Assembly: GCA_019456305.1 (NCBI GenBank) | Contig: VRUD01000034.1 | Location: forward strand, 1-42,674 | Direction: 5' to 3' | Length of the DNA stretch: 42,674 bases | Source of the DNA: Cytophagales bacterium | Lineage (GTDB): Bacteria > Bacteroidota > Bacteroidia > Cytophagales > VRUD01 | Shown here: in pieces, positions 1 through 42,674 of the stretch | Position numbering within the stretch: the first letter of the stretch is position 1 | How the letters are laid out: each line of letters opens with the position of its first letter | Made by a program: the position numbers and the translations under genes | The notes under the pieces: generated by a model | What the model was told of the DNA's origin: nothing | What the model saw: only the letters and a program-made list of their open reading frames with translations | Databases searched by the model: none

Positions 1-125
1 GCGGGCAGATATTTTTTTATTATTCTTACATAAGGGAGCGTGTAGGTTTGGATGAGAGCATCGTGGTAGCTCCAGTAGGTTAGTATTAGAATATTTTTAG
101 TTCCTTTTATCTTAATTTCTGTCAT
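1..125 (-). CDS. Glycosyltransferase, N-terminal end only (cut by window edge)
   Basis: Reading leftward from an ATG at 123-125 there is an open frame of 41 codons to the window edge. It reads MTEIKIKGTKNILILTY, then WSYHDALIQTYTLPYVR. The pattern of a short lead, a hydrophobic beta strand (NILILTYW) and a polar DALIQTYTLPY segment is typical of the first strand and helix of GT4-type (GT-B fold) glycosyltransferases in Bacteroidota polysaccharide loci. The start overlaps the stop of the GT2 gene upstream by 14 bases, so the two are probably translated as one operon. The catalytic part lies outside the window, so donor and acceptor cannot be inferred. The family call rests on general resemblance of about 40 residues. 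Confidence 0.6.
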   Translation of the reverse strand, partial: MTEIKIKGTKNILILTYWSYHDALIQTYTLPYVRIIKKYLP

Positions 126-1074
126 TTTTTAGCGCCTCAATTAATTTTTTCCCTATTAATATTTTAGGCAGTAACATTAACAACTCTTTCCTCAACCCAA
201 TTTCGTTAACTGCTTTCCACCAGAATTTCAATCCATTTTTTAAATCATTATCCAGATAACTGTGAATAGCACAAAAATAGAAAGAGTAACCCTTTAAAGT
301 AGAAATTTGTTTTGGTACTAATGGCACGTTTTTGTTGATCCAATCTGTTGCCAGGAGTCTTTTTTGTATTATCATCTGGTTATCTGAGCGCATGGATCTG
401 GCAAGGTGGTCACGTACCAGAATGGTTGATCTTCCAATAATATAAATTTTATCATGAATCAGGTTTTTGACAAGAAACATCCAGTCCTCCATAATGGCAT
501 ATTTCCTATCTTCATGAAACCGATTCACCTCACCCCCTACCCCCTCTCCACCAAGGTGGAGAGGGGAAATAAATGGATCTTTTTTAATACAAAAATGACA
601 GGCAAAGGGATTTCCCTTTAATACCAGGTCAATATCATAAAAACCTTCCTGCAAACGGCTTACGGTTGATATTTGTAGTGAGCGGGCATGCCCGCTCACT
701 ACACTACGAAAAAATTCATATTTGGTAGCAAAAAAATTCGCCTCAGGGTAACCTTTAATGGTATCATATAACACCTGCAGGTGATCGGGTTTCATCAGAT
801 CATCTGAATCAAAGAAGATAATATAGCAGCCTTTGGCTTTTTCAATACCATTATTCCTGGCAGCTCCTCTTTCTGCATTTTTTTGCCGTAAATAATTTAT
901 TTTAGGATCATTACCAAACTGCTGCTTAATAATTTGCTGCGTATTATCCGTACTACCATCATCTATAATAATAATTTCAAAGTCTTGAAAATCCTGTTTT
1001 ATTATAGAGCTGATTGTTTCACCAATAAGATGAGATCGATTATAGGTTGGAATTATAATACTAAAGAAAGGCAT
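112..1074 (-). CDS. GT2 glycosyltransferase carrying two palindromic inserts
   Basis: A GT-A fold, family 2 transferase that would move a sugar from a nucleotide donor to the growing surface glycan at the cytoplasmic membrane. Numbering from the longest frame (ATG at 1098), the N-terminal FFSIIIPTYNR strand (11-21), IIIIDDGSTDNT (42-53) and the metal-binding DSDD (97-100) are all present. I prefer the ATG at 1074 (MPFFSIIIPTYN), because family members start just before this strand and the 8 extra residues add nothing. Two palindromic DNA elements are read through in frame: one gives residues about 131-141 (SVVSGHARSLQ), the other about 177-193 (Gly/Glu-rich ISPLHLGGEGVGGEVNR). Both fall after the donor-binding half, in the variable acceptor half, where an insert is easiest to tolerate. 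The frame stays open on both sides, so the protein is probably made, though activity is uncertain. Confidence 0.85.
   Translation of the reverse strand: MPFFSIIIPTYNRSHLIGETISSIIKQDFQDFEIIIIDDGSTDNTQQIIKQQFGNDPKINYLRQKNAERGAARNNGIEKAKGCYIIFFDSDDLMKPDHLQVLYDTIKGYPEANFFATKYEFFRSVVSGHARSLQISTVSRLQEGFYDIDLVLKGNPFACHFCIKKDPFISPLHLGGEGVGGEVNRFHEDRKYAIMEDWMFLVKNLIHDKIYIIGRSTILVRDHLARSMRSDNQMIIQKRLLATDWINKNVPLVPKQISTLKGYSFYFCAIHSYLDNDLKNGLKFWWKAVNEIGLRKELLMLLPKILIGKKLIEALKNDRN
526..566 (-). repeat. Palindromic element A, in-frame inside the GT2 gene
   Basis: A C-rich head (cacctcacccccta, 526-539) is followed by a hairpin, cccctctccacc / ggtggagagggg, with 12-base arms and a two-base loop (541-566). 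Two more copies of the same head-plus-hairpin lie at 11385-11456 and 11531-11587. The copy here lacks the aactttgaa tail seen at 11531-11587. Its GC content stands out sharply from the AT-rich gene. Confidence 0.9.
675..702. repeat. Perfect 28-base palindrome inside the GT2 gene
   Basis: The 14 bases gtagtgagcgggca are followed directly by their exact reverse complement. The element is translated as part of the GT2 protein (SVVSGHARSLQ). It has the same size and build (GTAG...GCATGC...CTAC) as the core of the palindrome at 28014-28067, although the inner bases differ, so the two may be variants of one family. Confidence 0.9.
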
Positions 1075-1111
1075 AGTAAGCTCAAATATGTAAATCAAAA
1101 ATCACAAAAGC

Positions 1112-1131
1112 CATCCCGAGTACTCGGGATG
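1112..1131. repeat. Palindromic element C (CCCGAGTACTCGGG), intergenic copy
   Basis: A perfect 20-base palindrome, CATCCCGAGTACTCGGGATG, lies between the GT2 and MBL-fold genes. Other copies of the core are at 22843-22858 (inside wzt) and 38716-38731 (one mismatch). A degraded relative may be at about 11636-11656. Confidence 0.85.
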
Positions 1132-1180
1132 AAAAATGCACCAAAATTATATTGTTATGACACTAGTTGTCATTTTTTAT

Positions 1181-2470
1181 TCATGCTGCTCTAACTTTCA
1201 ATTTTCTAAATATCACCCCAATAAGATAAAAAAGATTTACATTTCTCCCTCTACTTCTCAATTGTTCTATCCTAAATAAGTTGTAGAATCTAGTATATTT
1301 TCCTTTTTGGGGCCTTTGGTATCTTCCATTCACTCCCAGCGTATCCATTCCAAAAGGAAACTTTAAGCAAAACAACAAGGAATCTGAGGATAATGATATA
1401 TCGCAATTCTCATAATGTCTTTGCACCTTTATCAATCCTGATTTGAAGGACAACTCATATGTTTGGTCATAATCACAAAGATGTATGGTTGCGGGTTTTA
1501 ATTGCTTTAAAAAGAAATTGATTAGCAAATCATTATTTTTTATACATTCATTTCTGTATTCATCAAAAACCACTTTCACTTCTTTTATGTCTATTTTTGG
1601 ACTTGACAAGAGCAGCGGATTTTCAAAAACGCTGGAGTAATCTTTAGCATATTTTTCTAAAGACTTCAACGAATCATGGTCATCATTTACAGTATATTCT
1701 TCCCCGGGATAAAGAATTACCGGCTCTACATCTGTATTATCTTTAAGAAATTTATGAGCTCTATCTATTGTAGTGATCTTATCATTTATGTAATAATTTT
1801 CTTTGTGAGCAAACCAGACGAAACTTGCAAAAGGAATGGTATAGGTTGGTTTAAAAACATCACATTCTAATTTGTATGCATCCAATTTCTCCTTAGCTAT
1901 TTTTTCCCTTAACTCTGGTTGATCCTTATTCCCTGCCCAGAAAGCATAAGAGAATTGGTTGAACAATATATCAACATGATCAACTTTGGACTTTATTCTT
2001 TTTGCATCACTGAGATTACTTATCCAGCAATCATTTGTATTAAGAATGGTAATATCATTAGTTTTAAAACAAGCCCAGGAATCTCCTTCGGTAAAGCGTT
2101 CACATAATATTTTAAAATCATTTGAAATGGTAAACCAGGCATTTTTTTTAAGCTCAATTACTTCTTTAAAACCTAATAAATTACAAAAACCAACTACTCG
2201 TTTATCTTTAGTATATTGAAACAGAACAGTAATATTTTCTCTGATTTCTTTTGGAATTTTCTTTAGATTAGGGGGAAAAAAATGATCCGGATGTTCATGG
2301 GAGAACCAAATGTGTGTTATTTTACTATAATCTTCATATTTAAATTTGGTATCAACCAGTAATTTCCAACCATTGTTAAAAACTGGCCCTTCAAACCAAG
2401 GGTCACAGATTACTCTTACATTGGCTTTCTCCATTATAAAAGAGGCGTGGTTGACAAATGTAATTTTCAT
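1181..2470 (-). CDS. Metallo-beta-lactamase-fold protein, CMAH-like
   Basis: A 429-residue cytoplasmic protein with an N-terminal metallo-beta-lactamase fold. It has the strand MKITFVNHASFIM, then CDPWFEGPVFNNGWKL (22-37) and the metal-binding signature SHEHPDH with His58, His60, Asp62 and His63. The DPW-GP-F-GW pattern just before HxHxDH resembles the MBL domain of CMP-N-acetylneuraminate hydroxylase (CMAH); bacterial relatives in glycan loci have no agreed function. I do not see the Rieske [2Fe-2S] CxH...CxxH pair that CMAH carries before its MBL domain, so sialic-acid hydroxylation is unlikely. The C-terminal half (about 290-429) is not recognised; it has a QRHYENCDISLSSDSL stretch like an SCP2-type lipid-binding end. 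It probably acts as a hydrolase or oxidoreductase on a sugar nucleotide or lipid-linked glycan of this locus (inference). Confidence 0.75.
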   Translation of the reverse strand: MKITFVNHASFIMEKANVRVICDPWFEGPVFNNGWKLLVDTKFKYEDYSKITHIWFSHEHPDHFFPPNLKKIPKEIRENITVLFQYTKDKRVVGFCNLLGFKEVIELKKNAWFTISNDFKILCERFTEGDSWACFKTNDITILNTNDCWISNLSDAKRIKSKVDHVDILFNQFSYAFWAGNKDQPELREKIAKEKLDAYKLECDVFKPTYTIPFASFVWFAHKENYYINDKITTIDRAHKFLKDNTDVEPVILYPGEEYTVNDDHDSLKSLEKYAKDYSSVFENPLLLSSPKIDIKEVKVVFDEYRNECIKNNDLLINFFLKQLKPATIHLCDYDQTYELSFKSGLIKVQRHYENCDISLSSDSLLFCLKFPFGMDTLGVNGRYQRPQKGKYTRFYNLFRIEQLRSRGRNVNLFYLIGVIFRKLKVRAA

Positions 2471-2478
2471 AGTTACAT

Positions 2479-2634
2479 CTATTTAATATAAGGATTTTGG
2501 GGTAAATATATTATATTATAGCCACTCTTCTCAAGATTAGTGAACAAACGTTTATTGATTTTCTTTTTGATAATAATTATACTTATATTTTTATGTCTTC
2601 TTAACTTTAATTTACATAACAAATCCTGGTACAT
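2479..2634 (-). CDS. Possible small basic protein, 51 residues
   Basis: An open frame from the ATG at 2632-2634 (MYQDLLCKLKLRRHKN...) to a TAG 8 bases before the MBL-fold start. It is Lys/Arg-rich with an isoleucine run (ISIIII) and ends GYNIIYLPQNPYIK. The frame is also open for about 18 codons before the ATG, overlapping the end of the GT2 gene. It could be a real small gene, the tail of a decayed gene, or chance in AT-rich DNA; no family is recognised. Its position, filling an otherwise empty 200-base gap in an operon with tight spacing, is the only support. Confidence 0.25.
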   Translation of the reverse strand: MYQDLLCKLKLRRHKNISIIIIKKKINKRLFTNLEKSGYNIIYLPQNPYIK

Positions 2635-2671
2635 TACTTTCTTTTTGATCTTTTTAAATAACCTTGAACTC

Positions 2672-3664
2672 TTATCTTGTAAAACGCCTCAAAAATTTGA
2701 TCATACCTTCACCTAGCCATTTCGCCCGCCAATTGATTTGATTGAAATTGTGACTTTTATAGAAATCATAATTATATTTTTTTACAAAAAGAGCTATTTG
2801 TTTCGCCTTATCTAAATATAAATTATGATAATAATTATTTATTTGTGCTTTCAAAAAATATAAGAATGCCTTTCCCATATCTTCCTTTTTGTATTTTTTA
2901 GTAACTGTGTAACCATCATCACAATAATGATATAAATTAAGTATTTTCAGGGCATTAATAAATTCTTCGGTGAAATCGAATGATCTGAGTATTTTACTAA
3001 ATACCCTTACCCAATCGTGTGCGAATTTGATATTTTCTGAAATTGATTTACTTGTGTTGTGTAATCTGTATTTAGAAAATATATTTCCCACTTTTAGAAT
3101 ATCATAATTCAAAGTTATTCTTACCAATAAATCAAAATCCATCCCGTAGTCAAGCGATTCATCAAGATAACCGAGTTTTTCAACTACTTGCTTTCTAAAG
3201 AAAGAAGAAGGTTGTGGAAAAGGCATGTAGGCCAGATACTTGTATTTTAAGTCTTCCTCTTCGGCCCCTTTTAATATTTCTTTGTCATTTTGATCATTAA
3301 AGAGAATTGTTTTCCCATGGATGAGCATTATTGCAGGATAATCCATAAAATATTGCTGAGCCATATGTAATGCATTGGGCGCTAAAAGATCATCGCTATT
3401 GATCCAGGTTATTATATCGCCTTTGGCTTTTTTTAGTCCTTTATTGATGGCGTTACTTTGACCTGTATCGGGTTCACTTATCCAGTAATTGACATGCTTT
3501 TCATATTTTTTTATAATTTCTAAAGTATTATCAGTACTTCCGCCATCAATAATAATATATTCCAGGTTAGGATAATTCTGATTGATAACAGATTGAATGG
3601 TTTGCTCTATATATTGTGCCTGATTGTAGGATGGGGTGATGATGGATATTTTAGGATTGATCAT
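2672..3664 (-). CDS. GT2 glycosyltransferase, WcaA-like
   Basis: A 330-residue family 2 glycosyltransferase. It starts KISIITPSYNQAQYIEQTI (5-23), followed by YIIIDGGSTDNT (36-47), SEPDTGQSNAINKG (63-76) and the metal-binding INSDD (88-92). The SEPDxGQSxAINKG box with NSDD is typical of the WcaA/colanic-acid-type GT2 subgroup. The C-terminal helices (about 200-330) are Lys/Tyr-rich, as in family members that sit on the membrane. The start codon is the only Met before the first strand. A diverged copy of the first roughly 100 bases of this gene, including its upstream region, survives at 4026-4128. Donor and acceptor cannot be read from the sequence. Confidence 0.9.
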   Translation of the reverse strand: MINPKISIITPSYNQAQYIEQTIQSVINQNYPNLEYIIIDGGSTDNTLEIIKKYEKHVNYWISEPDTGQSNAINKGLKKAKGDIITWINSDDLLAPNALHMAQQYFMDYPAIMLIHGKTILFNDQNDKEILKGAEEEDLKYKYLAYMPFPQPSSFFRKQVVEKLGYLDESLDYGMDFDLLVRITLNYDILKVGNIFSKYRLHNTSKSISENIKFAHDWVRVFSKILRSFDFTEEFINALKILNLYHYCDDGYTVTKKYKKEDMGKAFLYFLKAQINNYYHNLYLDKAKQIALFVKKYNYDFYKSHNFNQINWRAKWLGEGMIKFLRRFTR

Positions 3665-3760
3665 TGATTGGAAGCTTTAAAAAAAATCTATAAAATATAA
3701 GCTGTAAAGGTAAATATAAATTCAAAGAATTTTGAGGTCAGTTGTTCTGAGTTTGGTGAA

Positions 3761-3925
3761 TTAAGTATCACAATTCCAATAATCATTGAGGTTTTTTATT
3801 TTTAAATAGCTATCTTGCATATCCATTTGATGATTAACTATCCCTACATCTAAAAAGATCAACTTTTTAGGTTTTTTTCTCGTGCCAATTATTGGTAAAT
3901 CTATTGATTTAGTTCCCTGCACAGG
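3761..3925 (-). pseudogene. Tail fragment of a DUF4143-type AAA ATPase
   Basis: On the minus strand, one frame reads PVQGTKSIDLPIIGTRK, then KPKKLIFLDVGIVNHQ, MDMQ, ..LKIKNLNDYW and a stop at 3761-3763. The K-P-K-L-x-F-x-D-x-G-x-x-N motif followed by a short linker and LND is the hallmark of the DUF4143 domain at the C-terminus of a widespread group of AAA+ ATPases of unknown role. A whole protein would have about 400 residues, while only about 55 codons remain. There is no start codon and no P-loop part. The fragment abuts an AT-rich stretch (3930-4025) and then the GT2 head fragment, so this 460-base gap is a deletion scar. Confidence 0.6.
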
Positions 3926-4025
3926 GTATAATAATTAATGATCTTTCTATTAAATACACCCATTTTGTTACAAAATATGTAATAAAATGGTGCCAGTATA
4001 TGACAAATTTAATTATAAAACAAAA

Positions 4026-4128
4026 ATTGATAACAGATAAAATGGTTTGCTCTATATATTTTGCCTGATTGTATGAAGGGGTGATGATCGTTATTTTGTG
4101 TTTGATCATTGATTGACAGTTAAAAAAA
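4026..4128 (-). pseudogene. Head fragment of a GT2 gene (duplicate of the 2672-3664 start)
   Basis: Bases 4026-4128 match 3581-3680 closely over about 100 bases, including the bases upstream of the start codon. From the ATG at 4107-4109 the frame reads MIKHKITIITPSYNQAK, then YIEQTILSVIN, the first strand and helix of a GT2 enzyme nearly identical to that of 2672-3664. After that the similarity stops abruptly at an attgataac junction and the frame runs into unrelated sequence (FCFIIKFVIYW...). No DXD motif or acceptor half follows. It is a remnant of a second, lost GT2 copy or of a failed duplication. Confidence 0.8.
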
Positions 4129-4902
4129 TCATAAGATATTTTCATACAATGCATCATATTCTTCAACCTTACCTTGGTTTCTAAATGAGACCACCAGGTC
4201 TGCTAACTTAAAGGAGTTGTTTCTAAGAAATTCATCTACCTGATGATACTGACATCCATCTTGATAAATTTCATGATTGTTCATTTCTAGTAATACATAT
4301 CTGGTTTTTAAAAGAGATATTATTGCTCCTTTTAAAATTGATAATTCGGTACCTTGTGTATCTATTTTAATCAATAAAATATTTTTGGCATTATCAAATT
4401 CTTTATCAACTGTTGTAACTTCAACATTTTGTTTTTCTACAAGCTGGAATTTTGATTTATGTTCATCCGGGAATAAATTTATTTGGAAATCATTTAATTC
4501 ATTTAATGAGGATGATAAACTATTTTCGGTAACATTTAATATGGCGTTGCCCTGTTTTTCACCTAAAGCCATGTTTTTTAGTATAATATTTTTATAATTA
4601 CTACACTTTAATTTTGCAAATTCAAATAATTTAAGATAGGGTTCGTAACTATAAACTTTCAAATCTTTGTAATGCTTTGCAAAAAACAGGGAAGTATCAC
4701 CATTTGCACAACCAATATCTATTATTACCGATCCTTTTAAATCGGTTTTTCGCTTTTTTATTAAATTTACTGTTCTGAATAAATGTTCTGAAGGATTTGT
4801 AAAAAAGTTATCTTTAACATAATAATAGATAAATTGATTGATTTGAAAGGGAAATAAACAAAATTTGATTGCATATTTAGCAATAATCTTAAATAGGTTC
4901 AT
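4129..4902 (-). CDS. FkbM-family SAM methyltransferase
   Basis: A Rossmann-fold methyltransferase that transfers methyl from S-adenosylmethionine to a sugar hydroxyl. It shows motif I (IIDIGCANGDTSLFF), the acidic strand YSYEPYLK, and the FkbM-specific LLIKIDTQGTELSILKGA and VLLEMNNHEIY boxes. The frame is open from an ATG at 4926, but I choose the ATG at 4902 (MNLFKIIAKYAIKF, 257 residues). That ATG makes an ATGA overlap with the TGA of the upstream GT87-like gene, the usual mark of translational coupling. It is closely related in layout to the FkbM gene at 19502-20338: both share LEMxNHxxYQ and an EYDA/EWDA-type end. It probably O-methylates a residue of the surface glycan. Confidence 0.9.
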   Translation of the reverse strand: MNLFKIIAKYAIKFCLFPFQINQFIYYYVKDNFFTNPSEHLFRTVNLIKKRKTDLKGSVIIDIGCANGDTSLFFAKHYKDLKVYSYEPYLKLFEFAKLKCSNYKNIILKNMALGEKQGNAILNVTENSLSSSLNELNDFQINLFPDEHKSKFQLVEKQNVEVTTVDKEFDNAKNILLIKIDTQGTELSILKGAIISLLKTRYVLLEMNNHEIYQDGCQYHQVDEFLRNNSFKLADLVVSFRNQGKVEEYDALYENIL

Positions 4903-6254
4903 AATACAAGCATTCTTTTTGCCCATAACGGTAATGTATGTATCATCATAAAAATAAGGTATGCAAAAATATACCAGTTTATGAATTCCTCAATAAGGGT
5001 ATAAAGAAAAAAATAAAATTTACCAAATAATACATACGACCAAAAAGTAATGATAATACCTATCAGCGCAAGCATTGTAGGTGTTCTTATTACATTATTG
5101 TCACTACATGAATGTTGTGTTACATTGTTGTACTTTACCCAAGCTAATAGCTGGGGTATAGCAAATATTAAGAAAATAAATTTATAGTCAAAATTATTTC
5201 CGATCAAAAATGTGCCGATATAAATACAAGCGCCTATTTTAAAGCTGAAAAAATGGTCTTTTTGAAGGCTCCGGGTACTCCCTGAGTGCCCGGATTCTTC
5301 AAAAAGATTTACTTTATTGAGCAAGGCCGATTTTTGCTTTTTTACTATAAACAATAATGTTAATATGAGAACAGCTATTGTAGCGTAAGCAATTATTTTT
5401 ATAGGTATCAAAGAAAATATATTATGAAATATGGGATAGTAATCCAATAAATTTAAAAAAACAAGGCAGCCATATTGCGTTGCTACAGATATTGACCAAT
5501 ACTTTTCCTTAAGAAGATGACTTATGTAAATAATATCCTGCAGGTTGAAAAAAATATAAATGATGCCAATAGAAAGTAAAACAAAAAAAAGGATCAATGA
5601 TGGCTTCCTTCTCTCATTAAAAAATGCTGCGATTGTTGCAAATGGATATAATTTTAAAAATGAAGCAAGCATCAAAAATGTACATGACCAAAAAACAGTA
5701 TATTTTTTTTTGACAATTAAAACAGAAAGAGCACATAATATAAAAATGAACAAGTCAGGATTACAACGTTCTACTGCCAGCATGATCGGAGGTGAACACA
5801 TTATTAAACCATAATATATTCCTTCATTGACATTTAATTTACCAATTAACCAAAAAGTAAAAACATAAAATATGGTAACAATTCCAATAGCTATAGCAAT
5901 AATGTTATCATACGAAAAAGGGAGATATGAAAAAAGAAGCCACATTCTTGGGTAAGAATAATTTTCATGATAAGGATGACATGGGTTAGTGCTTAATACA
6001 TCATATCCTTTTCTATAACACTCAAAAATTGAAATATTGATGTTTAAATCCAAAAATAAAGTTTTTGCTGCAGGCACACCAAAATACTGCCAGAAATTGG
6101 TGTAATCCATAAAAAAAGATGAAACATATATTGCAATAAAATATAATGTTATTACTAATAATAAAACCACCCTGCCATCAACTCTGGATTTCTTAGAGAT
6201 AAAAAGTATCAATTTATCTGCAGCGTTATTGATAAACTTTATTAAATATTTCAT
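4899..6254 (-). CDS. GT87-like polytopic membrane glycosyltransferase (copy 1)
   Basis: A 451-residue membrane protein with roughly ten hydrophobic segments, starting at VVLLLVITLYFIAIYVSSFF. It fits the GT-C fold, DUF2029/GT87 type, with an acidic residue after the first helix (FMDYTNFWQY), an RCNPDLFIFILC segment and LASFLKLYPFATI before a cytosolic FNERRKP loop. Such enzymes use a polyprenyl-phosphate sugar donor on the outer face of the membrane. The next gene upstream (6276-7604) is a tandem paralogue, identical along many stretches. This copy differs by an in-frame hairpin insert at 5257-5307 (LFEESGHSGSTRSLQKD) and by a short extra segment (VTQHSCSDNNV). The insert lies in a loop between helices. 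Substrate unknown. Confidence 0.75.
   Translation of the reverse strand: MKYLIKFINNAADKLILFISKKSRVDGRVVLLLVITLYFIAIYVSSFFMDYTNFWQYFGVPAAKTLFLDLNINISIFECYRKGYDVLSTNPCHPYHENYSYPRMWLLFSYLPFSYDNIIAIAIGIVTIFYVFTFWLIGKLNVNEGIYYGLIMCSPPIMLAVERCNPDLFIFILCALSVLIVKKKYTVFWSCTFLMLASFLKLYPFATIAAFFNERRKPSLILFFVLLSIGIIYIFFNLQDIIYISHLLKEKYWSISVATQYGCLVFLNLLDYYPIFHNIFSLIPIKIIAYATIAVLILTLLFIVKKQKSALLNKVNLFEESGHSGSTRSLQKDHFFSFKIGACIYIGTFLIGNNFDYKFIFLIFAIPQLLAWVKYNNVTQHSCSDNNVIRTPTMLALIGIIITFWSYVLFGKFYFFLYTLIEEFINWYIFAYLIFMMIHTLPLWAKRMLVL
5257..5307. repeat. Hairpin element inserted in-frame in the GT87-like gene
   Basis: Two arms of 24 bases (5257-5280 and 5284-5307) are complementary at 21 of 24 positions around a three-base loop. 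The core (ccgggtactc / gagtgcccgg) resembles a drifted element C. The tandem paralogue has no counterpart at the matching place, so this is an insertion rather than ancestral sequence. Confidence 0.8.
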
Positions 6255-6275
6255 GTGAATCTATAGCTTTTATTT

Positions 6276-7604
6276 TCATTTTTTACTTAATAATAGCATC
6301 CTTCTTGCCCATAGAGGTGATATATGTATCATCATATAAATAACGTATGCAAAAATATACCAGTTTATTAATTCCTCTATAAAGATCCAAACAAAAAAAT
6401 AAAATTTACTAAATAATACAGTTGACCAAATAGTGATGATAATACCCGCCAGTACAAGCATCGTAATGGTTCTTATTTCATTGTTGTACTTTACCCAGGC
6501 TAATAGCTGGGGTATGGCAAATATTAAGAACATAAATTTATAGTCATAATTATTTCCGATCAAAAATGTGCCGATATAAATAGAAGCACTTATCTTAAAA
6601 TTGAATAAATGTTTCTGAACCGTCCCCATTATTAAATCGGAGTTTAATTTCTGGTTTTTTATGATATATATCAGTGTGAATATAAGTATAGCTACTATGG
6701 TGTAAGAAATTATTTTTGCAGGGATTACAGAAAATATATAATGAAAGAAAGGGTAGTAATTCAAAAAATCAAATAAAACAAGACAGCCATATTCTGCCAC
6801 AACATATTTTGACCAAAACTTTTCTTGAAGATTATGACTTATATAAATAATGTCCTGCAGGTTTAAGAATATATAAATGATACCAATAGAGAGTAAAATA
6901 AAAAAAGCGATTAAAGATGGCTTTTTTTTCTCATTAAAAAATGCTATGATTGTTGCGAATGGATAAAGCTTTAAAAATGAAGCAAGCATCAAAAATGTAT
7001 ATGCCCAAAAAGCAGGATACTTTTTTTTGACAACTAAAACAGCAAGGGCACATAATATAAAGATATATATGTCAGGATGACAATATTTTACTGCCAGCAT
7101 GATTGGAGGCGAGCACATTATTAACCCATAATATATTCCCTCATTAATATTTAATCTACCAACTAACCAAAAAATAGAAGAATAAAATATTGTAATAATA
7201 CCAATAGCTATACCAACAGTACTATCAGTCGACACATGAAGATTTGAAAAAAGAAGCCAAATTCTTGGATAAGAAAAATATCCATGATAAGGGGTACATG
7301 GGTTAGGGCTTAATACATCATACCCTTTGCTGGAACAGTCTAAAACTGAGATTATATAGTTTAGATCCATAAACAAAGTTTCTGCCTTAAATACACCTAA
7401 ATACAACCAGAATTTGTCGTAATCCATAAAAAAAGATGAAACATAAATTGCAATAAAATAGAAGCTTATAAATAATAACAGAATTATTCTGCCATCAAGA
7501 TTAGAAGGTTTTGAGATGAAAAGTGCAAATTTATCACCAGCGTCATTAAGAAACTTAGTTAGATAATTTGAAAATTTGGTAATTTGAAAATTTGTAGAGT
7601 ACAT
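6276..7604 (-). CDS. GT87-like polytopic membrane glycosyltransferase (copy 2)
   Basis: A 442-residue membrane protein, paralogue of the gene downstream. Shared blocks include FYFIAIYVSSFFMDY, NEGIYYGLIMCSPPIMLAV, SFLKLYPFATI, IGIIYIFLNLQDIIYIS and YIGTFLIGNNYDYKF. It lacks the hairpin insert of its neighbour: between helices it simply reads IKNQKLNSDLIMGTVQKH. It starts MYSTNFQITKF, about 17 residues longer at the N-terminus than copy 1. The tandem pair, 21 bases apart, arose by duplication and may add the same sugar to two different positions, or one may be redundant. It is divergent from the gene at 7673 across a 68-base spacer that must hold its promoter. GT87 assignment is by topology and weak motifs. 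Confidence 0.75.
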   Translation of the reverse strand: MYSTNFQITKFSNYLTKFLNDAGDKFALFISKPSNLDGRIILLLFISFYFIAIYVSSFFMDYDKFWLYLGVFKAETLFMDLNYIISVLDCSSKGYDVLSPNPCTPYHGYFSYPRIWLLFSNLHVSTDSTVGIAIGIITIFYSSIFWLVGRLNINEGIYYGLIMCSPPIMLAVKYCHPDIYIFILCALAVLVVKKKYPAFWAYTFLMLASFLKLYPFATIIAFFNEKKKPSLIAFFILLSIGIIYIFLNLQDIIYISHNLQEKFWSKYVVAEYGCLVLFDFLNYYPFFHYIFSVIPAKIISYTIVAILIFTLIYIIKNQKLNSDLIMGTVQKHLFNFKISASIYIGTFLIGNNYDYKFMFLIFAIPQLLAWVKYNNEIRTITMLVLAGIIITIWSTVLFSKFYFFVWIFIEELINWYIFAYVIYMMIHISPLWARRMLLLSKK

Positions 7605-7646
7605 GATCAGAACGTAAATGAATTATTGTATTCTCAAATTATTTTT

Positions 7647-7658
7647 TGTAAATTTACA
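7647..7658. promoter_or_regulatory. 12-base palindrome in divergent spacer, possible operator
   Basis: TGTAAATTTACA is a perfect palindrome in the spacer between two divergent transcription units. It lies 14 bases before the ATG at 7673, next to a TAttTTTG-like box that has one base too many for the Bacteroidota -7 consensus. In AT-rich DNA such a palindrome could be chance. Confidence 0.25.
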
Positions 7659-7672
7659 CAAAAAAATCAAAT

Positions 7673-8659
7673 ATGCATAACGCTGGTAAAAAGGCTATAA
7701 TAGCCGGCCACACCGGACAAGATGGGAGTTATCTATATAAATACCTCCATGAAAAGGGCTGTAATATTATTGGAATAGCCAGTAAGTCTATTGATACAAC
7801 TCACCACCAACCGGGTTTGAGCAAACATATTAATATTGTTGAAAGAGAAAGTGTATATAAGCTTATTGATAATTACCAACCAGACGAAATCTATTATTTA
7901 GCGGCAGTACATCAGTCTTCAATTGATATTCAATATGATGAATCTGAATTATTTAAAAAAAGTATTGAAATAAATTTAATTGCTCTTATCAACTTTTTAG
8001 AAGGAATAAAGAAGTATTCAAAAAGCACCAGGTTATTTTATGCTGCTTCTTCCCACATTTTTGGCAATCCAACTGAAAGTCCCCAAAATGAGCTCACTCC
8101 TTTTAGACCAAACTGCATATATGGAATTACCAAAACCGCTGGAGTGAATACCTGCCACTTTTATCGTACTAACTATGGTATTATGGCAAGTATAGGGATA
8201 TTCTATAATCACGAGTCACCGATTCGCTCATCAAAGTTTGTTTCAAAGAAGATAGTAGAAACAGCAGTTGCTATTAAAAACAAAACACAACACCATCTGG
8301 TTATTGGTGATCTTAATGCCAAAATTGATTGGGGATATGCTTTAGATTATGTTAAAGCTATGCACAAAATACTTCAGCTAAATATTGCCGATGATTTTAT
8401 TATTTCAAGCGGTTCTATTCATACAGTTGGGGATTTTGTTAGAGGGGTTTTTGGATACCTCGGATTAGACTGGTCAGAATATGTAAAAGAGGACCCTAAC
8501 CTGATCACTAAAAAACCTAAAAAAAATCTTTATGGTAATAATCAAAAACTAAAAACAATGACGGGCTGGGACAATACTGTTAGTTTTAATGAATTAATTG
8601 AAATTATGGTTGATGCCGAATTAAAAAAAGTTGGCAGCTTGGCCCCGTTAGATAAATAA
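7673..8659 (+). CDS. GDP-mannose-4,6-dehydratase-like SDR lacking the catalytic Glu
   Basis: An extended short-chain dehydrogenase of the GMD branch acting on a nucleotide sugar. It has the NAD(P)-binding GHTGQDGSY (12-20), YYLAAVHQS (74-82), the catalytic YxxxK as Tyr150-GIT-Lys154, and the GMD-specific NHESPIR box. Two things set it apart from the true gmd of this window (29255-30367). The RRSS loop that binds the NADP phosphate and helps form the tetramer is replaced by ASKSID. The active-site Ser-Glu of SSSELYG becomes Ser-His (SSHIFG, His128). The Glu is needed for water elimination in GMD, so this enzyme is more likely an epimerase, a reductase or an enzyme on another NDP-sugar or heptose (inference). 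It starts the rightward three-gene operon. Confidence 0.8.
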   Translation: MHNAGKKAIIAGHTGQDGSYLYKYLHEKGCNIIGIASKSIDTTHHQPGLSKHINIVERESVYKLIDNYQPDEIYYLAAVHQSSIDIQYDESELFKKSIEINLIALINFLEGIKKYSKSTRLFYAASSHIFGNPTESPQNELTPFRPNCIYGITKTAGVNTCHFYRTNYGIMASIGIFYNHESPIRSSKFVSKKIVETAVAIKNKTQHHLVIGDLNAKIDWGYALDYVKAMHKILQLNIADDFIISSGSIHTVGDFVRGVFGYLGLDWSEYVKEDPNLITKKPKKNLYGNNQKLKTMTGWDNTVSFNELIEIMVDAELKKVGSLAPLDK

Positions 8660-8698
8660 TTGGAGGCTTTGAAAAACCCATGAAAATTAAAAAAAAGC

Positions 8699-10105
8699 AT
8701 GAAGACACTGATTTTTATCCCTACTTACAACGAGTCTGAAAATATTGAACAAATCTATAATGAGTTAATTGAACTTCGGCTTAATACCGACATTTTATTC
8801 TTAGATGATAACTCCCCTGATGGAACGGGAAAAATTATTGATAAATTGGTTAAAAATTCATCAACTACATACGTTATTCACCGTTCAGGAAAACTTGGCA
8901 TAGGCAGTGCACATCTTGATGGTATAAATTGGGCGCTTAATAATCATTATGAGACGCTTATTACGATGGATTGCGATTTTACGCATTCGCCAGGCTATAT
9001 AGTTGATTTTATCAAAAACTCAACCAACTACGATATAGTAATTGGCTCACGTTATATGCAAAAAGATAGTCTAAAATCCTGGAATTTATTCAGAAAATCA
9101 CTTACGTTATTAGGTCATATTCTCACCTCTGTATTATTAGGTATGCGATATGACGCAAGTGGAGCTTTCCGTCTTTATCGGCTCGACAAAATTAATAAAG
9201 GGATTTTTAACTTAGTTGTTTCCAAAGGTTACTCTTTCTTTTTCGAGAGTCTTTTTATTTTGCATCTAAACAATTGTTCAATAAAAGAAATTCCTATTCA
9301 TTTACCAGCCCGCACATATGGGCATTCTAAAATGACAATCAAAGATATGTGGAAAAGTCTTACATATTTATTAAGTATGTCAATTAGAAATTTGTTCAAC
9401 AAAAAGTCCTTAATCTATAGCGAAAAAACTATCTCAGAAACTTTACAAGATTGGGAACTTTATTGGGCAAAAAAAGAGGACTCCAGCAATATTATATTCG
9501 ATATTATCGCTAGATTCTACCGAAAGTTCATTCTCAAAAACATCCTTAATCATTTCATTAAAAAGCATTTCACCCGAGACCAGGAAGTACTACATGCGGG
9601 ATGTGGAAGTGGGCAGGTAGATGTAGATATAGCAACATATATCCATATCACTGCTTTAGATATTTCTACTACTGCGTTGAGTATTTATAAAAGTATACAT
9701 AAAAATAAATGCAAAATAGTACACGGCAGTATTTTCAATCTTCCATTTGAAAATGAAACTTTTGATGGTATTTATAATCTCGGTGTGATGGAACATTTTA
9801 CAGAAGAAGAAATTCACCAAATTCTACTTGAATTTAAGCGTGTACTTAAACCTGATGCTATAATGGTTATTCTTTGGCCGCCTACATTTGGTTTAACTGT
9901 GATGGTACTGGATATTGCTCATTTTGTACTTAATAAAATATTGAAAAGAAATATCAAACTTCATCCTGATGAAATTACGAGAGTAAAATCTCAGGCACAT
10001 GTAAAAAATATATTTGAGAAGGCAGGATTCGCTTTGCAAGCGTATTATTTTGGTAGTAGAGACTTTTTTACGCAAGCTGTGATTGTGGTTCAAAAAGTTA
10101 AATGA
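8699..10105 (+). CDS. Fusion: DPM1-like GT2 glycosyltransferase + SAM methyltransferase
   Basis: A 468-residue two-domain protein. Residues 1-235 are a dolichyl/polyprenyl-phosphate mannosyltransferase-like GT2: MKTLIFIPTYNESENI (1-16), FLDDNSPDGTG (34-44), metal-binding DCD (91-93), GSRY, SGAFRLYR and RTYGHSKM. It lacks the C-terminal transmembrane pair seen in many bacterial members. After a linker, residues about 290-468 form a class I methyltransferase with motif I VLHAGCGSGQVD (297-308), ALDIST, and GVMEHFTEEEI. A polyprenyl-phosphate sugar made by the first domain is just what GT87-type membrane transferases such as 4899-7604 consume, which makes a functional link plausible. The methyltransferase could modify the sugar or a lipid carrier. 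No frameshift or repeat marks the join, so the fusion looks genuine. Confidence 0.85.
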   Translation: MKTLIFIPTYNESENIEQIYNELIELRLNTDILFLDDNSPDGTGKIIDKLVKNSSTTYVIHRSGKLGIGSAHLDGINWALNNHYETLITMDCDFTHSPGYIVDFIKNSTNYDIVIGSRYMQKDSLKSWNLFRKSLTLLGHILTSVLLGMRYDASGAFRLYRLDKINKGIFNLVVSKGYSFFFESLFILHLNNCSIKEIPIHLPARTYGHSKMTIKDMWKSLTYLLSMSIRNLFNKKSLIYSEKTISETLQDWELYWAKKEDSSNIIFDIIARFYRKFILKNILNHFIKKHFTRDQEVLHAGCGSGQVDVDIATYIHITALDISTTALSIYKSIHKNKCKIVHGSIFNLPFENETFDGIYNLGVMEHFTEEEIHQILLEFKRVLKPDAIMVILWPPTFGLTVMVLDIAHFVLNKILKRNIKLHPDEITRVKSQAHVKNIFEKAGFALQAYYFGSRDFFTQAVIVVQKVK

Positions 10106-10165
10106 TTTTAATGACTATTTGCACAATATAAAAATATTAACCAATACTGCAATATTTATGTCGTT

Positions 10166-11044
10166 ATGTATAAAACTGAGTTCCCCTGTCCGATATGCGG
10201 AGTAAATGACATAGATGTAGTTTGCCCTGATGATATTGGAAATGAGAAAGTAACATTTAATTATGATTTCTCTAAAAAGCACAATCTTACTTATCGAATT
10301 GTAAGATGCAAAAAATGTACGCATTGCTATGCTTCTCCACGGCCAAAAGATATTTATAAAAATTACATAGATGTAGTAGATGAGGCTTATCTTGCCAATG
10401 AAACACAGTATTTAGCAACTTTTCGTAAAGGATTAAAAAAAATTAATGATTATATTCCTTCCGGCCGATTACTCGATGTTGGCTGCTCAACCGGAATCTT
10501 TTTAACTGCTGCAAAAGAATTTTATCAGGTTGAAGGTATTGAATTATCAAATTGGGCAGCATCAATAGCTCGTAAAAAAGGGTTTAATATCTATAAGTGC
10601 AAATTAGGTGAGATGAATATGAATTCGTTATACGATATTGTAACCATGTGGGGGGTAATTGAACATTTTGAATATCCGGATAAAGAGATAAAAAATATTT
10701 CAAAATTGCTGAGAGAAGGGGGGATTGTTTGTTTATGGACTGGCGACATTAGTTCATGTCCAGCAAGATTATTAGGTAAAAAATGGTGGTATTATCAAGG
10801 ACAACACATTCAAATGTTTTCAAAAAAATCTATTATTAAATTATTTGAAGACAATGGGTTCAAATTATTAAATATGAGTATTTACCCTTACGTAATGACA
10901 ATGAAATCTATTAGTAAATCACTGGCACGTTATCCATTGATCCATCGCTTTACAAAACCGATATTATCCAGCAAATTTTTATCTGATAAAATGATCACTA
11001 TTAAAGTACCAGGTGAAATGTTTGCGATATTTAAAAAAAAATGA
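10166..11044 (+). CDS. SAM methyltransferase with N-terminal Cys4 zinc ribbon
   Basis: A 292-residue class I methyltransferase. The N-terminus carries two CxxC pairs (FPCPICG near residue 8 and RCKKCTHC near residue 49), a small zinc ribbon typical of sugar-modifying methyltransferases in glycan loci. Then come motif I RLLDVGCSTGIFL, GIELSNWAASIA, the post-motif GVIEHFEYPD and the KKWWYYQGQHIQMFS block shared with the gene at 20335-21210 (KAKWWYINYPEHVIFPS), so the two are homologous. It follows the fusion gene by 60 bases in the same operon. The acceptor is unknown; probably a nucleotide sugar or glycan residue. Confidence 0.85.
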   Translation: MYKTEFPCPICGVNDIDVVCPDDIGNEKVTFNYDFSKKHNLTYRIVRCKKCTHCYASPRPKDIYKNYIDVVDEAYLANETQYLATFRKGLKKINDYIPSGRLLDVGCSTGIFLTAAKEFYQVEGIELSNWAASIARKKGFNIYKCKLGEMNMNSLYDIVTMWGVIEHFEYPDKEIKNISKLLREGGIVCLWTGDISSCPARLLGKKWWYYQGQHIQMFSKKSIIKLFEDNGFKLLNMSIYPYVMTMKSISKSLARYPLIHRFTKPILSSKFLSDKMITIKVPGEMFAIFKKK

Positions 11045-11120
11045 CTATTACCTAAAAATCTAAATTAAAAAAAAACAACTTAAATTGTAATCATTATTAA
11101 CATCATGCATCAAATTATCA

Positions 11121-11150
11121 GTTACTGGATGCTGGTTACTGGGTGCTGGT
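11121..11150. repeat. gttactgg..gctggt repeat, related to the one at 27829-27911
   Basis: A short tandem-like run (gttactggatgctggttact, then gggtgctggt). The reverse complement of the same words (accagtacccagcacccagt) occurs at 27891-27910, so this is a dispersed repeat of the genome. Confidence 0.6.
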
Positions 11151-11384
11151 TGACCCTATTGTTATTAATTTTTGCAATATATTATCTTAATGCAGCCCTT
11201 TATTCACAATAGGACGTACTTTTCCTCTTTTTGTCTATTCTTCTCTTTACTTTAAATTGTAAGTGAGTGAATATCAAGTAGTTAGCTGCTATCAAAGATA
11301 CATTTTTGGGTGTCTCGGCTTATATTTGCGGCATATTGTACGCAAAAAACTGAACAAAAGCGGAAGCGCCAGTTTGTTATACCG

Positions 11385-11456
11385 TTCACCTCACCCCCCA
11401 GCCCCCTCTCCACTGACCCCGATACGCTTCGCAACGGGGCAGGCGTGGAGAGGGGG
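11385..11456 (+). repeat. Element A interrupted by a second hairpin element (nested)
   Basis: The outer element reads head, then ccccctctccact (11402-11414), and resumes with cgtggagaggggg (11444-11456). The intact copy at 11531-11587 has only AA between these parts (ccactAAcgtg, reading its minus strand). Here 29 bases (11415-11443) are inserted, starting gaccccg and ending cggggcagg. Confidence 0.85.
11415..11443 (+). repeat. Inner element B inside element A
   Basis: It has arms ccccg / cgggg around atacgcttcgcaa and ends in cagg. The same build (ccccgac ttt gtcgggg cagg) occurs free-standing at 27789-27809. Confidence 0.75.
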
Positions 11457-11530
11457 AGTTTTTTCTGATTTCTTTTTTTGTTCCTCTGCTGTCTTGATTA
11501 TAATAGATGTCTTCAATATTTTATGTTCTA

Positions 11531-11587
11531 CCCTTCAAAGTTCCCCCTCTACACGTTAGTGGAGAGGGGGGTAGGGGGTGAGGTGAA
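11531..11587 (-). repeat. Element A, intact intergenic copy in inverted orientation
   Basis: Read on the minus strand: ttcacctcacccccta head, ccccccctctccact / aacgtg / tagaggggg hairpin, then aactttgaaggg tail. With the copy at 11385-11456 it forms a large inverted repeat of about 200 bases overall. Confidence 0.85.
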
Positions 11588-11731
11588 ATCGTTAATTTAA
11601 GCAGGGTCTTTAAAATATAAATTGCCTAATCGTTTCATCCCGAGCTTACTCTGGATCATAGTTGGGTATGCTCTTGCATTTGATGTTGATTTTGGGTGTC
11701 ACATTGGCGAAAACAAGACAATAAAAAAAAA

Positions 11732-12252
11732 TTATACAATTTCAATGCGCGGTAATGGAAAAATAAGCTTACCGCCAGCCTGTAAAAAACCCTGCTCTTT
11801 TTTGATTATTCCTTCCCTAAAGTGCCAGGGCAATACTAAAAAATAATCCGGTTTCATTAATTTTGCTTCCTGCTCAGAAATGATCGGAATGTGGGTGAAT
11901 GGAGTATATGCACCAAATTTTTCTTCGTTTACCTCTGCAATACAATTTGATTCATAACCTTTTTTACAATATGCTCCAAATGCTTCACCATAGACTGATT
12001 AAGGCCCGATCTATACCCATAATTATCACCATACATCTCTTCATGGCTGTAAGTGTGATTGAGCTGGACCAAATCACAGACCCTATCATCAGCATTGTTT
12101 TTATGGCATTTTACCAATTCTAAGGGGCCTGATGTAATTTTATCAGTTATTGTTTTTGGAAATACCCCTGTTAATGACTGCTCACCAAGATGTAATAGGG
12201 ATACAAGGTTTTTATTCCCGCAAATTCTACACTGACTTGTTTTTTTAAACAT
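11732..12252 (-). pseudogene. C-methyltransferase with its catalytic middle deleted
   Basis: The head (start 12252) reads MFKKTSQCRICGNKN, LVSLLHLGEQSLTGVFPK, CDLVQLNHTYSHEEMYGDNY and GYRSGLNQSMVKHLEHIVKK. This is the zinc-binding N-terminal domain of the NDP-hexose 3-C-methyltransferase group (Methyltransf_13). At about 11945 the frame breaks. In another frame the sequence goes on as AEVNEEKFGAYTPFTHIPI, KPDYFLVLPWHFREGII and GGKLIFPLPRIEIV, with a stop at 11732-11734. This is the C-terminal domain of the same family (Methyltransf_14). The family usually has about 410 residues; here about 170 codons remain, and the whole SAM-binding domain is missing. So an internal deletion of roughly 700 bases plus a frameshift killed the gene. 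It once probably made a C-methyl-branched deoxysugar. Confidence 0.85.
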
Positions 12253-12267
12253 ACGAATAAGTTAGTA

Positions 12268-13122
12268 TTAGTATGTGAAATTATTTAATTGTGCCGGCTT
12301 ATTAATATCAACGATCTTATACAAAGGTACTCTCCCATAAAAAGATGCCCACATGGTAAATGTGCTTGGCGGGCCCATAATGTAATCACAAGACGCTAAT
12401 GTATAAAGATCTTCAATAAAATGACCTGTTCCAAAAAGGGTTTTGAGTCCGGTAAACATTTCTGGATCCTGTTTTTCATCCGAGCATATTAAAAACACTA
12501 TACTTTTATTTTTAAATAAATCTTTAACCTGCCTCATTATTTCAGCATAAATTTCAGTAGAATAAAAATATTTCCCTCCTTCAAATGTCTTATAATCACC
12601 CTTACGAATATGCACACCAACTATGAGGTCTGCTGACCCTCTGGCTATTTTGGTAAGGTTTTCAACATTAGTTAAATATTTTTTTTCAGGTGTAAAAATC
12701 GTTCTTATCTGGCTGGCATGTTTAACAAAATTTTGTTCATCTCTGAACAACCAACCCTGAACAAAGAGAAGCTTTTTTTTTGCTTTATTAATAAAAAAAT
12801 CATCGTTTAAATCAAGGGATTGATGCCAATCTAAAAAAATAGTTTCACATATAGGACCTCGGGATGGTAATAAGGCTATTATCCTGGCTAAATAATATAC
12901 TGATATGTAAAATATTTTTCTTAAAAATGTACTTTTTATCCAGGTTCTTTTAAAGGGGTATCGACAAAAGAAATCCTGCCGTATTTTTGGATAATACCGG
13001 GCAAACTCATCAAAAGAAGGGTTTATGATACTGTACCCATGTTCAATAGCATTGGCTAAAAAGGCTGCAAAGGTAAATAATCTGTTTCCTAATTGCCCTG
13101 GTTTCGAAGCTATTATTATCAT
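12268..13122 (-). CDS. GT11-like (alpha-1,2-fucosyltransferase-type) glycosyltransferase
   Basis: A 284-residue GT-B transferase. The start SKPGQLGNRLFTFAAFLANA matches the G-x-L-G-N-x-x-F box of family 11, and VGVHIRKGDY is the donor-binding HxRxxD motif, with His-Ile-Arg-Lys-Gly-Asp. The C-terminal DLYTLASCDYIMGPPSTFTMWASFYG corresponds to the conserved S-x-F-S-W-W-type end of the family, here STFTMW. Family 11 members transfer L-fucose from GDP-fucose; gmd and fcl, which make that donor, lie 16 kb away in this same window. Related enzymes of unknown donor exist, so the fucose link is an inference. It follows the next gene by 8 bases and is co-transcribed with it. Confidence 0.75.
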   Translation of the reverse strand: MIIIASKPGQLGNRLFTFAAFLANAIEHGYSIINPSFDEFARYYPKIRQDFFCRYPFKRTWIKSTFLRKIFYISVYYLARIIALLPSRGPICETIFLDWHQSLDLNDDFFINKAKKKLLFVQGWLFRDEQNFVKHASQIRTIFTPEKKYLTNVENLTKIARGSADLIVGVHIRKGDYKTFEGGKYFYSTEIYAEIMRQVKDLFKNKSIVFLICSDEKQDPEMFTGLKTLFGTGHFIEDLYTLASCDYIMGPPSTFTMWASFYGRVPLYKIVDINKPAQLNNFTY

Positions 13123-13130
13123 AAAAAAAT

Positions 13131-14366
13131 TCAGAGTTGCTTTGCAGCCAGTAAAGAATCGTATAAATCAGCATAATTTGCATACATTTTTTTAACATCA
13201 TATTTTTCTTTTACAACGCTTGTAGCATTCATTCCTATTTCCCTGGTTTTATACAAATTAGCTATGGTAGCATTTATTTTCGAGAGCAAGTCTTCTTCAT
13301 TTTGGCTTTCGAATAAAATGCCGTTGTCAAACTCCAGTAATTCAACTATACCACCGAGCTTAGAACCAATGACACAAACACCGCATGCCATGGCTTCTAA
13401 TATCGTAATCGGAAAGTTATCAGCAAGGGATGGAAATACTAAAATATCTGATAAATTATAAAGATAAGCTAATCGTCTTCTACTGTTAATGAATCCCAGA
13501 TTTAAGATTTTCTCACAATTTTTGTTTTGAAGCGAACCTGGAAATGATTGACCAATATTGATTAAATAAAAAGGGGATTGAATTTCTTTAAAGATTTGTA
13601 AAAAAATGTTGCTCCCTTTAAAAGGAGAATTGGCATTAAAGAAAATTATTCGGGGAATTTTCCATTTTTTAACCTTTTCATTGTTGAAAATATCAAGATC
13701 TATTCCATAGGGAAGGTGTTTAACATTAATATTATTATTATTATATACAAATGAATTGGTAAAGCAATCTTTTAGCCATCGAGAAGGAATAGTTATTAAC
13801 AATTTAGGAGCTATTTGTTTTAATATACTCTTTTTTTTCTGCAAAAAATGTTGTCTGCGATCAATAACAGGGTTATTTAGAGGATAATTCGCTATATAAG
13901 GTGTGGTTCCTATGCCAATTTTATAATTATCGTTCTCAAATGTATAAGCTTCACCACCGGTCATGATCCACATGTCATGCAGCGTCCAAACGATGTATTT
14001 ATCTTTTGCTATTAATAGCAAGCTCTCTATATCAAAATAACTTCCATGTATATTATGTAGGTGTACTATATCACATTCCTTGTAATAGGGATTATCTTTT
14101 AGTTTTTTATATGTGAAATGAAACTCATCACCCAAAAAGAAAATTTCTCTAAAGTTTTTTTTTATATTTAATTTCCAAATTACTTTATCAGAAAATGCCA
14201 GACAATGATCTAAAATATTTTTAGGAAAACAATAAACTTTCGGGGAAACATTATATTTTGTTTTACAAAGTAAACAACTATCCATTTTGCTGTGATGCAC
14301 AAAATTAAGTGCAAACTGTTCAGCGCCACCCCATTGATCAAAAGTATTAATATGAAGTATTTTCAT
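13131..14366 (-). CDS. GT4 glycosyltransferase
   Basis: A 411-residue GT-B enzyme. The N-terminus MKILHINTFDQWGGAEQFAL holds the glycine-rich GGAE loop. HLHNIHGSYFDIESL and VWTLHDMWIMTGGEAYTF are the N-domain acceptor blocks of the WcaC-like GT4 group. IIFFNANSPFKGSNIFL opens the donor domain, and SDILVFPSLADNFPITILEAMACGV, split by the usual E-x7-E pattern, is the retaining-GT4 active site. The start is the first Met of the first beta strand. It is spaced 21 bases from the TylF-type gene upstream. A sugar nucleotide donor cannot be named. Confidence 0.9.
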   Translation of the reverse strand: MKILHINTFDQWGGAEQFALNFVHHSKMDSCLLCKTKYNVSPKVYCFPKNILDHCLAFSDKVIWKLNIKKNFREIFFLGDEFHFTYKKLKDNPYYKECDIVHLHNIHGSYFDIESLLLIAKDKYIVWTLHDMWIMTGGEAYTFENDNYKIGIGTTPYIANYPLNNPVIDRRQHFLQKKKSILKQIAPKLLITIPSRWLKDCFTNSFVYNNNNINVKHLPYGIDLDIFNNEKVKKWKIPRIIFFNANSPFKGSNIFLQIFKEIQSPFYLINIGQSFPGSLQNKNCEKILNLGFINSRRRLAYLYNLSDILVFPSLADNFPITILEAMACGVCVIGSKLGGIVELLEFDNGILFESQNEEDLLSKINATIANLYKTREIGMNATSVVKEKYDVKKMYANYADLYDSLLAAKQL

Positions 14367-14387
14367 AATAATGCCATAGTGAAAACA

Positions 14388-15068
14388 TCAGGTTTTCACT
14401 AAATAACAAACACCATGAGCACTTTGGAAAACTCTCACAGACAATTTATTCTCTGCCAAAAATTCATGGGTAGCTTTTGCACATCCATCCCAGGTATAAT
14501 AATCATCAATAATTATCAAGCCTCCTTTAGCTACATTTTTCCATAAACAATCAAGACACTGCTTTGTAGATTCATACCAATCTGCATCTAGTCGAAGTAT
14601 AGCAATTTGTTCGGTTGGGTTAAACCCTGGGAGTGTATCTTTAAACCATCCTATAGAGATGTGGTATAATTTTGCAGCAGATAGCTTCATTGCTTGTTCT
14701 GCAAATCTTTTTTCAGCCCTGCAATTATCGTAATAAAAAGGAGAATCTTTGTTCTGCTGCCATATTTTTGCAGCGGGTCCATCAATATCTTTTACTGGCG
14801 GTAATCCTTCAAAGCTATCAAACAAATAATAAGTACGGCTATTACCAAGTAAATTAGCCATAGCTGCAATCATACCACCCCGCCAGACTCCACATTCTAC
14901 AACACTGCCGTCCAGTTTTCTGAATCTATAAGTCAGTAAAAGATTTTCTATAAATACCCGTTTTGGGATCATTGTGAATTGTTTGAATTTATAATATAAT
15001 ATCACGAACCATATACGTAAACAAAATATTCTAATCCTAATGAACAATAATTTCAGAATCCTAATCAT
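14388..15068 (-). CDS. TylF/MycF-family sugar O-methyltransferase
   Basis: A 226-residue methyltransferase. VVECGVWRGGMIAAMANLL is motif I of the macrocin O-methyltransferase (TylF) family, YYLFDSFEGLPP the characteristic second block, and ILRLDADWYESTKQCLD with IIIDDYYTWDGC supplies the aspartates that bind Mg2+ in this family. The family methylates sugar hydroxyls of macrolides; in glycan loci it is taken to methylate a glycan sugar. The first 25 residues (ILKLLFIRIRIFCLRIWF) are hydrophobic and basic, suggesting membrane association, which fits a lipid-linked glycan substrate. Confidence 0.9.
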   Translation of the reverse strand: MIRILKLLFIRIRIFCLRIWFVILYYKFKQFTMIPKRVFIENLLLTYRFRKLDGSVVECGVWRGGMIAAMANLLGNSRTYYLFDSFEGLPPVKDIDGPAAKIWQQNKDSPFYYDNCRAEKRFAEQAMKLSAAKLYHISIGWFKDTLPGFNPTEQIAILRLDADWYESTKQCLDCLWKNVAKGGLIIIDDYYTWDGCAKATHEFLAENKLSVRVFQSAHGVCYLVKT

Positions 15069-15126
15069 AATTTTGAGTTTATAGTTATTTTTTCACTAAT
15101 ATGACTTACCACGACTACATTGGTAC

Positions 15127-16041
15127 TTATTGCTTTACAAAAACAACAACAATCGTATGCCCGGTTATCCAATTACTTAACTTACCTATCAATTTCTCAT
15201 AGAAATGGTGTGTTATCAAATATACCATTTTGCCTAACAGACCTGTTTTTTTTATCAAACGAAACATTTGCGTATTATAGTAATATTTATAATGATAAGG
15301 TTGCAAGGGTTCCATATATATTCCGATTAACTTTAGCGGGAAAAATTTTTGAAGATTGCTCAAAGCAGTTTTATTCCATAATCTCATATGATGTGGTGGC
15401 ATATTCAAAATATTTTCTTTATCGTATTTTATAAAAGAATCATTGTTAGGTACGCTAATGATCAAATTTCCTCCCTTCTTCAAGGCAGCTAAAGACGATT
15501 TTAAAAAACTTCCGGCATATGGTATGTGTTCTAATACCTGAAAAGCACAAACAGTGTCATATATTTCTGTATTCTTTTGAGCATGTTGCTGAATAGTTTC
15601 ATTTAGAATTTCCAGACCATGATATTTGGCAACTTTAATAGCTTTTTCATTGATCTCAAGGCCTGCACAATCCACCATTTTGCTTTGATTTAAATCTTTT
15701 AAAAAATTTCCTTCTCCACATCCAATTTCTAAGACTTTGCTCTTTATATTTATAAATTTTCTCGCTAATTCATGTTCCCACTTCCATATTATATAATACC
15801 AGTCAAATTGTTGTAAGGTCTCATAAAATTTGGTATCTCCGGTTAAATTAAACGGGTAATAAAATTTATAACCTGTATCTATACATTGATATATGCTGAT
15901 AGTATCTGTATCACAATAATACGCTCTTACATCTAAGTTTAAACTTTTCTTATAAATATCAATAATTGCTTGAGCATTAATTTGCTTTTCCAGTTTAACA
16001 TTTTTTGATAATGTAATCGGACTTTTTATAATATCAGACAC
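15127..16041 (-). CDS. Class I SAM methyltransferase
   Basis: A 304-residue protein with motif I KVLEIGCGEGNFLKDL near residue 105, acidic strand GLEINEKAI, post-motif FQVLEHIPYAGSFL and motif III GGNLIISVPN (Methyltransf_23 type). The N-terminal 100 residues (Tyr-rich, FYETLQQFDWYYIIWKWE) precede the fold and match those often found in glycan-locus methyltransferases; they are likely to set the acceptor. It lies in the leftward operon, 23 bases from the FkbM-type gene upstream. Confidence 0.85.
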   Translation of the reverse strand: MSDIIKSPITLSKNVKLEKQINAQAIIDIYKKSLNLDVRAYYCDTDTISIYQCIDTGYKFYYPFNLTGDTKFYETLQQFDWYYIIWKWEHELARKFINIKSKVLEIGCGEGNFLKDLNQSKMVDCAGLEINEKAIKVAKYHGLEILNETIQQHAQKNTEIYDTVCAFQVLEHIPYAGSFLKSSLAALKKGGNLIISVPNNDSFIKYDKENILNMPPHHMRLWNKTALSNLQKFFPLKLIGIYMEPLQPYHYKYYYNTQMFRLIKKTGLLGKMVYLITHHFYEKLIGKLSNWITGHTIVVVFVKQ

Positions 16042-16064
16042 TTATTAAATATTTCTTAATGAAA

Positions 16065-16691
16065 TTAAGTTCTATATAAAGAAGGATTATCCAGATATTT
16101 TTTTAAAACAAACCCATCTTCAATCTCAAACTCTTTAACACATAGGTACCCTTTATCAAATAGCAAATCTCTAACTTTTTCCTTGTTTTTACCGCTTTTT
16201 TGTTCATTGTGTTCTACCGTTAAAGCAATAGGTGTAAATTCATCAAAAGGAAAAGATTTAAGTATTAATAATTCAGCTCCCTCTATATCCATATCTAAAT
16301 AATGAATTATGTTAGGCGTTTTATTTTCTCTTAAAATATGGCCTAATAATTTAGTTCTGAATTGCTTAACCTTTTTTACAGGACTATTATTGTCCAAATA
16401 ATCTTTAATGCCTGAATCCCAACCTGATAAAACAAACTCAACTTTTTTTCCCGCACAATTTGCTATACATGCCTGAATGAATAATGTTTTCCTTTCCTTC
16501 TTCCACATCCGTTTTATGTTTATAGCATCTATTGAAATACCATCCCACTTATACTGTTTTTCCAGAATATAGGTATTATTTATTAATTTCGGATGATAGG
16601 CTCCTACATCTACAAAAAAGCCGTATTCCATGCCTTTAAAAACTTCTTCTATAATCCATTTGTCCTGACCAAACTGGCTTGTATACTCCAT
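16065..16691 (-). CDS. FkbM-type methyltransferase, short
   Basis: A 208-residue protein of the short FkbM subgroup. It begins SQFGQDKWIIEEVFKG and FFVDVGAYHPKLINNTYILE. The D-V-G-A-x-x-P motif I and SQxGQD start are typical of this group, and the later LDMDIEGAELLILKSFPF and ALTVEHNE correspond to the IDVEG-E-LxVL-G box. Likely a sugar O-methyltransferase of this locus, distinct from the longer FkbM proteins at 4129 and 19502. Confidence 0.85.
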   Translation of the reverse strand: MEYTSQFGQDKWIIEEVFKGMEYGFFVDVGAYHPKLINNTYILEKQYKWDGISIDAINIKRMWKKERKTLFIQACIANCAGKKVEFVLSGWDSGIKDYLDNNSPVKKVKQFRTKLLGHILRENKTPNIIHYLDMDIEGAELLILKSFPFDEFTPIALTVEHNEQKSGKNKEKVRDLLFDKGYLCVKEFEIEDGFVLKKYLDNPSLYRT

Positions 16692-16724
16692 TGTATTTTC
16701 TCAATATTTTTAAGTTCGCATTGA

Positions 16725-17663
16725 TTAATATTCTTTTATTTTTTGTGGCAATCCAATTCTAAAATTATTATAATATAAAGTGCTAAAAAGCTTTTTATTT
16801 TTAGAAAGACTTTCATCAAACAATCTCTTTTTTTCTTCATTTTTATAAAGCCATTTACTTCCGCCATTATATCTTGAAATATGTGGGATAAAAGTAAAAG
16901 CAATTTTGTAACCTTTTTGTTTTGCTCTCATACAAAATTCATGATCATCATATCCAAGTGGAGCAAAATCTTCGTTAAAATATCCAATATCATTAATTAA
17001 TTCTTTTGTAATTATAAAAGGAGACCTTATTGTTACATCAACTTCATATATTTTTGATTTAGAAATATTTTTAATAATGTTAATATTTTTATTGTATGTT
17101 TTTTTTATAATTTGTTTATTTATAAAATTAATTATTCTATTAAACTGTTGTAGAATATAAGAATTACCATTCCAAAAAATATCAATTTTATATATTGTTT
17201 CTTTATTAATAGTGAAAAATTTTTGTACTTCACACTTCCTTTTAATCAATGAAGTTTGTAGTAGTTTTATAAATGACTCATTAATATATTTTTCATCATC
17301 AATTTTAAAATAGAAACGACCTACACCACTACCCGATAATATTGCAATGTTATTATCACTCATTTTTTTTACAACGTCAGTAAGCCAGTATCTATTTAGT
17401 ATTAAATCATCATCCTGAATAATTGCAATTAAATCACCTGTGGCATTTTTCAATCCGACATTATTTGCTTTAACTTCCCATATATTTTCAGTTCTTATAA
17501 AAATATCAGCATAGTTTTGCATTATTTGTCCAGAACCATCAGTACTTCCATCATCAATTAATACTAATTCGGCTTTTGGTTCTATTATTTTTAATCTTTC
17601 CAAAATATCTTTAATATAATGTGCTTTATTATGGACACTCATAATTATACTTAATAATGACAT
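16725..17663 (-). CDS. GT2 glycosyltransferase
   Basis: A 312-residue family 2 transferase. MSLLSIIMSVHNKAHYIKDI opens the GT-A fold, LVLIDDGSTDGSGQIM is the nucleotide-binding block, and IAIIQDDDLILNRYW carries the metal-binding D-D-D. GYDDHEFCMRAKQKGYKIAF is the ED-type catalytic-base box. The middle part (about 130-200) is very Lys/Ile/Asn-rich and AT-rich at the DNA level. It is spaced 10 bases from the gene upstream. Specificity unknown. Confidence 0.9.
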   Translation of the reverse strand: MSLLSIIMSVHNKAHYIKDILERLKIIEPKAELVLIDDGSTDGSGQIMQNYADIFIRTENIWEVKANNVGLKNATGDLIAIIQDDDLILNRYWLTDVVKKMSDNNIAILSGSGVGRFYFKIDDEKYINESFIKLLQTSLIKRKCEVQKFFTINKETIYKIDIFWNGNSYILQQFNRIINFINKQIIKKTYNKNINIIKNISKSKIYEVDVTIRSPFIITKELINDIGYFNEDFAPLGYDDHEFCMRAKQKGYKIAFTFIPHISRYNGGSKWLYKNEEKKRLFDESLSKNKKLFSTLYYNNFRIGLPQKIKEY

Positions 17664-17673
17664 AGAATTATTT

Positions 17674-18600
17674 TTAATTAATATTAAAAACTATTTTTAC
17701 TTTTTCTTTAATGCGCTTCAATAAAGTTGGACTATATATAGAATTAATAAAGTCCTTCATCGCTTTTCTGGCTTCTTCTGATTCTTTAAGAGGAATAAGA
17801 AAAACTTTTATTTTTTCAACTATTGGTTGCTTATTAAATATATAATTTGTCTCACAGTGAACCCCACTACCATCATGTCCTATATTTCTTACGAGTGACC
17901 GGGCTGGGTGAAGCGATAATCCATCCTGCAAGAACACACTTGCATACCACCTTACAGCCCAGCTAGTAATGGCCCTTTGTGTATTCTCTTGTAAAGTACC
18001 ATAAAAATCATAGCTATTTTCAACATTAAATCTGTTAATATTACCTTGTTCGTTGATCTTAGCTAACAGGTATTCTGCCGAAGGGTTAAAAGATTTCCAT
18101 GCTTTTGTCCATGTCCCCCACCCCCAGCAGGAAGCAGGTGTATAAAAAAAAGTTTCAGGCAGTTTGTCTTTAACTGGAAACATATAGCCACTAATATGCA
18201 TCACCTTTTCTTCATCTTTATACAATTCAAGTGCATCATTCATGTATTTTAAAAAACCACTTGCTAATACCAAATCATCTTCCAATACAATAATTTTCCC
18301 AAATTTATTCACTATTTCGCTAACACCGTCAATAATAGAATCAGCCAAACCCTTATTTTTATCTGATTCAATAATATTTACATTTTTACACCATTGTTCT
18401 TCTCTTATTATTTTCCTTACTTCATGAATTTTCTTTAAATCCTGTTTTGAAGCTTTTTCCTCAGGCCCATCAGCATAAATAAAAAGCATAGATTGATCTG
18501 CCAGCTCATTTTGCATCAAACTATTCAAAGATTTTTGTGTATGTTCAGGGCGATTATACACAAAAAGTACTATGGGCGCAAGATTTTTTAAATTAGGCAT
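17674..18600 (-). CDS. GT13/GNT-I-like glycosyltransferase
   Basis: A 308-residue GT-A protein. The start APIVLFVYNRPEHTQKSLNSL, the D-K-N-K-G-L-A block, the KIIVLEDDLVLASGFLKYMN box (EDD metal site) and SCWGWGTWTKAWKSF are the pattern of bacterial relatives of N-acetylglucosaminyltransferase I (GT13/POMGNT type). The family moves GlcNAc in animals; the bacterial donor is unknown. The end has NIGHDGSGVHC. It lies 22 bases from the next gene upstream. Confidence 0.85.
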   Translation of the reverse strand: MPNLKNLAPIVLFVYNRPEHTQKSLNSLMQNELADQSMLFIYADGPEEKASKQDLKKIHEVRKIIREEQWCKNVNIIESDKNKGLADSIIDGVSEIVNKFGKIIVLEDDLVLASGFLKYMNDALELYKDEEKVMHISGYMFPVKDKLPETFFYTPASCWGWGTWTKAWKSFNPSAEYLLAKINEQGNINRFNVENSYDFYGTLQENTQRAITSWAVRWYASVFLQDGLSLHPARSLVRNIGHDGSGVHCETNYIFNKQPIVEKIKVFLIPLKESEEARKAMKDFINSIYSPTLLKRIKEKVKIVFNIN

Positions 18601-18622
18601 TTATTCAATTAAAGTTTCTTTT

Positions 18623-19489
18623 TTAATTTAAATTATAAAGTCTCACCTTAAAATAATTCATAAAGATAATAAGACTCCTAAACCACACTTTATATATATT
18701 TACTAACTTCCATTTCCATGGACAAGATAAGAGAATAAACATACTCCACATTATTGGATTTTCTGTATATTTTCTTGATAATAATATCTTTAAAAATGGC
18801 CAGGAACTTTTTTTATAATCCAGAGTAAGTCCACCTGCTGCACTATCATTTATAGTAAGCTTTAATGAATGATTTGTCATTAATCGGAATCCCTTACTAA
18901 AGGCCCTTATGGTAAATTCATAATCAGATGTGTAATGCCTTAGCAATTTTGGATAAAACCCACCAATTTCGATAAAATCGCAAAATCTTAAAAACAACCC
19001 TCTTGTACTTAAACAGTTAATTTCTGAAAAATCCTTAGCCTGATTAAATGATAAATTTTTCCAATCTGCATGAATGCCGCCAACTTCATTATCAGGTTGT
19101 CCTGCTATAAGAGCAATTGCCTGAATAAGTGTTTTGGGATGTTTCTCTAATAAAGACATCCCTGTCTCAAGAAAATTATTTTCCAATATGCAGTCATCAT
19201 TAATTATTAACACATAATCATCAGGATTAATTTTCTTTTTTAATAACCACTTATACCCTTTTTGAAGCGAACCTGCCCACCACCAGTTACCCATTCCTCT
19301 AATTTCTGTTAATTTATCAGCGTCTATATTTTCTTTTACCATTTCCGAAGTGCCATCAATAGATCCATCATCAATTAATAAAAGGTGATAATTTTTGCAG
19401 GTCTGCTGTTTCAGGCAATCAATAAATTGATAAGTTATCTCTTTTCTATTATGTACAGGAAGTAAAATATAAATCTTACTTTTATTCAT
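18623..19489 (-). CDS. GT2 glycosyltransferase, rhamnosyltransferase-like
   Basis: A 288-residue family 2 transferase: IYILLPVHNRKEITYQFID, LLLIDDGSIDGTSEMV, then RGMGNWWWAGSLQKGYKW, the N-W-W-x-G block that marks a subgroup seen in O-antigen loci and often labelled rhamnosyltransferase. IINDDCILENNFL is the metal-binding site (N-D-D). The C-terminal part has SWPFLKILLSRKYTENPIMW and two weak hydrophobic stretches, so it probably works at the membrane. The donor is not proven. Confidence 0.88.
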   Translation of the reverse strand: MNKSKIYILLPVHNRKEITYQFIDCLKQQTCKNYHLLLIDDGSIDGTSEMVKENIDADKLTEIRGMGNWWWAGSLQKGYKWLLKKKINPDDYVLIINDDCILENNFLETGMSLLEKHPKTLIQAIALIAGQPDNEVGGIHADWKNLSFNQAKDFSEINCLSTRGLFLRFCDFIEIGGFYPKLLRHYTSDYEFTIRAFSKGFRLMTNHSLKLTINDSAAGGLTLDYKKSSWPFLKILLSRKYTENPIMWSMFILLSCPWKWKLVNIYKVWFRSLIIFMNYFKVRLYNLN

Positions 19490-19501
19490 ATTTACAAATC
19501 A

Positions 19502-20338
19502 TTACACTAGTACATTATTTAAGTATATTGCATCCCATTCATATAATTTTTTATTCTGTCGTATAGATGGGATCATATCAAATAAGGAAAAATTGATACT
19601 CCTCAAATATTCATCGATTACATAATATTCTGGAACGCCTTGATACAAATCGTGATTCATCATTTCAAGTACAATTAGTTTGGTTCTATGCAGGGTATTA
19701 ATTCCTCCTTTTAATACTTCCAATTCAAATCCCTGAACATCTATTTTAATAATAATAACTTGTGCTTTAGAAGGTATTTCACCATCTAACTTTGCAGCGC
19801 TAATAGTTTCTTCGCCTTTTTTCTTTAAATGAGCTGAAAAAAAATCGTTATCTATTTTCTTCTGAATTGATAATAAAGACGAGGAAGTGATCCTGTTGAC
19901 TAGATTTATATTAGCTTCACCCGTAATATTTCCTAATGCCTTATTTATTGGTACTATCTGCTCAATTCCTTTCACATTCTCAAGCAGCTTTTTAAATGTA
20001 TGTTTAACTGGCTCAAATGCGTAAATCTTAGCGTTGTTAAATTCATTACAAAACATTTTTGAGATAACTCCATTAGCAGCACCAACATCAATGATAGTGG
20101 TTGAATCAATTAAATCAAGCTTTAAAAACTTTGCTATTTCTATTGATTTTTCAATATGCCTGTAACCATTGTTAATAATTGATGGATAGGTTTCAGAATC
20201 TTTAATAATATCTTCTCTAAAATTCACCAGGATCGCTTTCAAATCTTCAGGATTATTTTTTAAATAATACCTAACGATTTTCAAAAAATGCCTGATGAAT
20301 TTGAACAAAAATCTATAGAAATACTTTTTCAATATCAT
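19502..20338 (-). CDS. FkbM-family SAM methyltransferase
   Basis: A 278-residue methyltransferase: motif I TTIIDVGAANGVISKMF, YAFEPVKHTFKKLLEN, then the FkbM-specific IIIKIDVQGFELEVLKGG and LIVLEMMNHDLYQGVPEY. It resembles the protein at 4129-4902 in order and in its end. Its ATG overlaps the TGA of the gene upstream by four bases (tcat at 20335-20338), so the pair is translationally coupled. The first 25 residues are basic and aromatic (KKYFYRFLFKFIRHFLKIV), suggesting membrane contact. Confidence 0.9.
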   Translation of the reverse strand: MILKKYFYRFLFKFIRHFLKIVRYYLKNNPEDLKAILVNFREDIIKDSETYPSIINNGYRHIEKSIEIAKFLKLDLIDSTTIIDVGAANGVISKMFCNEFNNAKIYAFEPVKHTFKKLLENVKGIEQIVPINKALGNITGEANINLVNRITSSSLLSIQKKIDNDFFSAHLKKKGEETISAAKLDGEIPSKAQVIIIKIDVQGFELEVLKGGINTLHRTKLIVLEMMNHDLYQGVPEYYVIDEYLRSINFSLFDMIPSIRQNKKLYEWDAIYLNNVLV

Positions 20339-21210
20339 TTATCCAGACTTCGCTTTTTTAAAATTACAAATTGATGGTCTTCAAAAATAGCCGGTATACC
20401 ATCATAGTTATTCTTAATGATTCTTACTAAAATATTTAAAATTTTAGCTTCACGATGTAAATTCTCATGAGTAATTGAAGCATAGGTTTTATAAACATTG
20501 ACCACCATGAATTTTTCTAAATTTTTGAAAAAATCAATCGAAGGAAAAATAACGTGTTCAGGATAATTTATATACCACCATTTAGCTTTTGATATTTGTG
20601 CCTGAAATGAATTAATATTTCCAGTTAGTATTATTAATAAACCATTCTCATTTAACTTTTGATGAGCAAATTCCAAAAATTCATCTATTTTATATAAATG
20701 CTCTATTAAATCAAATGCTGTTATTATACCAAACTTTTCATTAACATCTTTATAGGAATTAAATCCCCCATGGTGTTTTTGATTAATAATGCAAAAACTA
20801 TCATAACAAATTTCCAGCCCATATGTCTTATAACCAATTTTCCTGGCAAAGTCCAGAAATTCACCTGTATTACAGCCGATATCCAAGATTTTATCGCCTT
20901 TTTGTAATAAATTGTTAAAAAAATTAATTAAAATTTCGGTTTTATCATCTTCAAAACTTTCATAGCTCCATCTTTGCGTCCCTTCCCCACTTGCGTATAA
21001 TTTCTCAGCTATTTCCGGGGAAATGCAATTTTGTGTAAATCCGGAACAACAATTTTTACATTTCCAAATCTCGGGTGTTCTCTTAAGAAAAATTTCATTA
21101 GTTGAAAATTTTAAATTCTTTGTATATTTTAAATTTCCTAGTTTATGGATACGAGATGAATTACATAAAGGACATTTTTTAAACCAGTAATTATTACCAA
21201 TTTCTTTCAT
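20335..21210 (-). CDS. SAM methyltransferase with N-terminal Cys4 zinc ribbon
   Basis: A 291-residue class I methyltransferase. CPLCNSS (about 14) and KCKNCCSGF (about 52) form the zinc-ribbon Cys pairs. Motif I is KILDIGCNTGEFLDFA, then GLEICYDSF, FDLIEHLYKIDEFL and NENGLLIILTGN. It is homologous to the gene at 10166-11044, sharing the zinc ribbon, the D-x-I-E-H box and the KAKWWY block. It comes just after the acyltransferase upstream (10 bases) and is coupled to the FkbM gene downstream. Confidence 0.87.
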   Translation of the reverse strand: MKEIGNNYWFKKCPLCNSSRIHKLGNLKYTKNLKFSTNEIFLKRTPEIWKCKNCCSGFTQNCISPEIAEKLYASGEGTQRWSYESFEDDKTEILINFFNNLLQKGDKILDIGCNTGEFLDFARKIGYKTYGLEICYDSFCIINQKHHGGFNSYKDVNEKFGIITAFDLIEHLYKIDEFLEFAHQKLNENGLLIILTGNINSFQAQISKAKWWYINYPEHVIFPSIDFFKNLEKFMVVNVYKTYASITHENLHREAKILNILVRIIKNNYDGIPAIFEDHQFVILKKRSLDK

Positions 21211-21220
21211 AAGAACCTAA

Positions 21221-21745
21221 TTATTTTCTGTACTTTAAAACTCTGGCGGGATTACCAACAACTATTGCATTTTTTTCAACATCTTTCAACACAACAGCTC
21301 CGGCTCCTATCACCGCACCATCTTCAATTTTTACTCCCGGAAATATTATCGCTCCCGAACCAATCCATACATCTTCTCCTATTACAATTGGCTTATCAAT
21401 TCTTTTACTTCTTAATGGCTTAATATTATAATCATGTGTAGATGTGGTAATTATTACGTGAGAAGCAATTAAAGTATTCTTACCTATAGTTACCTCGCCT
21501 AAAGCCCAAATTTGGACAAAGGGGGCTATAGAAACATTTTCAAAAATACTTACCATCCCTTTAGGTTCAATATGCACCGGATGATAAATTGTTACTGAAG
21601 GATGAATATATTTAAAATCTTTTCTATAATTATTTAACTGTAATTCTTTATAATAACTTTCAATTTTAGAATTAAGCTTGTAAATAATTTTAGCAATGTT
21701 TTTATATAAAAAAGTTTTAAACTTATACCCTAATTTCCACATCAT
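21221..21745 (-). CDS. Left-handed beta-helix (hexapeptide) acyltransferase
   Basis: A 174-residue protein whose repeats (VTIYHP-VHIEP-VSIFEN-VSIAPF-VTIGKN) build a left-handed beta helix. The catalytic-type His is in TTSTHDYNIKP, and the C-terminal block VIGEDVWIGSGAIIFPGVK, then VIGAGAVVLKDVEKNAIVVGNPARVL, is the signature of the WcaF/LacA/NodL O-acetyltransferase family, which uses acetyl-CoA. It probably acetylates a sugar of this glycan. The ATG overlaps the end of wzt by 23 bases. An adjacent second ATG (MM) makes the exact start ambiguous by one codon. Confidence 0.9.
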   Translation of the reverse strand: MMWKLGYKFKTFLYKNIAKIIYKLNSKIESYYKELQLNNYRKDFKYIHPSVTIYHPVHIEPKGMVSIFENVSIAPFVQIWALGEVTIGKNTLIASHVIITTSTHDYNIKPLRSKRIDKPIVIGEDVWIGSGAIIFPGVKIEDGAVIGAGAVVLKDVEKNAIVVGNPARVLKYRK

Positions 21746-23042
21746 AGTTTTCTAAATATAAACCGTGACTCATTCTGGGTTCCACTACACAGCCATATTC
21801 GTTAGTAAAACTTACTGATATTCTTTTAAAATTGTCTATTCTTTCTATTTCTATACCATTAGAATCTATATAAGTAACTAATTTATAATCGCCCGGAATT
21901 AATTTAATGCTTGGAACATGAAAAATGACTTCAAACTTGCCCTTACTTATATTAAATTGTTTGGCAATGAAAGCAGACCAAAGACTCGTTACCCTTGTTT
22001 CAAGAACATTGTCAAAACAAACTGCAAAATTAACATTTTTAAATCCTTGAGATGCCTGGCACTTTAGGATTATATCAATATCATCAAATGTTGAACAATA
22101 ACCGACCTCATTACTTTCATTATTCCTTAATACAATATCCTGAATAGAAATTCCACCTATTCCTCTATTTGAAACTATCTTCTCATCCTGATTTTCCCTT
22201 AAATAAACTCCCACTACTTTATCAATAACATCGTTTGAAATGATTTCACCATCTTTAAGTAATACTCCTCTTGAACACAACCTTTTCACAACAGACATAT
22301 TATGACTGACAAACAATACTGTTTTCCCTTCTTTCTCACTAACATCCTGCATTTTACCTATACACTTTTTTTGAAATTCAGCATCCCCAACAGCCAACAC
22401 CTCATCAATCACTAAGATATCAGGCTCCAAATGTGCTGCTACCGCAAAAGCCAACCTCAACTGCATCCCACTTGAAAATCTTTTTATCGGAGTATCCAAA
22501 AATTTTTCAACACCTGAAAAATCTACTATTTCATCAAACTTCTTTTTGATCTCTTTTTTGGTAAGACCCAGAATGGAACCATTCAGAAAAATATTTTCTC
22601 CACCCGTCAATTCAGGATGAAACCCTGTTCCTACTTCTAACAGACTTGCTACCCTACCTCTGCAAATGATTTTACCCTGCGTAGGTGGCGTGATTTTTGA
22701 AAGAATTTTCAGTAAAGTTGTTTTACCAGCCCCGTTCCTGCCAATGATTGCCAACGAATCACCTGGATAAACATCAAAATTTACATCTCTTAACGCCCAA
22801 AAATCTTTACCCTGCCTGACCCGTTGGATCTTTACCCCGTGATCCCGAGTACTCGGGAGTATTTCAGCGGGGTCTGTTTTATCCAACTGAGGTGGAATTT
22901 CGTTTATTCCATAGGGAGAATTGCTTTTATTTCTTTTTTTGAATACAGAGGTAATAGACTCTCTCAGACTTAAATAGGGTTGAAGCTCCTGGCCTATGCG
23001 AAACTTTTTTGATATTTGTTGTATTTCCAGGATAGGTTTCAT
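21723..23042 (-). CDS. wzt: Polysaccharide ABC exporter ATPase with C-terminal substrate-binding domain (Wzt)
   Basis: A 439-residue ATPase that drives export of a completed, lipid-linked glycan across the inner membrane with Wzm (23176-24000). It has Walker A GRNGAGKTT (101-109), signature SSGMQLR (190-196), Walker B ILVIDE (209-214) and H-loop FVSHN. The first ~80 residues (LRESITSVF...FWALRDVNF) are the N-terminal extension of the TagH/Wzt group. Residues about 270-439 form the beta-sandwich domain that in E. coli O8/O9a Wzt binds the capped, methylated chain end. With so many methyltransferases nearby, a chain-end signal is plausible here too. A perfect palindrome (22843-22858) is read through in the N-terminal loop as PSTRD (about 63-67). 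Confidence 0.92.
   Translation of the reverse strand: MKPILEIQQISKKFRIGQELQPYLSLRESITSVFKKRNKSNSPYGINEIPPQLDKTDPAEILPSTRDHGVKIQRVRQGKDFWALRDVNFDVYPGDSLAIIGRNGAGKTTLLKILSKITPPTQGKIICRGRVASLLEVGTGFHPELTGGENIFLNGSILGLTKKEIKKKFDEIVDFSGVEKFLDTPIKRFSSGMQLRLAFAVAAHLEPDILVIDEVLAVGDAEFQKKCIGKMQDVSEKEGKTVLFVSHNMSVVKRLCSRGVLLKDGEIISNDVIDKVVGVYLRENQDEKIVSNRGIGGISIQDIVLRNNESNEVGYCSTFDDIDIILKCQASQGFKNVNFAVCFDNVLETRVTSLWSAFIAKQFNISKGKFEVIFHVPSIKLIPGDYKLVTYIDSNGIEIERIDNFKRISVSFTNEYGCVVEPRMSHGLYLENYDVEIRV
22843..22858. repeat. Palindromic element C, in-frame inside wzt
   Basis: TCCCGAGTACTCGGGA, a perfect 16-base palindrome identical to the core at 1112-1131. It is read in frame as part of the loop between the N-terminal LRES segment and the first strand of the ATPase core. 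Confidence 0.85.
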
Positions 23043-23071
23043 AACATAAATTTGAAATGACTAAAATTTAT

Positions 23072-23136
23072 GCCACTAAAACACTAAATCCCACAAAATT
23101 ATTTAGTGGAATTTAGTGTTTTTGTGTTTTAGTGGC
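23072..23136. repeat. gccactaaaacac inverted repeat between wzm and wzt
   Basis: The left arm gccactaaaacac...taaatcccac and the right arm, its complement with a few extra A/T, form a long hairpin in the 133-base spacer. It may act as a pause or mRNA-stabilising structure between the exporter genes, or be just another dispersed repeat. Confidence 0.65.
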
Positions 23137-23175
23137 TATTTTTTTATTTTAGGCATTTTATATTTTAGGCATATC

Positions 23176-24000
23176 TCATACTATATCTGCAAAATATGCT
23201 TCTGTTTTACGAAAATATAACAGACCGGTTATAAACAATATGATCATAGATCCAACACTTATTAAAAACAGATCAGTATCCAATGGCCTGTTGATAATAG
23301 CAGATCTTAATAAATTGATGGCGCCTGTCATAGGATTCAAAGCAAAAATATATTGTAGTGTCCTTTCTTTTAAAATTGAAACAGGATAGATCACGGGTGT
23401 TAAAAAAAGCAGCAATTGAACCAAAAAGGGAATGACATATCTGAAGTCACGGTATTTTACATTTAGCGCTGCCAGCAAGCTGCCCAATCCAAAAGTGGTT
23501 ATGATGGTTATCAATAAGCTGACAGGTAAAAATAAAGCTAATTTCATAATTGATACCTGGAATTGATAAAATAACAAAATGCCAATATAAACGATAAAAG
23601 CCATTAAAAAATCAAACAAAGCAACCAGGATGGAAGACACAGGGATGATCAAACGGGGGAAATAGATCTTCTTAATAATCTCAGCATTTGTAACCATGCT
23701 ATTACCTGCACCTGAAAGACCTGTGGAAAAAACATTCCATAACAATAATCCGGAATAAACAAAAATCGGATAAGGAATACCATCTGAAGGGACTTTTAAT
23801 AATCTGCCAAAAAATATTGAAAATACAATCATCATGATAAAAGGCTGCAACACAGCCCATGCAAACCCCAGCACTGTTTGCTTGTATTTAACCTTGATAT
23901 CGCGCCAGGTGAAAAAGTAAAACAGCTCCCTGTAATCCCACAATTCTTTGAGATTAAGACTTAAACCTTTTTGAGGTTTTATTTCGTATTCAATGTTCAT
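23176..24000 (-). CDS. wzm: Polysaccharide ABC exporter membrane protein (Wzm)
   Basis: The ABC-2 permease partner of Wzt. The start MNIEYEIKPQKGLSLNLKEL, WDYRELFYFFTWRDIKVKYKQT and LGFAWAVLQPFIMMIVFSI are the conserved opening of this family, followed by about six membrane helices. The end LNPMTGAINLLRSAIINR and a final helix with RKTEAYFADIV are also typical. The frame is open upstream to an ATG at 24066, but those 22 residues (MAIDIKSPRIIIDQRHLRSFF) are encoded by a dispersed repeat (24010-24095). I therefore take the ATG at 24000, giving 274 residues, close to the family's usual 260-280. It precedes wzt in the leftward operon. Confidence 0.92.
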   Translation of the reverse strand: MNIEYEIKPQKGLSLNLKELWDYRELFYFFTWRDIKVKYKQTVLGFAWAVLQPFIMMIVFSIFFGRLLKVPSDGIPYPIFVYSGLLLWNVFSTGLSGAGNSMVTNAEIIKKIYFPRLIIPVSSILVALFDFLMAFIVYIGILLFYQFQVSIMKLALFLPVSLLITIITTFGLGSLLAALNVKYRDFRYVIPFLVQLLLFLTPVIYPVSILKERTLQYIFALNPMTGAINLLRSAIINRPLDTDLFLISVGSMIILFITGLLYFRKTEAYFADIV

Positions 24001-24009
24001 TTTAAAGAA

Positions 24010-24095
24010 GGAACGCAGATGACGCTGATCAATTATGATTCTCGGTGATTTTATATCTATTGCCATTAATTCAAAATCTGCGTTATCAGCGTTCC
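24010..24095. repeat. Inverted repeat ggaacgcagat..atcagcgttcc
   Basis: The arms 24010-24029 and 24076-24095 match at 17 of 20 positions as an inverted pair. The unit is of the gcgttatcagcgttcc type. It lies just upstream of wzm and creates the misleading longer open frame there. Confidence 0.7.
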
Positions 24096-24110
24096 ATTTT
24101 TTTAAAGTGA

Positions 24111-27100
24111 TTAATTCCTTATTAATTTCTGATTAAATATTTTATTATCAAAATCATAATGCAATATGTATACCCCTTTCACCAGATATGTAACATCAAT
24201 TATTAATTCATTATAACCCTTATTTATATTTTCAGGAATAAAATTTGTGATCTCTTTTCCTAAAATGTCAAAGAGTGAAATTATGATGTCTTCTTTATAG
24301 GGCAGTATAAAAGATATTTTCACCTGATCCTTAGCCGGATTTGGCCGGAGGGGTAAAACCGTGAAATCATCTACAAGCAGCGTACACAATTCACACTGGC
24401 GGTTGTTGCCCGGAATTTCATCTGTCTCATTATTAGGATTATCAGCTATTACGCAAAAGTAGGGAAGCTCGCTGGTCAGGCTTTTTAGTACCTGGGCTGC
24501 AAAATTGTAGTATAAAACTTCTCCTGCTTTTAAAGTACCTGTCCATTTTTCCTTCACAACTAATGATCCGCCTATTTCAAGGATCAGATCCAGGCTGTTT
24601 ATTACCCTTGTTCCTGAATTTAATATCCTTGTTTCAATAGACAGGTAATCTCCATCTTCTGTATAACATACCCAGATTACCTGTGCATCCAGCACCGGGG
24701 GCATTACTTTAATTTCTTTAATAATTGTATCAGTACACCCGTAAATATTACAGGCAATAAGTATAACATTGTAAGTGTTTGTATCAGTGTATTGATGAGA
24801 GGGTGAAAAGCTGGTATCCTTACTACTATTATCTCCAAAATCCCATAAATAACATACAACATCAGCGGAGGATAGGTTCGTAAAATTAACATCTAAAGGA
24901 GGCGCTCCATATTGAGGTTCAAATTTAAAATTTGCATCTGGTATACCATGTATCAGTATAGTTTTTGAACTAGTATCAACACAACCCCGATTTGATACAG
25001 CTATTAATGTAACCTGAAACTGAAAGGTATTAGGAAACAGGAATGCCGGATTTTGTACTGTTGAGCTTCCTAATCCCGCAAAATCCCATTGCCACCCGGC
25101 AATTGAATCATAAATTACAATGCTGCTATCAAAAAATTGTACCGGTGCATTTACACAGTTTGTATCAGAATATCCAAAATCAACTTTTGGTTTATCATAT
25201 ACCAGTACAGGTTTAGTAACAGAAGGGCTGCAACCAGAATCATCTCTAACTGTCAGGGTTACATAAAAAATTCCTGTATCAGCAAATGGATGGATCGGGT
25301 TTTTTTGATATGAAACGCTGGTATCCCCAAAATCCCAAAAATAACCTGTACTATCAATTGGCGCTGAAAGAGTCGCATCAGTTGAATCAAAAAAGAAAAT
25401 GGTATCAGAAATACATTTTGAGACAAATGTAAAATCAGGCACAGGTGATTGCAAAACGCTTAAACTATCACTGAACGTATCCATACAGCTATAATTGGTT
25501 GTCACTATTAATGTTACCACATAATCACCCCCTGCTGCATAGGTATGAGAAGGGTTTTGTAAAGTTGATGTATCGCTGTCTCCGAAATTCCATTTCCATC
25601 CAACAATATTACCATCTCCCGTATCACTTAGATCAAAAAATGTAACAGGAACATCTGAACATGGTAAAGTATCATAAAAATTTGCAATAGGCAGCGCTGC
25701 TATTTTTACCTGCTTTGTCAGGGTATTTTTACAGCCAATCGCATTTCTAACAGCAAGCGTAACAAAATAATCACCGGTAGTGTCATAATAATGAACAGGA
25801 TTCATAGAATCAGAAGTAAAACTATCGCCAAAATCCCAGTACCAGGAAAAAAGGCCTGTGCCTGTTGTACTATCCAAAAAAATCACTGTATCACCTATAC
25901 AGATATTTGTATATCCAAAATCAACGAAAGGTCCCCCAAGTACATTAATTGTATCTGAAGTACTTGTATCGCACCCACTGATGCCTGTTACCGTAAGGAT
26001 AACAATATTAGTACCCGCTGAGTCAAATAAATAAACCGGGTCTTTAAGGGCAGATGTATCTCCACTACCAAATTCCCAATGCCAGGCTATGATTGTATCC
26101 AGGTTGTAAGTAGATGAATTTATAAATTGGATCGAATCATTTGAACAAATACTATCCGGATAGGTAAAATCAGGGAAGGGTTTGAGGTAAATTCTTATGG
26201 GTTTAATAATACTATCAAAACATCCATTAACATCCTGTAAAACTAATTTTACATCATATACACCTGTATCTCCATATTGATGTGTTGGGTTTTGAATTGC
26301 GGCTATTATTGAGTCACCAAAATTCCAGTACCATGAGTTAATATTTACGTTTGTAGTAGAGTCATAAAATAAAGTCGCCTCACCTTCGCATTGGTTATCT
26401 GAAACAAAATCAGGTTTCATAGCAGGCAACACAAAAATAGAATCAATATGAGAATTTACATCTCCACTATCATTATAAGCCAACAAAGAGATATGATATA
26501 TACCGCCCTGATCATAAAAAATATTTGCAGGAATTGAATCTGTCGGGGTGGCTATATTGGCTGTACATGAATCCGGGAAAGTCAGTCTAAATAATTCATG
26601 ACTTGTAGCATGAATACAAAAAGCCAACCATTCTGATTCTTGCTTAGCCATATTAAATCCAAATATATCATTTAAATCACTACTTAAGTTTAGGTCTAAA
26701 GCTTTAGGCTTATTGTTAGCCATAGTTGGGCCAAAATCAAGCCGAAATAACCCGTTAAACCTTGATTCAACAAAGGCGTAAAACTCACCATTATCTTTTA
26801 CAATATGAACTTCGGTTGGGAAATTGACAGGTAATGTGAAATTAATTGGTAATAGACTATCAGTTATTTCAACAATTGTAGGTTTATTAAATAAAGTTTC
26901 ACCAAATTCAAGTTTATAAATTTTATGATTACCAAATGACAAAACGATTCCATACCACTTATCACAATCTTTGATAACTGACAATCCCATAAGCGTAGAA
27001 GCATCAGAAATAATTGTATTATAAACCGTATCTGGTGAATTATTAATTGAATATCCAAAATTTACAGCAGTAATTTTTTTGGAAATACCCGAACTTGAAA

Positions 27101-27734
27101 TAATTGCGATCAAGCTGTCATTATCCTGTACTAAAGTCATACCCCTTGGTACACTTAACGACCCTCCTAAATCTGTTAAATCAGTAGCTGCAGGACTGTT
27201 ATTACTAAGCGAATTTCCAAAATCAAGCTTGATCAATTTGTGATTTAAAACATTAATCACTAAAGCATACCATATTGAATCTTCTTTAATAATTTCTATG
27301 TTTTTAGGACCAAATAAAAGCCCACCAGGGTTACCCAAAGGAACTAAGGTAGGATTATTATTTAAATTATTCCCAAAATCCAACCTAAATAACTTATTAT
27401 TATCTCTACTGGATAAAAAACCAAACCAATTACTCCCGTCATAAACTGTGGTAATGGCATTAGGTTTGAGTGCTCCTGTGATGGTTGTTAAAGAATCAAT
27501 GGATGGAGTATTTATCAAATCCCCCCCACAAAAATCCCATTCAAAGCTGGTGGCAGTGCTATCTGAGGTATTGATAATTGTCAAAATTTCCCCCGGGCAA
27601 ACCGTATCAGGAATTATGAAACTGGCGGTAGGGCATTGAGCAAAAAGAAGCAGTGGCAATAGCAGTGGCAGTAGCAGTACTTTACGGATAGTAAATACGA
27701 GTGAAGAGAAAAAACAAAATTGTTTTTGTACCAT
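24111..27734 (-). CDS. Giant secreted PKD-repeat protein with T9SS type A sorting domain
   Basis: A 1207-residue exported protein. A hydrophobic signal peptide (VLLLPLLLPLLLFAQC) is followed by the start of a PKD domain (SFEWDFCGG). Its loop is interrupted by about 340 residues of propeller-like repeats with the recurring words LDFGNNLNN, LDFGNSLSN, LEFGETLFN and LDFGPTMAN. The PKD domain then finishes (YDQGGIYHISLLAYND). Seven more PKD domains follow, each with a WxFGD-type core (WNFGDS, WEFGSG, WDFGDS, WNFGDS, WDFGDT, WDFAGL, WDFGDN). A CARDB-like domain sits at about 1010-1115. The end (about 1125-1207; LRPNPAKDQVKISF, then KGVYILHYDFDNKIFNQKLIRN) is a T9SS type A sorting domain, so the protein crosses the outer membrane and is attached to, or released from, the surface. 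It may bind glycans or act as an adhesin (inference). Confidence 0.9.
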   Translation of the reverse strand: MVQKQFCFFSSLVFTIRKVLLLPLLLPLLLFAQCPTASFIIPDTVCPGEILTIINTSDSTATSFEWDFCGGDLINTPSIDSLTTITGALKPNAITTVYDGSNWFGFLSSRDNNKLFRLDFGNNLNNNPTLVPLGNPGGLLFGPKNIEIIKEDSIWYALVINVLNHKLIKLDFGNSLSNNSPAATDLTDLGGSLSVPRGMTLVQDNDSLIAIISSSGISKKITAVNFGYSINNSPDTVYNTIISDASTLMGLSVIKDCDKWYGIVLSFGNHKIYKLEFGETLFNKPTIVEITDSLLPINFTLPVNFPTEVHIVKDNGEFYAFVESRFNGLFRLDFGPTMANNKPKALDLNLSSDLNDIFGFNMAKQESEWLAFCIHATSHELFRLTFPDSCTANIATPTDSIPANIFYDQGGIYHISLLAYNDSGDVNSHIDSIFVLPAMKPDFVSDNQCEGEATLFYDSTTNVNINSWYWNFGDSIIAAIQNPTHQYGDTGVYDVKLVLQDVNGCFDSIIKPIRIYLKPFPDFTYPDSICSNDSIQFINSSTYNLDTIIAWHWEFGSGDTSALKDPVYLFDSAGTNIVILTVTGISGCDTSTSDTINVLGGPFVDFGYTNICIGDTVIFLDSTTGTGLFSWYWDFGDSFTSDSMNPVHYYDTTGDYFVTLAVRNAIGCKNTLTKQVKIAALPIANFYDTLPCSDVPVTFFDLSDTGDGNIVGWKWNFGDSDTSTLQNPSHTYAAGGDYVVTLIVTTNYSCMDTFSDSLSVLQSPVPDFTFVSKCISDTIFFFDSTDATLSAPIDSTGYFWDFGDTSVSYQKNPIHPFADTGIFYVTLTVRDDSGCSPSVTKPVLVYDKPKVDFGYSDTNCVNAPVQFFDSSIVIYDSIAGWQWDFAGLGSSTVQNPAFLFPNTFQFQVTLIAVSNRGCVDTSSKTILIHGIPDANFKFEPQYGAPPLDVNFTNLSSADVVCYLWDFGDNSSKDTSFSPSHQYTDTNTYNVILIACNIYGCTDTIIKEIKVMPPVLDAQVIWVCYTEDGDYLSIETRILNSGTRVINSLDLILEIGGSLVVKEKWTGTLKAGEVLYYNFAAQVLKSLTSELPYFCVIADNPNNETDEIPGNNRQCELCTLLVDDFTVLPLRPNPAKDQVKISFILPYKEDIIISLFDILGKEITNFIPENINKGYNELIIDVTYLVKGVYILHYDFDNKIFNQKLIRN

Positions 27735-27788
27735 GTATTATATAGGAATTTTCAATGTTTTAAATGACTTATATTCAAATCTATCCTT

Positions 27789-27809
27789 CCCCGACTTTGT
27801 CGGGGCAGG
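27789..27809. repeat. Element B, free-standing copy
   Basis: The hairpin ccccgac / gtcgggg with a ttt loop is followed by cagg. The same build is found nested inside element A at 11415-11443. Confidence 0.75.
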
Positions 27810-27828
27810 TGTGCTCTTATTCAACAGC

Positions 27829-27911
27829 TACTGGGCTCTGGGTACTGGATTCTGGGTTATTAAGTAATTCTTTCTGACAGTAATCACTCTACCAGTACCC
27901 AGCACCCAGTA
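27829..27911. repeat. Inverted repeat tactggg..ctgggtactgg
   Basis: The arms 27829-27848 and 27892-27911 are complementary except for two bases, separated by 43 bases. The same words occur at 11121-11150. It could fold as a long hairpin in transcripts. Confidence 0.75.
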
Positions 27912-28013
27912 ACCAGCAACTAACTTATTAATTGTACTTCACTTGATATTAAGTGTAATTTATTTCATTAATCAATTATGAAGTTATGTTCTTACCATTT
28001 TTACGCAAATATT

Positions 28014-28067
28014 AAGCTAAAGTTGAGTAGAGACGTTGCATGCAACGTCTCTACTCAACTTTAGCTT
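28014..28067. repeat. Perfect 54-base palindrome forming the stop of fcl
   Basis: The two 27-base halves meet at 28040/28041 and are exact reverse complements. The inner 28 bases (gtagagacgttgca plus its complement) look like the mobile core, because the element inside GT2 (675-702) has the same length and ends. The outer 13 bases (aagctaaagttga) on the right are fcl codons, and they are copied in inverted form on the left. The TAG stop of fcl (28051-28053) lies in the core. As RNA it is also a very strong hairpin downstream of fcl. Confidence 0.95.
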
Positions 28068-28980
28068 TGAACGCTTCATACGTTGATCTTATGCCATTCT
28101 CTAATCCAATATGGTATTTCCAACCTAATGAGTTCATTCCGGAAACGTCTAATAACTTCCTGGGAGTTCCATCCGGTTTTGTGCTGTCAAACTTTAATTC
28201 ACCTTCAAAGCCAACGATCTCTTTTATCAATAACGCCAGGTCTTTGATCGTAATATCTTCACCGGTACCAATATTTACTACCTCTGCTTTATCATAATTC
28301 AACATTAAAAAAACACAGGCATCAGCCAGGTCATCAACGTGTAAGAATTCTCTTTTAGGTTTCCCGGAACCCCAGATTTCCACACTTTGAGCATCATTTT
28401 CTTTTGCTTCATGGAACTTCCTGATCAAAGCCGGCAGCACGTGTGAATTTTTCAGGTCATAATTGTCCCCGGGGCCATACAGGTTGGTTGGCATTACACA
28501 AATAAAATTACAGCCATATTGCGAGCGATACGCCTGGCACATTTTAATGCCTGCAATCTTTGCTATGGCGTAAGGTTCATTGGTGGGTTCGAGCAGACCT
28601 GTTAAAAGGTATTCTTCCTTCAAAGGCTGCGGGGCTAATTTAGGATAGATGCAGGATGAGCCTAAAAAAAGGAGCTTTTTCACACCGGTTTTATATGCCT
28701 GGTGAATTATATTATTTTGGATGGTCAAGTTATCATAAATAAATTCAGCACGATACGTGTTATTCGCTAAAATTCCCCCAACTTTGGCTGCTGCCATAAA
28801 AACATATTCGGGTCGCTCACTTCCAAAAAATTTTCTAACCTCTTGCTGATCTCTCAGGTCTAATTCTTTTGAAGCCCGGTAAAGCAGGTTATCATAACCC
28901 TCTCCTTCCAATTTTCGCATGATGGAAGCGCCTACCATACCCGTGTGCCCGGCTATGTATATTTTGCTGGTTTTATTCAT
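28051..28980 (-). CDS. fcl: GDP-L-fucose synthase
   Basis: Converts GDP-4-keto-6-deoxy-mannose, made by Gmd, to GDP-L-fucose by epimerisation at C3 and C5 and NADPH reduction, in the cytoplasm. It shows [14 protein letters not shown] (NADP-binding GxxGxxG), [35 protein letters not shown] (catalytic Ser), [19 protein letters not shown] (YxxxK) and [13 protein letters not shown], all hallmarks of Fcl/WcaG. The frame is open from an ATG at 29010, but I use the one at 28980 ([14 protein letters not shown]), which gives the normal family start and about 309 residues. The last codons and the stop overlap the 54-base palindrome. gmd is upstream, with a small broken gene in between. Confidence 0.95.
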
Positions 28981-29025
28981 TTTTATTATCAATAAATCAA
29001 CAAAAGTCATTTTTTAATACTTTTA

Positions 29026-29160
29026 TTATGTTGCATACTTTAAATATAACTGTGCCGTTTGCTCCAGATGATGTGCAGCTATATTATATTTCTTTTTTTT
29101 AATTAAACCCTCTACCTCTTCAAAAAATTCATCCGCACGTTTTTGTAGAAATTCTCCCAT
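29026..29160 (-). pseudogene. HEPN-domain fragment, 44 residues
   Basis: From the ATG at 29158-29160 the frame reads MGEFLQKRADEFFEEVEG, LIKKKKYNIAAHHLEQ and TAQLYLKYAT, then stops. This is the start of a HEPN domain (helix 1 RADEFFEEVEGLI, helix 2 YNIAAHHLEQTAQLYLK). A whole HEPN protein has 110-140 residues, and the R-x4-6-H nuclease motif of the active ones lies in the lost part. HEPN proteins are normally paired with a MNT nucleotidyltransferase as toxin-antitoxin modules; no partner is visible. It is either a dead remnant or a tiny new gene; I favour a remnant. Confidence 0.6.
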
Positions 29161-29211
29161 TTTGTTTGGTTAGTTAGTTATTTGTTATTAGTCATGGTCA
29201 TTGTTTTTGTC

Positions 29212-29257
29212 ATTGTCTATTGTCTATTGTCAACTGTCTATTGTCAACTGTCAATTA
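29212..29257. repeat. Tandem attgtctattgtcaactg-type repeat at the end of gmd
   Basis: Short words attgtct, attgtct, attgtcaactgtct, attgtcaactgtca follow one another. The last unit runs into the stop codon of gmd (29255-29257). It looks like a slippage-prone dispersed repeat. Confidence 0.7.
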
Positions 29258-30367
29258 TTCATACTGCCCCACCACCCTATGCCCCCCTTCCAGCAAATAT
29301 TTATCTTTACCGAAAAGTTCCAGATCAGATGCTACCATCTCTTTGATCAGTGATTTTAGGTTATATTTTAGCTGCCAGTTTAATTTTTGTCTTGCTTTGG
29401 AAGCATCTCCACGTAAAACATCAACTTCAGTAGGTCTGAAATAACGCTTGTCAACCTTCACTACTTCTTTACCAATTTTCAATTCGTATTCAGGAGTGCT
29501 GCAAGATCTAACCCTGCCAACTTCATTTTCACCCTTGCCTGAAAATTCCAGCTCAACACCCACTTCATTGAAAGCCATGATAACAAAGTCTCTGACTTTG
29601 GTTGCTACTCCTGTTGCTATTACAAAATCTTCAGGCTTGTCTTGTTGCAGCATAAGCCACATTGCCTCCACATAATCCTTTGCATGGCCCCAATCCCTTT
29701 GAGCATCCAGGTTGCCTAAAAATGTCCTTTCCTGCAAGCCAAGAGCAATCCTGGCAACCGCCCTTGTAATTTTACGGGTAACAAAAGTTTCACCTCTCAA
29801 TGGTGATTCATGGTTAAACAAAATCCCATTTACGGCAAACATATTGTATGCCTCACGGTAATTTACAGTGATCCAATAGGCATATATCTTTGCGGCAGCA
29901 TAAGGTGACCTGGGATAAAAGGGCGTTTTTTCAGACTGGGGAATTTCCTGTGCAAGGCCGTAAAGCTCAGAAGAAGACGCCTGGTATATTCTGCATTTTT
30001 TAGTTAAACCAAGAAGTCTGACAGCTTCCAGGATCCTGAGTGTTCCTAATCCGTCTACGTTTGCAGTATATTCAGGGGTTTCAAAGCTTACCTTTACATG
30101 AGACATAGCTCCTAAATTATATATCTCGTCAGGCTGAACTTCCTGAATTATCCTGATAATATTGGTAGAATCTGTCAGATCTCCATAATGCAGCTTGAAC
30201 TTTACGTCCTTCTCATGCGGATCCTGGTATAAATGGTCTATCCTGACGGTATTAAATAATGAACTTCGCCTCTTAATACCATGAACCTCATAACCTTTAT
30301 GCAGCAAAAATTCGGCTAAATAAGCGCCATCTTGCCCGGTTATTCCTGTAATTAATGCTTTTTTCAT
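29255..30367 (-). CDS. gmd: GDP-mannose 4,6-dehydratase
   Basis: Converts GDP-D-mannose to GDP-4-keto-6-deoxy-D-mannose, the first step to GDP-L-fucose. It has the start [20 protein letters not shown], the RRSS loop [28 protein letters not shown], the active site QASSSELYG with Ser and Glu, Tyr-x3-Lys in [12 protein letters not shown], the [15 protein letters not shown] box and [19 protein letters not shown]. With 370 residues it has the usual length and no unusual changes. It starts at the ATG 30367, 48 bases from the divergent kinase. It feeds fcl just downstream, and through it the GT11-like enzyme at 12268 (inference). Compare the paralogue at 7673-8659, which has lost the catalytic Glu. 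Confidence 0.97.
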
Positions 30368-30385
30368 ATTTATGAAATATTTCTA

Positions 30386-30393
30386 TATTTTTG
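30386..30393 (+). promoter_or_regulatory. Possible -7 box of the histidine kinase promoter
   Basis: TATTTTTG fits the TAnnTTTG -7 consensus of Bacteroidota primary sigma promoters and lies 23 bases before the ATG, leaving a very short leader. No TTTG is found 19 bases upstream, so support is weak. Confidence 0.3.
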
Positions 30394-30415
30394 TAAAGTT
30401 AAAAAAAAATTAGTT

Positions 30416-31582
30416 ATGAACATCTTTAGTCAAAAATCACGTATTAAAATTTTACTATTCATCGTTGCGTTAATCATTGGCGGAGCTTCTTTGTATTACA
30501 CCAATATGCTGGTTAATAAACTCGCCCTTCGGGAGCAAAAGCTGATCGATCTTTATGCAAATGGGTTGCGGTTTTTAGTAAATTCTGAAAATACCGACAA
30601 CCTTACATTTTTGTTTAACGAGATCATTGAAGCAAATCATTCCATTCCGGTTATATTAACTGATTCTAATGAGGTACTGATCGACCACCGGAATATCAGG
30701 TTTCCAAAAAAATATAAAAAAAAAGAACAATATTTACAAAAAGAATTGGCAATAATGAAAACGCAGCATCAGCCCATTATTGTAAATATTGGTCCGGACT
30801 TAAAAAACTACATCTATTATAAAAATTCATACCTGTTATCACAGTTAAAATATTACCCTTACGTACAACTTACGGTAATCACTATTTTTGGATTTTTGGC
30901 CTATTTAGCCTTTAGCTATTCACGTAAAGCAGAGCAGAACCGTGTTTGGGTAGGTTTGGCAAAGGAAACAGCTCATCAACTCGGTACTCCTATCTCTTCG
31001 TTAATGGCATGGATAACGCTTTTTAAAAATAATCCTCAATATAAAAAAGAGAAATTGATAGGTGAATTTGAAAACGATGTTAAAAGACTCGAAATGATAA
31101 CGGCTCGGTTCTCCCAGATCGGCTCAACCCCTGCTTTAAAGGATGAAAATATTCACAATACTATAAAAAAAATAATCAATTATTTACAAAACAGATCCTC
31201 CAGCAAACTAACGTTCAATGTGTATTCTGAATTAGAAGAACAGGCTACCGCAAAAATAAATACCTATCTGTTTGAGTGGGTAATTGAGAATATTTGCAAG
31301 AATGCCATGGATGCTATGGACGGTGAAGGAGAAATTAAAATACTAATTAATTCACTCAATTATAAAAAGATTTCAATAGATATCAGCGACAGTGGAAAAG
31401 GGATACCCGGTACAAAATTAAAAAAGGTTTTTCAGCCCGGCTATACCACAAAACCAAGGGGTTGGGGACTCGGACTTACTTTAACAAAGCGCATCATTGA
31501 AAACTATCACAGCGGTAAAATATTTGTAAAAAGATCTGAATTAAATAAAGGAACTACTTTCAGGATTATATTAAATAGATAA
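30416..31582 (+). CDS. Membrane sensor histidine kinase, no adjacent regulator
   Basis: A 388-residue kinase. One membrane helix (residues 11-29) is followed by a periplasmic sensor part (30-145), a second helix (about 149-167), and then the H box AKETAHQLGTPISSLMAW with the phosphorylated His187. The catalytic ATPase domain has the N box WVIENICKNAMDAMDG, G1 DSGKGIPG, an F-like PGYTTK and G2 GWGLGLTLTKRIIENYH. The H box with H-Q-L-G-T-P is the form common in Bacteroidota and fits the Cytophaga-type kinases. No response regulator gene lies beside it, so it is an orphan that must find its partner elsewhere. Its convergent neighbour is the metal efflux operon, but there is no evidence it senses metal. 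Confidence 0.92.
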   Translation: MNIFSQKSRIKILLFIVALIIGGASLYYTNMLVNKLALREQKLIDLYANGLRFLVNSENTDNLTFLFNEIIEANHSIPVILTDSNEVLIDHRNIRFPKKYKKKEQYLQKELAIMKTQHQPIIVNIGPDLKNYIYYKNSYLLSQLKYYPYVQLTVITIFGFLAYLAFSYSRKAEQNRVWVGLAKETAHQLGTPISSLMAWITLFKNNPQYKKEKLIGEFENDVKRLEMITARFSQIGSTPALKDENIHNTIKKIINYLQNRSSSKLTFNVYSELEEQATAKINTYLFEWVIENICKNAMDAMDGEGEIKILINSLNYKKISIDISDSGKGIPGTKLKKVFQPGYTTKPRGWGLGLTLTKRIIENYHSGKIFVKRSELNKGTTFRIILNR

Positions 31583-31605
31583 TGTTTTTATTCATCATTT
31601 ACTAA

Positions 31606-32865
31606 CTAATAACTTTTTTTGTTCATCATACTAACCTTCCCCTGTAGTTGTGACGCAGCATCAATTTTAAATACGCCATTAGTTACAATTTCTTCACCTT
31701 CTTCCAATCCTTCTTTCACTACATAGTAATCGCCTGTATCCTCACCCAGAACAATTTCCCTGTATCGAAATGTTGGTTTTGCTTTTTGAGGGTCTTTGAT
31801 ATAAACAACGGCACGTTTTCCCGTCCACAGCACGGCTGATTTAGGAACGATCAATGCACTATCAACACCATGCAGGCTGGTTTTAAGCAAACCTCTTGCA
31901 AACATGCCGGGTTTTAAAAGTTCCTTCGGGTTATTCAATTCTGTTCTTAGAAGCGCTACCCTTGTTTCCGGGTTTATTACCGGGTCAATAAAAGTAATCT
32001 TACCGGTAAATGATCTGCCGGGTAAAGATTGAATGGTAAACGCTACCTTGTCACCCGGTTTAACCCAGGGAATATCGCTTTCATACGCATCAAACATTAC
32101 CCAGATATGCCGTAGATCAACTATTTCAAAAAGAGGATCGCCTTCTTTCAGAAGTTCTCCCAAAGTAATATGCCTTATGGTAACCGTACCTGTTAATGGA
32201 GATAAAATCTCAAAATAGAACTGTGGTTCACCATTATTTTCAATATCATCAATTTGTTTTTCACTTAGATCCCAGAGCTTAAGTTTATTCCTAACTGCGA
32301 CATAAAATTGGGGATTGGAGTCTTTATATTTAATGGCTTCAAACAATTCTTTCTGGGAGGTAACCAATTCCGGGGAATAGATTGTTGCCAATGCCCGGCC
32401 TTTTGATACCCTTTGCCCTGTAAAATTCACGCTCAACTTTTCAATCCTGCCAGGGAAACGGGCTGTCAATTTTGAGATCTTTCGTTCATCTACCTTTACT
32501 TTTCCGGAGAAATATATCTCTTTGAACGGTATCGTTTTTTTTACTATCGTGGTCTGAACTTCCGCAATCTTCATCGCGGTTTCGGTCATCTGAAGATGCA
32601 CAGTCGAATCTTCTTCCGAATCTCCCCCTAATGGCACCAGATCCATGCCACAAATAGGGCATTGGCCTGGTTTATCCTGTTTTATCTGCGGATGCATGGA
32701 ACAGGTCCAGTTTGACGTTTGATGGGTAGAGACCTGATTGGCATTTTCGGCTTTATTAGCCGTTCTGCCAAAGATCAGCCATCCCAAAAATATTCCTGTC
32801 AAAATCAGGATAATACTGTATTTGATGTCTTTTTTACTGAGATCTAATTTTAGTTTCATGATCAA
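31606..32865 (-). CDS. cusB: RND efflux periplasmic adaptor with heavy-metal-binding domain (CusB-like)
   Basis: A 419-residue membrane-fusion protein that links the inner-membrane pump to the outer-membrane channel. A membrane anchor (YSIILILTGIFLGWLIFG, about 15-33) is followed by a metal-binding domain at about 52-79 (WTCSMHPQIKQDKPGQCPIC, then GMDLVP) whose Cys and Met residues would hold Cu(I) or Ag(I). Then come the beta-barrel, lipoyl and hairpin parts (KISKLTARFPGRIEKLSVNF, GRALATIYSPELVTSQKELF, LSPLTGTVTIRHITLGELLK) and the C-terminal domain (GLEEGEEIVTNGVFKIDAAS). All match CusB. It is the last gene of a leftward operon with TolC-type and CusA-like genes. A second in-frame ATG (32859) is equally possible. 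Confidence 0.9.
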   Translation of the reverse strand: MIMKLKLDLSKKDIKYSIILILTGIFLGWLIFGRTANKAENANQVSTHQTSNWTCSMHPQIKQDKPGQCPICGMDLVPLGGDSEEDSTVHLQMTETAMKIAEVQTTIVKKTIPFKEIYFSGKVKVDERKISKLTARFPGRIEKLSVNFTGQRVSKGRALATIYSPELVTSQKELFEAIKYKDSNPQFYVAVRNKLKLWDLSEKQIDDIENNGEPQFYFEILSPLTGTVTIRHITLGELLKEGDPLFEIVDLRHIWVMFDAYESDIPWVKPGDKVAFTIQSLPGRSFTGKITFIDPVINPETRVALLRTELNNPKELLKPGMFARGLLKTSLHGVDSALIVPKSAVLWTGKRAVVYIKDPQKAKPTFRYREIVLGEDTGDYYVVKEGLEEGEEIVTNGVFKIDAASQLQGKVSMMNKKSY

Positions 32866-32972
32866 TTATTTTTAATGAAATATTATTTAAAATACAAAAT
32901 CTAATATTCAATATTCCATAATTCCATTATTCCATCATTTACCCTGCCATATAAATATCGCGCTACAACGCG

Positions 32973-34226
32973 TTACTTCCCCATTAAATAATCCAAATAA
33001 GCAACGGCTGTATTCTGGTCAGCCCGGGCTTTTTCCAATTCCAATGTATATTTTAATGCCTTTTTTTCCATGCGAAGCACTTCTTCAAAATCTTTTTCAG
33101 CCGTAGTATAACCTGCTACCAATATATCTAATGCCTGATTTGCAAGAATGAGCAATTGGCTGTATAATCTTACTCTCCTTTTCCCGTCTAAATAGTCTCT
33201 GTACCCATTTTCAAGCCAGGTTTCCAATTGATTGGATGTATTTTCTTTTTCAAATTGAACAGCTTCCTTTTGCAACGATGCCTCCTTTATCATTGCTTTG
33301 TATTTATTACGGTATAAAGGTATCCTCACACCAACCTGGGGCAGTATAATAGCATCTTTGCCATTACCGGCCACTTCCATACCGGTTCGTTCACTGATGC
33401 TTAAATAGCTCATTCCTATCATAAATGAAGGCATTCCCTGTTTTCGCGCTGCGTCCACCTTATTGTCCCAAGACAGCAATTCGTGCTCTAACTTTAGCAG
33501 CTCGGGGTTTTGAGCGATAATGGAATTAAGTATTATTTTTTTGTCCGTCTCAACACTATCAAGCCACAATGTATCAGGTAATAGTAGTTCCGGTTCTGAA
33601 TTAAGCAATTTTTTAAACTGAGTTTTTAAGGGCAATTCACTATCTTTCAGGTATGCCAATTGGTTTTCCAATTCTTCCAGATCCATTTCCACCCTTAAAA
33701 CATCAACCATTCCTGCTTTACCCGATTCGAATTTGATGATGGCAAGCGCCTTAAAGGATGACAGGAGATCAAGGGTTTTTCGTGTAATACGTATTGCCTG
33801 ATCCAAAACATACAGGTTATAGTAAGTGCTTTTTACATTAAAGAACAAGCGGTGTTTTGCATCTTCAAATACTTCAAGACTGGCTTTTGCCATTTGGGAA
33901 GCAGCCTCTTCCTGTACATTCAGTGTCCCAAACCATGGAAACATTTGTGATGCAGATAGTTTTGCCCGCTGCGCACCAACCCGTGTCTCAACCGGGCTGA
34001 CGAAATACCCAAAAGCGATTTGCGGATCGGGCAAAGCTCCTGCCTGCGGCACTTTTTCCAGATCAGCCATATACCGGTTAAATAATGACTTTAATTCAGG
34101 ATTGTTTTCGGCCGCTTCTTTTAAATAGTTGCTCAGGAAGTCCTGAGAGTGGCATATCCGGGCAAAAATTAAAATCAATATCAACAGCAGTGCAGACTGT
34201 TTGATTATATTAATATTTGACTTCAT
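32973..34226 (-). CDS. TolC-family outer-membrane efflux channel (CusC-like)
   Basis: A 417-residue outer-membrane protein: signal peptide (SALLLILILIFARICHS), then two similar coiled halves, the sign of TolC-type channels. The first half has NPELKSLFNRYMADLEKVPQ and LPDPQIAFGYFVSPVETRVG; the second has AQNPELLKLEHELLSWDNKV and PSFMIGMSYLSISERTGME. The end carries the repeated periplasmic helices (KALKYTLELEKARADQNTAV). The partner adaptor and pump genes on either side show it is the exit duct of the metal pump. It is spaced 108 bases from cusB and 125 bases from the lipoprotein gene. Confidence 0.9.
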   Translation of the reverse strand: MKSNINIIKQSALLLILILIFARICHSQDFLSNYLKEAAENNPELKSLFNRYMADLEKVPQAGALPDPQIAFGYFVSPVETRVGAQRAKLSASQMFPWFGTLNVQEEAASQMAKASLEVFEDAKHRLFFNVKSTYYNLYVLDQAIRITRKTLDLLSSFKALAIIKFESGKAGMVDVLRVEMDLEELENQLAYLKDSELPLKTQFKKLLNSEPELLLPDTLWLDSVETDKKIILNSIIAQNPELLKLEHELLSWDNKVDAARKQGMPSFMIGMSYLSISERTGMEVAGNGKDAIILPQVGVRIPLYRNKYKAMIKEASLQKEAVQFEKENTSNQLETWLENGYRDYLDGKRRVRLYSQLLILANQALDILVAGYTTAEKDFEEVLRMEKKALKYTLELEKARADQNTAVAYLDYLMGK

Positions 34227-34264
34227 TATAGTTATTGGTTATTGCGATTTTAACAAAGAAATAA

Positions 34265-34347
34265 GGATATAAGGAAATAGGGAAATAAGAGAAACCATAT
34301 ACAGAATTATACCTTTATTTCCTCTATTCCCTCTATTTCCTTTATCC
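34265..34347. repeat. Inverted repeat ggatataaggaaatag..ctatttcctttatcc
   Basis: The arms at about 34265-34291 and 34313-34347 pair with a few gaps. They lie in the spacer between the lipoprotein gene and the TolC-family gene, and could slow transcription or adjust expression within the operon, or may be inert. Confidence 0.6.
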
Positions 34348-34351
34348 CTCT

Positions 34352-34609
34352 CTAATGTTGATGCTCACCTTCGCTGTGTTCCTCTACTTTTGCCAATTCC
34401 ATCTTACACACCGGGCAAGTTCCTTTCTCTTCATAGGTTTTATCACCTTCACATTTCATCGGGCACTGATAAGCCACCTGTTCGTGAACTTCACCTTCGT
34501 GATGTTCGTGTGTTGCATCTCCTTTATGTTGCTGCTCGCATCCCGAGATCAACATAGCAGCAAGTGCAAAAGCACCTGCTGTTCCTAAAATTAACATTGT
34601 CTTTTTCAT
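34352..34609 (-). CDS. Small lipoprotein with heavy-metal-binding domain
   Basis: An 85-residue lipoprotein. The signal MKKTMLILGTAGAFALAAML ends in the lipobox LISGC, so Cys24 is lipid-modified. The mature part is His/Glu-rich at both ends (HKGDATHEHHEGEVHE and EEHSEGEHQH) around a metal-binding domain YQCPMKCEGDKTYEE, KGTCPVCKMELAKV, a relative of the one at the N-terminus of CusB here. It likely captures Cu or Ag in the periplasm and hands it to the pump. It sits between cusA and the TolC-family gene in the same operon. Confidence 0.9.
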   Translation of the reverse strand: MKKTMLILGTAGAFALAAMLISGCEQQHKGDATHEHHEGEVHEQVAYQCPMKCEGDKTYEEKGTCPVCKMELAKVEEHSEGEHQH

Positions 34610-34766
34610 AATTGAAAAAAAATTAAATTCCTTCAGTTCCGCTGTTGCCCAGCCTTCAGTTTGCTGTCGCCCAGTTTTATAAAAGTTTATTAATTACAAT
34701 CATTGTTCAGAAAAATTAATTTGAGACAACAATTTTCTTCCCATATAAAAAAAATAAACTTTACAC

Positions 34767-34787
34767 TTTTTACTTTTTACTTTTTAC
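34767..34787. repeat. Three-copy tandem tttttac repeat at the end of cusA
   Basis: Three copies of tttttac follow each other across the end of cusA. The last codons (VKSKK) and the stop (34770-34772) lie within it. Confidence 0.8.
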
Positions 34788-37700
34788 TTTCACCTTCCCT
34801 TCCTGCCACATGCAATACAACACCGGCACCACAAACATTGTCATTACCTGGATAAGCATTCCTCCAAAAGTGGGAATTGCCATTGGCACCATAATGTCTG
34901 AGCCCTTGCCCGTTGATGACAGAATCGGTATCAGGGCAATGACAGCACAGGAAGCAGTCATCATTGCGGGCCTTACTCTTTTGATACCGGCATGTAAAAC
35001 GGCTTCTCTCACATCAACAACAGTAGCTGGTTTTTCTTTTTTAAATACCTGCATGATATAAGTACCCATAATTACACCATCATCTGTGGCTATGCCAAAG
35101 AGGGCAATGAAACCCACCCACACAGCTACACTTAAATTGATGGTATGCATTTGAAAGAGATCACGCATACCCATACCTGCGATATCAAAATTCATGAACC
35201 ATCCCTGTCCGTAAAGCCATATCATTATAAAGCCACCGGCAAAGGCGACAAAAATGCCGGAAAAGACCAGAGAAGCGGTGGTAACCGACCTGAACTGAAA
35301 GTATAATATCAGGAATATTACCATCAGGCATATCGGTACTACAATAGTTAGGCGCTTGGTTGCCCTGATCTGGTTCTCGTAATTGCCGGTAAACTTATAT
35401 TTCACCCCGGCAGGCACCACAAATTCTCCTGACTCTATTTTTGTATTGATAAACCGTTGGGATTCTTCTACCACATCCACCTCCGCATGACCTTCTTTTT
35501 TATCAAATATCACATACCCGACAAGAAAAGTATCTTCACTTTTTATCTGTTGCGGGCCTTTTACATATGTTATTTTTGCCAATTCACCCAGAGGAACCTG
35601 AGCACCTATAGGGGTAGGTATCAGCACTTTTTTCAAGTCATCAGGATTATCTCTGAATTCACGTGCATAGCGAACTCTTATGGGAAACCGTTCTCTTCCT
35701 TCTACTGTTGTCGTTAGTTTTATACCTCCGATGCTTACTTCAATAGAATGTTGAATGTCTTTAATTGTGAGGCCATAGCGGGCAATGGCATCTCTGTCAA
35801 TGTCAATTTCCAGGTACGGCTTGCCTACTACCCGGTCTGCAAAAACAGAAGCCGGTTCAATACCAGGCACTTTCTGTAATATTTTTTCCAGGTCCAATCC
35901 AACCTGTTCAATCGTTTCCAAATCGGGTCCGTACACCTTGATACCAATTGGCGCCCGCATACCTGTTGCAAGCATGATGAGGCGGGTTTGTATGGGTTGA
36001 AGTTTGGGAGCAGAGGTAAGCCCCGGTATTTTGGCGGTTTTGAGAATTTCTTCCCAAATGTTGTGTGGTGATTGAATATGCTCTCTCCACTGCCTGAAAT
36101 ATTTTCCGTTTTCGTCACGGGTCAACTGTTCTTCATCGATCAGCCGGAAGCCATCAGTGTTTGGGTTATGCTTTTCACCGTTTTGCATGAGATACGCTCC
36201 ATCATCATCAACTTTGAACCGCATCCTGTGTCCGTTTTCATCAACTATATACTCGGATTTATAATTAATGACATTTTCAAACATTGAGATAGGAGCAGGA
36301 TCGAGAGCGGATTTCACTCTTCCCCATTTACCCACAACCATTTCTACTTCGGGAATTGAGCCTACACGCTGGTCTAATTTCCGAATAACTTCAATGTTCT
36401 CTTCTATCCCTGAATGTGGCATTGTGGTTGGCATCAACAGGTATGAACCCTCATCCAGGGTCGGCATGAATTCTTTTCCCGCCCCAGGGAACAATTTGTT
36501 CATCGCCTGCCAACCGCTCGTTTGGCGAACATTCATTCCTATCTTTTCGGAACCATTGGCAATAAAACCGAAAATACTATCAAACCCCAGCCAGCCCATC
36601 ATACCAAAGAGAATAACTATAACAGGAATGCTTAAAAACTTCCCCTTATTGTCTAAACACCATCTCAGGATATGGGAATAATAATGTACAATTGTCATCA
36701 ATGTTCCCAGAACCACAGTTACAATTCCCGAAACAAATAAAAAGTTGACAAACGTGCTGTTTGCCGCACCGAGAGGCATCCATGCAACGGTTAAGAAATA
36801 GATAATAATAACCAGGGTAATGGCAATATTGATGATGTTGGCGTATTTTTTTTTATTTTCCGGCCAGTAATTTTCCAGGAAATTATTCACCCCATAAGCC
36901 ACTAAAGCAAACGCTATGGCGCTCTGATAGCCAATTGATAAGATAAGCCCCAGTCCAATCAGGGAAAAATTCCAGATCCTTTTTGTGTGTTTTTTATCAA
37001 ATCGTATGGAAAACAATACGTGGGCAAGAGCAGGAATAACTATAATTCCTATTACCAAAGATGACAGAAGTGCAAATGTTTTGGTAAATGCCAGTGGTTT
37101 GAACAGCTTGCCTTCGGCCGCCTGCATCGCAAAAACAGGCAGAAAGCTGACAATAGTGGTGGCAAGGGCGGTTATGATAGCTGAGGCAACTTCAATTGTT
37201 GCAGTGTAGATCACTTCAAGCAATGCCTTTCCCTTCACGCCCTTGTTTTCCGTCACTTCAAGGTGCCGGACAATGTTTTCCGTGAAAATAATTCCCACGT
37301 CCACCATTACGCCAATTGCAATGGCAATGCCTGAAAGCGCCACGATGTTGGCATCCACCCCAAATTGTCTCATCGTAATAAATGTCATAAGAACACCAAT
37401 GGGCAGCAAGCTTGAAATCATAATAGATGCCCTGAGATTCAACACCAGTATAATTACTACAATGATGCTGATGAGTATTTCATGTTCCAGCCCTTCTTCT
37501 AATGTGCCGAGTGTTTCTTTAATCAAACCTGTTCTGTCATAAAAAGGAACTATTGTTACTTTGGATATAGTTCCGTTTGCAAGCTTTTTACTCGGTAATC
37601 CAGGCGCTATTTCCTTTATCTTTTCCTTTACATTATTAATTACTTCCAGCGGATTGGCACCATAACGGGCAACTACCACTGCACCGGTTGCTTCCGCACC

Positions 37701-38591
37701 ATCTTTATCCAAACCACCCCTTCTCGTTTCCGGTCCAAAATTCACCCTGGCAACATCCTTGATGCGAATGGGGGTATTGTCATTTACAGCGACAACCGAT
37801 TTTTCAAGGTCTTCAATACTTTTTATATACCCAAGCCCTCTTACTAAGTATTCTACACGGTTATACTCCATTGTGCGGGCGCCTACATCCAGATTACTTT
37901 TTCTCACTGCCTGCATAATTTGAGCTACATTCACATTGTGCGCCTTCATTGCATCGGGGTCAATGTCCACCTGGTATTCCTTCACGAACCCACCAATTGG
38001 AGCAACTTCTGCCACCCCTTTGGCTGAAGCCAGGGAGTAACCCACATAAAAATCCTGTATCGTTCTTAATTCGTGCGGGTCCCAGCCGCCTGTCGGTTTG
38101 CCTGTTTTCGGGTTTCTGCCTTCTAATGTGTACCAGAATATTTGTCCAAGTGCAGTAGCATCCGGTCCCAGTGCAGGTCGAACGTCCTTTGGGAAAGTAC
38201 CCGATGGAAGTGAATTGAGCTTTTCCAATATTCTCGTCCTGCTCCAGTAAAATTCTATATCATCATCAAAAATGAGGTAGATACTGGAAAGTCCGAAAAT
38301 GGAACTGGACCTGACGGTTTTAACACCGGGAATTCCCAACAAAGCAGTTGTTAAAGGATAGCTGATCTGGTCTTCAATGTCCTGCGGTGACCTGCCCATC
38401 CATTCGGTAAAAACGATTTGCTGGTTGTCACCAATATCAGGTATAGCATCTACCGGCACAGGGTTTCTTGGGAACCACTCCATCCTCCAGTTGAATGGAG
38501 CAGTTGCAATACCCCAACCGATAAAGGTCAGTAATATTAGTACGGTTACTAATTTGTTTTCTAAAAAGAATCTGATGATCTTGTTCAACAT
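34770..38591 (-). CDS. cusA: Heavy-metal RND efflux pump, CusA/CzcA family
   Basis: A 1273-residue inner-membrane proton antiporter that exports metal ions through the adaptor and TolC-type channel. It starts MLNKIIRFFLENKLVTVLIL and has the family words VDAIPDIGDNQQIVFTEWMG and EDQISYPLTTALLGIPGVKT. The membrane-embedded proton-relay segment is AIAIGVMVDVGIIFTENIVRH, with Asp and Glu in the pattern of CusA. The porter region has GAGKEFMPTLDEGSYLLMPTTMP, and the second half has FGIATDDGVIMGTYIM. It is longer than E. coli CusA (1047) mainly from an enlarged part at about 560-690, with several extra hydrophobic helices, and a Thr/Asn-rich region at about 780-830. Substrate (Cu/Ag or Zn/Co/Cd) is not fixed by sequence; the partner metal-binding domains suggest Cu/Ag. 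Confidence 0.93.
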   Translation of the reverse strand: MLNKIIRFFLENKLVTVLILLTFIGWGIATAPFNWRMEWFPRNPVPVDAIPDIGDNQQIVFTEWMGRSPQDIEDQISYPLTTALLGIPGVKTVRSSSIFGLSSIYLIFDDDIEFYWSRTRILEKLNSLPSGTFPKDVRPALGPDATALGQIFWYTLEGRNPKTGKPTGGWDPHELRTIQDFYVGYSLASAKGVAEVAPIGGFVKEYQVDIDPDAMKAHNVNVAQIMQAVRKSNLDVGARTMEYNRVEYLVRGLGYIKSIEDLEKSVVAVNDNTPIRIKDVARVNFGPETRRGGLDKDGAEATGAVVVARYGANPLEVINNVKEKIKEIAPGLPSKKLANGTISKVTIVPFYDRTGLIKETLGTLEEGLEHEILISIIVVIILVLNLRASIMISSLLPIGVLMTFITMRQFGVDANIVALSGIAIAIGVMVDVGIIFTENIVRHLEVTENKGVKGKALLEVIYTATIEVASAIITALATTIVSFLPVFAMQAAEGKLFKPLAFTKTFALLSSLVIGIIVIPALAHVLFSIRFDKKHTKRIWNFSLIGLGLILSIGYQSAIAFALVAYGVNNFLENYWPENKKKYANIINIAITLVIIIYFLTVAWMPLGAANSTFVNFLFVSGIVTVVLGTLMTIVHYYSHILRWCLDNKGKFLSIPVIVILFGMMGWLGFDSIFGFIANGSEKIGMNVRQTSGWQAMNKLFPGAGKEFMPTLDEGSYLLMPTTMPHSGIEENIEVIRKLDQRVGSIPEVEMVVGKWGRVKSALDPAPISMFENVINYKSEYIVDENGHRMRFKVDDDGAYLMQNGEKHNPNTDGFRLIDEEQLTRDENGKYFRQWREHIQSPHNIWEEILKTAKIPGLTSAPKLQPIQTRLIMLATGMRAPIGIKVYGPDLETIEQVGLDLEKILQKVPGIEPASVFADRVVGKPYLEIDIDRDAIARYGLTIKDIQHSIEVSIGGIKLTTTVEGRERFPIRVRYAREFRDNPDDLKKVLIPTPIGAQVPLGELAKITYVKGPQQIKSEDTFLVGYVIFDKKEGHAEVDVVEESQRFINTKIESGEFVVPAGVKYKFTGNYENQIRATKRLTIVVPICLMVIFLILYFQFRSVTTASLVFSGIFVAFAGGFIMIWLYGQGWFMNFDIAGMGMRDLFQMHTINLSVAVWVGFIALFGIATDDGVIMGTYIMQVFKKEKPATVVDVREAVLHAGIKRVRPAMMTASCAVIALIPILSSTGKGSDIMVPMAIPTFGGMLIQVMTMFVVPVLYCMWQEGKVKVKSKK

Positions 38592-38609
38592 AGCATTTTA
38601 TTATTTCAG

Positions 38610-38632
38610 ATTTCGAATTTGTAATTCGAAAT
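38610..38632. terminator. Hairpin upstream of cusA
   Basis: atttcgaatt / aattcgaaat, with 10-base arms and a tgt loop, lies 18 bases before the cusA start. It has no U-run on either strand, so it may be a regulatory leader hairpin rather than a terminator. Confidence 0.4.
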
Positions 38633-38715
38633 GTCAATTATATCGGCAATCCTTCACTCTGAATTTATGATTTCGGTATTTGTAGTATTGGATTTGCAAT
38701 TAAATCCGCAATCAA

Positions 38716-38731
38716 TCCCTAGTACTCGGGA
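38716..38731. repeat. Palindromic element C, third copy
   Basis: TCCCTAGTACTCGGGA differs from the element at 22843-22858 by one base. It lies in the 174-base gap between cusA and the gene upstream, beside short aatccgcaat repeats. Confidence 0.7.
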
Positions 38732-38765
38732 CGAAATCCGCAATTCCTAAAAAAATGCTATACTG

Positions 38766-39149
38766 TTATAAAAGGAAAGATTGAAAAAGAACAGGTATGT
38801 CCAGTTCGATCAGAGGAGGTTTGTAATGAAGGTATTTAGCTTTGCAAGTCGATGTGGAGGCAAAAAGGTTATTTAAAACGATATGTTTTATAAAAGTGAA
38901 AACAAAATTTGGAGCGGTCTCAAAAGATACTTTTGCAAGATTGAAGGTTTCATCTAGTTGGTAGTATTCAGATTCATTATGACAGCAACCGGCTGGCATA
39001 TTCGTTTCATCACAGCAAGATTCAGGTTCTTCTGTACTAAAAAACTGCGTAGCCACAAAACGCCCGCCACAAAAATGCTTGTTGATAGAAAAGCCTGTGG
39101 TGGATATGAGAAGAATAAAAGAGAGTAATATGGAAGTTACCTTTTTCAC
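38766..39149 (-). CDS. HYC_CC_PP-family small secreted protein
   Basis: A 127-residue exported protein of the Bacteroidota family named for its H-C, CC and PP motifs. It has signal MKKVTSILLSFILLISTTGF, then NKHFCGG, the CC pairs SCCDET and AGCCHNE, and the KPPLIELDIPVLFQSF end. The start codon is GTG (39147-39149). The Cys and His residues are suited to metal binding, and family members are regularly found next to Cus-type operons, as here, which suggests a role in copper or silver handling; a biochemical role is not established. It is spaced about 170 bases from cusA. Confidence 0.8.
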   Translation of the reverse strand: MKKVTSILLSFILLISTTGFSINKHFCGGRFVATQFFSTEEPESCCDETNMPAGCCHNESEYYQLDETFNLAKVSFETAPNFVFTFIKHIVLNNLFASTSTCKAKYLHYKPPLIELDIPVLFQSFLL

Positions 39150-39179
39150 TTTACAGACAATAATATTTAGTATGACTGC

Positions 39180-39272
39180 TTACGTAGTTTCTTTCTTCTT
39201 TCTGGAAAAAAGATAACCAACAAAAAAAAGAACAATTGTAAGGCAGGCTAAAAATATTTCTAATGCTGTCAT
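39180..39272 (-). CDS. Possible 30-residue single-span membrane protein
   Basis: An open frame MTALEIFLACLTIVLFFV, GYLFSRKKKETT. It has one hydrophobic helix with a basic tail, the look of a real small membrane protein. The ATG (39270-39272) is preceded at the right distance by AAGGAG, a clear ribosome binding site and unusual for this DNA. It sits between two small genes of the operon: the frame upstream ends 3 bases before its start. Confidence 0.5.
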   Translation of the reverse strand: MTALEIFLACLTIVLFFVGYLFSRKKKETT

Positions 39273-39275
39273 GTT

Positions 39276-39461
39276 TTACTCCTTATCTATTTTAATTGCC
39301 CAAAAAAATGAACAAATAGCAAATATAATACCAAAAATAAATTCTCTTGTACTTATTAAGTCAGTACTGAAAAATCCGATTCCAAATCCGGCAAGAACAA
39401 TACTGCCAATATTAATAAAAATTTTAGCAAGATTTTCTCTCTGTTTTTTTGAAAATTCCAA
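39276..39461 (-). CDS. Small membrane protein, DUF6722-like
   Basis: A 61-residue protein with two hydrophobic stretches (IFINIGSIVLAGFGIGFF and EFIFGIIFAICSFFWAIKI) and a basic N-terminus (MEFSKKQRENLAK). This two-helix hairpin with the KxxRE-NLAK start resembles small Bacteroidota proteins of the DUF6722 kind. The start codon is TTG. It is the first gene of the leftward set, and may be part of the metal operon or independent. Confidence 0.6.
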   Translation of the reverse strand: MEFSKKQRENLAKIFINIGSIVLAGFGIGFFSTDLISTREFIFGIIFAICSFFWAIKIDKE

Positions 39462-39548
39462 AATTAATATGAAAATTCTCTATGAATAAGGTCTTAACGT
39501 AATAATGACGGTTTTAGTTTCTTTTTTTTAAAAAAAAAGCTATTTTTT

Positions 39549-39579
39549 TTTGACCCTTAAATAAAAATTGGTATCTTTG
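39549..39579 (+). promoter_or_regulatory. Bacteroidota primary promoter
   Basis: TTTG (39549-39552), exactly 19 bases, then TATCTTTG (39572-39579), which is a perfect match to TTTG-N19-TAnnTTTG. It points at the small gene starting at 39598, with transcription expected to begin about 39584-39586. Confidence 0.8.
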
Positions 39580-39597
39580 ACTCAAATTTTAAAAACG

Positions 39598-39819
39598 ATG
39601 GAACCAATAATTACCTTTGTAACGTTAGTAGCCGGAGTAGTTACTATTATATGGTTTATCAGGGACGTACGAAGACAAAACAGCAAGGAACTGAAAAATC
39701 AAAGTGAATTATTGAAAATTCATAGTGAATTATTGAAAAATCAAACTGAGATACTGTTTAAAATACAAAAAAGTCTTGAAGTACAGACTAAAATCCTGGC
39801 AAAAATCGAGGCGAAATAA
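39598..39819 (+). CDS. Small membrane-anchored coiled-coil protein
   Basis: A 73-residue protein. MEPIITFVTLVAGVVTIIWF is one membrane helix, followed by RDVRRQNSKELKNQ and then heptad-like repeats SELLKIHSELLKNQTEILFK and VQTKILAKIEAK, which would form a coiled coil in the cytoplasm. The frame is open from a TTG at 39568, but the promoter -7 box lies inside that extension, so the ATG at 39598 is right. The two SELLK units come from a short DNA duplication (agtgaattattgaaaa). No family known to me. It stands alone between two leftward units, close to the end of the giant SprB-like gene. Confidence 0.75.
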   Translation: MEPIITFVTLVAGVVTIIWFIRDVRRQNSKELKNQSELLKIHSELLKNQTEILFKIQKSLEVQTKILAKIEAK

Positions 39820-39848
39820 ACCCCCTAAGTTTTTTTTTACAACTTAAC

Positions 39849-42674
39849 TTATCTCATCAAAACAATTTTCTTAATGAATATTTCCTGCGGAGTTTTAACC
39901 TTTACATAATATATGCCGGTTGGCCGACCGGAAAAATCTACCTTAAATAATTCATTTGCAATTTTCTGCTGTGGGATTTTGTAAATTAAATTACCTGTCA
40001 AATTATAAATTGCGACCTCTGTTTCCTGTTGATCAGTGAATGAAAATTCAATGATCAATTCATCTTTGGCAGGGTTGGGGTAGATTTTTAATTGATCATT
40101 GACCAATGTATAATGGCGAACACCAGTAGGCAAAAGCCGGTTTGATACATTTGACCTGGCAGAATTGTAGATTAGTACCTTACTCAGATTTGGATCACAG
40201 CTCGCAGGATGCTTTACAACAACCCGGTAAGAGAGGTTTGCAGGGGGTGGTGAAAAGTCTGTACGTGAGGTCAGCGTACTTGCAATTGAATCTATCTCCA
40301 CCCAGCCGGTTGACGTTGTATACCTGTGAATATAATAGGTGAGAAACCCAAAACCCTCATAATGATCCCATATCAAATTAATAACCCCGCCTAATCCTTC
40401 ATTGATGGTGAGGTGCATGGTTTTGTGTAACTGACTTTTTTCTGACTCATTACCACAGGAATCTACTACTGATATCCTATACCTGTACGCCTGCTGAAGC
40501 GGGTTTGACAATGTGTCTGTAAATACGCTTACACTGTCAACAGGAACGTTTCCTATCAAATAATAGGTGCCGGCTTGTGAACTCTCCCTGTAAATATTGT
40601 ATGATTGCACGCCCTGTGTCTGCAGCTTCTCCCATACTACAAGGTTGCTGCCCGTGGCGCTATCAACCGTAACAAGGCATATTGAAGCATCTGTTGCAGG
40701 CACCCCTGATATGTGAGCGCTTTCAGTTGCGATACAGCCGTTCGTAGTATCGGTTACTGTCACACTATAAGTTCCTGACGATACGCCAACAAGGTCCTGT
40801 GTAGAAGAGTTGTTTGACCACAGGTAAGTATAATCTCCCGAACCTCCTGTTAAAGTTATGTATATTGAACCCAGATCAGCTCCGCAGCCCCCGTCTATGA
40901 TTGAATCTATTGTGATGGTAGCTCCGCCAATATCGCTTACTGCTGCTGTGGCTGAATCGGTACAGTTGTTTGCATCTGACACTGAAACAGTATAAACTCC
41001 GGCTGTTAAGCTGTCTTCAGTAGAATCTGTTCCGCCTGTACCCCATTGGTATATGTATGGGCTAACTCCTCCGCTTATGCTTACCGTTGCGCTGCCTGTG
41101 TTATTTCCGCAATTTGCATCAGTGGTAGTTACTGTAAATAAGAAAGGATCGGGCTGAGTGAGGGTAACGCTTTTATTGGCAATGCAACCTGTAGAATCTG
41201 TAACCGTCAGTTCATAGGGCCCGGCAACCAAACCTGTGATAACCTGTCCGGTGCTTCCGTTTGACCACTGGTAAGTAAAAGGCGCTGTTCCGCCTGATAC
41301 ACTCACAGCAATTGAACCATCTGAACCACCATTACAGGTAATATCATTTGCTGCCACCACCGTGATAACTGGCCCGTTATTGTCGCTGATGATGGCGATC
41401 TCAAAGTTTGAGCAACCATTGTCGTCTGTAACGGTTACAACATAAATACCTGAAGCCAGGCTGTCTGCATCGGGCAGCGTATCTCCGCTTGACCAGGAAT
41501 AAGTATAAGGAAGGGTGCCAAAAGTAACAGCGACTGATGCGCTGCCATCTGAATTGCCGCAAGTGGCATCTGTTGGAGTGATGGCCAGGATCATTTCAGG
41601 GGTTGAAATAACAGTGACCGTTGCTATTTCTAAACAGCCGATAGAATCGGTTACAGCCACATTATAAGTGCCTGCACACAGGTTTGTTGCAGTGGCAGTA
41701 GTCTGTGATGAAGGGTCGTCCCATAAATAGCTGTAAGGTTCGGTACCTCCGAAGCCTATTCCAGTTGCTGTGCCATTGCATACGGCAATACAGGAGGCAT
41801 TTGTGTTGGCTGTGCCGATGGTTAGGATATATAAAGTTGAAATGGTAACGCTGCCGGTGGCGGTGCAGCCGTTAGAATCGGTTATTGTCACTGAATATGT
41901 GCCTGCGCATAGATTTGGAAATGTTTGTGTAACGGGCATTGATGGGTCGTCCCACAGGTAAGTGTAAGGTGGGGTGCCTCCTGAAACAATTGCGGTTGCA
42001 GCGCCATCACACACGCCATTGCATGTGGCGTTGGTGACAGTAAATGAAACTGAAAGCGAATCGGGCTCTGTGATGCTTATGGTATCTGAAACGTTACAGC
42101 CTAAGCTGTCGGTAACGGATACCCAATAACTACCTGCTGCAAGCCCTGATATTGAATCTGTGGTATCTCCGGTTGACCAGAGGTAAGTGTAAGGCGTTGT
42201 GCCACCTGTTGCTGTAACCGTTGCTGTGCCGTTATTGCTACCGCAAGTGGCAGGTACAATAGTAACAGAATCGGTAATGGCTGTCAATACCGTTAAATTA
42301 GTTGTAACAATACTATCGCAACTGTTAACCGCTGTTAATGTATCAGTGTAAGTTGCGCTCACGGTGTAAGTGTTTGTTCCAACGGTTACGCTTTCTCCTG
42401 CGCACACGGTGGGCGATTGTGAAAATGTGTTTGCAGGCAGTACAGTTAAATTAGTTGTTACCGTACTGTCGCACCCATTGACTAATGAAGTTAAGGTATC
42501 AATATAGGTATTGCTCACGGTGTAAGTGTTTGTTCCAACGGTTACGCTTTGCCCTGCGCACACGGTGGGCGATTGTGAAAATGTGTTTGCAGGCAGCACA
42601 GTTAAATTAGTTGTTACCGTACTGTCGCACCCATTGACTAATGAAGTTAAGGTATCAATATAGGTATTGCTCAC
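39849..42674 (-). CDS. Giant SprB-repeat T9SS surface protein, C-terminal 941 residues
   Basis: The C-terminal part of a secreted protein; its N-terminus is beyond the right edge. It begins with nearly identical 52-residue repeats (DTLTSLVNGCDSTVTTNL, VLPANTFSQSPTVCAGQSV). Seven SprB-type repeats of about 70 residues follow, each with a C-G/N-G start, a GGxxPYTYLWS-type core and a GxYxVxVTDxxGC end. Then come two fibronectin-III-like stretches (SYNIYRESSQAGTYYLI, TYYIHRYTTSTGWVEI) and a T9SS type A sorting domain (KIYPNPAKDELIIEF, then GIYYVKVKTPQEIFIKKIVL). SprB is the gliding adhesin of Flavobacterium; here gliding is not proven, but a long, sticky surface fibre is likely. Confidence 0.9.
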   Translation of the reverse strand: MSNTYIDTLTSLVNGCDSTVTTNLTVLPANTFSQSPTVCAGQSVTVGTNTYTVSNTYIDTLTSLVNGCDSTVTTNLTVLPANTFSQSPTVCAGESVTVGTNTYTVSATYTDTLTAVNSCDSIVTTNLTVLTAITDSVTIVPATCGSNNGTATVTATGGTTPYTYLWSTGDTTDSISGLAAGSYWVSVTDSLGCNVSDTISITEPDSLSVSFTVTNATCNGVCDGAATAIVSGGTPPYTYLWDDPSMPVTQTFPNLCAGTYSVTITDSNGCTATGSVTISTLYILTIGTANTNASCIAVCNGTATGIGFGGTEPYSYLWDDPSSQTTATATNLCAGTYNVAVTDSIGCLEIATVTVISTPEMILAITPTDATCGNSDGSASVAVTFGTLPYTYSWSSGDTLPDADSLASGIYVVTVTDDNGCSNFEIAIISDNNGPVITVVAANDITCNGGSDGSIAVSVSGGTAPFTYQWSNGSTGQVITGLVAGPYELTVTDSTGCIANKSVTLTQPDPFLFTVTTTDANCGNNTGSATVSISGGVSPYIYQWGTGGTDSTEDSLTAGVYTVSVSDANNCTDSATAAVSDIGGATITIDSIIDGGCGADLGSIYITLTGGSGDYTYLWSNNSSTQDLVGVSSGTYSVTVTDTTNGCIATESAHISGVPATDASICLVTVDSATGSNLVVWEKLQTQGVQSYNIYRESSQAGTYYLIGNVPVDSVSVFTDTLSNPLQQAYRYRISVVDSCGNESEKSQLHKTMHLTINEGLGGVINLIWDHYEGFGFLTYYIHRYTTSTGWVEIDSIASTLTSRTDFSPPPANLSYRVVVKHPASCDPNLSKVLIYNSARSNVSNRLLPTGVRHYTLVNDQLKIYPNPAKDELIIEFSFTDQQETEVAIYNLTGNLIYKIPQQKIANELFKVDFSGRPTGIYYVKVKTPQEIFIKKIVLMR
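42361..42672 (-). repeat. 156-base tandem repeat, at least two copies, running off the window
   Basis: Copies at 42361-42516 and 42517-42672 differ at only 3 of 156 bases, and the next one begins at 42673. Each encodes 52 residues with two cysteines (NGCDS, VCAGQ). The third, more worn unit lies just left of 42361. Confidence 0.93.

Follow-up and report, generated by a model that had tools for sequence, protein, structure and literature searches.

How does a glycosyltransferase gene come to carry two palindromic segments that are both read through in frame, and do these segments belong to the protein family or to mobile DNA that has been kept as peptide? The question arises at the start of the window, by which we mean the whole stretch of 42,674 nucleotides analysed here. 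It comes from a draft genome of 4.245 Mb in 159 contigs (98% complete). The features concerned are the following.

112..1074, minus strand: GT2 glycosyltransferase gene, host of elements A and B; 320 amino acids from its ATG; PF00535, E=1.8e-37.
526..566, plus strand: element A, a tail (526-540) followed by a hairpin (541-566); in-frame peptide on the minus strand SPLHLGGEGVGGEV.
674..703, no strand assigned: element B, a perfect 30-nt palindrome TGTAGTGAGCGGGCATGCCCGCTCACTACA of 'double-foot' form, GTAG...CTAC; in-frame peptide SVVSGHARSLQ.
1115..1128, no strand assigned: a copy of palindrome F2 (CCCGAGTACTCGGG), approximately 40 nt upstream of the GT2 start codon.

On the minus strand, the GT2 reading frame opens with the ATG at 1074 and closes with a stop at 112. 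A first, sequence-only reading of this DNA had placed A and B in frame within the gene, and both are indeed translated without a stop. The same reading recognized B as a perfect palindrome, which it is, but gave its length as 28 bases (675-702), where the symmetry extends to 30 nt. Its residue numbers, 131-141 and 177-193, are those expected if numbering begins at an upstream TTG; with the ATG as residue 1, B occupies residues 124-134 (SVVSGHARSLQ) and A residues 170-183 (SPLHLGGEGVGGEV). Stops fall in one of three frames for B and in two of the three minus-strand frames for A, and GT2 uses an open one.

Element A is composed here of a conserved tail, CACCTCACCCCCTAC, and a 12-bp hairpin, CCCCTCTCCACCAAGGTGGAGAGGGG (541-566), and has no sequence relation to B. 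The A and B patterns were never recovered in 100 shuffles of the sequence, and a 200 kb first-order Markov control sequence contained no comparable hairpin. When GT2 was compared with its relatives, as the sequence-only reading had proposed, 18 homologues (the best 47% identical) were found to lack both inserts. Relative to these homologues the net gain is 13 residues at A and 6 residues at B, the latter being only 18 nt for an element of 30 nt. One scan of a collection of genome contigs with GT2 matched only distant glycosyltransferases, and the predicted structure (mean pLDDT 53, below 50 in the insert region) was uninformative on insert placement.

Dispersed copies and empty sites

Both elements are repeated elsewhere in the genome. 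Element A occupies 15 genome sites, 8 of them in frame inside ORFs and 7 intergenic, while all three copies of B lie in frame inside genes. Aligned copies of A define a unit of approximately 46 nt, YACCTCACCCCCnnnCCCCCTCTCCAC(2-4)GTGGAGAGGGGGAA, with unrelated flanks; the GT2 copy is a little shorter than this consensus. The in-frame hosts of A are GT2, PurM (AIR synthase), GcvP (glycine dehydrogenase), a glutamine synthetase-like protein, a TPR protein, a metalloprotease-like protein and ORFs of 491 aa (with no Pfam match) and 445 aa. The hosts of B are GT2, an acetoacetyl-CoA/acetyl-CoA synthetase-like protein and a SpoIIE/PP2C-type protein. With in-frame insertions spread across so many unrelated genes, the idea of a tolerance special to this region of GT2, raised in the sequence-only reading, finds no support.

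Intergenic copies of A tend to form inverted pairs (C34:11385/11541 and C12:31989/32105), and one of them is a perfect 54-nt inverted dimer, tail included; coding copies are single. One such pair lies in the window:

11385..11457, plus strand: intergenic copy of A whose loop holds an additional GC-rich hairpin; one member of an inverted A pair.
11541..11587, minus strand: intergenic copy of A in opposite orientation, 156 nt away, forming a REPIN-like pair with the copy at 11385.

Among 390 genomes of the order, A-like units were found in four others and B in none, and a plasmid search for A and B gave no match. In two of the stretches from other genomes of the order (L107 and L108), A-like inverted pairs stand 70-100 nt apart and carry a different loop (CTCACCCCCYRRCCCCCTCTCCGAAAAGGAGAGGGG).

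Sites that are filled in this genome and empty in relatives recur outside GT2. Twelve PurM relatives (65-71% identical) lack the A insert, the closest reading LTEK-YKNLPIDIGKLVL where this genome has LTDLSPLSTSVERGLGGEVSVGELVL, and the element of approximately 47 nt accounts for a net gain of only 27 nt. The A insert in GcvP (net gain 11) is missing in five relatives, and downstream of it an F1-type palindrome (family F1 is described below) lies in a stretch that is also missing from them. Solved structures of PurM and GcvP relatives agree that the A insert is missing. PurM carries, in addition, a second insertion of 14 residues, PHPPSITHIPSPII (L007, approximately residues 291-305 of the 413-aa ORF), which is missing in 12 of 12 relatives and whose DNA is not obviously palindromic.

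On alignment, the clearest series of empty and filled states is that of the PP2C paralogues, in which a single site is empty in L150 (and L147; GMDIALCNIDLTNNILQYSGAYNPL), holds B in L124 (GMDIAICSIGVVNGHARSLQYAGAYNPL) and in L146 is filled by a B-like palindrome that encloses a central F1 palindrome (GMDMTLCKIEVVNGDFVETLHVTSLQNPHSLQFAGACNPL). Here too the 30-nt element B yields a net gain of only 9 nt. A further case lies within the window:

5257..5307, no strand assigned: imperfect 51-nt palindrome, in frame, inside a GT87-like gene (4902-6254, minus strand).

The tandem paralogue of this gene at 6279-7604 lacks the palindrome, with a net difference of 39 nt. As net gain is usually below element length, clean insertion is not the whole story: from these alignments, target sequence seems to have been lost on insertion or trimmed later, and drift in loop length between distant homologues could add to the small net gains.

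Further palindrome families and nesting

A and B are part of a larger population. In a census of 0.84 Mb of the genome (40 stretches and the window), which also served for the context of F1 and F2, we found 119 strong hairpins, against none in the 200 kb control. Most prominent among the several REP-like palindrome families of the genome are F1, F2 (CCCGAGTACTCGGG), A and B. F1 has the form GTAGAGACG-centre-CGTCTCTAC and is present in 77 exact copies in the whole genome. Its hosts include PriA (two insertions), MoeA, a peptidase M1-domain protein, a FAD-binding protein and another GT2, and in alignments the PriA and MoeA elements are in frame, in stretches missing from solved relatives. One copy lies in the window:

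28014..28067, no strand assigned: F1 element (GTAGAGACGTTGCATGCAACGTCTCTAC with 13-nt palindromic extensions), a perfect 54-nt palindrome.

This copy overlaps the end of a NAD-dependent epimerase gene (28051-29010), to which the GTAG of F1 supplies the TAG stop codon (28051-28053).

F1 also extends far beyond this genome, occurring in 25 of 148 genomes and 20 of 83 genera of the phylum, with constant arms and a centre that varies by genome and is mostly palindromic itself. It is found in plasmids of Nostoc and Anabaena. Cyanobacterial plasmids share the 28-mer GTAGAGACGTTGCATGCAACGTCTCTAC without any difference with several genera of Bacteroidota, and plasmids of Anabaena and Planktothrix carry an identical copy of the 28-mer with centre TTGCATGCAA. 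Coding copies occur there as well: the 28-mer lies in frame in a polyketide synthase gene of Planktothrix, and a variant approximately 90% identical lies in frame in a peptide synthetase gene of Halotia. Phage records yielded no F1, and the exact 28-mer is present in three viral contigs.

Several other repeats were noted in passing. The coding segment SPPLTPPKGGRTGQ...GKSDGKVPPFGGDLGG, common to different ORFs in L124 and L140, appears to be one more dispersed element that is translated in frame. AT-rich 95-nt palindromes (TGCCACTAAATCACCAAAGCACTAAATCCCAC...) occur at several sites in L116-L155, together with hairpin-forming tandem runs such as CAGTCGGCAGT and AGCTATTAGCT. The window ends in a large ORF (39849-42674) with tandem repeats of approximately 156 and 228 nt, encoding a repeat-rich protein.

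The number of copies retained in genes can be set against a simple expectation, the intergenic copy density multiplied by the ORF-based coding fraction of 86%, then filtered for a length that is a multiple of three and an open frame. For F1, approximately 101 coding hits are predicted from the intergenic density and approximately 19 remain after the filter, against 14 seen; for A, approximately 7 are expected after filtering and 8 are seen. Frame filtering alone therefore nearly explains the kept copies of A and F1, a rough agreement on small numbers and mechanical ORF calls. F2 does not fit, being under-represented in genes (21 seen against a frame-filter expectation of 75). Among the four examined of five candidate split genes, Pfam assignments revealed no gene broken by an element; all were separate genes.

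F1 palindromes are commonly nested. Of approximately 29 genuine F1 copies, 25 have flanking sequence that carries the symmetry outwards for another 5-20 nt. Some of the outer arms belong to known families, with F1 lying in F1, in a B-like unit, in F2 or in AGCGCATAGC...GCTATGCGCT, and the remaining outer arms are locus-specific. This nesting fits two readings: either a palindrome inserted at the tip of an existing hairpin, or template switching lengthened the inverted arms. The aligned PP2C series supports hairpin-tip insertion, at that one locus. More generally, we suggest tentatively, and with rather more doubt than conviction, that palindromes preferentially enter the exact centres of existing palindromes, become nested in frame in housekeeping genes, replace target sequence and are common to Bacteroidota and Cyanobacteria. 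If true, centre-insertion would be a mode of very small mobile DNA undescribed for REPs or RPEs in the literature examined.

Mobilization and competing explanations

A and B are probably two families of short, non-autonomous, REP-like mobile palindromes that insert roughly at random, are filtered by reading frame and are kept as near-neutral additions. Palindromes of this type would enter genes and non-coding DNA alike; copies causing a frameshift or introducing a stop codon would be purged by selection, and in-frame copies at permissive places would persist, adding a near-neutral stretch of approximately 9-20 residues to the protein. GT2 would have taken two such insertions. The dispersal of the elements, their in-frame reading, the empty sites in homologues and paralogues and the nesting of palindromes are all observed features of this genome; the neutrality of the inserted peptide we infer. 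The view of the sequence-only reading, that these are selfish-type palindromes inserted in coding sequence and kept as peptide, gains support from the dispersal of the copies and from the GT2 homologues devoid of both, and it has withstood the refuting condition that this reading had set, homologues with the same residues.

Candidate enzymes are present in the genome. We identified REP-associated tyrosine transposase (RAYT) genes in C61, C27, C47 and C84, along with five subclass 1.2-like Y1 genes, using the Y1 subclass motifs of PMC6006769. None of the Y1_Tnp/RAYT loci examined has a copy of A, B or F1 within approximately 1.5 kb, and action in trans is therefore proposed: whether A, B and F1 are mobilized by a Y1 (HuH) REP transposase or RAYT acting on single-stranded hairpins is, in our judgement, evenly balanced. 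Such an enzyme would also suit insertion at hairpin centres. A neighbouring transposase for A and B was sought and rejected, as the five subclass 1.2-type Y1_Tnp genes carry their own, different flanking repeats; likewise, the proximity of F2 to three Y1 genes is unremarkable given its intergenic density. At least one coding palindrome family does have a local RAYT: the palindrome AACGATGCCATCGC lies at and just past the end of the C47 RAYT gene and also occurs twice in frame in a 2038-aa protein. The C27 RAYT gene (L192) itself contains two in-frame copies of the block SSDDWMIRGxGSSDE...SSDD, made of TCATCCGATGA-type repeats. These in-frame palindromic repeats separate the HuH motif from the Tyr motif, an arrangement already reported for subclass 2.4 (PMC6006769).

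The strongest competitor dispenses with a transposase. Template switching or hairpin-primed synthesis during replication could copy an arm inversely so that a palindrome grows around its centre; for the coding palindromes of Nematomorpha mitochondria, the former is among the mechanisms considered (PMC6649704). Many F1 copies do carry perfect locus-specific extensions of 10-20 nt, the 54-nt inverted dimer of A includes the tail, and target sequence appears replaced, not merely interrupted. On the other hand, such an origin leaves unexplained why identical cores recur at dozens of unrelated loci and why the 28-mer GTAGAGACGTTGCATGCAACGTCTCTAC is identical across cyanobacterial plasmids and several Bacteroidota genera. 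We consider it unlikely as the source of the elements; it may have shaped their arms after insertion.

It is a good deal less probable still that the palindromes act at the DNA or RNA level, in transcription pausing, mRNA stability or gyrase or nucleoid binding, with the peptide as a by-product. Many intergenic copies at gene ends, and the stop codon that F1 gives at 28051-28053, would be in keeping with such a function, but intragenic copies lie in unrelated genes in various frames and positions, and the numbers of A and F1 kept approximate those predicted from frame filtering alone. That palindromes were mis-joined during assembly is scarcely credible: they are difficult to assemble and the draft comprises 159 contigs, but approximately two-thirds of artefacts would break the frame, yet long ORFs run across the elements, and conserved protein flanks them on both sides in PurM, GcvP, PriA and MoeA. 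Equally, that the two segments are normal parts of the GT2 family, palindromic by chance, has the intact reading frame in its favour and nothing further, and is refuted by the 18 homologues without them and by the presence of the same DNA in unrelated genes.

Comparison with known systems

The double-foot REPs of RAYT group 4, or TnpA-REP subclass 2.4, have a GT[AG]G 5' foot and a C[TC]AC 3' foot (Quentin et al. 2018, PMC6006769). This subclass is abundant in Cyanobacteria and Bacteroidetes and includes in-frame REP insertions inside the tnpAREP (RAYT) genes themselves (PMC6006769), so that Bacteroidota do have a described equivalent, whereas the sequence-only reading knew of no well-described one. 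B (GTAGTGAGCGGGCATGCCCGCTCACTAC) and F1 (GTAGAGACG...CGTCTCTAC) have the GTAG 5' foot and the CTAC 3' foot; A does not, the bases after CTCACCCCC varying (TAC, TAA, TAG, TGC, CAT, CAA, CGG). At the loci examined, A, B and F1 do not flank a cognate RAYT gene, and B and F1 are therefore classed as REP-like and not as proven double-foot REPs. They also differ from double-foot REPs in that their hosts are housekeeping genes and in that palindromes are nested at the centres of others.

Rickettsia palindromic elements (RPEs), according to citing accounts, comprise several families that lie in frame in functional genes as well as between genes (Ogata et al. 2000, 2002, via PMC6649704 and PMC3733652). 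The elements described here resemble them as palindromic repeats read in frame in functional genes and missing from homologues or paralogues (GT2, PurM, GcvP, PP2C). The likeness claimed is one of mode of action; the lineage lies outside the Rickettsiales, and the palindromes are nested. The units are also shorter, at 28-47 nt, than RPEs, which are approximately 100-150 nt long.

Intragenic GTAG and CGTC REPs are known from several species besides Rickettsia (Di Nocera et al. 2013, PMC3733652), where some ORFs are hit twice, the termini often give TAG stops and many hosts are DNA synthesis and repair genes. The F1 terminus likewise gives the TAG stop of the epimerase gene at 28051-28053; in contrast, the hosts here are of all kinds, and intragenic copies make up approximately half of those of A and F1. 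With REPINs and BIMEs (PMC3116915), some intergenic A copies have the inverted pairing in common, whereas coding copies of A are single units and A is without the conserved GTAG tag. Cyanobacterial small dispersed repeats, cited as very small mobile elements (Elhai et al. 2008, via PMC2884548), are alike by description, and F1 itself occurs in cyanobacteria, on the Nostoc and Anabaena plasmids. Classification as MITEs, in which terminal inverted repeats from a full transposon enclose an interior and the target site is duplicated, was rejected: the units of 28-47 nt have no interior, and no target duplication was seen, target sequence being rather lost.

Earlier work has thus described in-frame palindromes in Rickettsia, in a number of other bacteria (PMC3733652) and, within RAYT group 4 genes, in Cyanobacteria and Bacteroidetes (PMC6006769). 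What seems to be new is that a single Bacteroidota genome has several families within its housekeeping genes, that palindromes are nested at the centres of others, and that target sequence appears to be replaced. Protein-coding palindromes are no oddity of Rickettsia, and the phenomenon extends to a new lineage, in whose genome they are read in frame in purine, glycine, molybdopterin and replication-restart genes. Such a genome constitutes a natural experiment on how frequently proteins tolerate random insertions, and its nested palindromes offer a handle on the target choice of REP-like elements.

Follow-up and report, generated by a model that had tools for sequence, protein, structure and literature searches.

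A palindromic hairpin read through as protein in one of two tandem GT87-like genes, and its possible origin

The two GT87-like genes and the hairpin

The window, the whole stretch of 42,674 nucleotides of a Cytophagales bacterium that was analysed, carries two tandem GT87-like genes whose proteins are 70% identical (Table 1). The initial annotation had described the pair as closely aligned and had assigned a 51-base hairpin to the downstream copy only, and we find the same on both counts: the hairpin occupies 5257-5307 exactly and does not occur in 6276-7604. Its arms are 88% complementary and enclose a 3-nt loop. Folded as single-stranded DNA, the sequence reaches a z-score of -6.53, and none of 200 shuffled versions folds as well. 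The structure is nested, with outer arms TCTTTTTGAAG/CTTCAAAAAGA enclosing an inner stem TCCGGGTACTC/GAGTGCCCGGA. Owing to the complementarity of the outer arms, the coding-strand sequence is CTTTTTGAAG (LFE) at 5297-5307 and CTTCAAAAAGA (LQKD) at 5257-5267, and the in-frame reading of the whole hairpin is (N)LFEESGHSGSTRSLQKD.

Table 1. Features of the two GT87-like genes, the hairpin and the second indel (window positions).
Feature	Position	Strand	Remarks
GT87-like membrane glycosyltransferase with hairpin	4899-6254	-	PF09594 24.1 bits, just below the cut-off of 25
Tandem GT87-like paralogue without hairpin	6276-7604	-	PF09594 26.4 bits
Hairpin within the coding sequence	5257-5307	.	Read on the - strand as LFEESGHSGSTRSLQKD
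Hairpin arms	5257-5280 and 5284-5307	.	24 nt each
Outer arm	5257-5267	.	Arm pair TCTTTTTGAAG / CTTCAAAAAGA recurs at G000:C11:8808-8849
Other outer arm	5297-5307	.	+ strand is CTTCAAAAAGA
Inner palindrome TCCGGGTACTCCCTGAGTGCCCGGA	5270-5294	.	Single copy in the genome, <=3 mismatches
Paralogue's matching loop	6612-6646	-	35 bases versus 74; D5 and D1 block boundaries
First copy of 12-base direct repeat, TTACATTATTGT	5090-5101	.	Flanks the second insert
Second insert CACTACATGAATGTTGTG	5102-5119	.	18-base imperfect palindrome, one copy in the sample
Second copy of direct repeat, TTACATTGTTGT	5120-5131	.	11/12 identical to the first
Single copy of the segment in the paralogue	6476-6487	.	Clean empty site; the end of block D2 and the start of D5 share 12 bases

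How much sequence was added? Ungapped homology between the two genes extends up to 5255/6611 and begins again from 5330/6647 (repeat blocks D5 and D1), and these block boundaries fix the variable stretch without any choice of gap. The stretch measures 74 bases, against 35 in the paralogue, a net difference of 39 bases or 13 codons. The proposed insertion of 51 bases, or 17 codons, is therefore not what the alignment gives, though a net 39 bases does keep the reading frame, as had been claimed. With the loop taken to start at the conserved basic stretch and to end at the following helix, the protein alignment gives 37 residues for the hairpin gene, against 24 for the paralogue and 24-27 for the four distant homologues, an excess of 10-13 residues. 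Exact removal of the hairpin yields an alignment score with the paralogue of 69.4, whereas the best-scoring removal among all those tried reaches 75.5. The paralogue had been proposed as a natural control, and this is true only in part, because the alignment of its loop does not give a clean empty site at the hairpin. The target duplication looked for at the hairpin junctions was not found either: the 30-base flanks share no direct repeat longer than 5 bases, a length common at random positions. In the structure prediction, for which the paralogue was the sole other alignment row, the insert falls mostly in coil between helices 285-314 and 329-351, which is a hint only, the model being unusable (mean pLDDT 42). 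We also considered the repeat CTGAACCGTCCCCA in the paralogue loop as an insert of the paralogue's own; it has one copy, and the 6 sites that differ from it by up to 2 mismatches in 843 kb are close to the chance number from a rough estimate by hand, and the idea was dropped.

A stable stem with a T-rich stretch a few bases downstream on the coding strand is what an attenuator or terminator inside the gene could look like. However, the hairpin is read through in frame at a point some 70% of the way along the coding sequence; it is absent from the three terminator-like sites found in 4700-7800, and it lacks the intrinsic-terminator pattern of a GC stem with a T run immediately behind it. A regulatory RNA hairpin is thus scarcely probable at this place.

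A second indel of the same gene, at 5090-5131, was overlooked in the initial annotation. It amounts to 30 bases, is in frame and corresponds to the residues VTQHSCSDNN. The 12-base repeats around its 18-base palindrome resemble a target duplication, and the empty site adjoins in the paralogue, so that the duplication sought at the hairpin is found elsewhere in the gene, at an indel for which the paralogue does provide a clean empty site. Of about 42,600 window positions, 3 show a repeat of this kind at a distance of 30, two of them within the GT87 genes. The paralogue may instead have lost these bases by an exact deletion from repeat to repeat, but two distant homologues are also short at this point.

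With regard to the hairpin itself, the comparison extends to few genomes. GT87 homologues are present in 3 of 98 relative genomes and in 5 of 390 genomes of the order, the own genome counted in both cases, and the four outside homologues are distant (27-32% identical). No close GT87 relatives were found in the genome contigs searched, where 20 stretches matched a pattern and none was confirmed by tblastn. In three of the four outside homologues the loop DNA was scanned for hairpins, with best scores of 6, 7 and 12, the last being an AT-rich hairpin in the outgroup L140; the loop of the fourth, L138, was read as protein only. Gain is favoured over loss because the four distant homologues also lack the hairpin. 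The proposal that 4899-6254 acquired it after the duplication is accordingly the favoured one as judged from these sequences, distant as they are, the paralogue and all four homologues having shorter loops. The opposite course, in which the hairpin predates the duplication and was deleted from the upstream copy, would be compatible with the poor alignment of the paralogue loop, as after a messy deletion; the short loops of all four homologues and a paralogue with no recognisable deletion scar make it very unlikely.

The aminopeptidase site and the palindromes of the genome

The arm pair CTTTTTGAAG/CTTCAAAAAG, at a spacing of 8-38 bases, occurs at two places in the 4.2-Mb genome. The second place, C11:8809-8848, lies within a gene that, judged from its sequence, would encode an M1-type aminopeptidase, and C11:8806-8851 is read in the same frame as the GT87 hairpin, as VNLFE..LQKD. 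The alignment of aminopeptidase homologues took in 14 of 29 relative loci; 13 of the 14 have an 11-residue gap at this point and one has a 7-residue gap, so the C11 hairpin also marks an in-frame insertion. By our own count the two sites agree at 15 of 16 flanking bases to one side of the hairpin and at 12 of 12 to the opposite side. A common origin of both hairpins is likely from these sequence likenesses. Among 389 other genomes the arm pattern is present in seven, and the spacers listed for these, judged by eye, do not resemble hairpins.

The initial annotation had held that the element is or was mobile. One other site with the same arms speaks for this, and we consider mobility to be moderately supported by it; against it stand the single copy of the core and the lack of a target duplication. 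Insertion of an element would further be opposed, at the level of sequence, by the fact that only two places have the same arms, that their similarity by plain BLAST is non-significant (E 0.318) and that their cores differ. A pattern search of the own genome allowing up to 3 mismatches found no second copy of the inner core. The candidate that the whole hairpin is a repeat family was rejected, since BLAST of 5200-5360 against the own genome returned nothing beyond the query, the reverse complement of the query, the flank in the paralogue and weak matches. A covariance model built from two training sequences recovered these two, matched the window copy a second time on the opposite strand and gave one further, weak hairpin (C3:84626-84698, E 0.011), which lies between ORFs, has AT-rich arms of other sequence and was taken as unrelated.

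In both genes the net insertion is shorter than the palindrome, 39 versus 51 bases in the GT87 gene and about 33 versus 42 in the aminopeptidase gene, as if one arm were native sequence. Indeed, one arm may be native, because the LQK arm in both genes resembles insert-free homologous sequence. This would suit an origin in place, by a template switch (snap-back copying) that copied the native CTTCAAAAAGA inverted, together with filler, and involved no mobile element. In the alignments, the LQK arm lies opposite VQK in the paralogue and opposite QPKD/QKD in the aminopeptidase homologues, and the net insertions come to about one arm plus core. But such local formation needs a coincidence, the same 11-base native arm in two unrelated genes, and leaves the GC-rich inner palindrome unexplained; we regard it as rather unlikely.

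Palindromes are abundant elsewhere in this genome. In a sample of 842,674 bases (the window and 40 stretches) we counted 93 strong hairpins, hairpins containing N being excluded from the real counts; a second-order Markov resample gave 2. Of the 93, 22 lie within ORFs of 100 aa or more, the ORFs being defined by a crude longest-ORF rule under which some short ones may not be genes. Judged from sequence, the palindrome-bearing ORFs include genes resembling those for MoeA and asparagine synthase, and also for isochorismate synthase and other proteins. Near-identical palindromes were found both within ORFs and between genes. MoeA has about 20 extra residues at a 60-base palindrome when compared with E. 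coli MoeA, and a PDB search gave no alignment over the palindromes of AsnB, GT2 and the saccharopine-dehydrogenase-like protein. The motif TCCCGAGTACTCGGGA has 298 sites within 2 mismatches in the own genome, 144 of them exact, and no exact match in 38 relatives.

In the case of the cores GTAGAGACGTTGCATGCAACGTCTCTAC and AGAGACGCCCAAATTGGGCGTCTCT, counted in L025-L044, L047-L066 and the window, the flanking arms are perfectly or near-perfectly inverted and differ from copy to copy (8/9 and 7/9, against 1/72 and 0/72 controls). Such copy-specific arms also speak for local formation of palindromes. The figures for TCCCGAGTACTCGGGA are 5/36 with such inverted arms (controls 9/288) and 12/36 with direct repeats of at least 8 bases (controls 13/288). 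Two points weigh against this reading: several flanks are repeats themselves, for example GCAGTCGGCA, so that not all arms and direct repeats are independent, and the core GTAGAGACG shows no excess of direct repeats (1/9, controls 9/72). A combined course can be imagined as well, in which a small palindromic core lands and snap-back copying inverts the adjacent host sequence, each copy thereby getting its own arms. For the GT87 hairpin this in-place growth would be one event, with the LQK arm native and the other arm its inverted copy; we hold it to be doubtful.

Known coding palindromes and the origin of the hairpin

Protein-coding palindromes are best known from Rickettsia. Rickettsia palindromic elements (RPEs) are described as hairpin DNA which has entered unrelated genes without breaking the frame and forms part of their proteins; they are about 150 bp long, with ten families and 44 integrations in R. 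conorii (PMC10969869, PMC3733652). Like them, the GT87 hairpin is a stable palindrome and stands in frame in a gene whose homologues lack the insert (net 39 bases, with the paralogue and four homologues shorter). It differs in measuring 51 bp, in having two possible copies with different cores and in belonging to a different genome; as to the repeated peptide of RPEs, arms and frame are common to one other gene and the core is not. GTAG- and CGTC-tagged REPs are described as short palindromes within ORFs, some of them inserted in longer palindromes, with CGTC repeats reported in Bacteroidetes among other phyla (PMC3733652). The GT87 hairpin is likewise a short palindrome within an ORF and of nested build, but it ends in TCTT...AAGA, with no terminal GTAG or CGTC, and its copy number is low (core one, arms two). 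Unlike a MITE, it shows no target site duplication beyond the 5-base flank repeat. Nostoc harbours small dispersed repeats that are tiny, hairpin-forming, apparently mobile and nested in one another; the GT87 hairpin is also small, hairpin-forming and nested, whereas the Nostoc repeats are cyanobacterial and of high copy number. Inverted repeats also occur in coding sequence of Nematomorpha mitochondria, where template switching has been proposed (PMC6649704), a parallel in favour of local formation; those hairworm palindromes differ from the GT87 hairpin in being far longer (up to 284 bp), perfect and mitochondrial.

By sequence, we do not class the hairpin as an RPE, REP or MITE, because it departs from REPs and MITEs and, as regards the repeated peptide of RPEs, shares arms and frame but not the core with one other gene. 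By analogy, the best reading is that it represents another protein-coding palindrome, working like an RPE or an intragenic REP. Titles and openings of abstracts on palindrome motifs and on coding palindromes of Bacteroidetes, with few subscription papers among them, contain no description of this case.

All in all, we think it reasonably probable that, once the gene had duplicated, the downstream GT87-like copy gained the hairpin as a protein-coding palindromic insertion. The hairpin would belong to a large population of short palindromes spread through the genome, which probably moved as single-stranded hairpins through a transposase acting in trans, or else arose by a template switch during replication. 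The genome has seven matches to Y1 (HUH) transposases, of which five are strong; none is tied to the hairpin at 5257-5307, and they are compatible with movement as single-stranded hairpins. The hairpin may persist because its length keeps the frame and its site is a hydrophilic inter-helix loop, where extra residues would cost little, and no function of the hairpin itself would be required.

What does this locus add? A hairpin read through as protein is a mostly known kind of genome decoration. Here, a genome other than Rickettsia combines many ORF palindromes with tandem paralogues that serve as before-and-after pairs, and so offers a view of how such inserts arise. Insertion and in-place growth can be tested against each other in this genome because the second indel shows a clean 12-base duplication and other cores have arms that are specific to their locus.

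Individual palindromes elsewhere

Several single sites deserve mention in their own right. At 38702-38744 of the window the core TCCCTAGTACTCGGGA (38716-38731) lies between two 11-base copies of AAATCCGCAAT, resembling an insertion with target duplication. A perfect 54-base palindrome at 28014-28067, made of the core GTAGAGACGTTGCATGCAACGTCTCTAC and 13-base arms, overlaps the final codons and the stop of the gene at 28051-29010. One family-2 glycosyltransferase gene (112-1098) contains two read-through palindromes, at 540-566 and 674-703. The TCCCGAGTACTCGGGA core at 22837-22863 is read through as ILPSTRDHG in the long N-terminal stretch of an ABC transporter, and the part of this protein that aligns to PDB 8dku starts at residue 79, downstream of the palindrome. 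In the sample, an ORF palindrome at L029:11950-12030 stands between AACATCCAGC repeats at a distance of 43 bases, a length not divisible by 3; the frame might be restored by the additional palindrome-like sequence beyond. At L032:18470-18540, TGACATTTC lies beside a core, inverted across it and once again upstream, giving direct and inverted copies of one flank. Finally, the edge of the window (39849-42674) encodes a large repeat protein with 156-base tandem repeats of 94% identity.
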